Shown here in pieces: positions 1 through 64,000 of a stretch of DNA of 64,000 nucleotides. The stretch covers positions 759,501 to 823,500 of the forward strand of contig NZ_CP029353.1 in assembly GCF_003130795.1 (NCBI RefSeq). Direction: 5' to 3'. Every line of letters begins with the position of its first letter. Position 1 is the stretch's first letter. A model generated the notes under the pieces. It saw nothing but the letters and a program-made list of their open reading frames with translations. It ran no database searches and was not told the origin of the DNA. This DNA comes from Azospirillum thermophilum (GTDB taxonomy: Bacteria > Pseudomonadota > Alphaproteobacteria > Azospirillales > Azospirillaceae). Made by a program: the position numbers and the translations under genes.

Positions 1-1
1 C

Positions 2-820
2 GGGCGGGGCGACGATCTGGTGGTGGCGCTGCTGGAGGCCGGAGCGCTGATCTTCTCCACCATGCTGGTCTCGCTGGAGATCCATGACCTGACCGTCGGC
101 ACCGCCCAGCAGCCGCCGAGCACGCTGAAGGAGACGGCGCTGCACACGCTGGCCTGGCTGGCGCTCGCCGTCCTGCTGACCGCCGACCGGCGCTGGAGCG
201 TCCGGCCGGTCGCCCGCTGGGGTCGGCGCATCCTGGTCGCCCTCGCCGCGATGCAGGCTCTGTTCCTCCAGGTGATCGATCTGAACCCGGTCGATACCGG
301 CGAGCCGGTCGGCGACTGGCCGGTCGCGAATGTGCTGCTGCTGGCCTACGGGCTGCCGGCGCTGCTGGGCCTGCTCTATCTGTGGCTCGACCCGCTGCCC
401 CGGCGCCTGCGGACGGTGGGTGCGGCGCTGCCCTTCCTGCTGATCGCGACCAATCTGGCGCTGGAGATCCGCCACGCCTTCCGCGGGCCGGTGCTGAGCT
501 ACGGCCCGATGACGGATGCCGAATGGTACAGCTATTCGGCGGGCTTCCTCGCCTTCGCGGTGATCCTGCTGATCGTGGCGCTGCGCTTCCATCTCGCCGG
601 GATGCGGCATGTCGCGATCCTGCTGGTGCTGGGCGTGGTCGCCAAGGTGTTCCTCAGCGACATGGACGACCTGGAGGGGCTCTACCGCGTCGCCTCCTTC
701 CTCGGCCTCGGCCTCGCACTGATCGGCATCGGCTATCTCTACCGGCGCTTGCAGTCGGGCGTGCGGCCACCCCCGGAATTGCCGGCCGCCGGTCCGCAGC
801 CGCCGGAGCAAGCCGTTTGA
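2..820 (+). CDS. DUF2339 family membrane protein, C-terminal part
   Basis: The reading frame is already open at the left edge, so only the last 272 residues or so of a longer integral membrane protein are visible. Several hydrophobic helices alternate with short loops. The end has the typical DUF2339 finish: an aspartate/leucine/glycine-rich turn, the phrase GLYRVASFLGLG, a last glycine-rich helix ending in GIGYLYRRL, then a proline-rich tail. Family members are large multi-pass inner-membrane proteins of unknown function. An in-frame GTG lies at 20, but the family is much longer, so it is probably not the true start. Confidence 0.8.
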   Translation, partial: GRGDDLVVALLEAGALIFSTMLVSLEIHDLTVGTAQQPPSTLKETALHTLAWLALAVLLTADRRWSVRPVARWGRRILVALAAMQALFLQVIDLNPVDTGEPVGDWPVANVLLLAYGLPALLGLLYLWLDPLPRRLRTVGAALPFLLIATNLALEIRHAFRGPVLSYGPMTDAEWYSYSAGFLAFAVILLIVALRFHLAGMRHVAILLVLGVVAKVFLSDMDDLEGLYRVASFLGLGLALIGIGYLYRRLQSGVRPPPELPAAGPQPPEQAV

Positions 821-915
821 GTGGCGAGCCAACATATTGACAGGCGGTCCCTTCCCGCGGTCGGATAACCGGCGCAACGAATGCCGGAACCGGCCAACAG
901 GGGGGACCCGCCGTC

Positions 916-2223
916 ATGCCGTCACCGAACGCCTATCCCATCGATCCCGGCGGAGAGACCGGATTCACGGTCGAAGCCGCGCGCATGAAGTTCGGTCCGG
1001 GCATGCTGGCGGAACTGGGGGACGATGCCCGCTCGCTGGGGATTACGCGGGTCGCCCTGTTCACCGACCCGAACGTCGCGGCGACCGAGCCCTTCGCCGC
1101 GGCGCTGGCCTCGCTGAAGGGGGCGGGGCTGGAGGTGGTGCTCTATGACGGCTGCCGGGTGGAGCCGACCAGCGCCTCCTTCCTCGACGCCGCGGCCTTC
1201 GCGCGGGAGGCGGGGGTCGACGGCTATGTCTCGATCGGCGGCGGCTCGGTCATCGACACGGCCAAGGCGGCCAACCTCTACGCTACCCACCCGGCCGATT
1301 TCCTCGCCTACGTCAACAAGCCGCTGGGGGAGGGGATCCCGGTCCCCGGCCCGGTCCGGCCGCACATCGCCTGCCCGACCACCTGCGGCACCGGCAGCGA
1401 GACGACCGGGGTCGCCATCTTCGACCATGTCGAGAAGCAGGTGAAGACCGGCATCTCGTCGCGCCATCTGCGCCCGTCGCTTGCGGTGGTCGATCCGCGG
1501 ACGCTGGACAGCCTGCCGCCGGGGGTGATCGCCGCCACCGGCTTCGACGTGCTGACCCATGCCATCGAGAGCCACACGGCGCGCCCCTACCGCAGCCGGC
1601 CGCGGCCGGAGAGTTCGGCTCTGCGCCCGCCCTACCAGGGCGCCAACCCCTGGTCCGACATCGGCAGCCTCCAGGCGATCCGGCTCGGCGGCAGTTATCT
1701 GGTGCGGGCGGTGGCCGACCGGGACGACCAGGAGGCGCGCGACGCCCTGATGTTCGCGGCGACGCTGGCCGGGCTGGCCTTCGGCAATGCGGGGGTGCAC
1801 ATCCCGCACGCCATGTCCTATTCGGTGGCCGGCATGAACCACAGCTTCGTCGCCACCGGCTATGAGAAGGCGGAGCCGATGGTGCCGCACGGCATCTCGG
1901 TGGTGCTGAACGCGCCCGCCGCCTTCCGCTTTACCGGCCCGGCGGCGCCGCAGGCGCATCTTCGCGCCGCTGAGGCGCTCGGCGCCGACACGCGCGGGGC
2001 GGTGGCGGAGGATGGGGGCCGGCTGCTGGCCGACCGGCTGATCGAAATGATGCGGGCGACCGGGGTGCCGAACGGCCTGTCGGCGCTCGGCTATGGCGAG
2101 GCCGACATTCCCGGTCTGGTGCGCGGCGCCTCGGCGCAGCAACGCCTGCTGACGATCGCCCCCTGTGCCGTGGGCGACGACGACCTGCGCCGGCTCTACG
2201 CCGACGCGATGCGGTACTGGTGA
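916..2223 (+). CDS. Hydroxyacid-oxoacid transhydrogenase (iron-containing alcohol dehydrogenase family)
   Basis: This 435-residue protein matches the HOT/ADHFE1 branch of iron-containing alcohol dehydrogenases. That branch couples oxidation of 4-hydroxybutyrate (or similar hydroxyacids) to reduction of 2-oxoglutarate, giving D-2-hydroxyglutarate. Visible signatures are GGGSVIDTAK at residues 108-117, CPTTCGTGSE at 153-162 and the metal-site helix with D211 and H215, followed by a histidine-rich GVHIPHAMSY region. The N-terminus and the long insertion rich in Arg/Pro near residue 225 fit HOT rather than short-chain alcohol dehydrogenases. A purine-rich AGGGGG lies just upstream of the ATG. A D-2-hydroxyacid dehydrogenase at 8168 could recycle the product, but that link is inferred. 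Confidence 0.87.
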   Translation: MPSPNAYPIDPGGETGFTVEAARMKFGPGMLAELGDDARSLGITRVALFTDPNVAATEPFAAALASLKGAGLEVVLYDGCRVEPTSASFLDAAAFAREAGVDGYVSIGGGSVIDTAKAANLYATHPADFLAYVNKPLGEGIPVPGPVRPHIACPTTCGTGSETTGVAIFDHVEKQVKTGISSRHLRPSLAVVDPRTLDSLPPGVIAATGFDVLTHAIESHTARPYRSRPRPESSALRPPYQGANPWSDIGSLQAIRLGGSYLVRAVADRDDQEARDALMFAATLAGLAFGNAGVHIPHAMSYSVAGMNHSFVATGYEKAEPMVPHGISVVLNAPAAFRFTGPAAPQAHLRAAEALGADTRGAVAEDGGRLLADRLIEMMRATGVPNGLSALGYGEADIPGLVRGASAQQRLLTIAPCAVGDDDLRRLYADAMRYW

Positions 2224-2230
2224 ACGGCCC

Positions 2231-2265
2231 GCCTCCCCGCGCGGCTGCCGTGGCGCGGGGGAGGC
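2231..2265. terminator. Hairpin between convergent genes
   Basis: A 12-bp GC-rich inverted repeat (GCCTCCCCGCGC with one bulged G on the other arm) sits between the ends of two convergent genes. It has no T-run, so it is a plausible bidirectional transcription stop but not a classic intrinsic terminator. Confidence 0.5.
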
Positions 2266-2274
2266 GGAGCGGGA

Positions 2275-4074
2275 TCAGAACTGCTCCTCGCTCAGGGCCA
2301 TCACCGTGTTGCGGGCGGTGACGATGGTCGGCAGCAGCGCCGGGGCGGGGGTCAGGATCTGCTCGGCGTAGAAGCGGGCGGTGACCAGCTTCGTCTCCAG
2401 GAAGGAGGCGTTGGCCCCCGGCCGTTGCAGCCCCTCCAGCGCCTTGATCGCCGAGCGGGCGAGCATCCAGCCGCCGGCGACCGTGCCCCACAGGCGCAGA
2501 TAGGCGACGGCGCCGGCCGCGGCCCCCTGCAGGTCGCCTTCCGCCTGGGTGGCGACGACCCAGGCCACCGCCTGCTCCAGCGCCTCGATGCCGGCGTTCA
2601 GCGCGTTGCGGATCACCACCGCGTCGTCACCGGGCAGCGAGGCCAGCGCGTCCGCCGTCGCCCGCATGTCGGCGATCAGCGCCTTGGCCGAGGTGCCCTT
2701 GTCGCGGCCGGTCTTGCGGAAGGTCAGGTCGTTGGCATGGATGCCGTTGGTGCCCTCGTAGATCGGGGTGATGCGGGCGTCGCGGTAATGCTGGGCCGCC
2801 CCGGTCTCCTCGATGAAGCCCATGCCGCCGTGGATCTGCACGCCGGTGGAGGCGACCTCGCAGCCGATGTCGGTGGACCAGGCCTTGACGATCGGAGTCA
2901 GCACGTCGACCCGCGCCGCCGCCGCGGCCCGTACCGCCGGTTCCGGATGGTGGCGGGAGATGTCGAGCTGCGTGCCGGCGAACAGCGCCAGCGCCCGCGC
3001 CGCCTCGGTCTTGGCCCGCATGTCGAGCAGCATGCGGCGTACGTCCGGATGCCTGATGATGGCGACCGGGCCGCCCTTGCCGTCGGCCAGATCCTTGCTC
3101 TGCACGCGGGTCTTGGCGAAGTCGCGCGCCTGCTGGTAGGCCCGCTCGGCGATGGCGACACCCTGGATGCCGACCCCCAGGCGGGCGTTGTTCATCATGG
3201 TGAACATGTACTCGATGCCGCGGTTCTCCTCGCCGACGAGGAAGCCGACGGCGCCGCCGTTGTCGCCGTAGGCCATGACGGCGGTCGGGCTGGCCATGAT
3301 GCCCAGCTTGTGCTCCAGGCTGGCGCAGCGCAGGTCGTTGCGCTCGCCCGGCGTGCCGTCGGCCTTGGGCAGGAACTTCGGCACGATGAACAGGCTGATG
3401 CCCTTGATGCCGGCCGGCGCGTCGGGCAGGCGGGCGAGGACGAGATGGACGATGTTCTCCGTCAGGTCATGCTCGCCGTAGGTGATGAAGATCTTCTGGC
3501 CGGTGATGCGGTAGCTGCCGTCCTCCGCCCGCACCGCCTTGGTCCGCACCGCCGCGAGATCGGAGCCCGCCTGCGGCTCCGTCAGGTTCATGGTGCCGGT
3601 CCATTCGCCCGAGATCATCTTCGAGAGATAGACGGACTTCTGCTCGGCGCTGCCATGCTCGGTCAGCAGGTCGACCGCCCCCTGGTTCAGCAGCGGGCAG
3701 AGGCCGAAGGACAGGTTGGCGGCCTGCCACATCTCGTTGACGGCGAAGGCGACGGTCCAGGGCAGTCCCTGCCCGCCATACTCCGGCTCGAAGGGCAGGC
3801 TGTTCCAGCCGGCCTCGGCGAACTGCGTGTAGGCTTCCTTCCAGCCGGCCGGCGTGCGGACGACGCCGTTCTCCAGCTTCGAGCCTTCCTTGTCGCCGAC
3901 GCGGTTCAGCGGAGCGAGCACACCCGAGGCGAACCTGCCGGCTTCCTCCAGCACGGCGTCCACCAGGTCGGGAGCGGCCGATTCGCAGTTGGGCAGGGCC
4001 GCGATGGCGTCGAGCCCGACGACCTCGTTCAGGACAAAGCGCAGATCGTCGACCGGAGCAGTATAGGGGATCAT
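2275..4074 (-). CDS. Acyl-CoA dehydrogenase, long (DmdC-like) type
   Basis: The 599-residue product is the long acyl-CoA dehydrogenase type found across Alphaproteobacteria, with an extra N-terminal helical segment, the core dehydrogenase domains (about residues 80-450) and a C-terminal helical extension. It should oxidise an acyl-CoA to the 2-enoyl-CoA, using FAD and passing electrons to ETF. Seen are TMNLTEPQAGSDL and GQKIFITYGEHD of the flavin/substrate core and IYEGTNGIHAND, whose glutamate near residue 440 is the expected catalytic base. Database names for this group include 3-methylmercaptopropionyl-CoA dehydrogenase, but substrate cannot be told from sequence. A perfect palindrome lies 69-86 bases upstream of the start. 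Confidence 0.88.
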   Translation of the reverse strand: MIPYTAPVDDLRFVLNEVVGLDAIAALPNCESAAPDLVDAVLEEAGRFASGVLAPLNRVGDKEGSKLENGVVRTPAGWKEAYTQFAEAGWNSLPFEPEYGGQGLPWTVAFAVNEMWQAANLSFGLCPLLNQGAVDLLTEHGSAEQKSVYLSKMISGEWTGTMNLTEPQAGSDLAAVRTKAVRAEDGSYRITGQKIFITYGEHDLTENIVHLVLARLPDAPAGIKGISLFIVPKFLPKADGTPGERNDLRCASLEHKLGIMASPTAVMAYGDNGGAVGFLVGEENRGIEYMFTMMNNARLGVGIQGVAIAERAYQQARDFAKTRVQSKDLADGKGGPVAIIRHPDVRRMLLDMRAKTEAARALALFAGTQLDISRHHPEPAVRAAAAARVDVLTPIVKAWSTDIGCEVASTGVQIHGGMGFIEETGAAQHYRDARITPIYEGTNGIHANDLTFRKTGRDKGTSAKALIADMRATADALASLPGDDAVVIRNALNAGIEALEQAVAWVVATQAEGDLQGAAAGAVAYLRLWGTVAGGWMLARSAIKALEGLQRPGANASFLETKLVTARFYAEQILTPAPALLPTIVTARNTVMALSEEQF

Positions 4075-4142
4075 GGCGGAAGAAACCTCCCGTAGCCGGA
4101 TGTTTGCCGGATGATGTGGTTTGCGCCCGGCGCTGGGGCCAG

Positions 4143-4160
4143 GTTGACGTGCACGTCAAC
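4143..4160. promoter_or_regulatory. Perfect 18-bp palindrome upstream of the acyl-CoA dehydrogenase gene
   Basis: The sequence GTTGACGTGCACGTCAAC is its own reverse complement. It lies in the 246-base gap between the divergent acyl-CoA dehydrogenase and transglycosylase genes. Its TTGACGT-NN-ACGTCAA form resembles operators of regulators of branched-chain or fatty acid catabolism (LiuR of the MerR family, or TetR-type regulators). That assignment is from memory and unproven. Confidence 0.6.
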
Positions 4161-4320
4161 ATACAGCGCCGCACGGAAGTTGGCGAGGGCGTATCTATGC
4201 AGGATAGATCGGAGGCCGCCGCGCAACTTCCTTGCGGCGGGTTGTCGCGCCATTTCGGCGAGTCACGCTTGGCATGGCATCTGCAAGGAAATGGGCGCAG
4301 TTCCGAGAGGGGATCGACCC

Positions 4321-5349
4321 ATGACCATCGCCGCCCTTGCCCGCCAGACCGAAACCGCCGTCCAGCAGGCCCGTACGCCGCGCGGGCCGGCGAATGTGGA
4401 GGCCGCGGTGCGCAACGCCAGCGCCCGCACGGGGGTCGATTTTTCCTACCTGATGGAAAAAGCTGCCGTGGAGAGCGGGTACCGCACCGACGTCAAGTCC
4501 TCCACCTCCTCGGCCACCGGGCTCTACCAGTTCATCGACAGCACCTGGCTGCAGACGATGAAGGAGCATGGCGGAGACCATGGCTATGCCAAATACGCCA
4601 ACGCCATCCAGGTCCGCTCCGACGGCCGGCCCTACGTCGCCGACCCGGCGATGAAGCAGGAGATCCTGGACCTGCGCAAGGATCCGACCGCCTCGGCCCT
4701 GATGGCCGCGGAATACACCCGCGACAACAAGGAGTATCTGCAGGAGAACACCAGCCGCCCCGTCGGCTCGACCGAGCTGTACCTCGCCCATTTCCTCGGG
4801 GCGGGCGGTGCCGCGAAGTTCATCAACGCCATGGACGGCAGCCCCAACCGGCCAGCGCGCGACGTCTTCCCCGACGCGGCGGCGGCCAACCGGGGCGTGT
4901 TCTTCGACAAGGAAACGGGCCGGGCCAAGAGCCTGAAGGAGATCTACGACCGCTTCGCCGGCAAGTTCTCGGAAAACCCGCTGTCCTACTTCGCGCCGGC
5001 GCAGGTGGTGACCGACACGGTGCGCAAGCAGGACATGCCCGACGGCTTCACCACCCAGATGCCGATGGCGCCGGCCAAGGCGCAGAACGGCACGCCGCTG
5101 TCGATCTATCAGGTCCTGGCATTGAACGCGCTGGAGACGCCGGACGAGGTCGACAGCGTCAACGGCCGCCAGACCCGGCCGCGCGACAAGGAGCACCGCC
5201 GCATGCGCGACGAGCCGATCCGCGCCGACCAGCCGGGCGCCGACCAGGGGGTCGGGCTGGGCTTCGGCCTCGGGCTCGGCCGCGTGGTGGGGACGGAGTC
5301 CGGCATCGCGGCGGGCGGCCCGGCGGACACGGCCACGGTCAGGACCTGA
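4321..5349 (+). CDS. Lytic transglycosylase (SLT-like domain) protein
   Basis: This 342-residue protein has a soluble-lytic-transglycosylase fold near its N-terminus. The likely catalytic glutamate is E51 in KAAVESGYRTD, and the typical GLYQFIDSTW motif is at residues 67-76. It should cleave peptidoglycan glycan strands. I chose the ATG preceded by GAGAGGGG, because the longer upstream frame lacks homology-like character and has no better ribosome site. No clear signal peptide is visible, so export, if any, would be non-classical. The C-terminal third is low in recognisable structure, and its last 40 residues are rich in Gly and Leu. The neighbours are unrelated metabolic and ParA genes. Confidence 0.78.
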   Translation: MTIAALARQTETAVQQARTPRGPANVEAAVRNASARTGVDFSYLMEKAAVESGYRTDVKSSTSSATGLYQFIDSTWLQTMKEHGGDHGYAKYANAIQVRSDGRPYVADPAMKQEILDLRKDPTASALMAAEYTRDNKEYLQENTSRPVGSTELYLAHFLGAGGAAKFINAMDGSPNRPARDVFPDAAAANRGVFFDKETGRAKSLKEIYDRFAGKFSENPLSYFAPAQVVTDTVRKQDMPDGFTTQMPMAPAKAQNGTPLSIYQVLALNALETPDEVDSVNGRQTRPRDKEHRRMRDEPIRADQPGADQGVGLGFGLGLGRVVGTESGIAAGGPADTATVRT

Positions 5350-5368
5350 CGGGAGACCGCTGCTCCTC

Positions 5369-6016
5369 CTATCCGGCCCGCGCCAGGATTTCCTCGGCCA
5401 GAGCCTGCATCTCCGCCGCGGCCAGCGTCCGGCGCACCCCTTCGGTGACGGAGAGGCCGGTCAGCAGCGTCCCGGCATAGGCGGTGCGGTTGCCGATCTG
5501 GGCGGCCGCCAGCTCGACGGCCGGCGGGTTCGCCAGCTCCTGCACCTTCGCCACCAGCTCGTCGGCGATCTTCGCCCGCGGCGGGACGCGGTTCAGCACC
5601 AGGAGCAGCCGCCGCTTCTCCTGCGCGGCAAGGTCGAGCGTGGGATGCACGGCCCACAGATCCATCGGGCTCGGCTGCACCGGGGCGACCACCAGCGAGG
5701 CGGCGCGGACGGCGATGCGCGCCTCCGTCTGGGCGTGGGGCGGGCTGTCGATGACCACCACATCGTGATCGCGGGCCAGCTTCTCCACCTCCGCCTGGGT
5801 GCGCCAGCCGGTGATCTGCACATGGGTGAAGCCGGGAGCGCCGCCGGTCGCCGCCATCCGCACCGCGTGCCAGCGCGTCAGGCTGCCCTGCGGGTCGATG
5901 TCGACCGTGGCGACGGAGCGGCCGAGCTGCATCCAGGCGATGGCGAGGTGTGCGGCCAGCGTCGTCTTTCCGGCGCCGCCCTTCTGCTGCGCCACGGTGA
6001 AGACCTTGCCCGCCAT
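5369..6016 (-). CDS. ParA family ATPase
   Basis: This is a small MinD/ParA-type ATPase of about 215 residues. The deviant Walker A motif KGGAGKTT lies about 11 residues from the chosen start MAGKVFTVAQQ, followed by a DIDPQGS switch region and VVVIDSPPHAQTE. Such orphan ParA proteins position plasmids, chemoreceptor clusters or other cargo. No parB-like partner lies beside it, so the cargo is unknown. Two further in-frame ATGs, at 6031 and 6028, would add five residues. It converges with the transglycosylase gene, with only 19 bases between the stops. Confidence 0.85.
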   Translation of the reverse strand: MAGKVFTVAQQKGGAGKTTLAAHLAIAWMQLGRSVATVDIDPQGSLTRWHAVRMAATGGAPGFTHVQITGWRTQAEVEKLARDHDVVVIDSPPHAQTEARIAVRAASLVVAPVQPSPMDLWAVHPTLDLAAQEKRRLLLVLNRVPPRAKIADELVAKVQELANPPAVELAAAQIGNRTAYAGTLLTGLSVTEGVRRTLAAAEMQALAEEILARAG

Positions 6017-6129
6017 GCCGGCACCCATCATGTTGTTGTGAGCTGCGCATACCCGTCATACCCAGGCGCTCGGGCCGGCGCAACCCGCACGAATTGACAT
6101 GGCGGACCGACGCTCTACAAAGACCCCTT

Positions 6130-7100
6130 GTGACTGAGCAACGCCCCGAAATCATTCCGACGACCCCGCCGGCATCGCCCGCGCCGCAGAGGCGCTGCGC
6201 GACGGCGAGCTCGTCGCCCTTCCGACCGAGACGGTCTACGGCCTCGGCGGCAAGGCCACGGACGACCGCGCGGTCGCCGCGATCTTCGCCGCCAAGGGCC
6301 GCCCGTCCTTCAATCCGCTGATCGTCCACGTCCCCGGCTGGGCGGAGGCCCAGCAATGGGTCGTGGCGGACGAGCGGGCGGAAGAACTTGCCCAGCATTT
6401 CTGGCCGGGCCCGCTGACGCTCGTGCTGCCGCGCCGGCCGGACAGCGGTCTGTCCCTGCTGGTCAGCGCCGGGCTCGACAGCGTGGCGATCCGGGCGCCG
6501 AGCCACCCGGTGGCGCAGGCGCTGCTGAAGGCGGCGGGCGTCCCGGTGGCGGCGCCCAGCGCCAACCGCTCGGGCGCCGTCAGCCCGACCACGCCGCAGC
6601 ACGTGCTGGAGAGCCTGGGCGACCGCGTGCGCATGGTGGTGGCCGGCGGCAAATGCCCGGTCGGTCTCGAATCGACCGTGCTGGACCTGACCGGGCCGGA
6701 GCCGGTGCTGCTGCGTCCCGGCGCCGTGCTGCGCGAGGAGATCGAGCGGCTGATCGGCCCGATCCGCGTCTCGCAGGAGGACCCGGCGGCGCCGAAGTCG
6801 CCGGGCCAGCTTGCCAGCCACTATGCGCCCAACGCGGCGGTGCGGCTGAATGCCGACGGCGCCGGACCGGACGAGGCCTTCCTGACCTTCGGCCCCGACC
6901 GCTTCGTTCCCGGCGGCCTGACCCGCCTGAACCTGAGCCTGGAAAGCGACCTGAACGAGGCGGCGGCCAACCTGTTCGCCTATCTCCGCCAGCTCGACCA
7001 GAGCGGGGCGAAGAGCATCGCGGTGATGCCGATTCCCGACGAGGGGCTGGGCGTGGCGATCAACGACCGGCTGCGCCGGGCGGCGGCGCCGCGGGGATAG
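6130..7100 (+). CDS. Threonylcarbamoyl-AMP synthase (Sua5/YrdC), 5' end frameshifted
   Basis: The long C-terminal frame carries the YrdC fold and the Sua5 domain: PTETVYGLGG, FAAKGRPSFNPLIVHV, HFWPGPLTLVL, then APSANRSG and SHYAPNA. It makes threonylcarbamoyl-adenylate for the t6A37 modification of ANN-decoding tRNAs, normally an essential step. That frame has no usable start: it is blocked by TGA at 6135 before the conserved start of the fold. The expected N-terminus, MTEQRPEIIP from GTG at 6130, lies in another frame and joins it if one G is added at about 6159 (CCGAC read as CCGGAC, giving PDDPAGIA). A missing base in the assembly is the simplest explanation. A real frameshift or slippage is possible. 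Confidence 0.85.
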
Positions 7101-7138
7101 GGCCAGGGCCGCGCCCGCGCCCGTCGGGACGGAATGCC

Positions 7139-7957
7139 TCAGAAGAACTCGTCGAGCAGGCGGTAGAAGCGCATCTTCGCCGGATCCGCGGCGATGCCGT
7201 AGCGGTCGAGGAAGGGGGCGATCCATGCCTCTCCCAGCTCCTCGGCGATGTCGCGGGTCGCCAGCGCGAGATCCTGGTGGCGGTCGGCGATCCCCAGGCG
7301 CCCGACGTCGATGAAGCCGGTGAACGCCCCATCCTCCGCCATGAGGTTCGGCAGGCAGGCGTCGCCGTGGGTGACGACGAGATCCTCCGTCCGCGGGCGC
7401 CCGGCGACGAGCAGGGCGAACAGCTCGCCCACCGTCCGGCCGTCCTCCTTCCCCTCGTAATCCTCCTCCTCGACCAGCCCGGCCTCCATCCGTGCCCGGG
7501 CATGGGCGATCCGGACGCCGGCGCTGTGATCGAAGGGGCAGGCGGCCCGGTCGATCCGGTGCAGGCTGCGCAGGGCCTCGGCGGCGAGGCGGACGATCCT
7601 CGCGGGCTCGGGACGCTGTTCGGAGGCGAGGTCGTGGCCGGCCACAGCCGTCATCAGCAGCCAGTCGCGGTCAGCCGTTGCCGCGGCGTCGATGACTCGA
7701 GGCGCCGGCACGCCGACCGTCTCCAGCCAGCGCATGCGGGCCGTCTCGTCCCGCAGCTCGGCGAGCGGGCCGGCGGGTTCGGTCTTGACGAACAGGGGCG
7801 GGCGGTCCGTGGCCTCGAGCCGGAACACGGCGGCGCCGGAGCAGCCGATGGTCTGCCGGGTCCAGCGATAGCCGGCAAGACGCTCCGCCCAGCCGACGGG
7901 CAGGGAGGGCGGACGGTCGGCGGGAGACGGGGGATGCGATGACATCGTGCTGACCAT
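7139..7957 (-). CDS. APH(3')-family aminoglycoside O-phosphotransferase
   Basis: This 272-residue kinase is close to the APH(3') family in length and motifs. It has the ATP-binding K58 (LFVKTE), the catalytic loop [11 protein letters not shown] with D199 and N204, and the metal-binding D217 in FIDVGRLG, 18 residues later as in the family. It ends in the characteristic RLLDEFF, as in APH(3')-II. Such enzymes transfer phosphate from ATP to the 3'-hydroxyl of kanamycin or neomycin. No transposon, integron or other resistance gene is next to it, and its base composition matches its neighbours, so it is probably an intrinsic chromosomal gene. Whether it confers resistance is unknown. Confidence 0.87.
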
Positions 7958-8167
7958 GGTCGGATCGGGCCACGCATCTGGCGGCGGCCCGCTGCGGCCA
8001 GGGTAGTCTCTTCCACCTTTCCGTGCATCAGGCCGAACGGCTTATAAGGAAGGGCAGCCGTCCGGGCCAAGCCCGCGGCGGTGCGGCCTTCTCGGCGATA
8101 GAAATGCGATGGCGCAGGCTGTAGAACGGACGCGCGCTCCTGCAACCCATCACCGGACTGCCCTGCC

Positions 8168-9583
8168 ATGACCGTCGCCGCCGCTCTCGACCAGATCCGC
8201 GCCATCGTGGGTGCCAACGGCATCCTGACCGAGCCGGGGGACATGGCCCCCTACCTCGCGGAATGGCGGGGACGCTTCAAGGGCAGCAGCCCGGCGGTGG
8301 TGCGTCCGGCCAGCACGGAGGAGGTGGCGGCCGTCGTCCGGGTCTGCGCCGAGGCGGGCATCCCCATCGTGCCGCAGGGCGGCAACACCAGCCTCGTCGG
8401 CGGCTCCATCCCCTACGAGGAGGGGAGGGAGATCGTGCTGAGCCTGTCGCGCATGAACCGCATCCGCGACATCGACCCGCTGAACTACACCATGACGGTC
8501 GATGCCGGCGTGGTGCTGACCACCATTCAGGGTGCGGCGGCCGACGTCGACCGGCTGTTCCCGCTGAGCCTGGGGGCGGAGGGCACGGCGCAGATCGGCG
8601 GCCTGATCTCCACCAACGCCGGCGGCATCAACGTGCTGCGCTACGGCAACGCCCGCGAGCTGGTGCTGGGGCTGGAGGTGGTGCTGCCGGACGGGCGCGT
8701 CTGGGACGGCCTGCGCCGGCTGCGCAAGAACAACACCGGCTACGACCTGAAGAACCTGTTCGCCGGGGCGGAAGGCACGCTGGGCATCATCACCGGCGCC
8801 GTGCTGAAGCTGTTCCCGCGCCCGCGCCAGTCGGAGACCGCCTTCGTCGCCGTCCCCTCGCCGGCCGCCGCCGTGGAACTGCTGGCCCGGCTGCGCGAGG
8901 CGACGGGCGACGCCGTGTCGGCCTTCGAGCTGATGTCGCGCCGCTGCCTGGAGTTCGCGATCCGGCATGTCGGCGGCAGCTTCGACCCGCTGTCGGAGCC
9001 GTCGCCCTGGTATGTGCTGACCGAGCTGACCTCCGGCACGAGGTCGGATGCCTTCCGCGAGGCGGTGGAGACCGCGCTGGGCGAGGCGTTCGAGGCGGAG
9101 CTCGCCACCGACGCGGTCATTGCCCAGTCGGAGACCCAAGCCAAGCAGCTCTGGTTCCTGCGCGAGGCGATCGTCGAGGCGCAGAAGCACGAGGGCGGCT
9201 CGATCAAGAACGACGTGTCCGTCCCGGTCTCCCGCGTCGCCGAGTTCATCGAGCGGGCGCAGGCCGCGGTGGAGGCCGCCTGCCCGGGCATCCGGCCGAC
9301 CCCCTTCGGCCATGTCGGCGACGGCAACATCCACTTCAACCTCAGCCAGCCGGAGGGGGCCGACACCGCCGCCTATCTCGCCCGCTGGGACGAGATCTGC
9401 CATGTGGTGAACGAGGTGATCTTCGCGCTCGACGGCTCGATCTCCGCCGAGCACGGCATCGGCCGCTTCAAGAAGGACGAGATGCCGGTCATCAAGGGGC
9501 CGGTGGAGTTCGACCTGCTGCGCGCCGTCAAGGCCGCCCTCGATCCCAAGGGGCTGATGAATCCGGGCAAGATGCTTCCGTGA
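8168..9583 (+). CDS. FAD-linked D-2-hydroxyacid dehydrogenase (D-2-hydroxyglutarate dehydrogenase/GlcD type)
   Basis: The 471-residue protein has a PCMH-type FAD-binding domain (about residues 40-215, with PQGGNTSLVGGS at 69-80 and GGLISTNAGGINVLRYGN) and a C-terminal FAD-oxidase domain. The latter carries FGHVGDGNIHFNL and EHGIGRFKKDEM, which include the metal-binding histidines. This is the layout of D-2-hydroxyglutarate and D-lactate dehydrogenases, which oxidise a D-2-hydroxyacid to the keto acid. The exact substrate cannot be read from sequence. D-2-hydroxyglutarate is attractive because an enzyme predicted to make it is encoded at 916. The gene is read toward leuC, but leuC has its own promoter. 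Confidence 0.85.
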   Translation: MTVAAALDQIRAIVGANGILTEPGDMAPYLAEWRGRFKGSSPAVVRPASTEEVAAVVRVCAEAGIPIVPQGGNTSLVGGSIPYEEGREIVLSLSRMNRIRDIDPLNYTMTVDAGVVLTTIQGAAADVDRLFPLSLGAEGTAQIGGLISTNAGGINVLRYGNARELVLGLEVVLPDGRVWDGLRRLRKNNTGYDLKNLFAGAEGTLGIITGAVLKLFPRPRQSETAFVAVPSPAAAVELLARLREATGDAVSAFELMSRRCLEFAIRHVGGSFDPLSEPSPWYVLTELTSGTRSDAFREAVETALGEAFEAELATDAVIAQSETQAKQLWFLREAIVEAQKHEGGSIKNDVSVPVSRVAEFIERAQAAVEAACPGIRPTPFGHVGDGNIHFNLSQPEGADTAAYLARWDEICHVVNEVIFALDGSISAEHGIGRFKKDEMPVIKGPVEFDLLRAVKAALDPKGLMNPGKMLP

Positions 9584-9670
9584 TCCGGCCCGGCCGCCGG
9601 ACCGCCACAGCCCTGCCTGCGCCACAAAGTTGCGCCTGACAGGGCTGCGGCGAAAGACGGTTGACCATAC

Positions 9671-9699
9671 TTGTCCCCGCCGCGACAGAAGGCTATTGT
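9671..9699 (+). promoter_or_regulatory. Candidate sigma-70 promoter of leuC
   Basis: A -35-like TTGTCC and a -10-like TATTGT are separated by exactly 17 bases, ending 49 bases before the leuC start. This is a pattern match only. Confidence 0.45.
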
Positions 9700-9748
9700 G
9701 CGGCCTCTGTTCACCTGGCACCTGTCGTTTCCCGAGAGAGATTCCGCG

Positions 9749-11155
9749 ATGTCCAAGCCGCGCACGCTTTTCGACAAGATCTGGGACAGCCACGTCGTCC
9801 ACCGTCAGGAGGACGGCACCTGCATCCTCTATATCGACCGCCATCTTGTCCATGAAGTGACCAGCCCGCAGGCTTTCGAGGGGCTTCGCGTGGCCGGCCG
9901 CAAGGTGCGCCGTCCGGAGGCGACGCTGGCCGTGCCGGACCACAACGTGCCGACCACCGACCGCTCGAAGGGCATCGTCGAAGAGGAAAGCCGCATCCAG
10001 GTCGAGACGCTGGACAGGAACGCCCGGGACTTCGGCATCCGCTACTTCCCGATGGACGACGTCCGCCAGGGCATCGTCCATATCGTCGGGCCGGAGCAGG
10101 GCTTCACGCTGCCGGGTGCGACCATCGTCTGCGGCGACAGCCACACCGCCACGCACGGCGCCTTCGGCGCTCTCGCCTTCGGCATCGGCACGTCGGAGGT
10201 GGAGCATGTGCTGGCCACCCAGACCCTGCTGCAGAAGCCGGCCAAGAACATGCTGATCCGCGTCGACGGCGAGCTGCTGCCGGGCGTGACCGCCAAGGAC
10301 GTCGTCCTGGCGATCATCGGCAGGATCGGCACCGCCGGCGGCACCGGCCACGTCATCGAGTTCGCGGGCGACGCCATCCGCTCGCTGTCGATGGAAGGCC
10401 GCATGACCGTCTGCAACATGGCCATCGAGGCGGGCGCCCGCGCCGGCCTGATCGCCCCGGACGAGAAGACCTTCGAGTATGTGAAGGGCCGCGCGCTGGC
10501 GCCGAAGGCCGGCGCCTGGGAGCAGGCCGTCGCCTACTGGAAGACGCTGCCGTCGGACGAGGGGGCCGTCTACGACACCACCGTCGTGCTGAACGCCGCC
10601 GACATCGCGCCGCAGGTGACCTGGGGCACCAGCCCGGAGGACGTGCTGCCGATCACCGCGACCGTGCCGAACCCGGCCGACGTCGCCGACGCGGGCAAGC
10701 GCGCTGCCGTCGAGCGCTCGCTGGCCTACATGGGTCTCGAGCCCGGCCAGCCGCTGTCGTCGGTGAAGGTCGACACGGTGTTCATCGGCTCCTGCACCAA
10801 CGGCCGCATCGAGGATCTGCGCGCCGCCGCCGAGATCGCCAAGGGCCGCAAGGTCGCCGCGGGCGTGCGCGCCCTGGTGGTTCCCGGCTCCGGCCTCGTC
10901 AAGGAGCAGGCGGAGCAGGAAGGCCTGCACGAGGTGTTCCTCGAGGCCGGCTTCGAGTGGCGTGAGCCCGGCTGCTCCATGTGCCTCGCCATGAACGCCG
11001 ACCGCCTGGCGCCGGGCGAGCGCAGCGCCTCGACCTCCAACCGCAACTTCGAGGGCCGCCAGGGCCGCGGCGGCCGCACCCACCTCGTCAGCCCGGCCAT
11101 GGCCGCTGCGGCGGCGGTGACCGGCCACCTGACCGACGTGCGCACGCTGGACTGA
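9749..11155 (+). CDS. leuC: 3-isopropylmalate dehydratase large subunit
   Basis: This 468-residue aconitase-family protein isomerises 2-isopropylmalate to 3-isopropylmalate in leucine synthesis, together with LeuD. The three cysteines that hold the 4Fe-4S cluster are visible at C349 (IGSCTNGR), C409 and C412 (GCSMC). The segments [10 protein letters not shown] and [13 protein letters not shown] are hallmarks. The start is the ATG of [17 protein letters not shown], preceded by a GAGAGA stretch. The longer upstream extension is not conserved-looking. leuD does not follow here. An intrinsic terminator lies right after the stop, so leuC is probably transcribed alone. Confidence 0.96.
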
Positions 11156-11182
11156 GCCCCGGTTTCCGACCGGTGTCCAACC

Positions 11183-11211
11183 AAAGGGGGCCTGTTCCGC
11201 GGGCCCCCTTT
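11183..11211 (+). terminator. Intrinsic terminator after leuC
   Basis: A perfect 10-bp stem (AAAGGGGGCC / GGCCCCCTTT) with a 9-base loop starts 27 bases after the leuC stop and ends in Ts. Confidence 0.85.
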
Positions 11212-11233
11212 CGCATGTCCGGAGCCGGCGCCG

Positions 11234-11593
11234 CTACTGTCGATACCCGCCCGCCTGGAACTCGTCGGCGGTCAGCTTGCCGTCGCCGTTGCGGTCGAAC
11301 TGCTTGAAGCGCGCAGCCCGATGCTCCTTGGCGATGTCGGTGGCGGAGCCGGGGCCGCCCCGCGGTGCGTTGATGAACTCGTCCCGGCTGACGGCGCCGT
11401 CGCCGTTGGTGTCGAGCCACTGCAGGATGCCCTGGCCCCCGGCACCGGGTCCCATGCCCCGCCCCGTGCCCTGTCCCTGACCCATCCCCTGGCCCATGCC
11501 GCCGCCGGGGCCCGGCCCCTGGGCGAACGCCATGCCTCCGGCCAGGACCAGCGCCGCGCCGGTCAGGGCCGCCATCTTCCACAGGCTCCTCAT
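11234..11593 (-). CDS. Secreted EF-hand calcium-binding protein
   Basis: This 119-residue protein starts with a signal peptide (residues 1-25, cut after AFA-Q), followed by a Gly/Met/Gln-rich linker and two EF-hand loops. Loop one, DTNGDGAVSRDE, is at 61-72 and loop two, DRNGDGKLTADE, at 100-111. Both keep the D-x-N-x-D pattern and the final glutamate, so calcium binding in the periplasm is likely. I chose the second ATG, which has GGAGG five bases upstream. A longer start at 11605 is possible. The upstream gap carries three TGTAACG copies that look like response-regulator sites. Confidence 0.82.
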   Translation of the reverse strand: MRSLWKMAALTGAALVLAGGMAFAQGPGPGGGMGQGMGQGQGTGRGMGPGAGGQGILQWLDTNGDGAVSRDEFINAPRGGPGSATDIAKEHRAARFKQFDRNGDGKLTADEFQAGGYRQ

Positions 11594-11650
11594 GGTCGCC
11601 TCCATCCCTGGATAGTCCCTTCGACTACAAGGGGCATTGCACCATGCTCC

Positions 11651-11700
11651 TGTAACGGGCCTGTGTCCGGAGGGGGTGGGTCCTGTAACGCTGTGTAACG
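11651..11700 (-). promoter_or_regulatory. TGTAACG direct repeats, likely response-regulator sites
   Basis: TGTAACG occurs at 11651, 11684 and 11694. The last two are exactly 10 bases apart, and the first is 33 bases (about three helix turns) away. Read on the minus strand they are CGTTACA-N3-CGTTACA, 58-107 bases before the EF-hand gene start. This head-to-tail, one-turn spacing is typical of OmpR/PhoB-family regulators. Confidence 0.5.
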
Positions 11701-11709
11701 ACGCCCCCC

Positions 11710-13017
11710 TCAGTCCCCCCGGTTCCGGTCGGTGCCCAGCAGGCCGTTGGGGCGGTAGATCAGGAACAGGGTCAGCAGGCCGAAGGCGACGATGTCCTTG
11801 TAGGCCAGGGCGAAATAGGCGGACCAGAAGGTCTCGACCAGCCCCAGCAGGGCGCCGCCCAGCATCGCGCCGGGGACCGAGCCGATGCCGCCGACCACCG
11901 CGGCGGCCAGGGCCTTGAAGCCGACCAGATAGCCGGTGAAGAAGTTGATCCCGCCGTAGTAGAGCGCGATTACCGACCCGGCCACCGAGGCGAGGCCGCC
12001 GCCGATCACGAAGGTGATGGCGACGGTGCGGTTGACGTCCACCCCCACCAGCTCGGCCGCGGCGGCATCGTCGGTGCAGGCGCGGTGCGCCCGGCCGTAG
12101 GCGGTCCTCTGCATGATCCCCCAGAGCAGCGCGTAGAGCCCGCCGGTCAGCCCGAGGATGGCGAACTGCGAGGTCAGGGCGGTGACGGTGAAGCCGCCGT
12201 CGGTCAGCAGCTCGTGCCGGTCGTCGAGGATCGGGGCCGGCCACCAGTCGCGCGCGCCCTGCAGCAGCCGCACCCCCTCCTGATAGGCCATGGTCAGGCC
12301 GATGGCGGCGATCAGCGGCGTGTGGCTCCGCAGGCCGCGGAGGCGGCGGAAGACCAGACGGTCCATCGCCCAGCCCTGTACCGCCGTGAAGCCCATGGCG
12401 GTGACCAGCACGGCGAGGATGGCCGGCGGCCAGGTCGCCAGCCCGGCAAGGCCGAGCGCCGCCGCCCCCAGCGCCGTCATCATGGCGCCGAGCATCGTCA
12501 GCTCGCCCATCGCGAGGTTGATCTGGCCGACGATGGCGTAGACCAGCGTGTAGCCGAGGGCGAGCAGCCCGTAGACGCAGGCGACGGTGATGGCGTTGAT
12601 GGTCTGCTGCAGCAGGAACAGCACCGGCCGCCAGGAGGCGGGGGCGGAGCGGGCGGCGCTCTCCTCCGCCGCGTCGGCCACCGGCAGGCGCTGGCCGGCC
12701 CACAGCCGCAGCATGGCGAAACGCATGTCGTCCAGCCAGCCGTTGCGGTCGGTCGCCACCCCCGTCAGCTCGCGGTGGCCGGCCTGGAAGACGGTGCCGG
12801 CGAAGCGGCAGGCGATCCAGCGGTCCTGCCCGCCGGCACGGTAGTCGAGCCGGAGGGTCCGGCCGTCGCCCGGTTCGGTGCGGGCGGACAGCCGTTCCGG
12901 CGGCTCGGAGTCGAAGGCCGGGATCAGCCGGCCGCACAGCTCCCGCTGGTCGGCGTCGACGCCGCAGCCGGACAGCAGGAGCAGTGCCGCGAGCAGGAGC
13001 AGGAGGGGTCGAAGCAC
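11710..13017 (-). CDS. LivH-type branched-chain amino acid ABC permease with lipoprotein-like N-terminal domain
   Basis: Residues from about 130 to 435 form a complete LivH permease with some eight membrane helices (FLLQQTINAITVACVYGLLA at the front, GINFFTGYLVGFKALAAAVVGGIGSVPGAMLGG later). Before it comes a signal sequence ending in a lipobox (LLSGC, C18) and a cysteine-containing soluble domain of about 100 residues. The normal family length is about 290 residues, so this is a fusion or a gene with an added domain. If lipidated or cleaved, the extra domain would face the periplasm. No livM, livG, livF or binding-protein gene adjoins it, so its partners must be elsewhere. Substrate is unassigned. 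Confidence 0.82.
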   Translation of the reverse strand: MLRPLLLLLAALLLLSGCGVDADQRELCGRLIPAFDSEPPERLSARTEPGDGRTLRLDYRAGGQDRWIACRFAGTVFQAGHRELTGVATDRNGWLDDMRFAMLRLWAGQRLPVADAAEESAARSAPASWRPVLFLLQQTINAITVACVYGLLALGYTLVYAIVGQINLAMGELTMLGAMMTALGAAALGLAGLATWPPAILAVLVTAMGFTAVQGWAMDRLVFRRLRGLRSHTPLIAAIGLTMAYQEGVRLLQGARDWWPAPILDDRHELLTDGGFTVTALTSQFAILGLTGGLYALLWGIMQRTAYGRAHRACTDDAAAAELVGVDVNRTVAITFVIGGGLASVAGSVIALYYGGINFFTGYLVGFKALAAAVVGGIGSVPGAMLGGALLGLVETFWSAYFALAYKDIVAFGLLTLFLIYRPNGLLGTDRNRGD

Positions 13018-13071
13018 GGGAAACGCCGAAGGCCGGAAGATGCTTCAGCGTACCGACTATCCGGCCCTCTG

Positions 13072-13812
13072 TCAGTAGCGGGCGGAGACGAAATACAACC
13101 CGTCCGGCGGAGCGGTCGGCCCGGCCTTGGCGCGGTCGCGCGCCTCCAGCGCCCGGCGGACGTCGTCCGGCTGCCACTTGCCCGCCCCGACCAGTTCCAG
13201 CGTGCCGACCATGTTGCGGACCTGATGGTGCAGGAAGGACCGGGCGGCGGCGTGGATGCGCAGCTCGTCGCCCTGCCGCTCCACCTCCAGCCGGTCGAGC
13301 GTCTTCACCGGCGACTTGGCCTGGCAGAGGGCGGCGCGGAAGCTGGTGAAGTCGTGCTGGCCGATCAGGTGCCGGGCCGCCAGGTTCATCGCCTCGGCGT
13401 CGAGCGGGCGCTGGACGTGCCAGGCACGCCCGGCGTCGAGCGCCAGCGGCGCCCGCCGGTTGACGATGCGGAAGACATAGGAACGGCCGAGGCAGGAGAG
13501 GCGGGCGTGGAAGTCGTCCGGCACCTCCTCCGCCAGCAGGACGGCGACCGGCGCCGGCTTCAGGTGGTGGTTCAGCGCGTCGCGCAGCTTCAGCCCGGCG
13601 AACGGCTTCTCCAGGTCGAAGTGGACGACCTGCCCCAGCGCATGGACGCCGGCATCGGTCCGGCCGGAGGCGTGGACGCGGACCGTCTCGCCGGACAGGC
13701 GCTGCAGCGCCTCCTCCAGCGACTGCTGGACGGAGGGGCCGTTGTCCTGGCGCTGCCAGCCGACGAAGGGCCGGCCGTCATACTCGACGGTCAGTTTCCA
13801 GCGCTGCATCAC
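13072..13812 (-). CDS. truA: tRNA pseudouridine(38-40) synthase TruA
   Basis: This 246-residue TruA makes pseudouridine at positions 38-40 of the tRNA anticodon arm. The catalytic aspartate is D53 in the motif [15 protein letters not shown], and the C-terminal [14 protein letters not shown] segment is typical. The length is normal. Its ATG overlaps the fmt stop by four bases (ATGA), so translation is probably coupled, and def-fmt-truA likely form one leftward transcription unit. Confidence 0.96.
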
Positions 13813-14759
13813 GCGGCGTCGAGGCGGGAGCCGGGGGGCAGGGCGAAGCCGCGCAGGAAGGCGGCGCCGTCGACCGGCGCCTTGCCCGGCCGCTGCACCA
13901 GCGTCAGCCGTACCGCCCCGTCGGCGCAGGCGATGGCCAGCCGGTCGTCCAGCACGGTGCCGGGAGCCGCCGGCGGCGCGTCGGGCGCCGGCTCGGCCTT
14001 GAGGACCTTGATGCGCTCCACACCGCCCTGGGCGGTGGGGGCGTCGAACCAGCAGCCCGGCCAGGGGGTGAGCGCCCGCACCTGCCGCTCGACATGGGCG
14101 GCCTCGCGGCTCCAGTCGAGCCGGCCGTCGTCGCGCGTCAGCTTGGCGGCATAGGTGACGCCCTCCTCCGGCTGCGGTTCCGCGGCGAGGGTGCCGGCGG
14201 CGAGCCCGTCGAGCGCGGCGACGATCAGCCGGGCGCCCAACGCGGCCAGCGCGTCGTGCAGCGTGCTGGCGGTGGTCTCCGCCGTGATCGGCACCGCCCC
14301 CTTCAGCAGCATGGCCCCGGTGTCGAGCCCGGCGTCCATCTGCATGATGGTGATGCCCGTCTCGGCGTCGCCGGCCAGGATCGACCGCTGGATCGGGGCG
14401 GCGCCGCGCCAGCGCGGCAGCAGCGAGCCATGGACGTTCAGGCAGCCCAGCCGCGGCGCGTCCAGCACCGGCTGCGGCAGGATCAGCCCATAGGCGGCGA
14501 CCACCGCGGCGTCGGCGGCCAGGGCGGCGAACTCGGCCTGCGCCTCGGCGTTGCGCAGGCTCCTGGGCGTGCGCACCGGGATGCCGTGCGCCTCGGCGAA
14601 GCGGTGGACGGGCGACGCCTGCACCTGCTGGCCGCGGCCGGCGGGACGGGGCGGCTGGCTGTAGGCGCAGACGACCTCATGCCCGGCCCCGATCAGCGCG
14701 GAGAGGCTGGGCACGGCGAAGTCGGGCGTGCCCATGAAGACGAGGCGGAGCTTGGTCAT
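13809..14759 (-). CDS. fmt: Methionyl-tRNA formyltransferase
   Basis: The 316-residue enzyme formylates initiator Met-tRNA with 10-formyltetrahydrofolate. The catalytic triad is visible as N108, H110 and D146 ([18 protein letters not shown] and QMDAGLDTG), and a C-terminal tRNA-binding domain follows. It starts at [17 protein letters not shown]. It lies 32 bases downstream of def, the functionally paired deformylase, and overlaps truA by four bases. Confidence 0.97.
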
Positions 14760-14791
14760 GGCGACCTCGGTGGACGGCGGCTGCGGTCGGC

Positions 14792-15304
14792 TCAGGCGGG
14801 GGTGCGGGCCTGCTTCTGCACCTTGCGCAGGATCATGTTGCGCTTCAGCGAGGACAGGTAGTCGACGAACAGGACGCCGTTCAGGTGGTCGATCTCGTGC
14901 TGGATGCAGGTGGCGAGCATGCCGTCCGCCTCGATCTCGCGGATCTCGTTCTGCTCGTCGAGATAGCGCACGCGGATCGCCTTCGGCCGGGTCACCTCGG
15001 CATACTGCTCCGGCACCGACAGGCAGCCTTCCTCGCACACCGCCTTCTCGTCCGAGGACCAGACGATCTCAGGGTTGGCGAGGCGGATGGGGTTCGGCTT
15101 CTCCCCCTTCTCGTGCACGTCCACCACGATCACGCGGTCGAGCAGGCCGACCTGCGGTGCGGCAAGGCCGATGCCCTTGGCGGCGTACATGGTCTCCACC
15201 ATGTCGTCCATCAGCCGGGCGACGCGCGCATCGACCTTCTCGACGGGCTTCGCCTTCTGCTTCAGGACGGGGTGGGGGGCGACGAGGATGCTGAGGACGG
15301 CCAT
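14792..15304 (-). CDS. def: Peptide deformylase
   Basis: This 170-residue metalloenzyme removes the formyl group from new proteins. All three family motifs are present: GIGLAAPQ (44-51), EGCLS with metal ligand C94, and HEIDH (136-140). The start is the ATG of [14 protein letters not shown]. The open frame runs further upstream, but that part is arginine-rich and unlike the family. It is first in the def-fmt-truA run. Its 377-base upstream region holds unusual TTGTGC/GCACAA repeats. Confidence 0.97.
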
Positions 15305-15681
15305 GGCGACTCGGCGACGATTCCAGACAGGGTGCGGCAAACCGTCAAAATATGGAGCCGCCCCCGCGGGGTCAAGGAATGCCCGCGCTGCGTCGGCGCG
15401 GCGGCCGGCGCCGCCGAGCGGGTCTGCGTCGGGCCCGCTTGTGCGCGTTGTGCGGCGATCATCGCGCGCACAATGGCGTTTTTCCGCCTTCCCCCTTCCA
15501 TTCCAAGCGGTTACGGGAACCGTTCGTGTGCCGCCGTTGTGCGAGGGATGCACAATGCGGCGGGCGCGGCACGGGGTGAGGACGTCCCTACTGTAGAAGG
15601 CGCCCCGCTCCCGTTCAACGCCTTCCCGAAACGGGCCGGAAACGGGCGGGAGAGGGAGCCCTCGCCGCCGTCCGCCGGCCT
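15305..15681. other. Gene-free region upstream of def
   Basis: I see no believable gene in these 377 bases. The stretch contains several TTGTGC/GCACAA elements (listed separately) and a short CGGTT-N5-AACCG inverted repeat near 15519. It should hold the def promoter and the 3' end of the dioxygenase transcript. Confidence 0.6.
15439..15555. promoter_or_regulatory. Cluster of TTGTGC / GCACAA half-sites
   Basis: TTGTGC occurs at 15439, 15448 and 15537. Its complement GCACAA occurs at 15468 and 15550. This gives two inverted repeats, with 14- and 7-base spacers, within 120 bases. The density suggests a regulator binding region 135-250 bases upstream of def. The regulator is not identified. Confidence 0.4.
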
Positions 15682-16539
15682 CTAGCTGATCCAGAGCTGC
15701 AGCATCAGCCGGTCGCGGTCGGCGGGGGCGAGGGCCTTGTGGTAGCAGGAGGTGTCCTCGATGAAGCCGGTACCGGCCTTCCCCTCCACCACCAGGATGC
15801 GGTCGCGGCTGTAGCGGGCGAAGACCTCGGCGTCGCTGGCGTTGGCCGAGCCCAGCAGCATGCGCAGCGACTTGCCGCGGTGCGAGCCGCGGACCAGCGC
15901 ATGGGCGCCGGTGCCGGCGGCCACGTCGGTCAGGTAGAACTGCGCCGAGCAGAAGTTCAGGTCATGCACGTCGAAGTGCCAGTCGATGGTCTGGCCGAGC
16001 CGCCGCCGCTCGTCGTCGGAGGCGCTGGTGACGAAGCTCCAGAACAGGCGCGGGATGATCTTGCGCGGCTGGTAGCCGAGGAAGGCGGTGCAGGACTCCA
16101 GCAGCAGCGGGTCGCGGCAGATCCGCCGCACCGCCGCGTTCTCCAGCGGGTCGGGTACGCTGGCGATCACCACCGGCCTGCCATCGGGGAGGCGGCCGTC
16201 CTGCACCTGGCTGCGGAAGAAGAGGTGCTCGCCGCCGCGCGCCCGCAAAGGCGAGTGTTCGGCGAACTCCACCAGATCCGCCACCAGCGGGGCCGGCAGG
16301 TCGAAGCCGAAGGCGATGGAGTCGCGCCGGAGGTCGTCGAGGGCGCGGGTGGCGGTCGTGCCGCCGAACAGCGAGGTCGGCAGGGGCGGCAGCGGCACCG
16401 GCGGGCCGAGCGGGGCACGGGACCGGGCTGAGCGCAGGCGGCGCAGGGCGCTGAACCCGCGCCGGACGCTCTCGAAGCGGCCGAGGGCATAGTGAAGCTC
16501 GCCGGCAGCCAGCCGCCGGGCAATGTTCGCGACATTCAT
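15682..16539 (-). CDS. Phytanoyl-CoA dioxygenase (PhyH)-like Fe(II)/2-oxoglutarate oxygenase
   Basis: The 285-residue protein resembles the PhyH branch of the cupin-like Fe(II)/2-oxoglutarate dioxygenases. The HxD iron motif is seen as H188-F-D190 (DWHFDVHD). The distal histidine is probably H267 in TSCYHKALAP, and an arginine for 2-oxoglutarate follows near 275. The GTGAHALVRGSHRGKS segment is also typical. The first 60 residues are basic and proline-rich. Substrates in this family range from lipids to small metabolites and halogenation-related compounds, and none can be chosen here. It stands alone, with gaps over 200 bases on both sides. Confidence 0.7.
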   Translation of the reverse strand: MNVANIARRLAAGELHYALGRFESVRRGFSALRRLRSARSRAPLGPPVPLPPLPTSLFGGTTATRALDDLRRDSIAFGFDLPAPLVADLVEFAEHSPLRARGGEHLFFRSQVQDGRLPDGRPVVIASVPDPLENAAVRRICRDPLLLESCTAFLGYQPRKIIPRLFWSFVTSASDDERRRLGQTIDWHFDVHDLNFCSAQFYLTDVAAGTGAHALVRGSHRGKSLRMLLGSANASDAEVFARYSRDRILVVEGKAGTGFIEDTSCYHKALAPADRDRLMLQLWIS

Positions 16540-16710
16540 GGAGACGGGTCCCGTGATCGAACCGATGGCGACGGACGCGGCACTGACCTGATGGTCATGA
16601 ACCTTAGGCCGAGGCGTGTGATTTCGCCTGCGTGCGTTTGTCGTACAGCCGGTTGTCCGGAGGATAGCCCGCTCCACCGTCCCCTTCGGGAGCGCCCGGT
16701 GCGATCGGGC

Positions 16711-16735
16711 GGGGCCGGCCCTTCCGTCCGGCCCC
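16711..16735. terminator. Hairpin downstream of the Cache gene
   Basis: A perfect 8-bp stem GGGGCCGG / CCGGCCCC with a 9-base loop lies just past the Cache gene stop. A short T-run follows only on the plus strand, so its efficiency for the minus-strand gene is doubtful. Confidence 0.4.
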
Positions 16736-16754
16736 TTTGCCGCCCTCTACGCCG

Positions 16755-17216
16755 TCAATCGGAGTAATAGCCGCTGCCGACGAGGTATTCTCCCTCGCGG
16801 ATCACATAGGAGTGCTTGTGCTCTACCTTGTTGCTGGTGCGGTTCAGCCAGACATACTCGACCACGCCGGACGGGCTGGCCTTGGTGACTTCCATCATGC
16901 TGGCGACGATCGGCCTGCCCTCGGCATCCTTGAGGCCGGAGGCGTCGGTTCCCGCCAGCTTCGGATTGGCGCCGGAGGCGACATAGTGCCCCTTGGAGTC
17001 GAAGACGAAGACATAGAGGTCCTTGCGGACGAAGGCGCCCTTGGGGTCGTTGAAGGCTGCTGCGGCGGCGGCCGGCCCCTTCTCCTTCAGATAGGCGGCC
17101 GCCTCGGTGGCGAGCGCCTTGGCCTGCTCCGGGGTGGAGCGGTCGGCGAGCGCCGGAAGGGCGACGAGCGCCAGCCCGGCGGCGAGCGGAACGATCGACA
17201 GACTCATGCGTGCCAT
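16755..17216 (-). CDS. Periplasmic single-Cache-domain protein
   Basis: The 153-residue product has a signal peptide (about residues 1-24, ending ALPALA-D) and one small Cache sensor domain. Typical signs are the helix AKALATEAAAYLKEKG, the strand DLYVFVFDSKGHYVASGANPKL and the end HKHSYVIREGEYLVGSGYYSD. Cache domains bind small ligands such as carboxylates. Free-standing secreted forms of unknown role are common and often lie near chemotaxis genes, but none is nearby. It has no attached signalling domain or second membrane segment. Confidence 0.75.
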   Translation of the reverse strand: MARMSLSIVPLAAGLALVALPALADRSTPEQAKALATEAAAYLKEKGPAAAAAAFNDPKGAFVRKDLYVFVFDSKGHYVASGANPKLAGTDASGLKDAEGRPIVASMMEVTKASPSGVVEYVWLNRTSNKVEHKHSYVIREGEYLVGSGYYSD

Positions 17217-17392
17217 GATGCCGTTTCCTTAACTTGCGGGGATGCTTCCATCGGGCAGCACCAGGACCCCGGCCGATCCGGACGGGCCGGCCGTGCTCTT
17301 CTTGCGGAGCGGACGGATTGTATCGGTTACGGCCTGTTCGCGGACACGGGTTCTTCGCCGCACCGACCATGGAAGGATCCGGCCGCAGAAGA

Positions 17393-17428
17393 AGGGCGGG
17401 GGAACCGTGCCGTGGTCCCGCCCGCCCT
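17393..17428 (-). terminator. Possible terminator after bcp
   Basis: AGGGCGGG pairs with CCCGCCCT across a 20-base gap. On the minus strand, downstream of bcp, it is followed by a pyrimidine-rich UUCUUCU. The loop is long, so this is tentative. Confidence 0.35.
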
Positions 17429-17463
17429 GAACGAAAGTCCAATTGCCGGGAAGCCCGGCGGCG

Positions 17464-17928
17464 TTACAGCGCCTTCGCGGCCTTCAGCACCGCATCGACA
17501 TGGCCGGTCACCTTGACCTTGCGCCAGACGTTGCGCACCACGCCCTCCTTGTCGATCAGGAAGGTGGCGCGGTCGATTCCCATGTACTTGCGGCCGTACA
17601 TGCTCTTCTCGACCCAGGTGCCGTAGGCCTCGCACACCGCGCCGTCGGTGTCGGAGGCCAGCGTGAAGGGCAGGTCGTGCTTCGCCTTGAACTTGTCGTG
17701 GCTGGCGACGCTGTCCTTCGACACGCCGATCACCACGGCGTCGACGCCGGTGAAGTCGGGCAGGCTGTCGCGGAAGCCGCAGGCCTCGGAGGTGCAGCCG
17801 GAGGTATCGTCCTTCGGGTAGAAATACAGCACCACCGTCCGGCCCCGCAGCGCCGACAGCGTGACGCTGCCGCCGCCGTCGGTCGGCAGGGTGAAGTCCG
17901 GGGCGGGGGTTCCGACATCTACGGTCAT
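17464..17928 (-). CDS. bcp: Thioredoxin-dependent peroxiredoxin, BCP type
   Basis: This 154-residue atypical two-cysteine peroxiredoxin reduces hydrogen and organic peroxides with electrons from thioredoxin. The peroxidatic cysteine is C45 in YPKDDTSGCTSEAC and the resolving cysteine is probably C50, five residues later as in the BCP group. Its ATG overlaps the glnE stop by four bases, so it is probably translated from the glnE message. Confidence 0.93.
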   Translation of the reverse strand: MTVDVGTPAPDFTLPTDGGGSVTLSALRGRTVVLYFYPKDDTSGCTSEACGFRDSLPDFTGVDAVVIGVSKDSVASHDKFKAKHDLPFTLASDTDGAVCEAYGTWVEKSMYGRKYMGIDRATFLIDKEGVVRNVWRKVKVTGHVDAVLKAAKAL

Positions 17929-20900
17929 GGCAGTTCCTGATCCTGTCTGGACGCGGGAGGCGTGAGGCGGGACGCCGGCTCCTCGACCAGGGTCTTGAAA
18001 TGGTCATGGGCGCCGGCGGCGATGCGACGGATTCTGGTGTCGAGTTCCCCGAAGTCAACCACGGGTTCCTCATCCGGGAAGGCCGCTTGCGCCAGACCGG
18101 CCAGCAGGCTGGGCGACACCTGCCGCGGGTCGAGCACGCCGGCCGTGGTCAACCGCAGGAAGCCCTGCACCCGCCGCCAGACCCGCAGGGTCGATTCGAG
18201 CTCCCGCCCGACAGCCGGGTCGAGCAGGCCGGCCGCCACGGCGTTGCGCAGCGCGCCGGCGGTGCCGATCGCCAGGATCTCCGGCTGGCGGTGGGCGTGG
18301 CGGAGCTGGAGGTACTGGGCGATGAACTCGATGTCGATCAGCCCGCCGCGGGCGTACTTGACGTTCCACGGGTTGGTGGTGCCGAACTCCTTGTCGATGC
18401 GCCGGCGCATGTCGGCGACGTCCCACAGCAGCTTGTCCGGGTCGCGCGGGGCGGTCAGCGCGTCGCGCACCGCGGCGTTCACCCGCTGCGTCAGGCCGGG
18501 ATCGCCGCCGATGACACGGGCGCGGGTCAGCGCCATCTGCTCCCAGGTCCAGGCCTCGGCCGCCTGATAGTTGATGAAGGCGTCGAGCGAGGTGGCGAGC
18601 GGGCCGGAATTGCCCGAGGGGCGCAGCCGCATGTCCACCTCGTAGAGGCGGCCGTCGCCCATCGGCGCGGTGATGGCGTTGGTCAGCCGCTGCGTCAGCT
18701 TGATGTAGTACTCGTTGGGCGCCAGCGGCTTCGCCCCGTCCGACTGGCGCACGTCGGGCGGCACGTCGTAGACGACGATCAGGTCGATGTCCGAGGTGAC
18801 GGTGAGCTGCCGGCTGCCCAGCTTGCCCATGGCGACGACGACCCAGGCGCCGCCCGGCATATGGCCGTGGCGCTGGGCGAACTCCTCCTCCACCCGGCGG
18901 GCGAGGTCGGGGACCACCACGTCGGCGAGGTCGGCCAGGAAGGGGCCGCAGCGGTCGCCGTCGGTGATGCCGCGCAGGATGTGGATGCCGGCGCGGAAGC
19001 GCTGGTCGTTGGTCCAGCGGCGCGACAGGGTCAGCGCATCCTCGAAGTCGCGCGCGGTGGCGAGATAGCGGGCGTGGTCGGGCAGCAGCCCGGCGACGTC
19101 GGGCAGCGGGTCGAAGAAGTCGGGCGACAGCACCGCGTCGAGCAGGGACGGGTTGCGCGACAGCGTCTCGGCGAGTTGCGGCGCAGTACCCATCACCTCC
19201 GCCACCAGGGTCAGCAGGCGCGGGTTGGCGACGAAGAGCGAGAACAGCCCGACCCCCGCCGGCAGCCGGCCGAGGAAGGCGTCGAACTTCACCAGCGCGT
19301 CGTCGGGCGACGGGGTCTTGGCGAGCTCCGCCAGCAGGCCGGGGGCCAGCTCGGTCAGCAGCTCCCGCGCGCGGCCGGAGCGGGTGGCGCGGTAGCGTCC
19401 GCGGTGCCAGGCGGAGACGACGGCGATGACGCGGCTGGGGTCCTGGTAGCCCATGCCGCGCAGCGTCTCCACCGTGCCGGGATCGTCGTCGGTGCCGGTG
19501 AAGACGAGGTTGCCGGGGCCGGAGAGAGACGGCGCCTCCTCGAACAGCTCGGCATAGCGGTCCTCGACGCGGCCGAGCCGGGCCAGCAGCTCCTCGCGGA
19601 AGCCGTCCGCGTCGTCGTAGCCGAGGAAGCAGGCGAGATGCGCCACGCCGTCGTCGTCGGCCGGGATCTGGTGGGTCTGGCGGTCGTCGATCATCTGGAT
19701 GCGATGCTCGACCCGGCGCAGGAACTGGTAGGCCTCCTCCAGCTCCTCCACCGTCTGCGGCGGCACCCGGCCGACCTCGCAGAGCGCCCGGTTGGCGAGC
19801 AGCGTCGGGGCGATGCGCACCCGCGGGTCGCGCCCGCCGAAGATGAGCTGCTGGGTCTGGGCGAAGAACTCGATCTCGCGGATGCCGCCGCGGCCGACCT
19901 TGATGTCGTGGCCGTTGACCGTCACCTCGCGGTGGCCCTTGTGGGCGTTGATCTGGCGCTTGATGGAATGGATGTCCTGGATGGCGGCGAAGTCGAGGTT
20001 GCGGCGCCAGATGAAGGGCTCCAGCGAGCGGACGAACAGCGCCCCGGCCTCCGGATCGCCGGCGATGGGGCGGGCCTTGATCATCGCCGCCCGCTCCCAG
20101 TTCTGGCCGACGCTGCCGTAATAAATTTCGGCGGCGGAGACGGAAACCGCCAGCGGCGTCGCCCCCGGATCGGGCCGCAGACGGAGATCCGTGCGGAAGA
20201 CGTAGCCGTCCTTCGTGCGTTCCTCCATAATGCGGACAAGATCGCGCGCGATACGGATGAACGTGCGGGCGAGGTTGTCCGGCTGGGGCGTTTGGACGAC
20301 GGCATCGTCGTACAGCACGATCAGGTCGATATCGCTGGAGTAATTGAGTTCGCGCGCACCGAGTTTCCCCATGGCAAGCACGATCAGCCCCGACCCCACC
20401 CACGGTCGCTGCGGATCCGGCAGCGTCAGCGTGCCCGCCTCGGCGGCCCGGCGCAGCAGATGCGCCGCGGCCAGCCGCACCGCCGTTTCCGCCATGTCGG
20501 ACAGCGCGCCCGTGACCTTGCGCAGCGGCCATGAGCCGGTGATGTCGGCCAGCGCGATCAGCAGCGCCGCCCGCCGCTTGGCGAGCCGCAGGCCGGCCAT
20601 CAGCCGGTCGATGTTGCGCTCGCCGGCGTATTCGGCCTCGAGATCCGCCAGCAGGGCGGCGAAGGGGGCGTCGTATCCCTCCTCCACCGCGCGGCGGACG
20701 CAGGCCAGCTCGCGGGTCAGGATGTGGCCGAGATACGGGCTGTTGCCGCAGACCGCGTCGATCAGCGCCTGCCCCTCGCCGGAGGCGGCGAAGCCCTCCG
20801 CCCACTCCCGCAGGGCGGGCTCCGCCTTCGCCGCCTCCTGGCGCCAGCGGTCGCGCCCCAGCTCGGCCTGGGCGGGGTCGAAGGGCCGGGGAATCCGGTG

Positions 20901-20945
20901 GGGAAGCGGGCGGGCCGGCTGTGCGGAGGAGAGATCGGTCGGCAT
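17925..20945 (-). CDS. glnE: Glutamine synthetase adenylyltransferase/adenylyl-removing enzyme
   Basis: The 1006-residue bifunctional enzyme adds AMP to, and removes it from, glutamine synthetase according to PII and glutamine signals. Both nucleotidyltransferase halves are present, each with the G-K-L-G...D-I-D-L metal motif: GKLGARELNYSSDIDLIVLYD near residue 200 and GKLGSRQLTVTSDIDLIVVYD near residue 715. The first half is the removing domain and the second the adding domain. The length is normal for the family. It diverges from the AsmA-like gene with a 117-base gap. Confidence 0.96.
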   Translation of the reverse strand: MPTDLSSAQPARPLPHRIPRPFDPAQAELGRDRWRQEAAKAEPALREWAEGFAASGEGQALIDAVCGNSPYLGHILTRELACVRRAVEEGYDAPFAALLADLEAEYAGERNIDRLMAGLRLAKRRAALLIALADITGSWPLRKVTGALSDMAETAVRLAAAHLLRRAAEAGTLTLPDPQRPWVGSGLIVLAMGKLGARELNYSSDIDLIVLYDDAVVQTPQPDNLARTFIRIARDLVRIMEERTKDGYVFRTDLRLRPDPGATPLAVSVSAAEIYYGSVGQNWERAAMIKARPIAGDPEAGALFVRSLEPFIWRRNLDFAAIQDIHSIKRQINAHKGHREVTVNGHDIKVGRGGIREIEFFAQTQQLIFGGRDPRVRIAPTLLANRALCEVGRVPPQTVEELEEAYQFLRRVEHRIQMIDDRQTHQIPADDDGVAHLACFLGYDDADGFREELLARLGRVEDRYAELFEEAPSLSGPGNLVFTGTDDDPGTVETLRGMGYQDPSRVIAVVSAWHRGRYRATRSGRARELLTELAPGLLAELAKTPSPDDALVKFDAFLGRLPAGVGLFSLFVANPRLLTLVAEVMGTAPQLAETLSRNPSLLDAVLSPDFFDPLPDVAGLLPDHARYLATARDFEDALTLSRRWTNDQRFRAGIHILRGITDGDRCGPFLADLADVVVPDLARRVEEEFAQRHGHMPGGAWVVVAMGKLGSRQLTVTSDIDLIVVYDVPPDVRQSDGAKPLAPNEYYIKLTQRLTNAITAPMGDGRLYEVDMRLRPSGNSGPLATSLDAFINYQAAEAWTWEQMALTRARVIGGDPGLTQRVNAAVRDALTAPRDPDKLLWDVADMRRRIDKEFGTTNPWNVKYARGGLIDIEFIAQYLQLRHAHRQPEILAIGTAGALRNAVAAGLLDPAVGRELESTLRVWRRVQGFLRLTTAGVLDPRQVSPSLLAGLAQAAFPDEEPVVDFGELDTRIRRIAAGAHDHFKTLVEEPASRLTPPASRQDQELP

Positions 20946-21062
20946 GGGAATGGTTCGCTCTGCTTATCGATTGGGCGGAACCCTGCACTCCGTGCCGCCA
21001 CCCGTCAACGGACAGAAGATCGCTGCCCGGCTGAGGCGCCCGTCCGGCAAGGACCGCGTCGC

Positions 21063-24000
21063 TTGATCCGCCGCACCGCGAAGCTTCTCGGCTGGACCCT
21101 CGGGGGTGCGGCCGTCCTGGTGACGGCGGCCGGCGGGCTGTTCGTCTGGCGACTGACCGAAGGGCCGATCGCGCTCGACCCGCTGATCCCGCAGGTCGAA
21201 CGGGCGCTGAGCGACCCGGACGGCCGCTTCACCGTCCATGTCGGCGACCTGGTCCTGTCGCTCGCCGACGAGGAGGAGGTGAACGAGGCCGGGGCCGGGC
21301 CGCGGCGGCTCGACCTGCGCGCGCGCCGGGTGCGGGCGGTGAACGCCGAGGGCCGGGAGCTGGCCGCCGTGCCGGAGATGGGGGTGGGCTTCTCGGTCCC
21401 CGCCCTGTTCCTCGGCAAGCTGTCGCCGACGCGGCTCGACCTCGTGCGGCCGCGGCTGAACGCGGTGCGGCGGGCGGACGGCAGCATCAGCTTCGACATC
21501 CGCACCGGGGAGGCGCCGCCCGAGGCGGAGACGGCCGCCGGCCCGACGCTGGCCGACGATCTGCTGGAGCTGCTGCGCCAGCCGCCGGACATCGGCAAGC
21601 CGATGGGGCTCCTGCGCAGCCTGTCCATCACCGGCGCCGACCTGTCGGTGACCAACCGGATGCTCGACATCTCCTGGCACGCGCGCCGGCTGGATCTGGC
21701 GCTGACGCGCGACGCGCAGGGGACACGGGGACGGGCGCGGCTGACGCTCGACCTTGCGCAGGGACCCGATGCCCCGCCGGTGACGATGGAGGCGACGGCC
21801 GACCACCGCATGGGCGAGCGGACGACCACCGTCACCACGCGTTTCGGCGGGCTGGAGCCGGCGGCGCTGGCCGCGCTGGGGCCGCGGCTGGCGCCGCTGG
21901 CGGGACTCCGCGTCCCGCTCGGCGGCACGGTCGAGGCGCGGCTCGACGAACGGTTCGAGCCGGAGACGCTCGCCTTCGACCTGCAGGGCGCGCCGGGCAC
22001 CGCGACGATCCCCGAGCTGCGGCCCGAGCCCTATGCCGTCGCCGGGCTGAGCGCCCGCGGCACGCTGGATGTCGCCGGGCAGCGCGCCGAGCTGGCGGCG
22101 CTGTCGCTGCGGCTGCGCGACGCGGCGGGGGGCGAGCTGCTGACGCTCGGCGCGACGGGAACCCTGCGCGAGGGCGGCGAGGGGCTGGCCGGCGGCGGCC
22201 GGCTGACGCTGGCGACGCCCGGCCGCAGCGCCGCCGTGGAGCTGGAGGGGGCGGAGGACCGCGACCGCAGGGCGACGCTGTCGCTGCGCCTCGCCAACCT
22301 GGAGCCGGCGGCCTTCGCCGGGCTGGCGCCGGTGCTGGCGCCGCTCGCCGCCGCCGCCCTGCCGCTGTCGGGAACCGCCAGCCTGACGCTGTCCGCCCCG
22401 GCGCCGGAGGGCGGGCGCCAGCCGCTGGCGGTCGCCGCCGACCTCACCGCCGGGGCCGGCCGCATCGTCGAGCGCTCGCTGTCCGGCGGGCAGCCGCAGC
22501 CCGTGGCGTCCGCCGCGCTGCGGCTGGCCGGCGACCGGGCGAGCGGCGTGCTGGCGGTGGACCGCTTCGCCCTGGCGCTCGGCACGGCGGAGGCGCCGGG
22601 ACCGCGGCTGGAGGGGCGGGCGCAGGCGGCCGACCGCGGCGGGCAGCTCGCCGCCGAGGCGACGGTCACCGCGAAGTCGGTCCCGCTCGACGATCTGCAC
22701 CGCTACTGGCCGGAGCCGGTCGGCCCCAACGCGCGGGAGTGGGTGACGAAGAACCTCCGCCACGGGCTGGTGACCGAGGCGACGGCCACCGTGTCGCTCG
22801 CGGGGCCGCTGGACAACCTCGCGGCGATCGACGCCACGCGGCTGGAGGCGGTGATCCGCGGCGAGAACGTCACGGCCGACTATTTCCATCCGCTGCCGCC
22901 GGTGACCGGCGTCGGGGTGGAGGCGACGACCGACGGCAAGACCTTCACCATCCGCACCAGAGGCGGGCAGATCGGCGACATCCGGGTGGGCGACGCCGAC
23001 ATGGCGATCCGCGGCCTGGACATCGGCAAGGAGGAGATGGAGATCCAGGTGCCGGTCAGCGGCCCGATCCGCTCCATCCTCACCGTGCTGGACAGCCCGC
23101 CGCTGGGCTATCCCAGCAAGCTCGACCTCGACCCCAAGCGCACCCAGGGCACCGGCGAGGCGATGCTGCGCTTCAACTTCCCGCTGCTGGCCGACCTGAA
23201 GACCGAGGACCTGAAGCTGACGGTGAACGGCCGGCTGAAGGGGGCCGCGGTGGAGAAGGTGGCTGCCGGGATGAACGCCACCGACGGCGACCTCGCCCTG
23301 GCGCTCGACCTCGGCGGCATGTCGGTGAAGGGCACCACCAAGCTGGACGGCATCCCCGTCTCGGTCGACTGGAAGGAGCAGTTCTCCTCCGCCGCCAAGG
23401 GGCCGCGCACCCGCATCGCCGTGAAGGGCGACGTGGACGCCGCCGACCTGCGCAGCCACGGCATCGACCTGGAGGAGCATGTGCTGGGGCCGATGGGCGC
23501 CGACATGATCTTCACCATCGACCAGCGCCACCGCTTCGCCCTGACGGCGGCGCTGAACCTGGAGAAGACGCGCCTGTCGATCCCGGAGCTGGGCTGGGAG
23601 AAGCCGCCCGGCGTGCCGGGCAGCGGCAAGCTGGCGCTGGAGTTCGACAAGGACCGCCCGACCCGCGTGTCCGGCCTGACGGTCGATGCCGGCGGCCTGA
23701 AGGGCCTCGCCAACATCGAGCTGGCCGACGGCGGCAAGCGCGTCGCCCGCGTGGTGGTGCCGCGGCTGCAGGCCGGGGCGAGCGACCTGCAGATCGACGT
23801 CGCGGTGCGGCCCGAGGGCGGCGGCTATGCCGGGACCATCCGCGGCGCCAGCCTGGACGCCCGCGGCCTGATGGGGGGCGGCAAGGGTGGGAAGAGCCGC
23901 AAGGGCGCCGACCGTCCGGGCCTGGGCGAGGAGGGGCGGATGACCCCGCTCGACCTCGACGTCCGGCTGGGCCGCGTGGTGTTCGGCGAGGGCCGGCAGC

Positions 24001-24761
24001 TCTCGCAGGTCGCCGGCACGCTGCGGCGCGGGCCGACCGCCTGGACCCTGCTGGACGTCACCGGCCACAGCGGCCAGGTTCCGGTCGTCCTGCGCTACCG
24101 GCCGGACGCCAAAGGCGTCTATCAGGTGGCGATCCAGACCGACGACCTGGGGACGACGCTGCGCGCGCTCGACCTCAACGACCGGGTGCAGGGCGGCCGG
24201 CTGCGCGTCACCGGCCATACGGTGGCGCCGCGCGCCGACGCGGCGATCGAAGGGGCGGTGGAGATCGCCGACTACACGCTGATCGACCCGCCGGTGCTGG
24301 CCCGTATCCTCAACGCCGCCTCGCCCGCCGGCTTCGCCGAGCTGATGGGCGGCGGCAAGGGCATCCAGTTCGGCCGGCTGTCGGCCGGCTACCGCAAGGA
24401 GGGGCGGCTGCTGACCCTGCGCGACCTGCGCACCTCCGGCTCGGCGCTCGGCCTGACGCTGGAAGGGGACATCGACATCCAGACCGAGACCGCCAACCTG
24501 CGCGGCACCATCGTGCCGGTCTACGGGCTGAACCGGCTGATCGGCCAGATCCCGCTGCTGGGCGACCTCCTCAGCGGCGGCGAGGGGCAGGGCATCTTCT
24601 CCGCCACCTGGCGGGTGCAGGGGCCGCTGGCCGACCCCGACGTCTCGGTCAACCCGCTGGCGGTGCTCGCCCCGGGCTTCCTGCGCAACCTGTTCTTCCT
24701 GGGAGAAGGCGGATCGGGCGACGCGCCCGCCCCGATGCTGCGGGACGAGCATCTGCGGTAG
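21063..24761 (+). CDS. Large AsmA-like / DUF3971 (YhdP-type) envelope protein
   Basis: The frame encodes about 1232 residues: one N-terminal membrane helix (roughly 10-27), a DUF3971-type region in the middle and an AsmA-like C-terminal domain, with GTIVPVYGLNRLIGQIPLLGDLLSG near the end. Relatives (YhdP, TamB, AsmA) are long hydrophobic-groove proteins thought to carry phospholipids between the membranes. I place the start at the TTG of MIRRTAKLLGW, which has AAGGA nine bases upstream. The open frame continues back over the antisense strand of glnE, where no conserved sequence is expected. The gene stands alone, with a hairpin after the stop. Confidence 0.85.
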   Translation: MIRRTAKLLGWTLGGAAVLVTAAGGLFVWRLTEGPIALDPLIPQVERALSDPDGRFTVHVGDLVLSLADEEEVNEAGAGPRRLDLRARRVRAVNAEGRELAAVPEMGVGFSVPALFLGKLSPTRLDLVRPRLNAVRRADGSISFDIRTGEAPPEAETAAGPTLADDLLELLRQPPDIGKPMGLLRSLSITGADLSVTNRMLDISWHARRLDLALTRDAQGTRGRARLTLDLAQGPDAPPVTMEATADHRMGERTTTVTTRFGGLEPAALAALGPRLAPLAGLRVPLGGTVEARLDERFEPETLAFDLQGAPGTATIPELRPEPYAVAGLSARGTLDVAGQRAELAALSLRLRDAAGGELLTLGATGTLREGGEGLAGGGRLTLATPGRSAAVELEGAEDRDRRATLSLRLANLEPAAFAGLAPVLAPLAAAALPLSGTASLTLSAPAPEGGRQPLAVAADLTAGAGRIVERSLSGGQPQPVASAALRLAGDRASGVLAVDRFALALGTAEAPGPRLEGRAQAADRGGQLAAEATVTAKSVPLDDLHRYWPEPVGPNAREWVTKNLRHGLVTEATATVSLAGPLDNLAAIDATRLEAVIRGENVTADYFHPLPPVTGVGVEATTDGKTFTIRTRGGQIGDIRVGDADMAIRGLDIGKEEMEIQVPVSGPIRSILTVLDSPPLGYPSKLDLDPKRTQGTGEAMLRFNFPLLADLKTEDLKLTVNGRLKGAAVEKVAAGMNATDGDLALALDLGGMSVKGTTKLDGIPVSVDWKEQFSSAAKGPRTRIAVKGDVDAADLRSHGIDLEEHVLGPMGADMIFTIDQRHRFALTAALNLEKTRLSIPELGWEKPPGVPGSGKLALEFDKDRPTRVSGLTVDAGGLKGLANIELADGGKRVARVVVPRLQAGASDLQIDVAVRPEGGGYAGTIRGASLDARGLMGGGKGGKSRKGADRPGLGEEGRMTPLDLDVRLGRVVFGEGRQLSQVAGTLRRGPTAWTLLDVTGHSGQVPVVLRYRPDAKGVYQVAIQTDDLGTTLRALDLNDRVQGGRLRVTGHTVAPRADAAIEGAVEIADYTLIDPPVLARILNAASPAGFAELMGGGKGIQFGRLSAGYRKEGRLLTLRDLRTSGSALGLTLEGDIDIQTETANLRGTIVPVYGLNRLIGQIPLLGDLLSGGEGQGIFSATWRVQGPLADPDVSVNPLAVLAPGFLRNLFFLGEGGSGDAPAPMLRDEHLR

Positions 24762-24762
24762 G

Positions 24763-24790
24763 GGCGGGGCGCCGGACCGGACGCCCCGCC
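24763..24790. terminator. Hairpin between convergent AsmA-like gene and tyrS
   Basis: A perfect 9-bp stem (GGCGGGGCG / CGCCCCGCC) with a 10-base loop starts directly after the stop codon. It lacks a T-run. Confidence 0.5.
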
Positions 24791-24820
24791 TGACGCGGCG
24801 GACCTCGGCCCGCCGTCACG

Positions 24821-24852
24821 TCAGCCCGCCTTGACTTCAGCCCGCCTTGACC
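24821..24852. repeat. 16-bp tandem duplication at the 3' end of tyrS
   Basis: TCAGCCCGCCTTGACT is followed directly by TCAGCCCGCCTTGACC. On the minus strand the last codons of tyrS (V-K-A-G-stop) are repeated just past the stop. It looks like a simple recent duplication. Confidence 0.85.
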
Positions 24853-26090
24853 AGGGCGTGGCGCTTCTTGCCGGCGCTGAGCTTGATGACGCCGTCGGCG
24901 TTGAGGTCGGCGGCGGTGAGCTTCGCCGCCTCGTCGGCGACGGCGCCGTCGTTGACGCGGGCCCCGCCGCCCTTGATGAGGCGGCGCGCCTCGCCCTTGG
25001 AGGCGGCGAGGCCGGCGGTCACCAGCAGGTCGACCACCGCCATCCCGGCCTCCAGATCGGCACGGGCGACCTCGACGGTCGGCAGCCCCTCGGCGGCGGC
25101 CCCCTCCTCGAAGGCGCGGCGGGCGGTCTCGGCCGCCTCCTGCGCCGCGGCCTCGCCATGGGCGAGGCGGGTGACCTCGTTGGCCAGCACCTTCTTGGCC
25201 TCGTTGATCTCGGCGCCCTGCAGGGCCTCCAGCCGGGCGATCTCGTCGAGCGGCAGTTCGGTGTAGAGGCGCAGGAAGCGGCCGACGTCGGCATCCTCCG
25301 CGTTGCGCCAGTACTGCCAGAAATCATAGGCGCTGAGCTTGTCGTCGGTCAGCCAGACGGCTCCGGCGGCGGTCTTGCCCATCTTGGCGCCCGACGCGGT
25401 GGTGAGCAGCGGCGTGGTCAGCCCGAACAGCTCCAGCCCGTCGGTGCGGCGGCCGAGCTCGACGCCGTTGACGATGTTGCCCCACTGGTCCGACCCGCCC
25501 ATCTGCAGCGTGCAGCCCAGCCGGCGGTTCAGCTCCACGAAGTCGTAGGCCTGGAGGATCATGTAGTTGAATTCCAGGAAGGTCAGCGGCTGCTCGCGCT
25601 CCAGCCGCAGCTTGACCGAATCGAAGGTCAGCATGCGGTTGATCGTGAAGTGCCGCCCGACGTCGCGCAGGAGCTGGATGTATTTCAGCCCGTCCAGCCA
25701 GTCGGCGTTGTTGACCATCACCGCGTCGGTCGGGCCGTCCCCGAAGGTCAGGTAGCGGCCGAAGATGCGCTTGATGCCCGCCATGTTGGAGGCGATGGTC
25801 TCCTTCGTCAGGAGCTGCCGCGCCTCGTCCTTGCCGGAGGGGTCGCCGATCTGGGTGGTGCCGCCGCCCATCAGGACGATCGGCTTGTGGCCGGTCTTCT
25901 GCAGCCAGCGCAGCATCATGATCGGCAGCAGGCTGCCGACATGCAGGCTGTCGGCCGTGCAGTCGAAGCCAATATAGGCGACGACCGGCCCCTTCTGCGC
26001 CTTCTCATCGAGCGCCGCGAGGTCGGTGCACTGGTGGATGAAGCCGCGCTCGTCGAGGGTGCGCAGGAAATCCGAGTGAAGCGTCGTCAT
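24837..26090 (-). CDS. tyrS: Tyrosyl-tRNA synthetase
   Basis: This 417-residue class I synthetase charges tRNA-Tyr. The HIGH-like motif is SLHVGS around H50. The KMSKS loop is KMGKT near residues 237-241. A C-terminal S4 RNA-binding domain follows ([16 protein letters not shown]). The start is the ATG of [16 protein letters not shown]. An upstream ATG at 26159 would add a non-conserved extension that runs into the anmK promoter region. It diverges from anmK. Confidence 0.96.
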
Positions 26091-26206
26091 TGGCCGCTGT
26101 CCGGCAGTGATTGGGAGATCGGAGTGCGGTCTGTTAGCATGGAACGGCCGGCCCCTCAATCGGCAGGGACCGGGACGGCAGCAGGCACAAGGGGTCGCGG
26201 ACGGGT

Positions 26207-27298
26207 ATGGACGGCAGCATGCGGACGGTCATCGGCCTGATGAGCGGCACCTCGATGGACGGCATCGACGCCGCCCTGGTGCGCACCGACGGGGAGACGC
26301 GGGTGGAGCCGGTGGCCTTCCTGACCATTCCCTACGAGGACGGCTTCCGGGCCGAGCTGCGCTCCTGCCTCGGCGGGACGGGGCCGGTGGAGGCGGTGGA
26401 GCGCGCCCTGACCGACGCCCACGCCGACGCCGTGCGCCGCCTGCTGGAGACGGCGGGGGTGGCGGCCCCGGCGGTCGACCTCATCGGCTTCCACGGCCAC
26501 ACCATCCACCATGCGCCGGAAGAGCGGCGGACCTGGCAGATCGGCGACGGCGCCCGGCTGGCCGCCGCGACCGGCATCGCCGTGGTGAACGACTTCCGCA
26601 GCGCAGACGTCGCCGCCGGCGGGCAGGGCGCGCCGCTCGTCCCGCTGTTCCACCGTGCGCTGGCCGACCGGCTGGAACGGCCGCTGGCCGTGCTGAACAT
26701 CGGCGGCGTCGCCAACGTCACCTGGATCGGACGGGACGGGACCGGGCCAGGGGGCGCGGTCATCGCCTGCGACACCGGCCCCGGCAACGCGCTGGTCGAC
26801 GACTGGGTGCTGCGCCAGACCGGCGGGCGCTATGACGCCGGCGGCGCGCTGGCCGCCCGCGGCCGGGTGGCGGAGGGGGCTCTGACCACCCTGATGGCCC
26901 ACCCCTATTTCGACCGGCCGGCGCCCAAGTCGCTGGACCGCGACGCCTTCGACCCGGCGCCGGTGGCGGGCCTGCCGGCGGAGGACGGGGCGGCGACGCT
27001 GACCGCCTTCACCGCCGCCTCGGTCGCCCGCATCGTGCCGCATCTGCCGCAGGCGCCGGTGCGCTGGCTGGTCTGCGGCGGCGGCCGGCACAACGCCACG
27101 CTGATGGCGATGCTGGCGGAGCGGCTGGGCGTGCCTGTCGATGCGGTGGAGGCGGAGGGCTGGGACGGCGATGCGCTGGAGGCGCAGGCCTTCGCCTACC
27201 TCGCGGTGCGCAGCCGCAAGGGCCTGGCCCTGAGCCTGCCGGCCACCACCGGCGTTCCCCGGCCGATGACCGGCGGGCGGTTCCACCCGGCGCCCTGA
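26207..27298 (+). CDS. anmK: Anhydro-N-acetylmuramic acid kinase
   Basis: The 363-residue sugar kinase phosphorylates and opens 1,6-anhydro-MurNAc released from the wall by lytic transglycosylases, feeding it back into peptidoglycan recycling. The ATP-binding motif [12 protein letters not shown] is at residues 10-21, with [10 protein letters not shown] and [12 protein letters not shown] further on. A second in-frame ATG four residues in could also start it. It is read away from tyrS, and a lytic transglycosylase is encoded at 4321. Confidence 0.95.
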
Positions 27299-27317
27299 GG
27301 GCGGGGGCGCGTCCCGC

Positions 27318-27986
27318 TCACCCTGCGCGAGGCGGATCGTCGCCCGGCGGATCGGTGCCCAGCAGATCAACGACGGCGGCATCCTGGTCCACGCCGGCCC
27401 AGTCGGTCAGCACCGGCAGGGCCTCGTTCAGCCGGCGGCGGTACTCGGCGCGCGGGATTTCGACGGCGCCGAAGCGGGCGAGATGGTCGGTGACGAACTG
27501 GGTGTCGAGCAGAGTGTACCCCGCCGCCCGCAGCCGGGCCGCCAGATGGACCAGCGCCACCTTGCTGGCGTCGGTCTCGCGGCTGAACATGCTCTCGCCG
27601 AAATAGGCGGCGCCGATCGCGACGCCGTAGAGCCCGCCGACCAGCCGCCCGTCGCGCCAGCATTCCACGCTGTGGGCGAAGCCGGCCTCCGCCAGCTCGC
27701 TGTAGAGCCGGACGATGTCGGCGTTGATCCAGGTCTTGGGCCGCTCCTCCGTCGTCTCGGCGCAGGCCTCGATCACCGCGCGGAAGGCGGTGTCGAAGCG
27801 CACGTCGAACCGGCCGCGGCGGACCACCTTGCGCAGCGAGCGCGGGACATGGAAGGCGTCCAGCGGCAGGATGCCGCGCCGTTCCGGGTCGAACCAATGC
27901 AACTCGCGGGATTCGGCGCTTTCCGCCATCGGGAAGATCCCGGCGGCATAGGCGCGCAGCAGAAGCGGGGCGGACAGCTCGAGCAT
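27318..27986 (-). CDS. aat: Leucyl/phenylalanyl-tRNA-protein transferase
   Basis: This 222-residue enzyme adds Leu or Phe to proteins with N-terminal Lys or Arg, marking them for ClpAP via the N-end rule. Typical segments are YAAGIFPM, WFDPERRGILPL, HSVECW and GGLYGVAIGAAYFGESMFS. It converges with anmK, with 19 bases between the stops. Confidence 0.95.
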   Translation of the reverse strand: MLELSAPLLLRAYAAGIFPMAESAESRELHWFDPERRGILPLDAFHVPRSLRKVVRRGRFDVRFDTAFRAVIEACAETTEERPKTWINADIVRLYSELAEAGFAHSVECWRDGRLVGGLYGVAIGAAYFGESMFSRETDASKVALVHLAARLRAAGYTLLDTQFVTDHLARFGAVEIPRAEYRRRLNEALPVLTDWAGVDQDAAVVDLLGTDPPGDDPPRAG

Positions 27987-28130
27987 GCCGACACTATAGC
28001 CGCAAGGGCGGCGGGCTGGCGATGGGGCAGGCGGCGAGAGAGCGGGCGGGGCGCAGCGCTTCCCCCGCGACAGGAATGCGGTGCCATGGTATGCAACGGG
28101 AAGGATATGTCATTCGCGAGGATGGGTGAG

Positions 28131-28820
28131 ATGAGGATCGTCGTTGCCGCCGCCATGTCCGCTCTGGTTGCCGTGCTGTCCTGGGCCGGCCCGTCCTGGG
28201 CGCAGCGCCGGGCGGAGCCCGGGAGTTTCGACTATTACGTCCTCAGCCTTTCCTGGTCGCCGACGCACTGCGCCCGGACCAAGGCGGAAGCCGATCCCGA
28301 CCAGTGCGGCGCCGACCGCAACTTCGGCTTCATCGTTCACGGGCTGTGGCCGCAGAACAAGGACGGCGGCTACCCCGCCACCTGCACGCGCGACCGTACG
28401 GTGCCCAAGGCGGTGGTGGACCAGACCATGCCGATCATGCCCAGCGTCGGGCTGATCGCCTATCAGTGGAGCAAGCACGGCACCTGCTCCGGTCTCGGCG
28501 CCGCCGACTATTTCGCCCGGCTGCGCGCCGCCCACGGCAAGGTGACGATCCCCGAGGCGCTGCGCACCCCGACCCCCGGCACCACCCTGCCGGCGCCGCA
28601 GGTCGAGCGCCTGTTCCTGCAGGCCAATCCTGGCCTGACGGCGGAGGGGATCGCCGTGATCTGTTCCAAGCGCGACGTGGCCGAGGTGCGCATCTGCATG
28701 GACAAGGATCTGGCCTTCATGCCCTGCGGCGAGCGCATCTATGACCGCTGCCGGCGCGATGCCGTGCTGTCGGCGACCCCGGCGGCGCCCCCGGCGGCAG
28801 GGGCGGTCCCGGGGCGGTGA
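28131..28820 (+). CDS. Secreted ribonuclease T2 family protein
   Basis: The 229-residue protein has a signal peptide (1-24, ending PSWA-Q) and both catalytic motifs of RNase T2: FIVHGLWPQ with H70 and YQWSKHGTC with K115 and H116. Eight or so cysteines fit the disulfide-rich fold. It should degrade RNA in the periplasm or outside the cell, as E. coli RNase I does. In-frame ATGs at 28086 and 28107 are alternative starts, but the hydrophobic leader begins at MRIVVAAAMS. Confidence 0.9.
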   Translation: MRIVVAAAMSALVAVLSWAGPSWAQRRAEPGSFDYYVLSLSWSPTHCARTKAEADPDQCGADRNFGFIVHGLWPQNKDGGYPATCTRDRTVPKAVVDQTMPIMPSVGLIAYQWSKHGTCSGLGAADYFARLRAAHGKVTIPEALRTPTPGTTLPAPQVERLFLQANPGLTAEGIAVICSKRDVAEVRICMDKDLAFMPCGERIYDRCRRDAVLSATPAAPPAAGAVPGR

Positions 28821-28838
28821 CGGCGCAAGGCGGGACGG

Positions 28839-28856
28839 GACCGGCCGCGGCCGGTC
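28839..28856. terminator. Perfect 18-bp palindrome between convergent genes
   Basis: GACCGGCCGCGGCCGGTC overlaps the stop codon of the glycosyltransferase and lies 19 bases after the RNase T2 stop. A hairpin that stops both transcripts is possible, but there is no loop spacer and no T-run. Confidence 0.35.
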
Positions 28857-30801
28857 AGGCGGGGAGGGTGAAGGAGGTGGGGCGTTCGCCCTTGCGCCGC
28901 GTCTCCAGCATGCGCCCGTAGGCCTCCTCCAGCCGGCGCGTGTAGGCCGGCATGTCGAAGGCGGGGTTGCGGTCGCGGCCGGCCCGCAGCCCCTCCTTGA
29001 CCCGCTGCAGCCCCGCGCGGTCGCCGGCCCAGCGCGCCACCACCCTCGCATACTCCTCGATGGAGCCGGCGATGAAGTCGGGCAGGCCGGCCGCCTGGAG
29101 CAGGCTGGCGGCGACGCGCGAGGCGAAGGAGTCGCCGAGCCGCGTCACCACCGGCACCCCGGCCCACAGCGCGTCGCTCGCCGTGGTGTGGGCACCGTAA
29201 TGCAGCGTGTCGAGGACGAGGTCGGCAAGGTGCAGGCGCGCCAGATGGGCGGCCGTGGTCTCGCACCAGGGAGCGAAGAGGAGGCGGTCCGCGGCGATGC
29301 CGGCGTCCCGCACCGCCTGCCGCAGGTTGCGCTCGGCCTCGGGAACCGGTTTCTGCAGCCAGAGGACCGCGTCGGGAATGTCGCGCAGCAGCCCCATCCA
29401 GACGGACCAGACGTCCGGCGTGATCTTGTAGGCGCCATTGAAGCAGCCGAGGACGAAGCCGTCCTCCGGCAGGCCGCAGGCGGAGCGGGAGGGCGGCGCA
29501 TCGGGGAGGTCCCGGCGGTCGCGCGGCAGGACGCAGCCGGGCAGCCGGGCGACCGCTTCGCTGAAGCCCGGTTCCAGCTCCGGCGGCAGGACCACCGGAT
29601 CGGCGACGACATAGTCGATCCAGTCCGCCCCGGTGGTGCCGGGATAGCCGAGATAGGAGACCTGGACCGGTGCCGGACGGCGGGCGAGGATCTCCGGCCG
29701 CGCATTGCCGGTGTAGCCTTTCAGGTCGACGAGGATGTCCACGCCGTCCCGGCGGATCGCCGCCGCGGCCTCCTCGCTGCCCAGCCGGTCGATGTCGACG
29801 AAGCGGTCGACGCCGTCGCGGATGCGGCGCCGGGCGGCGCTGCCGTCGTCCGGGCCGTAGCTGTAGGCGGCCACGGTGAAGCGCGACCGGTCATGCAGGG
29901 CCAGCACCTCGGCCAGCAGATGCGTGACGGGGTGCTGCCGGAAATCGTTCGACAGGTAGCCGATGGTGACCGGACCGGATTTGCGGCCGGCCCGGCCCGT
30001 GGCGGGAGCGGCGGGAATGGTCCGGGCGAAGGAGCGGGCGGCGGCCAGCCGGGCCGCCGGCGACACGCGGTGCGACAGCAGCATCGCCGCCTGGACCGAG
30101 GCGACGCTGTCGGCATGGCCTTCCAGGAAGGCGGCATCCCGATCGAACCCGTCCCACACGCAGGCCAGCTGCTTGGCCTGGATCAGCCCGACCGTCGCCG
30201 CGGCATAATCGGGTTTGAGGGCGGTCGCCCGGCGATAGGCGGTCATCGCCGGGTCCAGCGCCTTGGCCCCCTTGAGGATGGTGCCCTGGTTGAACCAGAC
30301 CGCCGGAGCATTGGGCGCCAGGGCGGCGGCGCGGCGGCCGGCCTGCTCCGCCCGCGCGGTGTCCTCGCCCCGGAAGAGGACGGCGGACAGGCTGAGCCAG
30401 GCCTCCGGGTTGTCGGGATGCCGCGCCAGCGAAGCCGACAGCGCCTCCTCCGCCCGTGCGAGGTCGTCCATCTTCATCAGCGTGTTGCCGATGTTGAGCA
30501 GCACGCCGGGGTGGCCGGGGTCATAGCGCAGGGACGCCTGGAAGTCGGCCAGCGCGGTCCGCAGGTCGCCGGTCGCATAGGCCTGGTTGCCTTTGGCGAC
30601 ATGGAGGTCGCGGCCGAAGGCGGCCACCGGCGGGGAGGGCGGCACGCGCTGTTCGACGCGGGCCAGCAGCCGGACCGCCCGCGGGAAGTTGCCCTGCCGG
30701 GCGGCGTCGACCGCCTCGGCGAACGTCCGCTCCGCCTCCCGCAGGTCGGCGGGGGAGGGGCGTCGGGGGCTGTGCGCGCTGGGGGTCTTGTGGCTGCTCA
30801 T
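28855..30801 (-). CDS. TPR-repeat O-GlcNAc-transferase-like glycosyltransferase
   Basis: The 648-residue product begins with several tetratricopeptide repeats (about residues 25-200, such as AYATGDLRTALADFQASLRYDPGHP). It continues into the C-terminal glycosyltransferase 41 domain: GYLSNDFRQHPVTHLL, QVSYLGYPGTTGADWIDY, FNGAYKITPDVW and DTLHYGAHTTASDALWAGVPVVT. Bacterial members glycosylate proteins, often adhesins or flagellin, or act in polysaccharide synthesis. Here the target is unknown. The start at MSSHKTPSAHS is used because the frame upstream of it runs across a tRNA-like remnant. No flagellar gene is adjacent. Confidence 0.88.
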   Translation of the reverse strand: MSSHKTPSAHSPRRPSPADLREAERTFAEAVDAARQGNFPRAVRLLARVEQRVPPSPPVAAFGRDLHVAKGNQAYATGDLRTALADFQASLRYDPGHPGVLLNIGNTLMKMDDLARAEEALSASLARHPDNPEAWLSLSAVLFRGEDTARAEQAGRRAAALAPNAPAVWFNQGTILKGAKALDPAMTAYRRATALKPDYAAATVGLIQAKQLACVWDGFDRDAAFLEGHADSVASVQAAMLLSHRVSPAARLAAARSFARTIPAAPATGRAGRKSGPVTIGYLSNDFRQHPVTHLLAEVLALHDRSRFTVAAYSYGPDDGSAARRRIRDGVDRFVDIDRLGSEEAAAAIRRDGVDILVDLKGYTGNARPEILARRPAPVQVSYLGYPGTTGADWIDYVVADPVVLPPELEPGFSEAVARLPGCVLPRDRRDLPDAPPSRSACGLPEDGFVLGCFNGAYKITPDVWSVWMGLLRDIPDAVLWLQKPVPEAERNLRQAVRDAGIAADRLLFAPWCETTAAHLARLHLADLVLDTLHYGAHTTASDALWAGVPVVTRLGDSFASRVAASLLQAAGLPDFIAGSIEEYARVVARWAGDRAGLQRVKEGLRAGRDRNPAFDMPAYTRRLEEAYGRMLETRRKGERPTSFTLPA

Positions 30802-30969
30802 GGCTCGGGCGGTCGTCGCGACGGATCCGGCATCCCCGGGCGGGGAGCGGCGGAGCGCAGAATGCGCGCTTTGCCCGGTCGTCTCAACCGGCTCGCTCGG
30901 CAGAGGCCGATTGGGGAGCCCGGATCGACGAAACCCCCGGGCTCCTGCGGGGAAGCAGGGGGTTCGGAC

Positions 30970-31031
30970 TGGCAGCGGCGCAGGGATTTGAACTCCAGAC
31001 CGGGGATCATGGTTCTCCTGCTCCCGCTGCC
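30970..31031 (-). pseudogene. tRNA-like remnant (CAU type) lacking the D arm
   Basis: Read on the minus strand, these 62 bases run GGCAGCG, then an anticodon-like arm with CAT in its loop, then GTTCAAATCCCTG and CGCTGCCA. They parallel the intact tRNA at 51166 through the acceptor, anticodon and T arms. About 13 bases of the D arm are missing, U33 is replaced by C, and both the anticodon and T stems have mismatches. It cannot be a working tRNA. It could be a decayed gene copy or an old integration scar. Confidence 0.65.
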
Positions 31032-31105
31032 CGAAAGTCCTCCAAGGAACGCCGCGCCGCAATCGATCCGGGAAACCGGCGTTTTTCCTGCTCCATACCT
31101 GTGGT
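31032..31105. other. Rest of the gene-free gap upstream of the glycosyltransferase
   Basis: The gap from 30802 to 31105 contains no supported gene. Besides the tRNA-like remnant I see nothing recognisable. Confidence 0.5.
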
Positions 31106-32566
31106 CTACGCCCGCCAGAACTGCGGCATGAACAGCACCAGCACGGTGAACAGCTCCAGCCGCCCCGCCAGCATGGCGATGGACAGCAGCCATTTGGCGG
31201 AATCGGGCAGAGGCGCGAAGTTGCCGGCGGGGCCGATGACGTCGCCCAATCCGGGACCGACGTTCGCCAGCGCGGTGACCGCCGCGCTGGCGCTGGTGAT
31301 GAAGTCGAGTCCGAAGGCCATCAGCACGATGGTCAGCACGCTGTAGGCGGAGAAGAACAGCGCGAAGAAGACGATCACCGAACCAAGGACGCGGTCGTCC
31401 AGCTGCCGGTTGCCGTACTGGCGGGAGAACACCCCGCGCGGGTAGAGCAGATGGAGGAAATGGGTGCGCAGCAGCACCACCATCACCTCGAACCGGAAGA
31501 CCTTGATCCCCCCGGAGGTGGAGCCGGTGCAGCCCCCGATGAAGGTCAGGCCGAAGAAGACGCCGATCGCCAGATTGCCCCATTGGCTGTAGTCGGTCAG
31601 GGCATAGCCGGTGGTGGTGACGACCGACACCACGTTGAAGGCGACCAGCCGCAGCGCGTCGAGGAACCCGTGATCGCCCCGGCTGGCCAGCCACACGCTG
31701 AACGGCAGGATCACCGCGACGAGGAAGCCGATGAAGGAACGCACCTGCCGGTCCTTCCACAGCGCGTCGCGCTGCCCGGTCAGGGTGCGGACGTACAGGA
31801 CGAAGGGCAGGCTGCCGGCCAGCATGAACAGGGACGCCAGCCAGTGGATCACCGGATTCTCGAAATGCCCGAGAGAGCTGTCGGAAGTGGAGAAACCGCC
31901 GGTGGACAGGCTGGTCAGGGCATGGACCACCGCCTCGAACGGCGTCATGCCGGCCGCCCAATAGCTGAGACCGCACAGGACGGTCAGCCCGGCATAGACG
32001 CCCCCGATCGCCTTGGCGATCTGTTGCGCCCGCGGCAGCACCTTCTCCGAGCGGTCGGAGGATTCTGTGCGGAACAGCTGCATCCCGCCGACGCCCAGCG
32101 CCGGCAGCACCGCGATGGCGACCGCGATGATGCCGATGCCGCCCAACCATTGCAGCAGCGCCCGCCACAGCAGGATGCCTTCCGGCGTCAGGTCCAGCCT
32201 GACCAGGACGGTCGAACCGGTGGTGGTCAGGCCGGACATGGTTTCGAAGAAGGCGTTGGCGTAGTTCAGCGACAGGTCCGGGAAGTGGCAGAACAGGAAG
32301 GGGATCGCCGCGAAGGCGGCGGTGGCGAGCCACGCCAGCGGCGTCAGCAGGAAGGCCTGACGCAGGGTCAGGCCGTTGTTCAGCTGACAGCGCGTCGCCG
32401 CGGCGAGCAGGCCGCCGCAGGTGCCGGTGAAGGCGGCCGACAGCAGGAAGACCAGGGCGTCGGGGTTGCCATGGGCGTAATCGACCGCCGCCGGAACCAG
32501 CATGGTCGCCGCCAGGGCCAGCAGCACGTTGGCGACGATGTAGAGGATCGGCCGGAAGGTGGGCAT
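31106..32566 (-). CDS. trkH: TrkH-type potassium uptake channel subunit
   Basis: The 486-residue membrane protein belongs to the TrkH/KtrB superfamily, with four pore repeats. Selectivity-filter-like loops are visible at SGLTTTGST, TSLSTGGFS, SVVTTTGYAL and ALANVGPGLG. It takes up potassium together with the regulatory NAD-binding subunit TrkA, encoded immediately upstream with a 43-base gap in the same direction. Confidence 0.94.
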   Translation of the reverse strand: MPTFRPILYIVANVLLALAATMLVPAAVDYAHGNPDALVFLLSAAFTGTCGGLLAAATRCQLNNGLTLRQAFLLTPLAWLATAAFAAIPFLFCHFPDLSLNYANAFFETMSGLTTTGSTVLVRLDLTPEGILLWRALLQWLGGIGIIAVAIAVLPALGVGGMQLFRTESSDRSEKVLPRAQQIAKAIGGVYAGLTVLCGLSYWAAGMTPFEAVVHALTSLSTGGFSTSDSSLGHFENPVIHWLASLFMLAGSLPFVLYVRTLTGQRDALWKDRQVRSFIGFLVAVILPFSVWLASRGDHGFLDALRLVAFNVVSVVTTTGYALTDYSQWGNLAIGVFFGLTFIGGCTGSTSGGIKVFRFEVMVVLLRTHFLHLLYPRGVFSRQYGNRQLDDRVLGSVIVFFALFFSAYSVLTIVLMAFGLDFITSASAAVTALANVGPGLGDVIGPAGNFAPLPDSAKWLLSIAMLAGRLELFTVLVLFMPQFWRA

Positions 32567-32609
32567 GACGTCTCGCGCTGTGTCCGGTTCGGGCGTGCCG
32601 TACGGCGGC

Positions 32610-33989
32610 TCAGAAGAATTCCAGGCCGACCGCGAACAGCCGCTCGACCTTGCGGACGAGATCGGCGGTCGCCATCACGATGACCCGGTCGTGCGGCTGG
32701 ATCACCGTGCGGCTGGACGGGATGATCACCTCCTCGCCGCGGACCAGCGCGCCGACGATCATGCCATGGGGCAACGCCAGGGAGCCGAGCGGCGCGCTGA
32801 CCGCCCGCGAGGTCTCCAGCGCCTCCGCCTCGACCACCTCGCCGAAGCCGTCGCCGACCGGCTGGACGGCGGCGACCCGGCCGCGCCGGACATGGCGCAG
32901 GATCGAGGACACCGTCACCGCCGCCGGGTCGACCACCACGTTCATGCCCAGCCCGGCGATGATCGGCGCGTAGGAGGTCTTGTTGAGCAGGGTGATGGCG
33001 CGCTGGCAGCCGGCCCGCTTGGCGAGCAGGGCGGCGAAGACGTTGGTCTCGTCGTCGTTGGTCACCGCGACGATGGTCTCCGCCCGATGGACCTGGGCCT
33101 CCTCCTGGATGTCGTGGTCCAGCGCATCGCCGTTGATCACCACGGTGGAGGATTTGAGCGAGCGGCTGACCAGACCGGCCCTGTCCGGATCGCGCTCGAT
33201 CATCCGGATCGACACGGCCGGCATCTTCTCCTCCAGCAGCCGGGCCAGATTGAAGCCGATGTTCCCGGCCCCGGCGATGACCAGCCGCCGGGCCGGCGCT
33301 TCGGTATGGCCGAACAGGGCCACCACCTTGACGATGTCGGCGGTCCGGCACACCAGATGGACGTCGTCGCCCAGCCGGATCACGTCGTCGCCCCGCGGCA
33401 CGAACCAGCGCCCGTCGCGCAGCACGGCCAGCACGGCCGCCCGGACGTCGGGATACTGCTCGGTCAGCCGCCGCAAGGGGATGTCGAGCAGGGGCGCCGG
33501 GTCGGTGCAGTGGACGCCCAGCAGCTGGACCTTGCCGTCGGCCAGCGGCACCATGTCGAAGGCGCCGGGGGAGCGCAGCCGGCGGGCGATGCCGCGCGCC
33601 ACCTCGATCTCCGGCGAGATGATGACGCTGATCGGCATGTGCTCCGCGCGGAAGAGCGTCGCCCATTGCGGCTTGAGGTAGGCGTGGCTGCGGATGCGGG
33701 CGATGCGCACCGGGATGTTGAAGACGGAGTGCGCAACCTGACAGGCCACCATGTTGACCTCGTCGGACCGCGTGACGGCGATCAGCATGTCGGCGCCGGC
33801 AGCCCCCGCCTGTTCCAGCACGTCGGGGTGGGAGGCGTGCCCGACCATCCCGCGCACGTCGTGGCTTTCGTCCATGCGCTGGGCGAGTTCGGTGGAGGTG
33901 TCGATCACGGTGACGTCGTTGCGCTCCTGCGAGAGCTGGCGCGCGATGCTGGCGCCGACCTGACCGGCTCCGCAGATGATGACCTTCAT
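32610..33989 (-). CDS. trkA: Trk potassium transport regulatory subunit TrkA
   Basis: The 459-residue cytoplasmic protein has two tandem RCK units, each an N-terminal NAD-binding fold followed by a C-terminal ligand domain. The dinucleotide motifs are ICGAGQVGASIARQL (starting at residue 5) and VIAGAGNIGFNLARLL near 233. TrkA controls gating of the TrkH channel encoded just downstream. The length is normal. Confidence 0.95.
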   Translation of the reverse strand: MKVIICGAGQVGASIARQLSQERNDVTVIDTSTELAQRMDESHDVRGMVGHASHPDVLEQAGAAGADMLIAVTRSDEVNMVACQVAHSVFNIPVRIARIRSHAYLKPQWATLFRAEHMPISVIISPEIEVARGIARRLRSPGAFDMVPLADGKVQLLGVHCTDPAPLLDIPLRRLTEQYPDVRAAVLAVLRDGRWFVPRGDDVIRLGDDVHLVCRTADIVKVVALFGHTEAPARRLVIAGAGNIGFNLARLLEEKMPAVSIRMIERDPDRAGLVSRSLKSSTVVINGDALDHDIQEEAQVHRAETIVAVTNDDETNVFAALLAKRAGCQRAITLLNKTSYAPIIAGLGMNVVVDPAAVTVSSILRHVRRGRVAAVQPVGDGFGEVVEAEALETSRAVSAPLGSLALPHGMIVGALVRGEEVIIPSSRTVIQPHDRVIVMATADLVRKVERLFAVGLEFF

Positions 33990-34122
33990 GCCGACCGCAG
34001 CCCTCCCCGGAAAGGCGCTGCCGGCCCCGAGGACGGACCGGCACGAGGCAGGAAGAAGTACCGGATCGACCGGGTTCCATCAACCTCGTGCACCGCGGCG
34101 CCGGGCCGCTTCTGCCCTGGCC

Positions 34123-35388
34123 TCATTGGGTCCGTCGTCCGGCCACGGTGAACCGGGCCGGGGTCCGGGAGGCGAGCCGCAGGTGAAGCCACGCCGGCAG
34201 GGCGAGACTGGCGACGGCGAGAAGGGTGAGCGCCGTCCTGACCCCGACACCCGGATCCTCCTCGGTCGCATGATCGAACAGGATGACCAGATAGGCCACC
34301 ACGACGTGCCACGCGTAGACCTGCAGGGAGTGACCGCCCAGGAAGCGCAGGAAGCGCAGGCGGAACAGACGGTGGAGACCCCAGCCGAGCCATTGCACGG
34401 CGGCACTCCGGCTCTCCGGACCCGCCGCCAGCAGCCATGTCACCAGATAGGCCAGCGCCGCGAAGTTCACCAGATAGACCAGGCTGAACTCCGCCCGGTC
34501 GTGCAGGCGGAAGAAGCGCTCCGCCAGCGCATCCGGAATCAGCCCGTGGGTGAAGCCGACCCGCCACACCATGAAGAACAGGACGATGCCCAGCGCGATC
34601 CTTGCGAGGTCGCCGCGCTCCGGCGAAAACCAGAAGCCGAGGTCGACCCGCTTCGCCACCATCAGCGTGCCGATCACCAGCCCGACCACGAACACCAGCT
34701 GCCACGCCAGGGGGTTGAAGTGCCCCCGCAGCTCGAAACCGGGAAGCGCCAGCCCGGCGACAGGCTCCACGATCGCCACCAGCGGCAGATGCAGCCCGAA
34801 CTGGACCGCCGCCCACAGCGCGAAGCTCCCGGCGACGACCTCCCCGCCCCGTCCGGCCAGCGTCAGCCGGATCAGCAGGGGAGAGACCGCGAGGTAGATC
34901 ATGTACTGCGGCAGGATGTCCATGAAGGTGGGCTGATGGAGCAGCAGGGCCGCTGCCGGCAAGGCAGGCCCGAGCGCGTCGCCGAGCAGCCCGCTCCAGG
35001 CCGCCCGCGCCCCGGGCAGCAGCAGGGCCAGCCCGATCACGGTCCCCAGGATCGCCAGCGAGTACAGGTACAGTTCCCAGACCCGCGCCCGCAGCCGCAG
35101 GCCCGCCTCGGCCTCCCGGCCGGCGGCATGGAGCCGGCCGTAGTAGAGCCCGACGATCAGGCCCGAGATCAGGATGAAGCCCTGCGCGTCCTCGACGAAG
35201 GACAGCTGGTTGTGATTGATCAGCGCGATGGGGTTCCCGCCGTCGAACCAGAGATGGTTCAGCAGCATGAACACCAGGAAATAGCCCCGGAGGCCATCGA
35301 GCAGTTCGAGCCTCTGCATGCGTGTCCTCGCTTCGCGATCCTCAGCCCATATACGGCCCAACGGCGCAGATAATCCTTTTGTGTCCAT
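34123..35388 (-). CDS. OpgC-type membrane acyltransferase
   Basis: This 421-residue integral membrane protein has about ten hydrophobic helices and the OpgC look: RLELLDGLRGYFLVFMLLNHL at the front, LPQYMIYLAVSPLLI in the middle and HSLQVYAWHVVVAYL near the end. OpgC proteins add succinyl or other acyl groups to osmoregulated periplasmic glucans. Translation may begin at the ATG of MQRLELLDG, at 35319, rather than at the first ATG. A secreted SGNH esterase diverges from it, and the pair may adjust acylation of an envelope glycan, which is inference. Confidence 0.85.
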   Translation of the reverse strand: MDTKGLSAPLGRIWAEDREARTRMQRLELLDGLRGYFLVFMLLNHLWFDGGNPIALINHNQLSFVEDAQGFILISGLIVGLYYGRLHAAGREAEAGLRLRARVWELYLYSLAILGTVIGLALLLPGARAAWSGLLGDALGPALPAAALLLHQPTFMDILPQYMIYLAVSPLLIRLTLAGRGGEVVAGSFALWAAVQFGLHLPLVAIVEPVAGLALPGFELRGHFNPLAWQLVFVVGLVIGTLMVAKRVDLGFWFSPERGDLARIALGIVLFFMVWRVGFTHGLIPDALAERFFRLHDRAEFSLVYLVNFAALAYLVTWLLAAGPESRSAAVQWLGWGLHRLFRLRFLRFLGGHSLQVYAWHVVVAYLVILFDHATEEDPGVGVRTALTLLAVASLALPAWLHLRLASRTPARFTVAGRRTQ

Positions 35389-35475
35389 GCGCAGAGGGGG
35401 TAGCCGCCGCTTCGGTTAGGGGATTCTTCATCGAATCCGTCGACTCTGCCGTCCTGCTTTCGAACGGAGGGATGG

Positions 35476-36231
35476 ATGAAGGGTCGGAGTCTGGCCGGGC
35501 TTGCCGCTGCCGTGTGCCTGTGGAGCGGCGCCGCGCTGGGATCGGACCGCTGCCCCGTTCCCCCCGGTGCCGAACCCTCCGCAGCGGGGTTGCAGCGCAC
35601 GCGCATGATGCTTCAGGCCGGCCTGCCCCTGACCGTGGTGGCGCTCGGATCCTCCAGCACCCAGGGAACCGGCGCCTCGTCGGCGCAGGCCACCTATCCG
35701 GCGCAGCTGGACCTGATCCTGTCCCAGCGTCACCCCGGACAGCGGATCGAGGTGCTGAACAAGGGCATCGGCGGCGAATCCGCCGGCGCCAACCTCGTCC
35801 GCTTCGCCGCGGACGTCCTGTCCGTCCGTCCGGATCTGGTGGTCTGGCAGATCGGCACCAACGACCGGTTCCAGAACCTGCCGCTCGCCGATTTCGCCGC
35901 CACGGTGCGGGACGGCGTGGCGCAACTGCGCGCGGCCGGGATCGACGTGATCTTCATGAACCCGCAGTCGTTCCCGGACGAGGCGAGATTTCCCGGCTAC
36001 GCGGCCTATGCCGCGTCGGTGGTCGATCTCGGCCGGGAGCTCGGCGTGCCGGTGCTCGACCGGTACGGAATCATGAAATGGTGGCTGGAGAGCGGACGCT
36101 TTCCTGCCGAAACGATCCTCAGCCCCGACGGGCTGCATCTGAGGGACGCCAGCTACCGCTGCCTTGCCGAATTCGTCGCCGACATGATCGACGTACAGCA
36201 GCCCGGGCCGACGGCGACTGCGGCGCGTTGA
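35476..36231 (+). CDS. Secreted SGNH/GDSL hydrolase
   Basis: The 251-residue protein has a signal peptide (about 1-22) and all four SGNH blocks: the nucleophile in GSSST (S60), the oxyanion glycine in GIGGES (G100), N129 in GTND, and D218-x-x-H221 in PDGLH. It is probably an extracytoplasmic esterase acting on acylated sugars or lipids. It faces an OpgC acyltransferase gene. Its stop codon lies inside the first copy of a 14-bp tandem repeat. Confidence 0.87.
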   Translation: MKGRSLAGLAAAVCLWSGAALGSDRCPVPPGAEPSAAGLQRTRMMLQAGLPLTVVALGSSSTQGTGASSAQATYPAQLDLILSQRHPGQRIEVLNKGIGGESAGANLVRFAADVLSVRPDLVVWQIGTNDRFQNLPLADFAATVRDGVAQLRAAGIDVIFMNPQSFPDEARFPGYAAYAASVVDLGRELGVPVLDRYGIMKWWLESGRFPAETILSPDGLHLRDASYRCLAEFVADMIDVQQPGPTATAAR

Positions 36232-36272
36232 CTGCGGCGCGTTGACTGGGACCCGTTGACTGGGACTTGTTG
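36217..36272. repeat. Four tandem copies of a 14-bp repeat
   Basis: Units ACTGCGGCGCGTTG (twice, identical), ACTGGGACCCGTTG and ACTGGGACTTGTTG follow one another without gaps, and a fifth, decayed unit begins with ACCGGGG. The array starts within the last codons of the SGNH hydrolase and fills the gap before the PRC-barrel gene end. Confidence 0.9.
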
Positions 36273-36292
36273 ACCGGGGCCGTGCGGTCCCG

Positions 36293-36646
36293 TCACCGCC
36301 GTCCGGCGCTTTCCGGCGTGTAGTCGGGCAGGTCGGCGACGTCGGCCCGGGTCATGCCGGGCAGATGCAGATGGTTGCTGTCGGAGCGCAGCCGCACATC
36401 GGCGATGTCGAACGCCACCTCCTTGCCGCCCACCCGCAGAAGGTCGATGGCCGACACCACGACCTGCCGGGCGGCGCCGTCGCTGTCGAGAAGCACGTCG
36501 GTCACCTGTCCGATCGGCTGCCCGTCGCGTCCGACCACGGTCCTTCCCTTCAAGCCCTCCACGCTCATCTCGCCGGCGATCGGGAAGGCCGGGCCGGCGG
36601 CGCCCAGGATCATGGCGGCCAGGGCCGCCGGCAGCAGGATGCGCAT
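36293..36646 (-). CDS. Exported PRC-barrel domain protein
   Basis: The 117-residue protein has a signal peptide (about 1-20) and a PRC-barrel domain: GRTVVGRDGQPIGQVTDVLLDSDG and then RQVVVSAIDLLRVGGKEVAFDIADVRL. PRC-barrels occur in photosynthetic reaction-centre H subunits and RimM and mediate protein or RNA contacts. Short exported ones are common in Alphaproteobacteria and have unknown roles. I chose the ATG with GGAGAGG six bases upstream. ATGs at 36661 and 36667 are alternatives. Confidence 0.8.
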   Translation of the reverse strand: MRILLPAALAAMILGAAGPAFPIAGEMSVEGLKGRTVVGRDGQPIGQVTDVLLDSDGAARQVVVSAIDLLRVGGKEVAFDIADVRLRSDSNHLHLPGMTRADVADLPDYTPESAGRR

Positions 36647-36817
36647 GAGTTGCCTCTCCATCGGCATGTTCCGGTTCAGTCCTGATCCATGTACGGCCGG
36701 CCCCGGCATTCTAATCCGTCGCCGTTTCCGGGGCCGTTCCCGAGGCCGTCCCCGGGATTGAATCGGCCGCTCGAACGAACACTGTCAGAGGAGGATTTCC
36801 GGATCGGAGGAGGCGCC

Positions 36818-37429
36818 ATGTTTCGCCGCCGGATGCGGCAGCCGTTTCGTGCACGGGTGCGCGAGTTTCTCTGGCCGCGCTCGGGCTGGAGACGATGGGC
36901 CGCCTATCTCGGCCATCGCGTCCGGCGCATGCCCGGAACCCCGCACCGCATCGCCGCCGGTCTGGCTGCCGGGGCGGCGGTGTCGTGCGCGCCGCTGCCC
37001 GGCGTGCATTTCCTGCTGGCGGTCCTGCTGGCGCTGGCGACCCGCGGCAGTCCGCTGGCCTCCGCCATCGGGACCGCCTTCGGCAATCCCTGGACCTTTC
37101 CCATCCTCTGGGGTGCCGCCCACAGGCTGGGCGACGCCATGCTGCCGTCGGCCGGCGGTGCGGGATCGGCGGGTGAGGCCGATGTCGGCGGACTGGCCGC
37201 TGCCCTGACCCAGGCCTTCCTGTCCTTCGATCCGGCGGTGGTATCGGAGCGCCTGCTGCCGGTCTGGTATCCGGCGATGGTCGGCAGCCTGCCCATCGGG
37301 CTCGCGGTCTGGATACTGGTCTACCTGCTGGCCCGCCGGGCTGTCGAAAGCCATCGCTCGCAGCGGACGGTCCGGATGAACCGGAAATTCTTCGAGATGG
37401 ATCGAAAAAGCGAACAGGCCGGGGATTAG
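36818..37429 (+). CDS. DUF2062 membrane protein
   Basis: The 203-residue product is a DUF2062 protein. It has a basic N-terminus (FRRRMRQPFRARVREFLWPRSGW), the conserved GTPHRIAAGLAAGAAVSCAPLPGVHF and GTAFGNPWTFPILWGAAHRLG, and several hydrophobic helices, the last near residue 170. Its function is unknown. GGAGGAGG stands just before the ATG. It lies upstream of the ECF sigma gene, with a 58-base gap, in the same direction. Confidence 0.85.
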   Translation: MFRRRMRQPFRARVREFLWPRSGWRRWAAYLGHRVRRMPGTPHRIAAGLAAGAAVSCAPLPGVHFLLAVLLALATRGSPLASAIGTAFGNPWTFPILWGAAHRLGDAMLPSAGGAGSAGEADVGGLAAALTQAFLSFDPAVVSERLLPVWYPAMVGSLPIGLAVWILVYLLARRAVESHRSQRTVRMNRKFFEMDRKSEQAGD

Positions 37430-37487
37430 GGGCCGGCCCCCGGGCGAATATATGGGATGGAGGTCGAACCGAAGGGGGCGAGACGCG

Positions 37488-38003
37488 ATGTTCAGTCTGC
37501 GGAACCAGCTGGGAAATCAGCTGCGCGCGCTGCGGCGCTACGCGCTGGCGCTGTCCCGCGACCGCGACGATGCCGAGGATCTGGTGCAGGAAACGCTCGT
37601 GCGCGCCATCTCCGGCGCGCAGGGCTTCCGGCCGGAAGGCGACCTGCGGGCCTGGCTGTTCGGCATCCTGCACAACGTCCATGTCAGCGCCCGCCGCCGC
37701 GACCGGGTGCGCACCGACTCCGCGTCCTCGATCGAGATGCTGGCGCAGACCAGCATCCCCGCCACCCAGCCCGGCCATGTCGAACTGCGCCGGACGATCG
37801 AGGCCTTCGCCACCCTGCCGGAGGAACAGCGTCAGGTCCTGACGCTGGTGGCGGTGGAGGGCATGAGCTACCAGGAGGCGGCGACCGTCCTGAACATTCC
37901 GCTGGGCACGCTGATGTCGCGCCTGGCCCGGGGGCGGGAGGCCCTGCGCGCGGCGACCGATCATGGGCGCCGCGGTCCGGTTTCCCTGCGGGTGGTGAGG
38001 TAG
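37488..38003 (+). CDS. ECF RNA polymerase sigma factor
   Basis: This 171-residue sigma-70-family factor contains only regions 2 and 4. Region 2 is seen in ALSRDRDDAEDLVQETLVRA and DLRAWLFGILHN. The region 4 helix-turn-helix is LPEEQRQVLTLVAVEGMSYQEAATVLNIPLGTLMSRLARG. It is followed, three bases later, by an anti-sigma gene, the standard control pair. Its regulon may include the adjacent stress and ion-transport genes, but I could not identify a shared promoter motif. Confidence 0.92.
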   Translation: MFSLRNQLGNQLRALRRYALALSRDRDDAEDLVQETLVRAISGAQGFRPEGDLRAWLFGILHNVHVSARRRDRVRTDSASSIEMLAQTSIPATQPGHVELRRTIEAFATLPEEQRQVLTLVAVEGMSYQEAATVLNIPLGTLMSRLARGREALRAATDHGRRGPVSLRVVR

Positions 38004-38006
38004 GCG

Positions 38007-38795
38007 ATGACCGGGAAGATGGAACACGACGAACTCGACGCCGACCTTCACGCCTATGTCGACGGCGAGTTGAACCCGGCCCGCCGGATCGAGTTCGAGG
38101 CGTACCTCGCCGCCAACCCGGCCGCCGCCGCCCGCGTCCACGACTTCCTTCACCAGAAGGAGGCGCTGCGCCGGGGGCTCGACCTCCTCTCCGCCGCGCC
38201 TTCCGCCCCGGTGACATCCCTGACCGACCGGCTGGGCCGGCATCTCGGCGTCGGCCTCGCGCTCCGGCGTCTCGGTCCGATCGCCGCCATGCTGCTGCTG
38301 GTCACGGGGGGATGGTCGCTGGGAAGCTGGTATCACGGGCATCACGCGTCCGGCTGGGCCGCCGTGCCGGCCTTCGCCGACGAGGCGGCGGAGGCGCACT
38401 CGGCCACGCTCGCCGCCGTTCCGCTGCCGGTCGCCCCTTCCGCGGACGACCTCAAGGCGATGGCCGACGTGCTGGCCCAGCGCATCGGCGGCAAGGCCAT
38501 CGACCTGCCGGACGTCGATCCCAACCTGACCCTGGTCCGGGCCAGATTGGTGCCGTGGAACGAGGGGCCGGCCCTGCAGTTCGTCTACCGCGAGCCCGAC
38601 GGCGAGGTGCTGACCCTGTTCGTGGTGGTGGGCGACTCGCCGGGGGACATCGGACTGCACACCGTCGAGCAGGACAACCTGCAACTGGTGTACTGGCGGG
38701 CGGGGACGGCCGCCTACACGGTCACCGGCAACAAGGCCGACCGGGATCTGCTGACCATCGCAAGGCGGATGGCCGACAGCGTCCGACGGTCGTGA
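38007..38795 (+). CDS. Membrane anti-sigma factor
   Basis: The 262-residue protein has a short cytoplasmic helical domain (ELDADLHAYVDGELNPARRIEFEAYL), one membrane helix near residues 88-107, and a periplasmic domain of about 150 residues. It lacks the His-x3-Cys-x2-Cys zinc motif of ZAS anti-sigmas. It should hold the preceding sigma factor at the membrane until a signal arrives. The tight spacing supports co-transcription and coupled translation. Confidence 0.87.
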   Translation: MTGKMEHDELDADLHAYVDGELNPARRIEFEAYLAANPAAAARVHDFLHQKEALRRGLDLLSAAPSAPVTSLTDRLGRHLGVGLALRRLGPIAAMLLLVTGGWSLGSWYHGHHASGWAAVPAFADEAAEAHSATLAAVPLPVAPSADDLKAMADVLAQRIGGKAIDLPDVDPNLTLVRARLVPWNEGPALQFVYREPDGEVLTLFVVVGDSPGDIGLHTVEQDNLQLVYWRAGTAAYTVTGNKADRDLLTIARRMADSVRRS

Positions 38796-38862
38796 TCCCC
38801 GAAACCCGGCCCCAGCCAAGCCGAAATCACGGACCCGGTGTCCGATGACGCGGAGGACGGTC

Positions 38863-39198
38863 ATGAGTTTGTACAGCGATCCCGACGACAGGAAGGACCG
38901 CTTCCTGGATGCGGTCGAACGCTATGTCGCCCGCGACCACTGGGAGCCGGTGGCCTCCCAGGCCGCGATCCAGGCCGCCGTCATGGCCGGGCTGACGCTG
39001 CTGCTCGGCATGCCGGCGCTGGCGGCTCTCGCCATCGTCCACTTCATGTCGCTGGTGACGGCGACCATCTACGGACTTCACGCGCTCCACCTGGCGGAGA
39101 GCGGACACGGCGACGGCGCCGTCGTCATCGCGCGCCGGTCCCTGGCGGCGCTGCTGCTGTCCGGAATCGCCATGCTGCTGATGCCGCTGGCGGTCTGA
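38863..39198 (+). CDS. Small membrane protein of unknown function
   Basis: The 111-residue protein has a charged N-terminal 40 residues (SDPDDRKDRFLDAVERYVARDHWEP) and three hydrophobic stretches, around residues 45-58, 60-75 and 93-108, which give two or three membrane helices. I do not recognise a family. I chose the second ATG because GGAGG lies seven bases before it. An ATG at 38845 is possible. It sits between the sigma/anti-sigma pair and nhaA, all in the same direction, so a role in the same stress response is plausible but unproven. Confidence 0.7.
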   Translation: MSLYSDPDDRKDRFLDAVERYVARDHWEPVASQAAIQAAVMAGLTLLLGMPALAALAIVHFMSLVTATIYGLHALHLAESGHGDGAVVIARRSLAALLLSGIAMLLMPLAV

Positions 39199-39246
39199 AC
39201 CGGCCGGCGGAGCTGCCGGAACGGTGCCCCAAAGCAAGGATGCCCG

Positions 39247-40473
39247 ATGCCCATCACCGCGATCCGCAAGTTTCTGGAGCTGGAGGCCGCTGGCGGCATC
39301 CTGCTGGTCCTGGCCGCCCTGGTGGCGATGGTGCTCGCCAACTCCCCGGGGAGCCCGCTCTATTCCGGCTTCCTCGCCACGCCGGTCGCGGTGCAGGTCG
39401 GCGCGCTCGCCATCGCCAAGCCGCTGCTGCTGTGGATCAACGACGGCCTGATGGCGGTGTTCTTCCTGCTGGTCGGCCTGGAGATCAAGCGCGAGATGCT
39501 GGAGGGCGAGCTGTCCAGCCTGTCCAGCGCCGGACTGCCGGCCATCGCGGCGCTGGGCGGCATGATCATGCCGGCCGCCGTCTATCTGGCGATCAACTGG
39601 GGCAATCCCGCCACAACCGCAGGCTGGGCGATCCCGGCGGCCACCGACATCGCCTTCGCGCTCGGCGTCCTCGCCCTGCTCGGCACACGGGCTCCCGCCT
39701 CGCTGAAACTGTTCCTGCTGGCGCTGGCGATCATGGACGACCTCGGCGCCATCGTCATCATCGCACTGTTCTACACCGCGGACCTGTCGCTGGCGGCGCT
39801 GGGACTGGCCGGGGTCGGTCTGGCCGTCCTGTTCGCGATGAACCGGATGGGGGTGACGCGGATCGCCGCCTATGTCCTGGTCGGCGTGTTCCTGTGGGTG
39901 TGCGTCCTGAAGTCCGGCGTCCATGCGACGCTGGCCGGCGTCGCCACCGCCTTCGCCATCCCGCTGCGCACGGCGGGGGGCGAGAGACAGGCCTCGCCCC
40001 TCCACCATCTGGAACACACGCTGCATCCCTGGGTGGCGTTCGGCATCCTGCCGCTGTTCGCCTTCGCCAACGCCGGCGTTCCGCTGACCGGACTGACCCC
40101 GGCTTCGCTGCTCGCCCCGGTCCCGCTGGGGATCGCGCTCGGCCTGTTCCTGGGCAAGCAGATCGGCGTGATGGGCTTCACCTGGGTGGCGATCCGGCTG
40201 GGGCTGGGGCGCCTGCCCGAGGGCGCCAGCTGGGTCCAGTTCTACGGGATGTCGCTGCTGACCGGGATCGGCTTCACCATGAGCCTGTTCATCGGCGGTC
40301 TCGCCTTCTCCGGCGACGAGTACGCGGCGGCGGTCCGCATCGGTGTGCTGTCCGGCTCCATCCTGTGCGCGGTCGCCGGGTATCTGGTGCTTCACCTGGC
40401 CTCCGCCCGATCGGCCCGCTCCGCCAGACCCGGCGATGTCCTGCGTCAGGGAGCGGCGGGGACCGATGACTGA
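39247..40473 (+). CDS. nhaA: Na+/H+ antiporter NhaA
   Basis: This 408-residue twelve-helix antiporter exports sodium in exchange for protons. The ion-binding aspartates are visible: D134 in [11 protein letters not shown], and D164 and D165 in [30 protein letters not shown] and [15 protein letters not shown] are also family hallmarks. It follows the small membrane protein gene by 48 bases and may share its transcript. An 8-bp imperfect hairpin lies between it and the convergent Usp gene. Confidence 0.96.
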
Positions 40474-40529
40474 GCCGAGCCGGACGGGGTGGCGATGACT
40501 GCGGTGAGAGCGGGCGGCGCATCGCCCGC

Positions 40530-40566
40530 GGGACCGGTTGTGGTTTCGCAGGAACCGTCCGGTCCC
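40530..40566. terminator. Hairpin between nhaA and the convergent Usp gene
   Basis: GGGACCGG pairs with CCGGTCCC, with a further GGTT/AACC pairing inside. It lacks a T-run. It lies in the 196-base gap between the two stops, where I see no gene. Confidence 0.4.
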
Positions 40567-40669
40567 CGGTGCGGCGGCCGGTGACGATCCGCAGACCCCC
40601 GCAGCCAAGGCGACCTCCTGCCGGGCCGCCGGCACCGCGAGAGCCCTGCCGACCGGCTGGCCCGTCGGT

Positions 40670-41509
40670 TCAGTGGGAGAGAAGGACCGGGCGGCGCACA
40701 TCGTCGAGAACGCCCCTGGTCGCGCCGCCCAGCACGAAATCCCGCAGACGGGAGTGACCGAAGCCGCCCATGACCAGGAGATTCGCTCCCTTCTCCGCCA
40801 TATGGTGGAGGAGGGCCTCCGCGGTCGGCCGCCCATTCCCCTGCACCTGCCGAACCCGGGCCTGAATGCCGTGGTCGGCGAGATGTTCGGCCAGACGCTC
40901 CGCCGCATGGGCATCCTCCAGCGCCTTGTCGTCGACCACCGTGGCGATGGTGACGGTTCGGGCCCGGCGCAGGAAGGGATCGGCATCCGCCACCGCCCGC
41001 GCGGCGACGCGGCTGCCGTCCCAGGCGATCAGCACATGGTCGGGAGTGCCGGGCGGGCCCGCCTCCGGAACCAGCAGGGTCGGGCGGCCGGAGCCGAAGA
41101 TCGCGGCTTCCGCCATGGCCGGCGACGATGCCTGATCGCCGGTGCCTGCTCCCACCAGGATCAGGTCGTGGTATCGCCCGCGGACGGCGACGACATCGCC
41201 GAACAGCGAGGGAAAGCAGTCGGCCCATTCCGTGTGCAGAGGAATGCCGGCGGGGTCCAGCCGATCCCGCAACGCCTGGAACAGCGTCCGGCCGCGGCTC
41301 CGCGACTTCTCCCTGGCGTCCTCGATCATCGCCGGCACGCCGAGCAGATAGTTTCCCAGAGGGCTGGAGGCCTGCGGGAACTCGGCGGCGCAGGCCAGGG
41401 CGTGAACGTCGGCGGACAGGTGCCGGGCGATCTCCGCGACGTGCACGGCGATGGTCTCGGTGTTTCCCTCCGGGTGGGTGTGAAGCGGGACGAGCATCCG
41501 GTATGTCAT
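40670..41509 (-). CDS. Universal stress protein, double domain
   Basis: The 279-residue product has two UspA folds. The C-terminal one begins VLIAWDGSRVAARAV and ends with the ATP-binding pattern G-x2-G-x9-G (GGFGHSRLRDFVLGGATRGV). The N-terminal fold is more degenerate and lacks that pattern. It is the last of three Usp genes read leftward, with short gaps between them (36 and 46 bases). Confidence 0.88.
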   Translation of the reverse strand: MTYRMLVPLHTHPEGNTETIAVHVAEIARHLSADVHALACAAEFPQASSPLGNYLLGVPAMIEDAREKSRSRGRTLFQALRDRLDPAGIPLHTEWADCFPSLFGDVVAVRGRYHDLILVGAGTGDQASSPAMAEAAIFGSGRPTLLVPEAGPPGTPDHVLIAWDGSRVAARAVADADPFLRRARTVTIATVVDDKALEDAHAAERLAEHLADHGIQARVRQVQGNGRPTAEALLHHMAEKGANLLVMGGFGHSRLRDFVLGGATRGVLDDVRRPVLLSH

Positions 41510-41545
41510 GCGAAGACCTCCCCGATTCGATGTCCTTGGTTCCAG

Positions 41546-42421
41546 TCAGGTTGCCGGCGCTTCCGCGCCGGAAAGCGGCACGACCAGCACGTCGCAGGTG
41601 AGATCGAGCAGCAACCGTTCGGCGACGCTTCCGAACAGCAGGCGTTCGACGGCTCCCCTGCCTCGGGTCCGCGTCCCGACCACGCACAGGTCGGCATGGA
41701 GGCGCTCCACCCCGTCGAGGATCTCCTCGGCCGGCGATCCCCATCCGACCAGCGGCAGCCACCCCCCGGCCGGCAGACCCGCCAGCCGCGCGATGTCCTG
41801 AAGGGCGGCCTCGCACCGGGCGTCGATCGCCCTGCGGGACCGCTCCATCTCGTCCGACCGGGCGCCGGCGAGCGGCGTCCGCAGCGACAGGGCGTCGTTC
41901 TGCACATGCGTGAGGTACAGGGTCTGGCCGTCGGCCAGCCGGTGGGCCAGCCGCAGGACCGCCGTCTCCTCCTCCTTCAGGTCCACGGCGGCCAGCGTGC
42001 AGACATAGCCGCCGGGGGTGCTGCGCCTGGCGACGAGCACCGGCGTCGCCGCGTTGCGGATCACCCGCTCGACCGTGGTTCCGGTAAGGACGTCCTCCAG
42101 CAGGGAGCGGCGATGGGCGCCCAGCACGATCAGGCCGGCCCCCTCCTCAGCGGCCACCGCCAGGATCGTCCGGAAGTCGAGACCGCCATCCACCCGGACG
42201 GCGACGCGGTCCGGCGACAGGAAGCCGGAACCGGAGGCCGTCTCCGCCAGCAGGCGGATGGCCTGTTCCCGCCCCGCGTCGAACAGAGCCGCGGGCAACT
42301 CGTCGTCCACCACATGCAGCAGGACGAGCCGGGCGCCGAACCGGCCGGCCAGATAGGCGGCCTGAGCGACGGCCCGGTCGCTGCGGCTCGACAGGTCGGA
42401 GGCGACGAGCAGTGTCCGCAT
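41546..42421 (-). CDS. Universal stress protein, double domain
   Basis: The 291-residue product contains two UspA folds. The first opens with LLVASDLSSRSDRAVAQAAYLAGRFG and has GAHRRSLLEDVLTGTTVERVIRNA. The second has GTRTRGRGAVERLLFGSVAERLLLDL. Both keep the ATP-binding glycine pattern, unlike the neighbouring Usp at 40670. I start it at MRTLLVASDL. The frame stays open for another 350 bases over the next gene, but that part is its antisense shadow. Confidence 0.88.
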   Translation of the reverse strand: MRTLLVASDLSSRSDRAVAQAAYLAGRFGARLVLLHVVDDELPAALFDAGREQAIRLLAETASGSGFLSPDRVAVRVDGGLDFRTILAVAAEEGAGLIVLGAHRRSLLEDVLTGTTVERVIRNAATPVLVARRSTPGGYVCTLAAVDLKEEETAVLRLAHRLADGQTLYLTHVQNDALSLRTPLAGARSDEMERSRRAIDARCEAALQDIARLAGLPAGGWLPLVGWGSPAEEILDGVERLHADLCVVGTRTRGRGAVERLLFGSVAERLLLDLTCDVLVVPLSGAEAPAT

Positions 42422-42467
42422 GATCCACCTTGCGATGTTGCGGTATCGAAACCGGAGCGGAGCGCCC

Positions 42468-43313
42468 TCAGGCGCCGGAAGCGCCGCGGACCGCGACGAT
42501 GTCGCAGGGGGGATCCCGCAGCAGGCTTTCCGCGATGCTGCCGAAGATGGCGTGCGCCAGTCCCGACCGGCCGCTGGTCCCGATGGCCAGAAGATCGACG
42601 CGGTGGGTCTCGCATTCCTGCCGCAGCGTCCCGACGATCTCGCCCCGGCAGACCAGACGGCGCAACGCCACTCCCTCCGCCTGTTCCGGCTCCAGCGAGC
42701 GCATGACGGCGCCGACGGCGGATTCGAGCTTCCGGTCGCACTGCTCACGCAGATCGCGCTGGGTATCCGCACCGGTCAGGAAGCCCTGATAGGGCGCGTG
42801 GAAGACGTGCATGACGTCCACCTCCCCGGGCCGGAACCGGAACGCCAGGCGCAACGCCGCCTCGGACAGGCCGGAGAAGTCGAAGCCGACCGCCACGCGG
42901 CGGTAGGGGGCCAGCGCCGGCTCCTTCACCAGCAGCACCGGGTGCCGGGATTCCCGCAGCACGTTCCACGCGGTGGAGCCCTGGAAGGTATCGTCGTCCG
43001 GCGCCACCCGGTGGGCACCCAGAACGATGAGATCGGCGGCGCACCGGCCGGCCGCGCGCAGGATGTCGGAGTCCGCCTCGCCGACGGTCACCGAGACCGT
43101 CGCGTCCTGTCCCGGTCCGCGCGCCGCCAGATAGGCCGCGATGGCTTCCTTCGCCTCGTCCTCCCGGCGCTCGATCGCCGCCTGGGCGAGCCTGTCGTCG
43201 ACGACGTGCAGGACGGTGATGCGGGCATCCTGCTCCCGCGCCAACGCCAGGGCGCGATCCAGCGCCCGGTCGGACCGCGCCGAGAGGTCGGTTGCGATGA
43301 GAATGCTTTTCAT
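42468..43313 (-). CDS. Universal stress protein, double domain
   Basis: The 281-residue product is the first gene of the leftward Usp trio. It opens with ILIATDLSARSDRALDRALALAREQDARITVLHVVDD and carries two glycine-rich ATP motifs (GAHRVAPDDDTFQGSTAWNVL and GTSGRSGLAHAIFGSIAESLL). Upstream lie 244 bases shared with the divergent helix-turn-helix gene, including a perfect FNR-type box whose centre is 164 bases before this start. Usp genes are often FNR/FixK targets, so control by that box is plausible. Confidence 0.88.
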   Translation of the reverse strand: MKSILIATDLSARSDRALDRALALAREQDARITVLHVVDDRLAQAAIERREDEAKEAIAAYLAARGPGQDATVSVTVGEADSDILRAAGRCAADLIVLGAHRVAPDDDTFQGSTAWNVLRESRHPVLLVKEPALAPYRRVAVGFDFSGLSEAALRLAFRFRPGEVDVMHVFHAPYQGFLTGADTQRDLREQCDRKLESAVGAVMRSLEPEQAEGVALRRLVCRGEIVGTLRQECETHRVDLLAIGTSGRSGLAHAIFGSIAESLLRDPPCDIVAVRGASGA

Positions 43314-43470
43314 GGCCCGTCTCCCCGTTCTGGTGGAAGCGACGTCCGTTCTCCGGTCTTGCGGCCCGGTCTCATGACCCGGCCCGGCGGCCGGGGCCGC
43401 CCGTCGTCCGGGACCGCTCCCCGGCATGGACGCTCTCCCGATAGGAGGCCAGCTTCCGGTTCCGCCGGCT

Positions 43471-43484
43471 TTGATCTGCATCAA
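43471..43484. promoter_or_regulatory. FNR/FixK-type binding site
   Basis: TTGATCTGCATCAA matches the FNR/Anr/FixK consensus TTGAT-N4-ATCAA at every position. It lies between the divergent Usp trio and the helix-turn-helix/ATPase/antiporter run. Its centre is 80 bases before the helix-turn-helix start. An activator at -41.5 would put transcription start near 43519, just before the 10-bp repeats. Confidence 0.75.
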
Positions 43485-43520
43485 ATCGGCATCCGGTGGC
43501 CTGTGGCAGGATTACTCATC

Positions 43521-43550
43521 ACAAACCCTGACAAACCCAGACAAACCGGC
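43521..43550. repeat. Three 10-bp direct repeats ACAAACCnnn
   Basis: ACAAACCCTG, ACAAACCCAG and ACAAACCGGC follow one another exactly, one helical turn each, ending seven bases before the ATG of the helix-turn-helix gene. They look like an operator array that would place proteins on one face of the DNA, perhaps for autoregulation. Confidence 0.7.
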
Positions 43551-43557
43551 ATCGCCC

Positions 43558-43749
43558 ATGCTCAGCAAACCCCTGATGACGGTCCACGAGGTCGCTGAGG
43601 TTCTGAAGGTGTCCGAGGACACGGTGCGCGAGTGGATCCATGCCAAATCGCTGCGAGCCATCAAGTTCGGCCGGGAATGGCGGGTGGCGGTGCGCGACCT
43701 GGAAAGCTTCCTGAACGCGCATGCCAACCGCGACCCGACGACCGGCTGA
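43558..43749 (+). CDS. Small helix-turn-helix (excisionase-type) DNA-binding protein
   Basis: The 63-residue protein is almost entirely a winged MerR/excisionase-like helix-turn-helix: MTVHEVAEVLKVSEDTVREWI, then AIKFGREWRVAVRDLESFL. Such free-standing domains occur as phage excisionases and as small regulators. No integrase or phage gene is near, so a local regulator is more likely. It lies directly behind the 10-bp repeats and 52 bases ahead of the ATPase gene, which suggests it regulates its own transcription unit. An open frame upstream to 43426 crosses the FNR box and is not used. Confidence 0.8.
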   Translation: MLSKPLMTVHEVAEVLKVSEDTVREWIHAKSLRAIKFGREWRVAVRDLESFLNAHANRDPTTG

Positions 43750-43801
43750 CGACCGGGACGGTTCCGGCACCAAGATCCAAACCAATGCGGGAGATCCCGA
43801 C

Positions 43802-46558
43802 ATGGTTCTCGACGAACGCACGAAGGCCGGACCAGGTCCGGACGGCGCAGGCACGGCGGCGGTTTCCGACATCCCCGCCTGGCATGTCCTGACGGTTCGG
43901 GAGGCCGAAACCCTGCTCGGAGCCCGGCCCGAGGGACTGACCCCGGCGGAGGCGCAGGAACGCCTGCTGCGGTTCGGTCCCAACAGTCTGCCTCCACCCA
44001 AGACCCGCGGACCGCTGCTGCGCTTCCTGTCGCAGTTCAACAATCTGCTGATCCAGGTCCTGCTGGTCGCGGCGGCGATCACGGCCCTGCTGGGCCACTG
44101 GACCGATGCGGCGGTGATCCTGGCGGTGTGCGTGCTCAACGCCGTGGTCGGCTTCGTCCAGGAGGGCAAGGCCGAGCAGGCGCTCGGCGCCATCCGCCAC
44201 ATGCTGTCGGCCAGCGCCGCCGTGCTGCGCGACGGTCACCGCGTCGCGGTTCCGGCCGAGGAGCTGGTGCCCGGCGATCTCGTCCTGCTGGAGGCGGGGG
44301 ACAAGGTGCCGGCCGATCTGCGGCTGGTCTGGACCAAGAACCTGCATATCCAGGAAGCCGCGCTGACCGGCGAATCGGTCCCGGTGGACAAGGCCTCCGA
44401 TCCGGTCGCCGCCGACGCCCCGCTGGGGGACCGCCGGCCGATGGCGTTCTCCGGAACGCTGGTCACCCACGGGCAGGGACGCGGCATCGTCGTCGCCACC
44501 GGGTCCACGACCGAGATCGGACGGATCAGCGGCATGATGGCCCGGCTGGAGGGGATCGAGACCCCGCTGCTGCGCCAGATGGCGCGGTTCGCCCGCACCC
44601 TGACCTCGGTCATCCTGGCCATCGCGGCGCTGGTCTTCGGCTTCGGCGTGCTGGTGCATGGCTACAGCGCCACCGAGCTGTTCATGGCCGTGGTCAGCCT
44701 GGCGGTCGCCGCCATTCCCGAAGGGCTGCCGGCGATCCTCACCATCACGCTGGCGATCGGCGTGCAGCGCATGGCGCGCCGCAACGCCATCATCCGCCGC
44801 CTGCCGGCGGTGGAGACGCTGGGCTCCGTCTCGATCATCTGCACCGACAAGACCGGGACCCTGACCCGCAACGAGATGACCGTGCGCTCGGTGATCGCCG
44901 GAGGGCAGGGCTTCGGGATCGGCGGCGTCGGCTACGAGCCGCAAGGCGGCGTCACGCTGGACGGGCGGGAGCGGCTGCCCGACGACCATCCCGTCCTGGT
45001 CGAGCTGGCGCGGGCCGGCGCGTTGTGCAACGACGCCGCCCTGCGCGAGACGGAGTCCGGCTGGACCGTCGAAGGCGACCCGATGGAGGGGGCTCTGCTG
45101 GTGCTGGCCCGCAAGGCCGGGATCGACACCGGCGAGGAAGCCCGCCGCCTGCCCCGCACCGACCTGATCCCCTTCGAATCCGAACACCGCTTCATGGCGA
45201 CGCTGCACCACGACCATGAGAACCGGGGGATCGTCTATGTGAAGGGAGCGCCCGAGCGCATCCTGGCGATGTGCAGGGCCGAGCGTGGGCCGGACGGCGG
45301 CGACCGCCCGCTCGACGCCGCAGCCTGGCAGGCCGGCATCGAGGCGCTGGCGGCCCAGGGGCAGCGCGTGCTGGCCTTCGCCGCGAAGGCGGCGGCATCG
45401 GATCACCGCGAGCTGTGCTTCTCGGACGTGGAGAGCGGTCTGGTCCTGCTCGGGCTGGTCGGCATGATCGACCCGCCGCGGGTGGAGGCGGTGGAGGCGG
45501 TGAGCGCCTGCCGCGGCGCCGGGATCCGGGTCAAGATGATCACCGGCGACCATGCGGTGACCGCCCGCGCCATCGCCGGCCAGCTCGGGCTGGAGAACGC
45601 GTCGGCCGCCCTGACCGGGCCCGAGATCGAGGCGCTGAGCGACGAGGAGCTGGTCCGGCGCGCCCCGGACATCGACGTCTTCGCGCGCGCCAGCCCGGAG
45701 CACAAGCTGCGTCTGGTCCAGGCGCTCCAGGCGCGGGGGCACATCGTCGCGATGACCGGCGACGGGGTGAACGACGCGCCGGCGCTGAAGCGCGCCGACG
45801 TCGGCGTCGCCATGGGCCAGAAGGGAACCGAAGCGGCCAAGGAGGTCGCCGAGATGGTGCTGGCCGACGACAACTTCGCCTCGATCGCGCGGGCGGTGCG
45901 CGAGGGGCGGACCGTCTACGACAACCTGAAGAAGGCCATCGTCTTCCTGCTGCCGATCAACGGCGGCGAGTCGATGAGCATCATCATCGCCATCATGGCC
46001 GGTCTGACGCTGCCGATCACGCCGCTGCAGATCCTGTGGGTGAACATGGTCAGCTCGATCGGACTGGCGCTGGCGCTCGCCTTCGAGCCTTCGGAACGCG
46101 ACGTGATGAGCCGGCCGCCGCGCCCGGCAGGCGAGGCTCTGCTGTCCCGCTTCCTGGTCTGGCGGATCGCCTTCGTCTCGATGCTGATGACGGCGGGCAT
46201 CTTCGGCCTGTTCAAATGGTCGGTCTGGCACGGCGCGGACGTCGAGACGGCGCGCACGGTCGCGGTCAACACGCTGGTGGTGATGGAGGTGTTCTACCTG
46301 TTCAGCGTGCGTTACCTGCGGACGGCATCGCTGACCTTCCAGGGCATTCTGGGAACCCGGCCGGTGCTGGTCGCGGTGGCGGTGGTGACCGGCCTGCAAC
46401 TGGTCTTCACCTACGCCCCCTTCATGGCAGCCCTCTTCGACACCCGCCCGCTGGGCGTGGCCGAGGGTCTTCCGGTGCTTGCCGCCGGCGTCCTGCTGTT
46501 CGCGGTGCTGGAGATCGAGAAGCTGATCCTGCGCCGGCTGGGCGCCCAGTCCAACTGA
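43802..46558 (+). CDS. P2-type cation-transporting ATPase (Ca2+/Na+/K+-type)
   Basis: The 918-residue P-type ATPase has an N-terminal cation-ATPase domain (VREAETLLGARPEGLT), the LTGES actuator loop near residue 190, PEGLP at 306-310 in the fourth membrane helix, the phosphorylated aspartate D349 in CTDKTGTLTRNEM, KMITGDH, and the hinge TGDGVNDAPALK near 652-663. PEGLP and the overall layout place it with P2 pumps (calcium, or sodium/potassium in bacteria) rather than heavy-metal pumps. The ion cannot be fixed from sequence. It is in a run with a KefB-like antiporter and behind an FNR-type box. Confidence 0.93.
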   Translation: MVLDERTKAGPGPDGAGTAAVSDIPAWHVLTVREAETLLGARPEGLTPAEAQERLLRFGPNSLPPPKTRGPLLRFLSQFNNLLIQVLLVAAAITALLGHWTDAAVILAVCVLNAVVGFVQEGKAEQALGAIRHMLSASAAVLRDGHRVAVPAEELVPGDLVLLEAGDKVPADLRLVWTKNLHIQEAALTGESVPVDKASDPVAADAPLGDRRPMAFSGTLVTHGQGRGIVVATGSTTEIGRISGMMARLEGIETPLLRQMARFARTLTSVILAIAALVFGFGVLVHGYSATELFMAVVSLAVAAIPEGLPAILTITLAIGVQRMARRNAIIRRLPAVETLGSVSIICTDKTGTLTRNEMTVRSVIAGGQGFGIGGVGYEPQGGVTLDGRERLPDDHPVLVELARAGALCNDAALRETESGWTVEGDPMEGALLVLARKAGIDTGEEARRLPRTDLIPFESEHRFMATLHHDHENRGIVYVKGAPERILAMCRAERGPDGGDRPLDAAAWQAGIEALAAQGQRVLAFAAKAAASDHRELCFSDVESGLVLLGLVGMIDPPRVEAVEAVSACRGAGIRVKMITGDHAVTARAIAGQLGLENASAALTGPEIEALSDEELVRRAPDIDVFARASPEHKLRLVQALQARGHIVAMTGDGVNDAPALKRADVGVAMGQKGTEAAKEVAEMVLADDNFASIARAVREGRTVYDNLKKAIVFLLPINGGESMSIIIAIMAGLTLPITPLQILWVNMVSSIGLALALAFEPSERDVMSRPPRPAGEALLSRFLVWRIAFVSMLMTAGIFGLFKWSVWHGADVETARTVAVNTLVVMEVFYLFSVRYLRTASLTFQGILGTRPVLVAVAVVTGLQLVFTYAPFMAALFDTRPLGVAEGLPVLAAGVLLFAVLEIEKLILRRLGAQSN

Positions 46559-46570
46559 AACCGAACGGGG

Positions 46571-46590
46571 TGCCGCCCCTGCGGGCGGCA
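46571..46590 (+). promoter_or_regulatory. Hairpin between the ATPase and antiporter genes
   Basis: TGCCGCCC and GGGCGGCA form a perfect 8-bp stem with a 4-base loop in the 65-base gap. Only two Ts follow, so it could attenuate transcription or protect RNA ends rather than fully terminate. Confidence 0.4.
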
Positions 46591-46623
46591 TTCCCAACCA
46601 ACGGTCTGCCGGGAGGGAAAGCG

Positions 46624-48336
46624 GTGGAGTTCCTGCATCAGTCGATCTTCTACGAGATGGCCGCCCTGCTGGCCCTGGCCTCGCTGGTCGGGGTGCTGGG
46701 GCTGCTGCTGCGCCAGCCGCTGATCGTCAGCTTCATCGCGGTCGGCATCGTCGCCGGGCCGGACGTGCTGGGTCTGGTGCAGTCCACCGAGCATATCGAG
46801 CTGCTGGCCGAGATCGGCATCGCCGTCCTGCTGTTCCTGGTCGGGCTGAAGCTCGACGTGCAGCTGGTGCGCACGCTCGGCGCGGTGGCCCTGGCGACCG
46901 GACTGGGTCAGGTCGCCTTCACCTCGATCGTCGGCTTCTTCATCTGCCTGGCGCTCGGCCTCGACATGGTGACCAGCGCCTATGTCGCGGTGGCGCTGAC
47001 CTTCTCCAGCACGATCATCATCGTCAAGCTGCTGTCGGACAAGCGGGAGATCGACAGCCTGCACGGACGCATCGCGCTGGGCTTCCTGATCGTCCAGGAC
47101 ATCGCGGTGGTCCTGGCGATGGTGGTGCTGTCCGCCTATGGCGTCGGCACCGGACACGGCCCGTCCGGCTTCGGGATCGCCGGGGTGATCGCCGGGGGCG
47201 TCCTGCTGCTGGTCTCGGTCGCGCTGTTCATCCGCTACGGGGCCGAACCGCTGCTGGCGCGCATCGCCACCATGCCGGAACTGATGGTGACCTTCGCCAT
47301 CGCCTGGGCGGTTCTGCTGGCGTCGGTCAGCGACTGGCTGGGGTTCGGGAAGGAGCTGGGCGGCCTGCTCGGCGGCGTGTCGCTCGCCTCCACCAGCTTC
47401 CGCGAGGCGATCGCCTCGCGCCTCTCCAGCCTGCGGGATTTCCTGCTGCTGTTCTTCTTCATCGGCCTCGGCTCGCGGCTGGATCTCGGCATGCTGGGCG
47501 AGCAGCTTGGCGAGTCCTTCGTCCTGGCGCTGTTCGTGCTGATCGGCAATCCGCTGATCGTGCTCGCCATCATGGGCTACATGGGCTATCGCAAGCGCAC
47601 CGGATTCCTGGCCGGGCTGACGGTGGCGCAGATCAGCGAGTTCTCGCTCATCTTCATGGCGATGGGACTGTCGCTGGGGCATGTCCGCCCGGAAGCGATG
47701 GGGCTGGTCACGCTGGTCGGGCTGGTGACCATCACCCTGTCCACCTACATGATCGTCTATTCCCAGACGCTCTATGCCCTGGTCGAGCCGCTGCTGGCGC
47801 CGTTCGAGCGTGCCGTTCCGTACCGGGAGGAATCGGCGGGCGCCGGAGAGGTCGCCGGAAGCTACGACGTGATCCTGTTCGGTCTCGGCCGCTACGGGCG
47901 GGAGATCGCCAAGGGGCTGACCGCCCAGGGCATGTCGGTGCTCGGCGTCGATTTCGATCCGGAGGCGATGGACCGCTGGCGCAAGCGCGGCCATCCCGGC
48001 CTGTACGGCGATGTCGGCGATCCGGAATTCCTGAGCAGCCTGCCGCTGCGCCACAGCCGGTGGGTGGTGGTGGCGATCCCCGCCCATCCCCAGATGGTGA
48101 CCCACCACGATGTCCGGCTCTCGCTCCTGCATGCGCTGCGGGAGATGGGGTTCGCGGGCAGGGTGGTGCTGACCAGCACCGACAGTCCGGATACCCGCCA
48201 TCTGCTGCATGCCGGTGCCGATCTGGTGATCAGCCCGTTCAAGGACGCAGCCTCGCGCGCGGTCGAACGCATCGTCGAGGCGGGCGCCTCCGGTCGGCCG
48301 ACGCATGCCCTGGCCGGAGCGGCCGGCAAACCGTAG
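46624..48336 (+). CDS. KefB-type cation/proton antiporter with TrkA-N domain
   Basis: The 570-residue CPA2 antiporter has about twelve helices (residues 5-385) and a C-terminal NAD-binding TrkA-N domain beginning near 417 (VILFGLGRYGREIAKGL). LLFLVGLKLDV and GFLIVQDIAVVLAMVVL are core transport motifs. It should exchange potassium or sodium for protons under nucleotide or redox control. Translation starts at the GTG of MEFLHQSIFYEM with GGGAGG upstream. It shares direction with the P-type ATPase 65 bases before. Confidence 0.9.
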   Translation: MEFLHQSIFYEMAALLALASLVGVLGLLLRQPLIVSFIAVGIVAGPDVLGLVQSTEHIELLAEIGIAVLLFLVGLKLDVQLVRTLGAVALATGLGQVAFTSIVGFFICLALGLDMVTSAYVAVALTFSSTIIIVKLLSDKREIDSLHGRIALGFLIVQDIAVVLAMVVLSAYGVGTGHGPSGFGIAGVIAGGVLLLVSVALFIRYGAEPLLARIATMPELMVTFAIAWAVLLASVSDWLGFGKELGGLLGGVSLASTSFREAIASRLSSLRDFLLLFFFIGLGSRLDLGMLGEQLGESFVLALFVLIGNPLIVLAIMGYMGYRKRTGFLAGLTVAQISEFSLIFMAMGLSLGHVRPEAMGLVTLVGLVTITLSTYMIVYSQTLYALVEPLLAPFERAVPYREESAGAGEVAGSYDVILFGLGRYGREIAKGLTAQGMSVLGVDFDPEAMDRWRKRGHPGLYGDVGDPEFLSSLPLRHSRWVVVAIPAHPQMVTHHDVRLSLLHALREMGFAGRVVLTSTDSPDTRHLLHAGADLVISPFKDAASRAVERIVEAGASGRPTHALAGAAGKP

Positions 48337-48597
48337 GTCGGACGGCCGCCGGCCCACGCGGCGGGGAACGGCCTTGACGGACGCGGGCGACCGTTCGCCA
48401 GCCGGGCGGTCCGCCGTCGAACCGCTTCCCCGTCGGGCCCGGCGGCGGCGTTCCGCCTGCTCTCCCCGGACGGGGCCAAGGGCCTGCTCGACGAGGGCTG
48501 CGGTGCCACCGCCTATCACCGCCGCCTGATGACGAGGTGGCCCGGACCGCCGGCGTGACGCCGACGGACCGGGAGCGCGAGGTGCTTCTCGTCCGCC
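48337..48597. other. Gap with no supported gene
   Basis: These 261 bases have only short, weak frames. A short piece reading TPTDREREVLLVRL near 48560 faintly recalls a regulator fragment, but I cannot support a gene or pseudogene. Confidence 0.4.
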
Positions 48598-49002
48598 TCA
48601 CCCGCCCGACCTGCCGCCGCCCGACCGGCATGGTGGACGATCCGGCGACGGGGCCGCGCTTCCGACGGCGGTCTCGCGGGTGTTGATCCGAGCCGACCTC
48701 CGCCGGGCGGGGCGGCGGGCGCGGGCGCGCTCCGCCACCAGCTCCTTCAGGCCGCGCGGAATGCGCGTCCGGTCGGCCCAACGAACCATGAGGCCGGCCG
48801 CGCGGCATTCGGCAGCCATTTCCCGGCCGTTCTCGTACCGGTGCTGGTCCAGCAGAGGCCAGCCGTCCAGCCTGCGGTAATCGAACGGACGGCCGTCGAC
48901 ATAGTCCCGGAACCCCTCGAAGAACCGGGGATGCAGCAGCACCGGCCTGGCCTCGCGCCAGGACCGCGCCCCGAAGAAGCGGTTGTTGGTGATTCCACTC
49001 AT
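48598..49002 (-). CDS. Unknown small protein, second gene of a Zur-box-linked pair
   Basis: The 134-residue product is not recognised. Its first 90 residues are rich in aromatic and charged residues (FFGARSWREARPVLLHPRFF, DYRRLDGWPLLDQHRYENG), and its tail is a run of Arg, Ala and Ser. There is no signal peptide, membrane helix or cysteine cluster. AGGGGG sits eight bases before the ATG. The ATG overlaps the stop of the preceding 83-residue gene by four bases (ATGA), which strongly supports both being real and co-translated. The pair diverges from the AztD gene. Confidence 0.6.
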   Translation of the reverse strand: MSGITNNRFFGARSWREARPVLLHPRFFEGFRDYVDGRPFDYRRLDGWPLLDQHRYENGREMAAECRAAGLMVRWADRTRIPRGLKELVAERARARRPARRRSARINTRETAVGSAAPSPDRPPCRSGGGRSGG

Positions 49003-49250
49003 TGAAGCGCCCCCTGCGGGACGCGGGGCGTGACGAGAACGGTGCGGCCAAGCTCGCCGAGGAGCGCGGCGGTCGCCGCGGGGCCCTCCAGGGCGGTCAG
49101 GCGGTCCACCGCCTCGATCATCATCGCCCAGGCGACGATGCGCTCCGGCAGACCTTCCTCCCCTCCGTCCGTCCACACGGCCCGCACCAGTTGGAGCGCC
49201 GGCCCAAGCGCATCTGGAACGCCGTCGGAGTCTATGACCTTGGTCATCAT
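48999..49250 (-). CDS. Unknown small protein, first gene of a Zur-box-linked pair
   Basis: The 83-residue product (beginning MMTKVIDSDGVPDALGP) looks all-helical, with conserved-looking stretches LQLVRAVWTDGGEEGLPERIV and MMIEAVDRLTALEG. I recognise no family. It overlaps the following gene by four bases. Its start lies 27 bases from an AT-rich palindrome resembling a Zur operator, which it shares with the divergent AztD gene. A role in zinc limitation is therefore a reasonable guess from context alone. The ribosome-binding site is weak. Confidence 0.6.
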   Translation of the reverse strand: MMTKVIDSDGVPDALGPALQLVRAVWTDGGEEGLPERIVAWAMMIEAVDRLTALEGPAATAALLGELGRTVLVTPRVPQGALQ

Positions 49251-49276
49251 TCACTCGCAGGGGTTTGTCGGTATCA

Positions 49277-49295
49277 TATGTAACGTTATAACATA
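49277..49295. promoter_or_regulatory. AT-rich palindrome resembling a Zur box
   Basis: TATGTAACGTTATAACATA is a near-perfect inverted repeat in very GC-rich surroundings. Its TGTTATAAC-GTTACA form resembles Zur (Fur-family zinc repressor) operators of Alphaproteobacteria as I remember them. A -10-like TATAAC lies inside it, with TTGTCG 16 bases upstream, in the direction of the AztD gene, so a bound repressor would block RNA polymerase. Confidence 0.65.
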
Positions 49296-49384
49296 GCATC
49301 TACTGGATGCAGCAGTCTTCCTGCAACCAGGACGGACGCCCGGCTTGCCCGGCGTCCCTGCACCGCACCGAAAGGCGAAGTTCG

Positions 49385-50638
49385 ATGACGAGGTGGGATA
49401 TGAACGGCTTGCCATTCCTGGCGACACTGCTGCTGCTTGGTGTTGCGGCCGGTGGTCTCGCGGCCGGTCCGGCACGGGCCGAGGACAGCAGGCATGCGCA
49501 GACGCGTGACGGGAGCGCGTCGCATTACCGGCTGTTCGTCGGCGATCATGCGGAAGGAATCGTGCGGGCCATCGACCTTCGGACCGGGTCCAACGTGGGA
49601 ACGTTCAGGATCGACCGGACGCCGGCACTGACCCGCAGCCTGAGCGGACGCACGGTCTTCGCCGTCCAGGGAGACGCCGGCAACGTGTCCGTGATCGATA
49701 CCGGCGTCACGGTCGAGGATCACGGCGACCATGCCGACCTGAAGATCCAGGACGCCAGACTGCTGCCGACGGTGATCACCGGGACCGCGCCCGCGCACAT
49801 CGTGGAGGGATCCGGGGTCGTTGCGCTCTTCGACGACGGCACGGGCGAGGTCGCCCTGTTCCGGGAAAGCGAGCTTTCGCAGCCATCCTTCGCCGCGCGC
49901 AGGCTGAGGCCGACCGGCGCCCATCATGGCCTCGCCGCCCCGATGGGCAGTCATCTGGTCGTCTCGGTGCCGTCCGACGCAGCCGACAAGCCGCGCCCGG
50001 GTCTCATGGTCGTCGACGAGCAGGGCCATCAGGTCGGCGCCATGACGAGCTGTCCCGGTGTGCACGGGCAGGCCCAGTCGGGCGGGATGTTCGCCTTCGG
50101 CTGCAGGGACGGCATCGTCCTCGCCCGCCCGGCCACCGGGCTGAAGCCGCCGACGCTGCAGCACCTCCCGACCGCAGGGCTTGGCGACGGCTATGTCTCC
50201 ACCCTGAAGGGCGGTTCGGCGATGCAGTTCTTTCTCGGCAATTTCGGACCGAACGCCGTCGTCATCATCGAGCCCGACACGCCTCGGCCCTTCCGCCGGA
50301 TCGACCTGCCGGCACGCCGGGTGGATTTCGTCCTCGATCCGTCGAAGGCCGAGCGCGCCTACATCCTGACCGAGGACGGCAAGCTGCACGTCCTCGACAT
50401 CCTGACCGGTGCCATCGAGCGGAGTGCCCAAATCACCGGCCCCTATTCGATGGATGGTCACTGGCGTGCCCCGCGCCCGAGGCTTGCCGTCGCGGGTGAC
50501 GATGTGGCGGTGACCGATCCGCTCAAGGGGGTGGTGCGGCTGGTATCGGCCGCGACGCTGGAAGAGCGGCGTACGATCAAGGTGGAGGGCATTCCCTACA
50601 CCATCGTGGCGGTCGGCGGTTCCGGGGCCGACCACTGA
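49385..50638 (+). CDS. aztD: Periplasmic zinc metallochaperone AztD
   Basis: The 417-residue protein has a signal peptide (cut after about residue 32) and the AztD beta-propeller signature: HYRLFVGDHAEG, VFAVQGDAGNVSVI, EDHGDHADL, GAHHGLAAPMGSHLVVSVP, CPGVHGQAQSGG, FLGNFGPNAVVIIEP, PYSMDGHW and the ending IVAVGGSGADH. AztD binds zinc through histidines and acidic residues and hands it to the solute-binding protein AztC of the AztABC importer. Those transporter genes, usually adjacent, are not in this window, so this is an orphan copy. A Zur-like box lies about 90 bases upstream. A start 15 bases later (MNGLPF) is possible. Confidence 0.88.
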   Translation: MTRWDMNGLPFLATLLLLGVAAGGLAAGPARAEDSRHAQTRDGSASHYRLFVGDHAEGIVRAIDLRTGSNVGTFRIDRTPALTRSLSGRTVFAVQGDAGNVSVIDTGVTVEDHGDHADLKIQDARLLPTVITGTAPAHIVEGSGVVALFDDGTGEVALFRESELSQPSFAARRLRPTGAHHGLAAPMGSHLVVSVPSDAADKPRPGLMVVDEQGHQVGAMTSCPGVHGQAQSGGMFAFGCRDGIVLARPATGLKPPTLQHLPTAGLGDGYVSTLKGGSAMQFFLGNFGPNAVVIIEPDTPRPFRRIDLPARRVDFVLDPSKAERAYILTEDGKLHVLDILTGAIERSAQITGPYSMDGHWRAPRPRLAVAGDDVAVTDPLKGVVRLVSAATLEERRTIKVEGIPYTIVAVGGSGADH

Positions 50639-50712
50639 GGATCCGGTCCCGTCGCGCGTCGAACCGGGAACCACACCCTCCCGATCGGAGCGGTCGTCCC
50701 GCCATCCATGGA

Positions 50713-51040
50713 TCAGGGGCTGGGCCGGGCGCCCAAGCTGCGTGGCCAGGCCCTGACGGAAGCGACCTGGACGCAGGCCAGGTGGTGGGCATCACGTCTG
50801 TCGGAACGGGTTGCCGCGCGACGGAACCGCTTCAGCTTTCCGACCGGTCGCTCGACGAGTTTCGCCGCCGATAAACCTTGCGGTCGAAGTCCGGATTTCC
50901 CGGCTGGCCGGGTCGCCCGGGAATGATCGGCACGATGCGCTTGCGGTGACACGTCGAGCCGCCCCGCGCCCCGGCGGCATGGGCGCGGGCTTGGATCACA
51001 CTGCTGTCGAACAGGTGCGCATCCCAGCCCGTTCACCGAG
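50713..51040 (-). pseudogene. Remnant of an IS5-family transposase
   Basis: Two out-of-frame pieces resemble the end of an IS5-type DDE transposase. Upstream on the minus strand is WDAHLFDSSVIQARAHAAGARGGS, followed directly by IPGRPGQPGNPDFDRKVYRRR. Then, after a frame change, come KLVERPVGKLKRFRRAATR and DRRDAHHLACVQVASVRAW. The middle of the catalytic domain, normally between the HAAGARGG and PGRPG parts, is deleted, and the N-terminal half and terminal repeats are not visible. It marks past transposition next to the AztD gene and the tRNA. Confidence 0.72.
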
Positions 51041-51125
51041 CCGGGGCAACTCCAATCGGAACCCGGCGGGAGGTCTCCGGCCGCGTGCTCGCCGGCACCC
51101 CCGAAGACCGCGTCGGCCGGAAAGC

Positions 51126-51160
51126 AAAAAGCCAGCCAACCCATTGGATTGACTGGCTTT
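51126..51160 (-). terminator. Intrinsic terminator of the tRNA
   Basis: On the minus strand AAAGCCAGTCAA pairs with TTGGCTGGCTTT (one G-U pair), giving a 12-bp stem followed by Us. It starts six bases after the tRNA CCA end. Confidence 0.85.
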
Positions 51161-51165
51161 CTTGA

Positions 51166-51240
51166 TGGTAGCAGCGGAGGGATTTGAACCCCCGACCAAG
51201 GGATTATGATTCCCCTGCTCTACCACTGAGCTACGCTGCC
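51166..51240 (-). tRNA. tRNA with CAU anticodon (tRNA-Met, or tRNA-Ile2)
   Basis: The 75-base gene folds as a full cloverleaf: acceptor GGCAGCG/CGCTGCT (G1-U72 wobble), D arm GCTCAGTGGTAGAGC, anticodon loop ATCATAA on a GGGGA/TCCCT stem, T arm with GGTTCAAATCC, and an encoded CCA. The D arm and G1-U72 pair do not fit an initiator tRNA. Whether it is elongator tRNA-Met or a lysidine-modified tRNA-Ile cannot be settled by eye. It has its own promoter and terminator. Confidence 0.93.
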
Positions 51241-51270
51241 ATCGGGTCCGGCGTTTCCGCCGGGGCCGTC

Positions 51271-51300
51271 TCTATAGGATAGGGGGCGGTTCGCAGTCAA
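51271..51300 (-). promoter_or_regulatory. Promoter of the tRNA gene
   Basis: TTGACT (-35) and CTATAG or TATAGA (-10) are 17-18 bases apart on the minus strand, ending about 31 bases before the mature tRNA 5' end. Confidence 0.7.
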
Positions 51301-51344
51301 GCACTTCTTCGAAAAATTTTTCATAGACGGAAAGCGCCGTCTTT

Positions 51345-52469
51345 TCAGGCAGTTGCCGCGGCAATCCAGCCGCCGCCCAGCACCCGGTCGCCCTGGTAGA
51401 CGACGCAGGCTTGGCCGGGCGCCACGCCGTGCTGCGGCTCGCGAAGCTCCACCCGCGCCGTGCCGCCGGGGCCGGGGTACCAGGTCGCCGGGGCGGCGGG
51501 CTGGGCGGAGCGCAGCTTGACCGCCACCTCCAGCGACTCTCCTTCGGAAAGGTCAGGACCCAGCCAGTTGACGTCACGGATGGCGACGCTGCTGCGCGCC
51601 AGCGCCCGGCGCGGGCCGACGATCACCCGGCGCTGGGCAGGCTCCAGGCGCACGACGTAGAGCGCCTCCTCCTCCGCGCCGCGGATGCCGCCGATGCCCA
51701 GCCCCTTGCGCTGGCCGATGGTGTAGTGGACGACGCCGCGGTGGCGGCCCAGAACGCGGCCGTCGACGTGGACGATGTCGCCGGGCTCGACCGAGCCGGG
51801 GCGTAGCGACGCCACCACCGCGGCATAGTCGCCGTCGGGGACGAAGCAGATATCCTGGCTGTCGGGCTTGGCCGCCACCTCCAGCCCGTAGCGACCGGCC
51901 AGCGCCCGCGTCTCCGGCTTGGTCAGGCCGCCCAGCGGGAAGCGCAGGAAGTCGAGCTGCTCGCGCGTCGTGGCGAACAGGAAATAGCTCTGGTCCTTGG
52001 CGGGATCGACCGCACGGTGCAGCTCGGCCCCGCCGCGGCCGGCCAGCCGGCGCACATAGTGGCCGGTCGCCAGCGCCTCCGCCCCCAGTTCGCGCGCGGT
52101 GTTCAGCAGGTCGCGGAACTTGACCTTCTGGTTGCAGCGCACGCAGGGGATCGGCGTCTCGCCGCGCAGATAGCTGTCGGCGAAATCATCCATCACGTCG
52201 CGGGTGAAGCGCCCCTCGTAATCCAGCACATAGTGCGGGATGCCGATGCGGTCGGAGACCCGGCGGGCGTCGTAGATGTCCTGGCCGGCACAGCAGGCGC
52301 CCGCCTTCTGCACCGCCATGCCGTGGTCGTAGAGCTGCAGCGTGATGCCGACGACGTCATAGCCCTCCTCCCGCAGCAGGGCGGCGGTGACGGAGGAATC
52401 GACCCCGCCCGACATGGCGACGACCACGCGGGTATCCTGGGGGCGCTTGGGAAGTCCGAGGGAGTTCAT
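51345..52469 (-). CDS. mnmA: tRNA 2-thiouridine(34) synthase MnmA
   Basis: The 374-residue enzyme puts sulfur on wobble U34 of Lys, Glu and Gln tRNAs. The PP-loop MSGGVDSS is at residues 19-26, and the two catalytic cysteines are C109 (PCVRCNQ) and C208 ([10 protein letters not shown]). The sulfur comes from a cysteine desulfurase, fitting its place at the end of the leftward Fe-S gene run, 67 bases after fdx. Confidence 0.96.
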
Positions 52470-52536
52470 GGCGCCCTATATGGGCGGCGGCGGGGGCCGG
52501 GCAAGCGCTGTCCGCCCGCCGGCCCCGGTCCGCGCC

Positions 52537-52866
52537 TTACTTCATGGCGTTGTTGCTGCCGCCGGGCAGGCGGACGGCCAGGCCGTCCAGCTCTTCCTTC
52601 ATGATGATCTGGCAGCCGAGACGCGAGGTCTTGGTCAGGCCGAAGGCGAGGTCGAGCATGTCCTCCTCGTCCTCCTCGGCCTCCTGCAGCACGTCGAACC
52701 ATTCCGGCTCCACGATGACGTGGCAGGTGGAGCAGGCCAGTGAGCCCTCGCAAGCGCCTTCCAGGTCGATGCCGTGCTTGTGCGCGATCTCCAGGACGGA
52801 GAGGCCGAGCGGGGCGTCCACCTCGCGGCGGGTGCCATCGGGCTCGATGAAGGTCATCTTGGGCAT
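52537..52866 (-). CDS. fdx: ISC-type [2Fe-2S] ferredoxin
   Basis: The 109-residue adrenodoxin-like ferredoxin has cluster ligands C39, C45, C48 and C85 ([14 protein letters not shown] and GCQ) and the acidic patch EAEEDEEDM that docks partner proteins. It supplies electrons for Fe-S cluster assembly. It follows the hscB-like gene, where hscA would normally stand between the two. Confidence 0.94.
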
Positions 52867-52939
52867 GAACGGAAACCTCTGTGGTCGGTCGTTGAGACAG
52901 GTGAGTGGGATACGGGTGAGGGGGAACCGGGCGAGGCGA

Positions 52940-53614
52940 TCACGGCCCGCGCGGCGCCAGCGCGGCGCGGCGGTCCCGCGCCTCCTGGGCGAGCGCTTCG
53001 AGCTGTTCCAGGCGGGCGAGGATGCGCAAGGCCCCCTCCGACCTCGCGGGATCGGCCTGGGCGTTGCGCAGCGCCGGGGCGAGATACTTGATGCAGGCCT
53101 CGATCCGCTGGGTCACCGCGTTGCCCAGCCGGTCGACCGCCACGGCATCCTCGGCGGCCGCGGCCGCGGCGAGCTGCTCGGCGAGGTCGGCGACCTCCTC
53201 GTCCGGCGTCTCCGGCGGCGGCAGGGGAGAGACGTCCATCAGGGCGAGCAGCGCGCGGGCACGGCGCACCGGGTCGCGCAGCGTCTCGAACGCCTCCTCC
53301 AGCGCGTCGGCCTGGGCGCGGGCGTTGGCCTGTTGGCGGGCGCCGCGGGCAGCGAAGCGCTCGGGGTCGAGCGCACGGCTGAAGCCGGCGAACTGGCGCC
53401 CCACCTGTTCGAGGTCGAGGTCGAAGCGCCGCTCCAGCCCCAGCCGGGTGAAGGGGTCGAGCGCGCGGGGCGGCAGGACGGCCCCGCAGGCATGGCAGAA
53501 CAGCGCACGCGCCGCCACCGACCGGCCGCACAGCCAGCACGGCTCCAGATCGCCGTCGATGGTGCCGGCGATGCCCCGCTTGCCGGGAGGAAGGCCGGAA
53601 TCGGAAGTGGTCAT
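52940..53614 (-). CDS. hscB: HscB-like co-chaperone with zinc ribbon but without HPD motif
   Basis: The 224-residue protein has a CxxC-x11-CxxC zinc ribbon ([19 protein letters not shown]), as in eukaryotic and some bacterial HscB, then a J-domain-like part and the C-terminal HscB helical domain that binds the IscU scaffold. The J-domain HPD tripeptide needed to stimulate Hsp70 ATPase is not there. The matching place reads RALDPERFA, where HscB has H-P-D-R-F. The DNA in this stretch reads cleanly, so it is not a frameshift artefact. The Hsp70 partner HscA is not encoded beside it. Either the protein works without HscA or it is losing function. Confidence 0.8.
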
Positions 53615-53726
53615 GGTCGCTGTCCGTCGAGCCGCCTTGGCCGTTGCCGCTTCGGCGGGGATCCGGGCGGGTCATACCGGACACCGGGCGCCGACGCAAC
53701 GGCCGAAATATGACGCCCCTGTCCCG

Positions 53727-54830
53727 TCATGCGGCGCGGGCACGCCGCGCCATGGCGATCCAGGCCTCCAGGAAGCGGTCGACCGCCGCCTCGTCGCTGT
53801 CCCAGCCCAGGCTGACACGGATGGCGGAGGAGGCGGTGGAGGCATCCTCGCCCATCGCCGACAGGACGTGGGAGGGCTTCACCTTGCCGCTGGAGCAGGC
53901 GGAACCGGCGCTGACCGCCACGCCTGCGAGATCCAGCGCCATCACCTGCGTCTCTCCCGACAGGCCCGGCAGCACGAGGCAGCTCGTGTTGGCGACGCGC
54001 GGCAGGGTGGCGCCCATCACCCGGGCCTGCGGGGCGGCGGCCAGCGCCTCGCGTTCCAGCCGGTCGCGCAGGGCGGCGAGATCGCCGGCCAGCGGCAACT
54101 CGTCGCGGGCCGCGCGGGCCGCGGCGCCGAAGCCGACGATGCCCAGCAGGTTCTCGGTCCCGGCCCGCCGCCGCCGCTCCTGTCCGCCGCCGCGGATCAG
54201 CGCCTCCGGCTCCAGACCCTCGGCCACCAGCAGGGCGCCGACGCCGGCCGGTCCGCCGAGCTTGTGGGCGGACAGAGTCAGCAGGTCGGCGCCGAGCGCG
54301 CCGAGCTCGACCGGCAGACGCCCCGCCGCCTGCACCGCGTCGCAGTGGAGCAGCGCGCCGCGGGCGTGGGCGAGGCGGGCGGCCTCCGCCACCGGCTGGA
54401 TCACCCCCGTCTCGTTGTTGGCGAGCATCAGGGAGACCAGCGCCGGCCCGGCCCCGTCGGCGAGCAGGCGGTCGAGCGCCTCCAGGTCGACGGCGCCGGC
54501 GCGCGTCACCGGAATGCGCAGCGCATCGGGCTCGGCGGCCAGCACCGAGTCATGCTCGATGGCCGAGACGAGGATGCGGCGGCCGGGGAAGCCGCGCAGT
54601 GCCAGGTTGTTGGCCTCGGTCCCGCTGCCGGTGAACAGGACCTGCGCCGGCTTCGCCCCGACCAGGGCGGCGACCGTGGCGCGCGCCTCCTCCACCGCCC
54701 GGCGCGCCGCGCGGCCATGGGCGTGGACGGAGGACGGGTTGCCGGCGATCTCCATCGCCTGGAGCATCGCCGCCTTCACCGCCGGCTTCAGCGGAGCCGA
54801 GGCGTTGTGGTCGAGATAGACGCGGGTCAT
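53727..54830 (-). CDS. Cysteine desulfurase, NifS/IscS-like
   Basis: The 367-residue PLP enzyme takes sulfur from cysteine. The PLP lysine is K190 (SAHKLGGPAG) and the catalytic cysteine is C312 in the SAGSACSSGK loop, which has the short class I form. It resembles the NifS-like copy that often precedes the true iscS in Alphaproteobacteria. Here no second desulfurase follows. It starts at MTRVYLDHNASAP, with 29 bases separating it from iscR. Confidence 0.9.
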   Translation of the reverse strand: MTRVYLDHNASAPLKPAVKAAMLQAMEIAGNPSSVHAHGRAARRAVEEARATVAALVGAKPAQVLFTGSGTEANNLALRGFPGRRILVSAIEHDSVLAAEPDALRIPVTRAGAVDLEALDRLLADGAGPALVSLMLANNETGVIQPVAEAARLAHARGALLHCDAVQAAGRLPVELGALGADLLTLSAHKLGGPAGVGALLVAEGLEPEALIRGGGQERRRRAGTENLLGIVGFGAAARAARDELPLAGDLAALRDRLEREALAAAPQARVMGATLPRVANTSCLVLPGLSGETQVMALDLAGVAVSAGSACSSGKVKPSHVLSAMGEDASTASSAIRVSLGWDSDEAAVDRFLEAWIAMARRARAA

Positions 54831-54859
54831 GGCGGCAGCGGCCGGGCGGGCGCGAGGGG

Positions 54860-55339
54860 TCACTCGGCGGCGACCGCCGCTCCCTCCGGCGAGGCGGGGG
54901 CGCGCAGCGTCAGGCCGCTGGTGCCGATGATCCGCCGCTCCACCACGTCGGCCACGGTGACCGAGCTGAGATACATGTGGATCTGGTTGCCCAGCTCCTC
55001 CCACAGGTCGTGGGTCAGGCAGCGCGAGCGGTTGGTGCGGCAGCCCTGCGGCGTGCCGTTGGCGCAGCGGGTCGTGCGGATCGGCTCGTCCACCGCCAGG
55101 ATGATGTCTGAGATGCGCGTGGCGTCCGAGGCGTGGGCCAGCAGATAGCCGCCGCCGGGGCCGCGCACGCTCTTGACCAGGCCACCCTTGCGCAGCTTGG
55201 CGAAGAGCTGCTCCAGGTAGGAGAGCGAGATCTCCTGCCGCTCGGCGATGTCGGCCAGGGCGACCGGGCTGCCCTTGCTGGTGGCGGCGAGGTCGACCAT
55301 CGCCATGACGGCATAGCGCCCCTTGGTGCTCAGTCTCAT
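54860..55339 (-). CDS. iscR: Rrf2-family regulator IscR
   Basis: The 159-residue regulator has an Rrf2 winged helix-turn-helix (ISLSYLEQLFAKLRKGGLVKSVRGPGGGY) and cluster ligands C92, C100 and C107, with H110 after the last cysteine. It represses or activates the Fe-S genes according to its [2Fe-2S] state. The spacing between the cysteines is slightly longer than in E. coli. It stands at the head of the Fe-S genes, downstream of cysE. Confidence 0.93.
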   Translation of the reverse strand: MRLSTKGRYAVMAMVDLAATSKGSPVALADIAERQEISLSYLEQLFAKLRKGGLVKSVRGPGGGYLLAHASDATRISDIILAVDEPIRTTRCANGTPQGCRTNRSRCLTHDLWEELGNQIHMYLSSVTVADVVERRIIGTSGLTLRAPASPEGAAVAAE

Positions 55340-55405
55340 CGCGTGTCTCCTACCTTGATAAGCGGTTCCGCCTGATGCGGGATATCGTGAAACTGTCCGG
55401 CCGGA

Positions 55406-56122
55406 TCAACAGCGCGGGGCCGCGGCGCCGTCGGCCAGAACCTTCTCGCCGGCCGGCGCGGCCGGGGCATGCCCGGTCTCCAGCTCCTCCACCCGGCGGC
55501 GCAGGGCGGTCACCTCGTCCAGCAGGCCGGTCAGCGCGCGGGCGACCGGGTCCGGCAGGTCGCCGCAGGGCGTGCCGTAGGGGAGGAAGCGGCCCGTGTC
55601 GGTCCTGTCGCGCGGCGTCACCGGCTTGGCGGGAATGCCGACCACGGCGGTCGCCGCGGGCACGTCGGCCACCACGACGGCGTTGGCGCCGACGCGCGCG
55701 CCGTCGCCGACGGTGATGGCGCCCAGCACCTTGGCCCCGGCCCCGACGATCACGCCGTTGCCGAGAGTCGGGTGGCGCTTGCCCTGGTTCAGCGAGGTGC
55801 CGCCCAGCGTGACGCCATGGTAGAGCATCACGTCGTCGCCGATCTCCGCCGTCTCGCCGATCACCACGCCCATGCCGTGGTCGATGAAGAAGCGGCGGCC
55901 GACGGTGGCGCCGGGGTGGATCTCGATGCCGGTGAGGAAGCGCGAGGCCTGGGAGACGGCGCGGGCCGCCAGCGTCCAGCCGCGGGTCCAGCAGGCATGG
56001 GCAAGGCGGTGCAGCAGGATCGCGTGCAGGCCGGGATAGCACAGGGCCACCTCCAGCCGGGACCGCGCCGCCGGGTCGCGGGCCATGATCCCATCGATCT
56101 CTTCGCGAAGAAGCTTGAACAC
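55406..56122 (-). CDS. cysE: Serine O-acetyltransferase
   Basis: The 238-residue hexapeptide-repeat enzyme acetylates serine in the first step of cysteine synthesis. The N-terminal helical part ([20 protein letters not shown]) leads into the left-handed helix ([30 protein letters not shown]) and [30 protein letters not shown] use the GTG at 56122, because the longer ATG frame to 56287 crosses the promoter and gives a non-conserved extension. It supplies cysteine to the desulfurase encoded downstream, so the order has a metabolic logic. Confidence 0.9.
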
Positions 56123-56271
56123 GCTGTCACCCGCCGTGATATAGTCCGCCCTCTTGCCGGGAGAGCGATCTTTCGCAAGAAAACTCGGACCCACGCCCGG
56201 CGGGTCATCCGGTTCATCCGGTGGCCGTATGCCGGGGTGTCTTGCGGGTTGCCCCGATGGACCTGTGGACG

Positions 56272-56300
56272 CATATAAGATGACCAAGCAAAACGGTCAA
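56272..56300 (-). promoter_or_regulatory. Promoter of cysE and the Fe-S genes
   Basis: TTGACC (-35) and TTATAT (-10), or TATATG one base further, are 16-17 bases apart on the minus strand, in an unusually AT-rich stretch. This predicts a leader of about 140 bases before the cysE GTG. Confidence 0.7.
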
Positions 56301-56419
56301 GAATTGTATGCGCCGCTCCTGGTCCGCGACGGGCATCCTCTTGCGTGCAGCGGGGTTGCTACCTGCCGGCTCCGCGGAGGAACCGCCAAACCTTTGTTCG
56401 CGTCAGGATCGTCGCTCCC

Positions 56420-57082
56420 ATGCCTGAAGTGATCATCAATGGACCGGCCGGTCGCCTGGAAGGTCGCTACACCCACGGCACGACGCCGAACGCGCCGGTG
56501 GCGCTGCTGTTGCACCCGCACCCGCAGCACAACGGGACGATGAACAACAAGGTGGTCTTCACCCTGTTCCAGTCCTTCACCAAGCGCGGCTACTCGGCGC
56601 TGCGCTTCAACTTCCGCGGCGTGGGCCGCAGCCAGGGCACCTACGACAAGGGGGAGGGGGAGCTGGCGGACGCCGCGGCGGCGCTCGACTGGCTGCAGAC
56701 CTACAACCCGAACGCCCCGGTCTGCTGGATCGCCGGCGTGTCGTTCGGCGCCTGGATCGGCATGCAGCTTCTGATGCGCCGGCCGGAGATCGACGGCTTC
56801 GTCGCGGTGTCGCCGCCGGCCAACCTGTTCGACTTCTCGTTCCTGGCGCCCTGTCCGTCGTCCGGCCTGATCATCAACGGCGAGCGGGACGAGCTGGTGC
56901 CCCAGGCCGCGGTGACCAAGCTGGTGACCAAGCTGTCGCACCAGAAGGACATCCGCATCGACCACCGCGTCGTTCCGGGGGCGAACCACTTCTTCGCCAA
57001 CCGGACCGACGACCTCGCCACGCAGGTGGACGAGTATCTGGACCGGGCGCTCGGCAACCCGATCGCCGAGGTGGCGGAGTAA
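56420..57082 (+). CDS. Alpha/beta hydrolase of the COG2945 type
   Basis: The 220-residue protein is an alpha/beta hydrolase with HPHPQHNGTMNNKVV (HPHP at 32-35), FNFRGVGRSQG and the nucleophile elbow GVSFGAWIG (S108). The C-terminal histidine is probably in PGANHFF. Members are small cytoplasmic serine hydrolases of unknown substrate. It starts at MPEVIINGP. It diverges from cysE. Confidence 0.88.
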   Translation: MPEVIINGPAGRLEGRYTHGTTPNAPVALLLHPHPQHNGTMNNKVVFTLFQSFTKRGYSALRFNFRGVGRSQGTYDKGEGELADAAAALDWLQTYNPNAPVCWIAGVSFGAWIGMQLLMRRPEIDGFVAVSPPANLFDFSFLAPCPSSGLIINGERDELVPQAAVTKLVTKLSHQKDIRIDHRVVPGANHFFANRTDDLATQVDEYLDRALGNPIAEVAE

Positions 57083-57100
57083 GGGCGCCGGACGGCGCCC
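57083..57100 (+). terminator. Hairpin after the hydrolase gene
   Basis: GGGCGCC and GGCGCCC form a perfect 7-bp stem with a 4-base loop directly behind the stop codon. It has no T-run. Confidence 0.45.
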
Positions 57101-57158
57101 CCTCCCCGGGTCACGTCATTTCGGTTCGCCGGCCGTCCTTACCCGCCGCCGGCACCGG

Positions 57159-57566
57159 TCACTGTTCGGCGCAGCCCAGCACCCACACGTCGTAGATCGC
57201 GTGTTCCATCGCCGACAGGGCGGGGCTGGAGGCGAACATCCAGCCGCTGAAGACGGGTTCGGCCTGCTCCCCCGGCTTGATCTCCACCACCTCGAGGAAG
57301 GCTGCGGATTCCGGCGGCTCGATCGGCGGGTTCTCCCGGCAGGCGCGCAGCGTGATGCGCAGGCTGCCTAGCGCCCTGGTCTCCCCCACCTTGATCGTGA
57401 AGGTGGAGGTGCGGGCGGTGATCTTGTCGAGGCCCTGCAGCTTCGCGGCGGGGCGGTTGATCATCTCGTCGGGCGTCGCGGCGAAGGCGGGCGACAGCCC
57501 GGTCGGCAGGAACAGAAGCGCGGCCGCCAGGGCCGCGCTCCGCAATTGGAACATCATCAGGTCCAT
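57159..57566 (-). CDS. Exported DUF2155 protein
   Basis: The 135-residue protein has a signal peptide (cut near residue 29, AFA-A) and the DUF2155 core: LQGLDKITARTSTFTIKVGE, LRITLRACRENPP, AFLEVVEI, and FSGWMFASSPALSAMEHAIYDVWVLGC. Two conserved cysteines are kept. The family is nearly confined to Alphaproteobacteria, and its function is unknown. It lies downstream of the mlaD/NDUFA12 group, a neighbourhood I recall as common for this family. Confidence 0.9.
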   Translation of the reverse strand: MDLMMFQLRSAALAAALLFLPTGLSPAFAATPDEMINRPAAKLQGLDKITARTSTFTIKVGETRALGSLRITLRACRENPPIEPPESAAFLEVVEIKPGEQAEPVFSGWMFASSPALSAMEHAIYDVWVLGCAEQ

Positions 57567-57636
57567 CGCTTCCGTTGTTTCGGACGGCGCGGTTAAGGCT
57601 CCGCCTTACTAGCCCGGAAACGGGGTGCCGTCCACT

Positions 57637-58080
57637 CTACTGGGCGACGCCGTCCGCAGCGGCGCCATGCGCCGGCGCGGTGTTGTAACCGCCGCCCGTG
57701 GTCCCAGCGGTGGTGCCGGTCGTCGTTCCGGTCGTATCGGTCGCCGCGGTGCCGGTCGAGCCGCTGCCCGATCCATCGGTGGTGGTCGTGGTGGTCGTGG
57801 TCGTGGTGCCGGCCGGTCCGGTGGTCGTCGTGCGCTTCGTCGCGGTGTGCCTGCGCGGGGAGGACTCGCCGCCGATGCCGCCGTCCTTCTCCACCTTGTC
57901 GGTCACCGCGCCGGCGCCCGCACCCGCGCCGGCACCGACCACGGCACCGACCGGGCCGCCGACCAGCGCGCCGGCCGCCGCGCCGCCGAGCATGCCCGAC
58001 CCGGCCTTCTCCTCCACAGTGTTGCCACAGGCGCTGACCATCAACCCAAGGCCGAGAGCGGCCAGGACATGCGCGCGCAT
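57637..58080 (-). CDS. Glycine-zipper lipoprotein with Thr/Gly-rich tail
   Basis: The 147-residue product has a lipoprotein signal (LMVSAC, Cys at 18), a glycine zipper (SGMLGGAAAGALVGGPVGAVVGAGAGAGAGA) that can insert in the outer membrane, and a low-complexity tail with ten threonines in a row and many TTG/TGT units. The DNA coding the tail is a GGT/CGT-like repeat prone to length change. Such proteins resemble SlyB/YMGG lipoproteins that stabilise the envelope. Confidence 0.8.
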   Translation of the reverse strand: MRAHVLAALGLGLMVSACGNTVEEKAGSGMLGGAAAGALVGGPVGAVVGAGAGAGAGAVTDKVEKDGGIGGESSPRRHTATKRTTTTGPAGTTTTTTTTTTDGSGSGSTGTAATDTTGTTTGTTAGTTGGGYNTAPAHGAAADGVAQ

Positions 58081-58173
58081 CGTCTTCCTCCTGCAATCAT
58101 CGACGCGATTTGCGGGAGAAACGCAGGCGGGGCCGTGGAGGTTCCGGTCCTCCCCCGTTCGGAGGAGGGGCGG

Positions 58174-58929
58174 TCAGGCGGCCTTCACGGCGGCGAAGCG
58201 CAACCGCACATAGTCGGCGGTCCACCGCCCGCCGGCGTCGCGCAGGTCCGGGGCGGCGGCCTCCATCACCTCGGCCAGCAGGGCGGGGCGGTCGGCCTCG
58301 GGAACGCGGTTGAGGAAGCTCTGCGCGAAGGTGCCGAGCCAGCCGGCCATGTCGGTCGGCAGCGGGGTCGGCCGCGGGATCAGGGCGATGCTGGTCACCG
58401 TGAAGCCGTGCGCGGCGAGGCGGGCGCCGTATTCCTCCGTGGTCGGGAAATACCAGGGGTTGGCCGCCTTGCCGTCCAGCCCGCGGCGGCCCAGCGCGTC
58501 CTCCAGCGCCGCGACGATGCGCTGCACGTTGCCGGCGCCGCCGAACTCGCCGACGAAGCGTCCGCCCGGCTTCAGCGCGCGGGCGACACCGGCGATCACC
58601 GCATCCGGCCGGGTCATCCAATGCAGGGCGGCGTTCGAGAAGACCGCGTCGAACTCCTCCCGGAAGGGCAGGGCGTGGCCGTCGGCCAGACGGGCATCCA
58701 GCCCGCGCGCCGTGGCGGCGGCGACGAAGTCGGGGCTCGAATCGACGCCGACGACGCTGCAGCCTGCGGTGACCAGCCGTTCCGTCAGCGTGCCCTCGCC
58801 ACAGCCGAGGTCGAGGATGCGTTCCCCCGGCCGCGGGGCGAGAAGCTCCACCACCGGCATCCCGAGTTCCGGCACGAAGCCGGCATGCTGCTTGTAGCCC
58901 TGTGCTTCCCAGCGGGTTCCGGTCGTCAC
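58174..58929 (-). CDS. Class I SAM-dependent methyltransferase
   Basis: The 251-residue protein has the methyltransferase motifs ILDLGCGEGTLTERLV and VVGVDSSPDFV, followed by DAVFSNAALHWM and LKPGGRFVGEFGG. It resembles trans-aconitate methyltransferases and related small-molecule enzymes, but the substrate is open. The start is the GTG of MTTGTRWEAQGYKQHAGFV, which has a full AGGAGG nine bases upstream. The ATG at 59019 would add a proline-rich, unlikely extension. Confidence 0.86.
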   Translation of the reverse strand: MTTGTRWEAQGYKQHAGFVPELGMPVVELLAPRPGERILDLGCGEGTLTERLVTAGCSVVGVDSSPDFVAAATARGLDARLADGHALPFREEFDAVFSNAALHWMTRPDAVIAGVARALKPGGRFVGEFGGAGNVQRIVAALEDALGRRGLDGKAANPWYFPTTEEYGARLAAHGFTVTSIALIPRPTPLPTDMAGWLGTFAQSFLNRVPEADRPALLAEVMEAAAPDLRDAGGRWTADYVRLRFAAVKAA

Positions 58930-59030
58930 GGCGGTTGTCCTCCTGGTGGTGGCTGGTGCCGGAATGCGAACGGGGGCCGGCGGGGCGTCATGCCCCGCGG
59001 CCCCCGCGTCCGATGGCAACTGCGTCGCCC

Positions 59031-59522
59031 TTACAGCTTCGGCGGCTGGCCGCCCTGCTGCTGGTCGCCGCCCTTGCTCATGTTCTGCAGCGAGAAGATG
59101 ACCTGGCCGAGGAGCTGCTCGATGCCCGGCGTGCTCTGGGTGTATTCGATCCGGCCGTTCGGCGCGATGGTGTCGGGATCGCCGCCCGGCTCCAGCGACA
59201 GATACTTGCCGCCCAGCAGGCTTTCCGAGGCGATGACCGCCGCGGTGTCGCGCGGCAGCTTGATGGTGGGGTCGACCGACAGGTGGACGACCGCCTGATA
59301 GCTCTTCGGGTCGAGCGTCAGCCCGACGACCGTGCCGACCTTCACGCCGCTGATCCGCACGTCGGACCCGCTCTGCAGGCCGGAGATGCTGGAGAAGTTG
59401 GCGGTCAGCGCATAGCCCTGCACCTTGCGCAGGTCCGCACTGGTGTAGGCGAAGGCCAGGAAGAAGGCGGCGACGACGAGCACGACGCCGCCCATCACGG
59501 TTTCGATCACATTCCGGCGCAT
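59031..59522 (-). CDS. mlaD: Phospholipid-binding protein MlaD
   Basis: The 163-residue protein has one N-terminal membrane helix (residues 8-27) and an MCE domain: FSSISGLQSGSDVRISGVKVGTV, then SESLLGGKYLSLEPGG. It is the substrate-binding part of the Mla system that returns stray phospholipids from the outer membrane. The other mla genes are not in the window. It follows the NDUFA12-type gene closely. Confidence 0.93.
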   Translation of the reverse strand: MRRNVIETVMGGVVLVVAAFFLAFAYTSADLRKVQGYALTANFSSISGLQSGSDVRISGVKVGTVVGLTLDPKSYQAVVHLSVDPTIKLPRDTAAVIASESLLGGKYLSLEPGGDPDTIAPNGRIEYTQSTPGIEQLLGQVIFSLQNMSKGGDQQQGGQPPKL

Positions 59523-59551
59523 TGGATGTTCCTATCGGGCGTCCGGGCGGC

Positions 59552-59944
59552 TCACGCCGGCGTCCACGGCTCGTAATCGCCGGTCGCCGACACGCGCTTG
59601 CCGCCGGCGAGCTGGTGCCCGGGCGGACGGTAGGCCTGGGTCGAACCGGACATGTTGGGCTGATGCTCCTTCACCCACGGCTTGTGGAAGGGGCTGGAGC
59701 CCTCGGGAATCGGGTCCTTGGTGATGTAGTGCAGCCAGGCGTGCCATTCCGGCGGGATCTTGGAGGCGTCCGGCTCCCCGGCATAGATCACCCAGCGGCG
59801 CTCGCGCAGGTGCGTCTTGCCGTTCTTGTCGCGGTAATAGACGTTGCCGAAGCGGTCGGTGCCGACCTTGACGCCGCGGCGCCACGTCACGAACCGGATG
59901 TGGATGTTCGCCAGTCGGGTGAACAGGGAGACTTTCTCGCTCAT
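59552..59944 (-). CDS. NDUFA12-type complex I accessory subunit
   Basis: The 130-residue protein matches the NDUFA12/B17.2 subunit of alphaproteobacterial and mitochondrial NADH:ubiquinone oxidoreductase: VGTDRFGNVYYRDKNGK, RRWVIYAGEPDASKIPPEWHAWLHY and PNMSGSTQAYRPPGH. It stabilises the matrix/cytoplasmic arm of complex I. The start at MSEKVSLFTRL fits the family. It is 29 bases ahead of mlaD. Confidence 0.94.
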   Translation of the reverse strand: MSEKVSLFTRLANIHIRFVTWRRGVKVGTDRFGNVYYRDKNGKTHLRERRWVIYAGEPDASKIPPEWHAWLHYITKDPIPEGSSPFHKPWVKEHQPNMSGSTQAYRPPGHQLAGGKRVSATGDYEPWTPA

Positions 59945-60116
59945 CGTCGCTCGCGGATACGGGGGACGGCGGCGCCCGGCAAGGGGCGGCCCGTCATCCA
60001 TCGGGTGGGCCGGTCGAATGCGGGCGGCACTATGACACCGCCCATGCGGTACGTCCACAGGCAGCAACGCGCTTTTTGCCGCTGCGTCAGGCGACGGGCG
60101 GTCGGGCGATGCGGCG

Positions 60117-60770
60117 TCAGGCGATGCGCCGCTCGGTCAGCAGCAGCCGGACGGCGAAACCCAGGAACAGGATGCCCGCCATGCCGTCGAGCACCACGCG
60201 GACCCGCGGGCTGGCGAGAATCCGCCGGGCCGCGCCGGCGCTGAGCGCCGCGATGGCGGTCATGTAGAGGCCGCCGAGGCTGCCGAGGATGCCGCCGAGG
60301 ATGAAGGTCTGCAGCCCGACATGGCCGAGCGCGGGCGCCACGAACTGCGGCACGAAGGCCAGGTAGAACAGGATGACCTTCGGGTTCAGCAGGTTGGTCA
60401 GCAGGGCCTGGAGGAAGACGGTCCGGCTGCGCGCCGGTGCCGCGGACGGCAGGGCATCCGGCCCCGCACGGCGAGTCGCCCAGGCGGCCTTGAGCGAGCG
60501 CAGACCGATCCAGGCGAGATAGGCGCCGCCGGCATAGCGCAGCGCGTCGAACAGGGCCGGCGAGGCGGCGATCAGCGCGGTGATCCCGGCGGCGGCGAAG
60601 GAGGCGTGGAGCAGGTTGCCGGCCGTGATGCCGGCGGTCGCCACCAGGCCGCCCCGCCGCCCGTCGGAGATGCTGCGCGACAGGACCAGCAGCGAATCCG
60701 GTCCCGGCGCGAGCACCAGGACGATCGCGGCGACGAGATAGAGTTGCAGCAGATGCGGGTCGAGCGGCAT
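60117..60770 (-). CDS. LysE family amino acid exporter
   Basis: The 217-residue protein has about six membrane helices and the RhtB/LysE signature near the start (VLVLAPGPDSLLVLSRSISDGRRGGLVATAG). Such carriers export amino acids such as threonine, homoserine or leucine. The substrate here is not known. It ends the leftward waaA-lpxK-lpxL run, with a 27-base gap. Confidence 0.9.
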   Translation of the reverse strand: MPLDPHLLQLYLVAAIVLVLAPGPDSLLVLSRSISDGRRGGLVATAGITAGNLLHASFAAAGITALIAASPALFDALRYAGGAYLAWIGLRSLKAAWATRRAGPDALPSAAPARSRTVFLQALLTNLLNPKVILFYLAFVPQFVAPALGHVGLQTFILGGILGSLGGLYMTAIAALSAGAARRILASPRVRVVLDGMAGILFLGFAVRLLLTERRIA

Positions 60771-60797
60771 GGATGGACCTCCTTCGGCCGGGGCCGG

Positions 60798-61694
60798 TCA
60801 ATCGGGCCAGCGGCGGTGCAGCCACAGCCATTGCTCCGGCCGGTCGCGCACCCATTCCTCCAACAGGCGGTTCAGGGTTTCCATCAGCAGCCGGGCGTCG
60901 GCGTTGCGGTCGCCGCCGGCCGGATAGGCCACCGGCGGCAGGACGGTGACGCGGAAGCGGGCGCCCTCCAGCCGTTCGGTCCGCGCCGGGCAGAGCGGCA
61001 CGTCGAACTTCATGCCGAGTTGGGCGGCGGCCGGGGCGGTCATGGCGTCGCGGCCGAAGAAGGGGACGGGGATGCCGTCGTTCATCTTCTGGTCGATCAG
61101 CATGCCGACATGGCCGCGCCGGGCCAGCACCTTCAGCAGGGCGCGGGCGCCGTCCGGCCCCTTGGGGATGTGGGTGCCGGTGGCGGCGCCGCGCAGCCGC
61201 ACCAGCATCTCCCCCACCTTGGGGTTGTTGGGCGCGCGGTAGACCAGCGCCAGCTCCATCCCCAGCTTGCGGGAGACGACCGACTGCACCTCCCAGTTGG
61301 CGAGGTGGCCGGAGACCATGATGCCGCCCTTGCCGTCGTCGCGCATCGCCCGGACATGCTCGAGGCCGACGACCTCGCAGCGGCTCTCGCCGATCTCGTC
61401 GAGGTGGGGGTACTCGGCGATGGTGCGGCCGAGATTGTCCCACATGCCGCGGATGATGCGGTCGATCTCCTCCCGGCTCTTCTCGGGGAAGGCGCGGGTC
61501 AGGTTGCGCCGCGCGGTGCGGGTGCCGGGCAGCCAGGGGCCGAGCGTCCGGCCGATCCGGCCGCCCAGCGCCGAGGCGCGGTCGAGCGGCAGGGCGGCGA
61601 ACAGCCGGCAGGCGGCCCCCACCAGCGCGGCCTCCACCGGGTGGGCGATATGGCGGGTCAGCCACTTCTGGAGCGGGCTACGCGGCTTCGCCAT
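60798..61694 (-). CDS. LpxL-like lipid A acyltransferase
   Basis: The 298-residue lysophospholipid/lauroyl acyltransferase carries the HX4E catalytic motif as HLANWE at 130-135, with RRNLTRAFPEKS and NNPKVGEML before and after it and EEWVRDRPEQWLWLHRRWP at the end. It should add a secondary acyl chain to Kdo-lipid A. Its start overlaps the end of lpxK by 17 bases. Confidence 0.9.
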   Translation of the reverse strand: MAKPRSPLQKWLTRHIAHPVEAALVGAACRLFAALPLDRASALGGRIGRTLGPWLPGTRTARRNLTRAFPEKSREEIDRIIRGMWDNLGRTIAEYPHLDEIGESRCEVVGLEHVRAMRDDGKGGIMVSGHLANWEVQSVVSRKLGMELALVYRAPNNPKVGEMLVRLRGAATGTHIPKGPDGARALLKVLARRGHVGMLIDQKMNDGIPVPFFGRDAMTAPAAAQLGMKFDVPLCPARTERLEGARFRVTVLPPVAYPAGGDRNADARLLMETLNRLLEEWVRDRPEQWLWLHRRWPD

Positions 61695-62685
61695 GCGGTC
61701 CTCCGGCCGGCGGCAGCCGGTCGAGCAGTCGGTTGAGGGCGGACGGATCCTGCCAGGCGACGCCGACCCGGACGACGGTGAGCTGGTCGCGCAGGTCGGG
61801 CGGCAGGCGCACCGCGTCCTTGGCGGTCGTCACCAGCAGGGCACCCAGCCCGGCGGCACGGTCGAGCAGGGTGACGACCTCGTCGCGGGCATAGGGATGG
61901 TGGTCGGCGAAGCCGGTCCGCTCCACCACATGGGCGCCGATCTCCTCCAGCGTCGCGAAGAACTTGGCCGGCCGGCCGATCCCGGCGAAGGCGAGCACCC
62001 GCCGCCCGGCGAGGGCGCGGCTCTCCGCGTCCGGTTCCAGCCGGGCGTGCAGCACCGGCAGCCCGGGGGCGTGCCGGCCGGCATCGTCGGTGACGCCGGC
62101 GCGGTCCTCGCCCATCACCACCAGCGCGTCGGCGCGCCGCAGGCCGCGCGACACCGGCTCGCGCAGCGGGCCGGCCGGGACGATGTGGCCGTTGCCGAAC
62201 CCGACGGCGCCGTCCACCACCACCAGGGAGAGGTCCTTGGCAAGGCCGGGATTCTGGAAGCCGTCGTCCATGACGATCGCGCCGGCCCCGGCGGCGGCGG
62301 CCATCTTTGCGCCGGCCACCCGGTCGCGGGCGACCCAGCAGGGGAAGCGGCCGGCGAGCAGCAGCGCCTCGTCCCCCACCGCCTGCGCGTCGTGGTGGTC
62401 GGGGTCGACCCGCAGGGGGCCGCGCTCGTGGCCGCCATGGCCGCGGATCAGCGTGTGGACGGCGAGGCCGCGCGCCGCCAGCGCGGCGGCGACGGCCAGC
62501 GTGACGGGGGTCTTGCCGGCGCCGCCGGCCACCAGGTTGCCGACGCAGACGACGGGAATGCCCACGCGCCGGGGCCGGCCGGTGGCGAGGCGATGGCGGA
62601 CGGCAAGGCCATAGACCAGCCCCAGCGGCGCCAGGGCCCAGGCGGCGGGACCGGCCGGGCGGTACCAGAAATCGGGCGTCCTCAC
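61678..62685 (-). CDS. lpxK: Tetraacyldisaccharide 4'-kinase
   Basis: The 335-residue membrane-associated P-loop kinase phosphorylates the lipid A precursor at position 4'. The Walker A motif GNLVAGGAGKT is at 49-59. VMDDGFQNPGL and VVDGAVGFGNGHIVPAGPLREP are typical. I use the GTG of MRTPDFWYRP, with GAGGAGG upstream. The ATG at 62745 would overlap waaA with unlikely sequence. Confidence 0.94.
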   Translation of the reverse strand: MRTPDFWYRPAGPAAWALAPLGLVYGLAVRHRLATGRPRRVGIPVVCVGNLVAGGAGKTPVTLAVAAALAARGLAVHTLIRGHGGHERGPLRVDPDHHDAQAVGDEALLLAGRFPCWVARDRVAGAKMAAAAGAGAIVMDDGFQNPGLAKDLSLVVVDGAVGFGNGHIVPAGPLREPVSRGLRRADALVVMGEDRAGVTDDAGRHAPGLPVLHARLEPDAESRALAGRRVLAFAGIGRPAKFFATLEEIGAHVVERTGFADHHPYARDEVVTLLDRAAGLGALLVTTAKDAVRLPPDLRDQLTVVRVGVAWQDPSALNRLLDRLPPAGGPHGEAA

Positions 62686-62701
62686 CGCGACGGCCCCCTC
62701 C

Positions 62702-63997
62702 TCACGCCGCGGTCCGGATGCCGGCGGCATCCAGGACGGGGGCAAGCTGGCCGAGCGCCCGGTCGATGATCCGCCGGTTCTCCTCGGTCACCCGGGCGGC
62801 GGCGGCGGTGACGCGGCTCCTCGCCGTCTCGTCGGTCAGCAGGCGCTGCACCGTCTCGGCCAACGCCGCCCCGTCCGCCACCGGCAGGGCGCCGCCCGCC
62901 TCCTCCAGCATCCCGGTGATCTCGCCGAAGTTCCACATGTGCGGGCCGTAGAGCACCGCGCAGCCGAGCAGGGCCGGCTCAACCGGGTTCTGCCCGCCGT
63001 GCGGCACGAGGGAGCCGCCCATGCACACCACCGGGACGGTCCGGTAGAACAGGCCGAGCTCGCCCATGGTATCCGCGACATAGACCGCGTCGGCCGGGCC
63101 GGGCAGGGCGCCGGCCGAGCGCTGCGCCACGGCAAGCCCGCGGTCGCGCATCAGCCCGGCGAGTGCCGTCCCGCGGTGGGCGTGGCGCGGCACGATGACC
63201 GTCAGCAGTCCGGGCAGGCGCGGGGCCAGCGCCTCATGCACCGCGGCGGCGATCTCCTCCTCCCCCGGATGGGAGCTGGCGAGCAGCCAGACCGGCCGGC
63301 CGGCGAGGGCGCGGCCCAGCGCCTCCATCGGTTCGGCGGCGGCGGGCGGCGGCTCGGCGGAGAATTTCAGGTTGCCGACGCTGGTGACGCCGGAGGCCCC
63401 CAGCCGGCGCAGCCGGTCGGCGTCGCCCTCCGTCTGGGCCAGCGTGACCTGGAAGGTGGCGAGCAGGGCGGAGACGAAGCCGGACAGCCGCCGCCAGCGC
63501 CCGAAGGAACGCTCCGACATGCGGGCGTTGACCAGCGCGGCGGGGATGCGGCGCGACCGCACGGCGGCCAGCAGGTTCGGCCAGATCTCCGACTCCGTCC
63601 ACAGCACCGCGTCGGGGCGCCAGTGGTCGAGGAAGCGGTTCACCGCCCCCGGCAGGTCGACCGGCACATACTGGTGGATCGCGCGGTCGGGCAGGCGGCG
63701 GCCCATCAGCTCGGCCGAAGTGACGGTGCCGGTGGTCATCAGCACCGTCAGGTCGGGGAAGGTGGCGAGCAGCCGGTCGATCAGCACCAGCATGGAATTG
63801 GCCTCGCCCACGCTGGCGGCGTGGATCCAGACCAGCCGGCCGGGAGGACGCGGGCGCGAGGCCATGCCGAAGCGCTCCGCCTGGCGGGCGGAGTCCTCCT
63901 TGCCGGCGGCGCGGCGTCGGTCGAGGTAAAGACGTACCGCCGGCCCGGCGATGGTCGTCAGGCCGCGGTAAAGGGCAAGCAGCATTCGGTGCGACAC
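62702..63997 (-). CDS. waaA: 3-deoxy-D-manno-octulosonic acid transferase
   Basis: The 431-residue glycosyltransferase adds Kdo to lipid IVA. The catalytic base region is ASVGEANS with E65. Further signs are MTTGTVTSAEL, YVPVDLPGAVNRFLDHWRPD, WTESEIWPNLL, and GGSLVPHGGQNPVEPALLG. The start shown is a GTG at the very edge of the window. Translation may begin further right, outside it, or at the ATG three codons in. lpxK follows after 16 bases. Confidence 0.94.
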   Translation of the reverse strand: MSHRMLLALYRGLTTIAGPAVRLYLDRRRAAGKEDSARQAERFGMASRPRPPGRLVWIHAASVGEANSMLVLIDRLLATFPDLTVLMTTGTVTSAELMGRRLPDRAIHQYVPVDLPGAVNRFLDHWRPDAVLWTESEIWPNLLAAVRSRRIPAALVNARMSERSFGRWRRLSGFVSALLATFQVTLAQTEGDADRLRRLGASGVTSVGNLKFSAEPPPAAAEPMEALGRALAGRPVWLLASSHPGEEEIAAAVHEALAPRLPGLLTVIVPRHAHRGTALAGLMRDRGLAVAQRSAGALPGPADAVYVADTMGELGLFYRTVPVVCMGGSLVPHGGQNPVEPALLGCAVLYGPHMWNFGEITGMLEEAGGALPVADGAALAETVQRLLTDETARSRVTAAAARVTEENRRIIDRALGQLAPVLDAAGIRTAA

Positions 63998-64000
63998 ATG

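Follow-up and report, generated by a model that had tools for sequence, protein, structure and literature searches.

What might a gene for the zinc-binding protein AztD do opposite two small genes of no known family, in a genome in which the partner genes aztABC were not found? This question is raised by a locus of Azospirillum thermophilum that lies within the 64-kb stretch of DNA analyzed here (positions 759501-823500, referred to as the window). Based on sequence comparisons, we propose that the locus is a divergent switch controlled by the zinc regulator Zur, in which the two small genes, termed A and B, form a zinc-starvation unit. We consider this very probable; the assessment covers the switch and the zinc-starvation role and excludes the biochemistry of B.

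The aztD gene (49385..50638) lies on the forward strand and encodes a predicted periplasmic zinc-binding β-propeller protein. Judged by eye from a signal-peptide-like start, translation likely begins at 49385 or 49400 and not at the open reading frame start at 49307. Genes A (48999..49250, 83 amino acids) and B (48598..49002, 134 amino acids) are located on the opposite strand, and the start codon of A is 29 bp away from the operator core. A preliminary description of this DNA had reported that the two small genes overlap by ATGA and that an AT-rich site stands between the two arms. Both observations were confirmed, with the stop codon of A (TGA, 48999-49001) running into the start codon of B (ATG, 49000-49002). 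The same description had called 49277-49295 a near-perfect palindrome, which did not hold: only 6 of the 9 pairs match in this 19-mer, and when the window was scanned for AT-rich stretches of 17, 19, and 21 nucleotides in which 7 or more of 9 pairs match, 1, 1, and 0 places were obtained, respectively, with 49277-49295 not among them. As a palindrome the site is ordinary; what makes it exceptional is its score as a Zur motif. Sequences downstream of aztD that might be remnants of a transposase had no match in Pfam.

The putative Zur-type operator (49280..49294, forward strand, GTAACGTTATAACAT; core at 49280-49292) is embedded in this partial palindrome. It is identical in 14 of 15 bases to the motifs upstream of pden1338 and pden4139 listed for Paracoccus denitrificans (PMC5387054, Table 7), where DNA of these two promoter regions was used for gel shifts and where, as is predicted here, znu genes are under this control. 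With a matrix built from the five MAST-listed motifs of that study, the site at 49280 scored 30.4 bits, compared to 11.4 bits for the best independent place in the 64-kb window. The core pattern GTWAYRWYRTWAC, which was derived from the sites in front of the A-B genes of relatives, occurs exactly twice in the 6.78-Mb host genome, compared to no occurrence of the reversed-pattern control, and the second site lies between the divergent znuC(B) and znuA genes. In 45 genomes of the genus, we found 144 exact core sites and 52 matches to the reversed control, with at least one core site in 44 genomes. By itself the core pattern is unspecific, and a fair share of its genome-wide matches may be due to chance; in view of the 52 control matches against 144, a lone match does not constitute proof. 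The genomic context is more informative in that znuA and znuC flank the operator in 21 of 30 loci obtained from the genus search, each from a different genome. The other nine comprise five with another of the sought genes (B; a COG0523 gene; a gene for a ZnuC-like ATPase; aztA; A-B with COG0523 and WD40 genes) and four with none. At approximately three sites per genome, about 2e-4 sites are expected by chance per 450 bp.

The identification of aztD was borne out by the NCBIfam model NF038015, which matched over its full length (positions 1-356) with 354.6 bits (E = 4.5e-106), although the cut-off of 400 bits was not reached. Homology to the structures 6cmk (344 bits) and 6ck1 (296 bits) was also detected, and all ligands of both zinc sites known from the propeller structures 6cmk, 6n01, and 6ck1 are shared, including the C-terminal histidine. 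In the numbering of the open reading frame, counted by hand from the alignment, H164, H207, and H253 align to His124, His167, and His218 of site 1 of the P. denitrificans protein, and H139, H142, D144, and the C-terminal H443 to His99, His102, Asp104, and His408 of site 2. The host differs from the organisms of these structures in that the partner AztC was not found in its genome and only ZnuA is available. The absence of aztABC, noted before for the window, extends to the whole genome, since the only ABC-3 permease and the only ZnuA-family binding protein that we found are both encoded in the znu locus. The arrangement also departs from that in P. denitrificans, where aztD is strongly induced by zinc depletion as part of aztABCD, while the sequence just upstream of it does not follow the Zur consensus and served as a negative control (PMC5387054); the host gene stands alone with its own putative operator. 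Full-length aztD was present in 6 of 36 same-genus relatives and in none of the 24 genomes covered from the rest of the class (a seventh same-genus match of 53 residues, in genome G012, was dropped), and all six relatives carry the operator upstream of the gene, as two overlapping copies. An AztD encoded away from a transporter is not unheard of, as a ZnuA-family gene accompanies nearly half of the AztD sequences (577 in the network) according to PMC6689063. An AztD that occurs without AztABC provides a natural test of AztD function in the absence of its known partner.

Genes A and B are real, and their products appear to represent two undescribed protein families that would add to the predicted zinc-starvation response. 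When a database of 5.8 billion proteins was searched, scoring of the roughly 8,000 candidates that shared most words yielded 49 A and 51 B proteins, including those of the window, and the names shown for them were hypothetical or uncharacterised. Neither A nor B matched a Pfam (E up to 1) or NCBIfam model, in agreement with the earlier impression that the small proteins resemble nothing known. In B, only about the first 100 of 134 residues are conserved. The core QxRYENGRE as well as His24, Glu57, Glu61, and Glu65 were kept in all 21 aligned members, and Cys66 in 20 of them. All 21 are basic (pI 9.2-11.5), whereas the pI of A was below 7 in 24 of 25 members, a few of which are near neutral. 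B is predicted to be helical, with most of residues 15-96 at a pLDDT above 90, and A to form three helices (pLDDT 82.8). Foldseek searches against the PDB retrieved no match for B (best E = 0.96) or, including a second look, for A (best E = 3.3).

Further searches with these families returned several candidates that we did not retain. The sole Pfam line obtained with the 21 B members at E values up to 10, Arc-like DNA binding, concerned one member (E = 1.3) and was taken as chance, as was the single match in a profile search against solved structures (E = 0.59). PHROGs searches with four B and three A members gave just two weak matches, both to families that lack an assigned function (E = 0.31 and 0.19). 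In a viral library, B was matched by three small phage proteins without names, with a probability of 0.99-1.0 (E = 0.008-0.057). When B was compared with phage DNA, one weak match was obtained (E = 0.04), the reading frame of which did not look B-like by eye; with another B member, the best match had an E value of 1.

The distribution of B in relatives provides the main evidence for a role in zinc starvation. Besides the host, 13 of 36 same-genus relatives carry B, with A adjoining it in 12 of these (a weak 34% match in genome G025 was dropped). B is accessory, and most genomes of the genus are without it. Class-wide, with 12 candidates scored per genome, B was found in 4 of 385 genomes including the host, all from one family. 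A further genome scan gave 23 loci, 8 of which had already been counted, so that 29 distinct B loci are available with that of the window. These are related and not independent, and two of them (L095 and L097) come from one metagenome-assembled genome. Most of the named carriers belong to Azospirillum, and the scan also yielded Inquilinus-type records. In 26 of the 29 loci, the 450 bp preceding B contain the operator, exactly in 21 and with one mismatch in 5. In the other three, B stands inside a run of genes, and the operator, with at most one mismatch, precedes the first gene of that run. A was scored beside B in 17 of the 29 loci. The locus from Arenibaculum (L093) was scored as being without A, although an A-like open reading frame (E = 4.8e-8) lies downstream of B.

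The neighbours of B point in the same direction. A gene for a COG0523 GTPase is near B in at least 12 of the 29 loci and aztABC in at least 4, these counts being lower bounds due to short fetched stretches at three loci (L083, L086, and L098). In five loci, COG0523 and A-B or B point away from each other on either side of a single operator, namely in Skermanella (L087 and L092), A. oleiclasticum (L088), Azospirillum sp. RU38E (L101), and Niveispirillum sp. SYP-B3756 (L102). Since COG0523 occupies there the place that aztD has in the host, the divergent arm looks like an exchangeable slot. The Arenibaculum run reads aztA-aztB-aztC-COG0523-WD40-B with an exact operator before aztA; its AztA passed the NCBIfam cut-off (226.1 bits, cut-off 220), and AztB (252.4, cut-off 280) and AztC (322.4, cut-off 350) fell short. 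In the two Inquilinus-type loci (L103 and L104), COG0523-WD40-B is followed after about 750 bp by aztA-aztB-aztC, and a one-mismatch operator precedes COG0523; the best operator-like site upstream of aztA in these loci has three mismatches. Pairs of COG0523 and WD40 genes with Zur sites have been described for COG0523 subfamily 5 (Haas 2009, PMC2770081). Here, such pairs are divergent from A-B in the two Skermanella loci and in A. oleiclasticum, and in Arenibaculum and the Inquilinus-type loci they share a run with B. In P. denitrificans, a COG0523 gene and two hypothetical genes likewise stand in a run under a Zur motif (PMC5387054), a likeness by arrangement.

Two Niveispirillum loci (L099:9400-11983 and L095:9451-11877) carry B followed by genes for an ABC ATPase, an FtsX/MacB-type permease, and a DUF3299 protein, with the domains checked in L099. 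This setting possibly represents a further zinc-linked arrangement. It resembles a zinc-regulated gene run beside PA4063 in Pseudomonas aeruginosa.

Overall, the recurrence of the operator upstream and the COG0523 and aztABC neighbours make it very probable that A-B is a Zur-regulated zinc-starvation unit. The proposal of such a unit in the preliminary description is supported by these data, with the operator in front of B or its run in 29 of 29 loci, and homologues of the small proteins were found near zinc genes in relatives, the opposite of what would have spoken against it. As to whether the small proteins travel with aztD or with Zur boxes, the association with the operator stood and that with aztD did not. 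In all five genomes besides the host that contain both aztD and B, the two are separated by over 140 kb or sit on separate contigs, and aztD and A-B each have their own operator. The pairing, seen in one of six genomes, is peculiar to the host, and A-B travels with the operator, not with aztD.

Several features of the Inquilinus-type loci were recorded alongside. A small predicted membrane protein with a histidine-rich N-terminus is encoded just before aztA (L103:9840-10004 and L104:9870-10040; no Pfam match for that of L103). L103 additionally contains a GFA-family gene (PF04828) between B and aztA (9288-9707) and a FUR-family gene (5341-6003) whose best NCBIfam match is Zur. The record itself, NZ_VCCH02000011.1, is titled Mycobacterium sp. 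KBS0706 but agrees with Inquilinus limosus (L104) in gene order and sequence, so that it is probably misnamed.

From these data, the following course of events can be proposed. Under zinc-sufficient conditions, Zur would occupy 49280-49294 and keep both arms off. Upon zinc starvation, both arms would be released. AztD would be exported and bind scarce periplasmic zinc as a reservoir, which it might possibly donate to ZnuA, the one binding protein of that family that the genome yielded. A and B would be co-produced in the cytoplasm as a starvation-response pair consisting of the basic B and a mostly acidic partner A. Zur binding, the zinc response, the handover from AztD to ZnuA, and the A-B complex are all steps that we infer. 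The handover is weakened by the finding that the P. denitrificans AztD does not transfer zinc to ZnuA (PMC6689063). The scheme gives a clear prediction of when A and B are made in plant-associated and soil alphaproteobacteria.

What B does within such a response may be read in two ways. According to the first, B handles zinc or another metal in the cytoplasm together with COG0523 GTPases, whether as their client, as their regulator, or as a zinc buffer, and A stabilizes it. The proximity of B to COG0523 genes in at least 12 loci, five of them divergent across one operator, suggests such a function, and the conserved His24, Glu57, Glu61, and Glu65, together with Cys66, could serve as ligands. 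However, B matched no family for which a metal site is known, the cysteine is absent in one member, and the five cobW-family genes of the host are not located at its two exact operator sites. We regard this reading as possible, yet short of probable.

In the second reading, which we put forward only tentatively, B would act on ribosomes or RNA as ribosome modulation factor (RMF) does. Specifically, B would be an RMF-type factor that silences ribosomes under zinc starvation, A would hold or guide it, and the neighbouring COG0523 GTPase of relatives would take part in the manner of the mycobacterial MRF-MPY system; this version is doubtful. Extended to the A-B pair of Azospirillaceae and Inquilinus-type bacteria as a whole, with B as a diverged RMF-like protein, A as its acidic partner, COG0523 completing the system in relatives, and silencing or protection of ribosomes as the outcome, it becomes rather unlikely. 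B resembles RMF (PF04957) in being small, basic, and helical with a weakly similar motif register, but it is about twice as long, stays below every sequence threshold, and gave a weak structural match. The comparison was hypothesis-driven, as the motif likeness was noticed first and four RMF sets were tried afterwards. PF04957 matched none of the 21 B members at E values up to 10, and the Pfam cut-off was not reached. Alignment of B to RMF with hhalign fell into the expected register, with a probability of only 0.5-2.4%. The score was reached by 12 of 100 shuffles with the gammaproteobacterial set, by 3 of 100 with the alphaproteobacterial set, by none of 100 with the combined set, and by 5 of 300 once phage sequences had been added, which lowered the score from 16.9 to 15.7, so that the profile match is a weak one. 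In the VIA second look, four nitrogenase delta-type subunits appeared at the same low Z as two RMF structures.

In the viral library, B weakly matched proteins of Serratia phage PS2 (49 amino acids, E = 1.4) and Caulobacter phage CcrSC (44 amino acids, E = 2.6). Two proteins that score over the RMF cut-off, PS2_033 and CcrSC_gp271c, have these lengths. However, the examined features of PS2 include one other gene for a protein of 49 amino acids, PS2_148, the product of which is not RMF-like, and the matched phage proteins are thus not surely identical to PS2_033 and CcrSC_gp271c. A PF04957 search of 41 genus genomes (E up to 1) gave no place at B and no match in the host genome. A segment scored over the cut-off in 3 of the 41, and a class-wide search (E up to 1e-4) returned 2 of 142 genomes. 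PF04957-like segments, often with an NPHP motif and mostly inside larger open frames, were noted in several Azospirillum genomes (L105-L121).

For a link between Zur and RMF, the precedent in Escherichia coli is weak: Zur bound an rmf probe in vitro, while deletion of zur left the rmf transcript at the parental level (PMC10003395). The COG0523 neighbourhood is suggestive because the mycobacterial MRF is a zinc-starvation-induced CobW-domain protein that is described as recruiting MPY, a ribosome hibernation protein (PMC7174638). The analogy is one of parts only, zinc starvation and a CobW-family protein adjoining the candidate, and the NCBIfam MRF model gave the Arenibaculum COG0523 protein 36.9 bits (cut-off 375), as general family likeness would. 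In the open-licence PMC literature, we found no zinc-controlled ribosome factor for these bacteria and, judging by the listing, nothing on A-B in work on Azospirillum Zur. Should B act on ribosomes, a lack of zinc would be linked to the control of translation in a new way, and the system would be a counterpart of MRF-MPY with a different ribosome-binding part.

Two further explanations concern the Zur-controlled unit itself. The operator could be real and A-B a mere passenger without zinc function that a rearrangement placed beside aztD, as the separation of the two in five of five other genomes and the absence of B from most genomes of the genus might suggest. This is very improbable given that A-B or B has kept an operator of its own in 26 of the 29 loci, in several settings and genera. 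That the site belongs to another FUR-family regulator (Fur, Irr, or Mur) is slightly less credible still, for although the host has four FUR-family genes, operator sites stand at znu genes and 14 of 15 bases agree with published Zur motifs.

Among the four FUR-family genes, the one at G000:C2:1085295-1086269 is the probable zur of the host, as it has Zur as its best NCBIfam match (110.8 bits, cut-off 167); it adjoins a COG0523 gene. The latter encodes a very histidine-rich stretch, and neither of the two exact operator sites of the host is located there. Four other genomes (G002, G010, G027, and G032) contain seven to eight operator matches each, compared to one to three for the reversed control, and perhaps have larger Zur regulons than the host.
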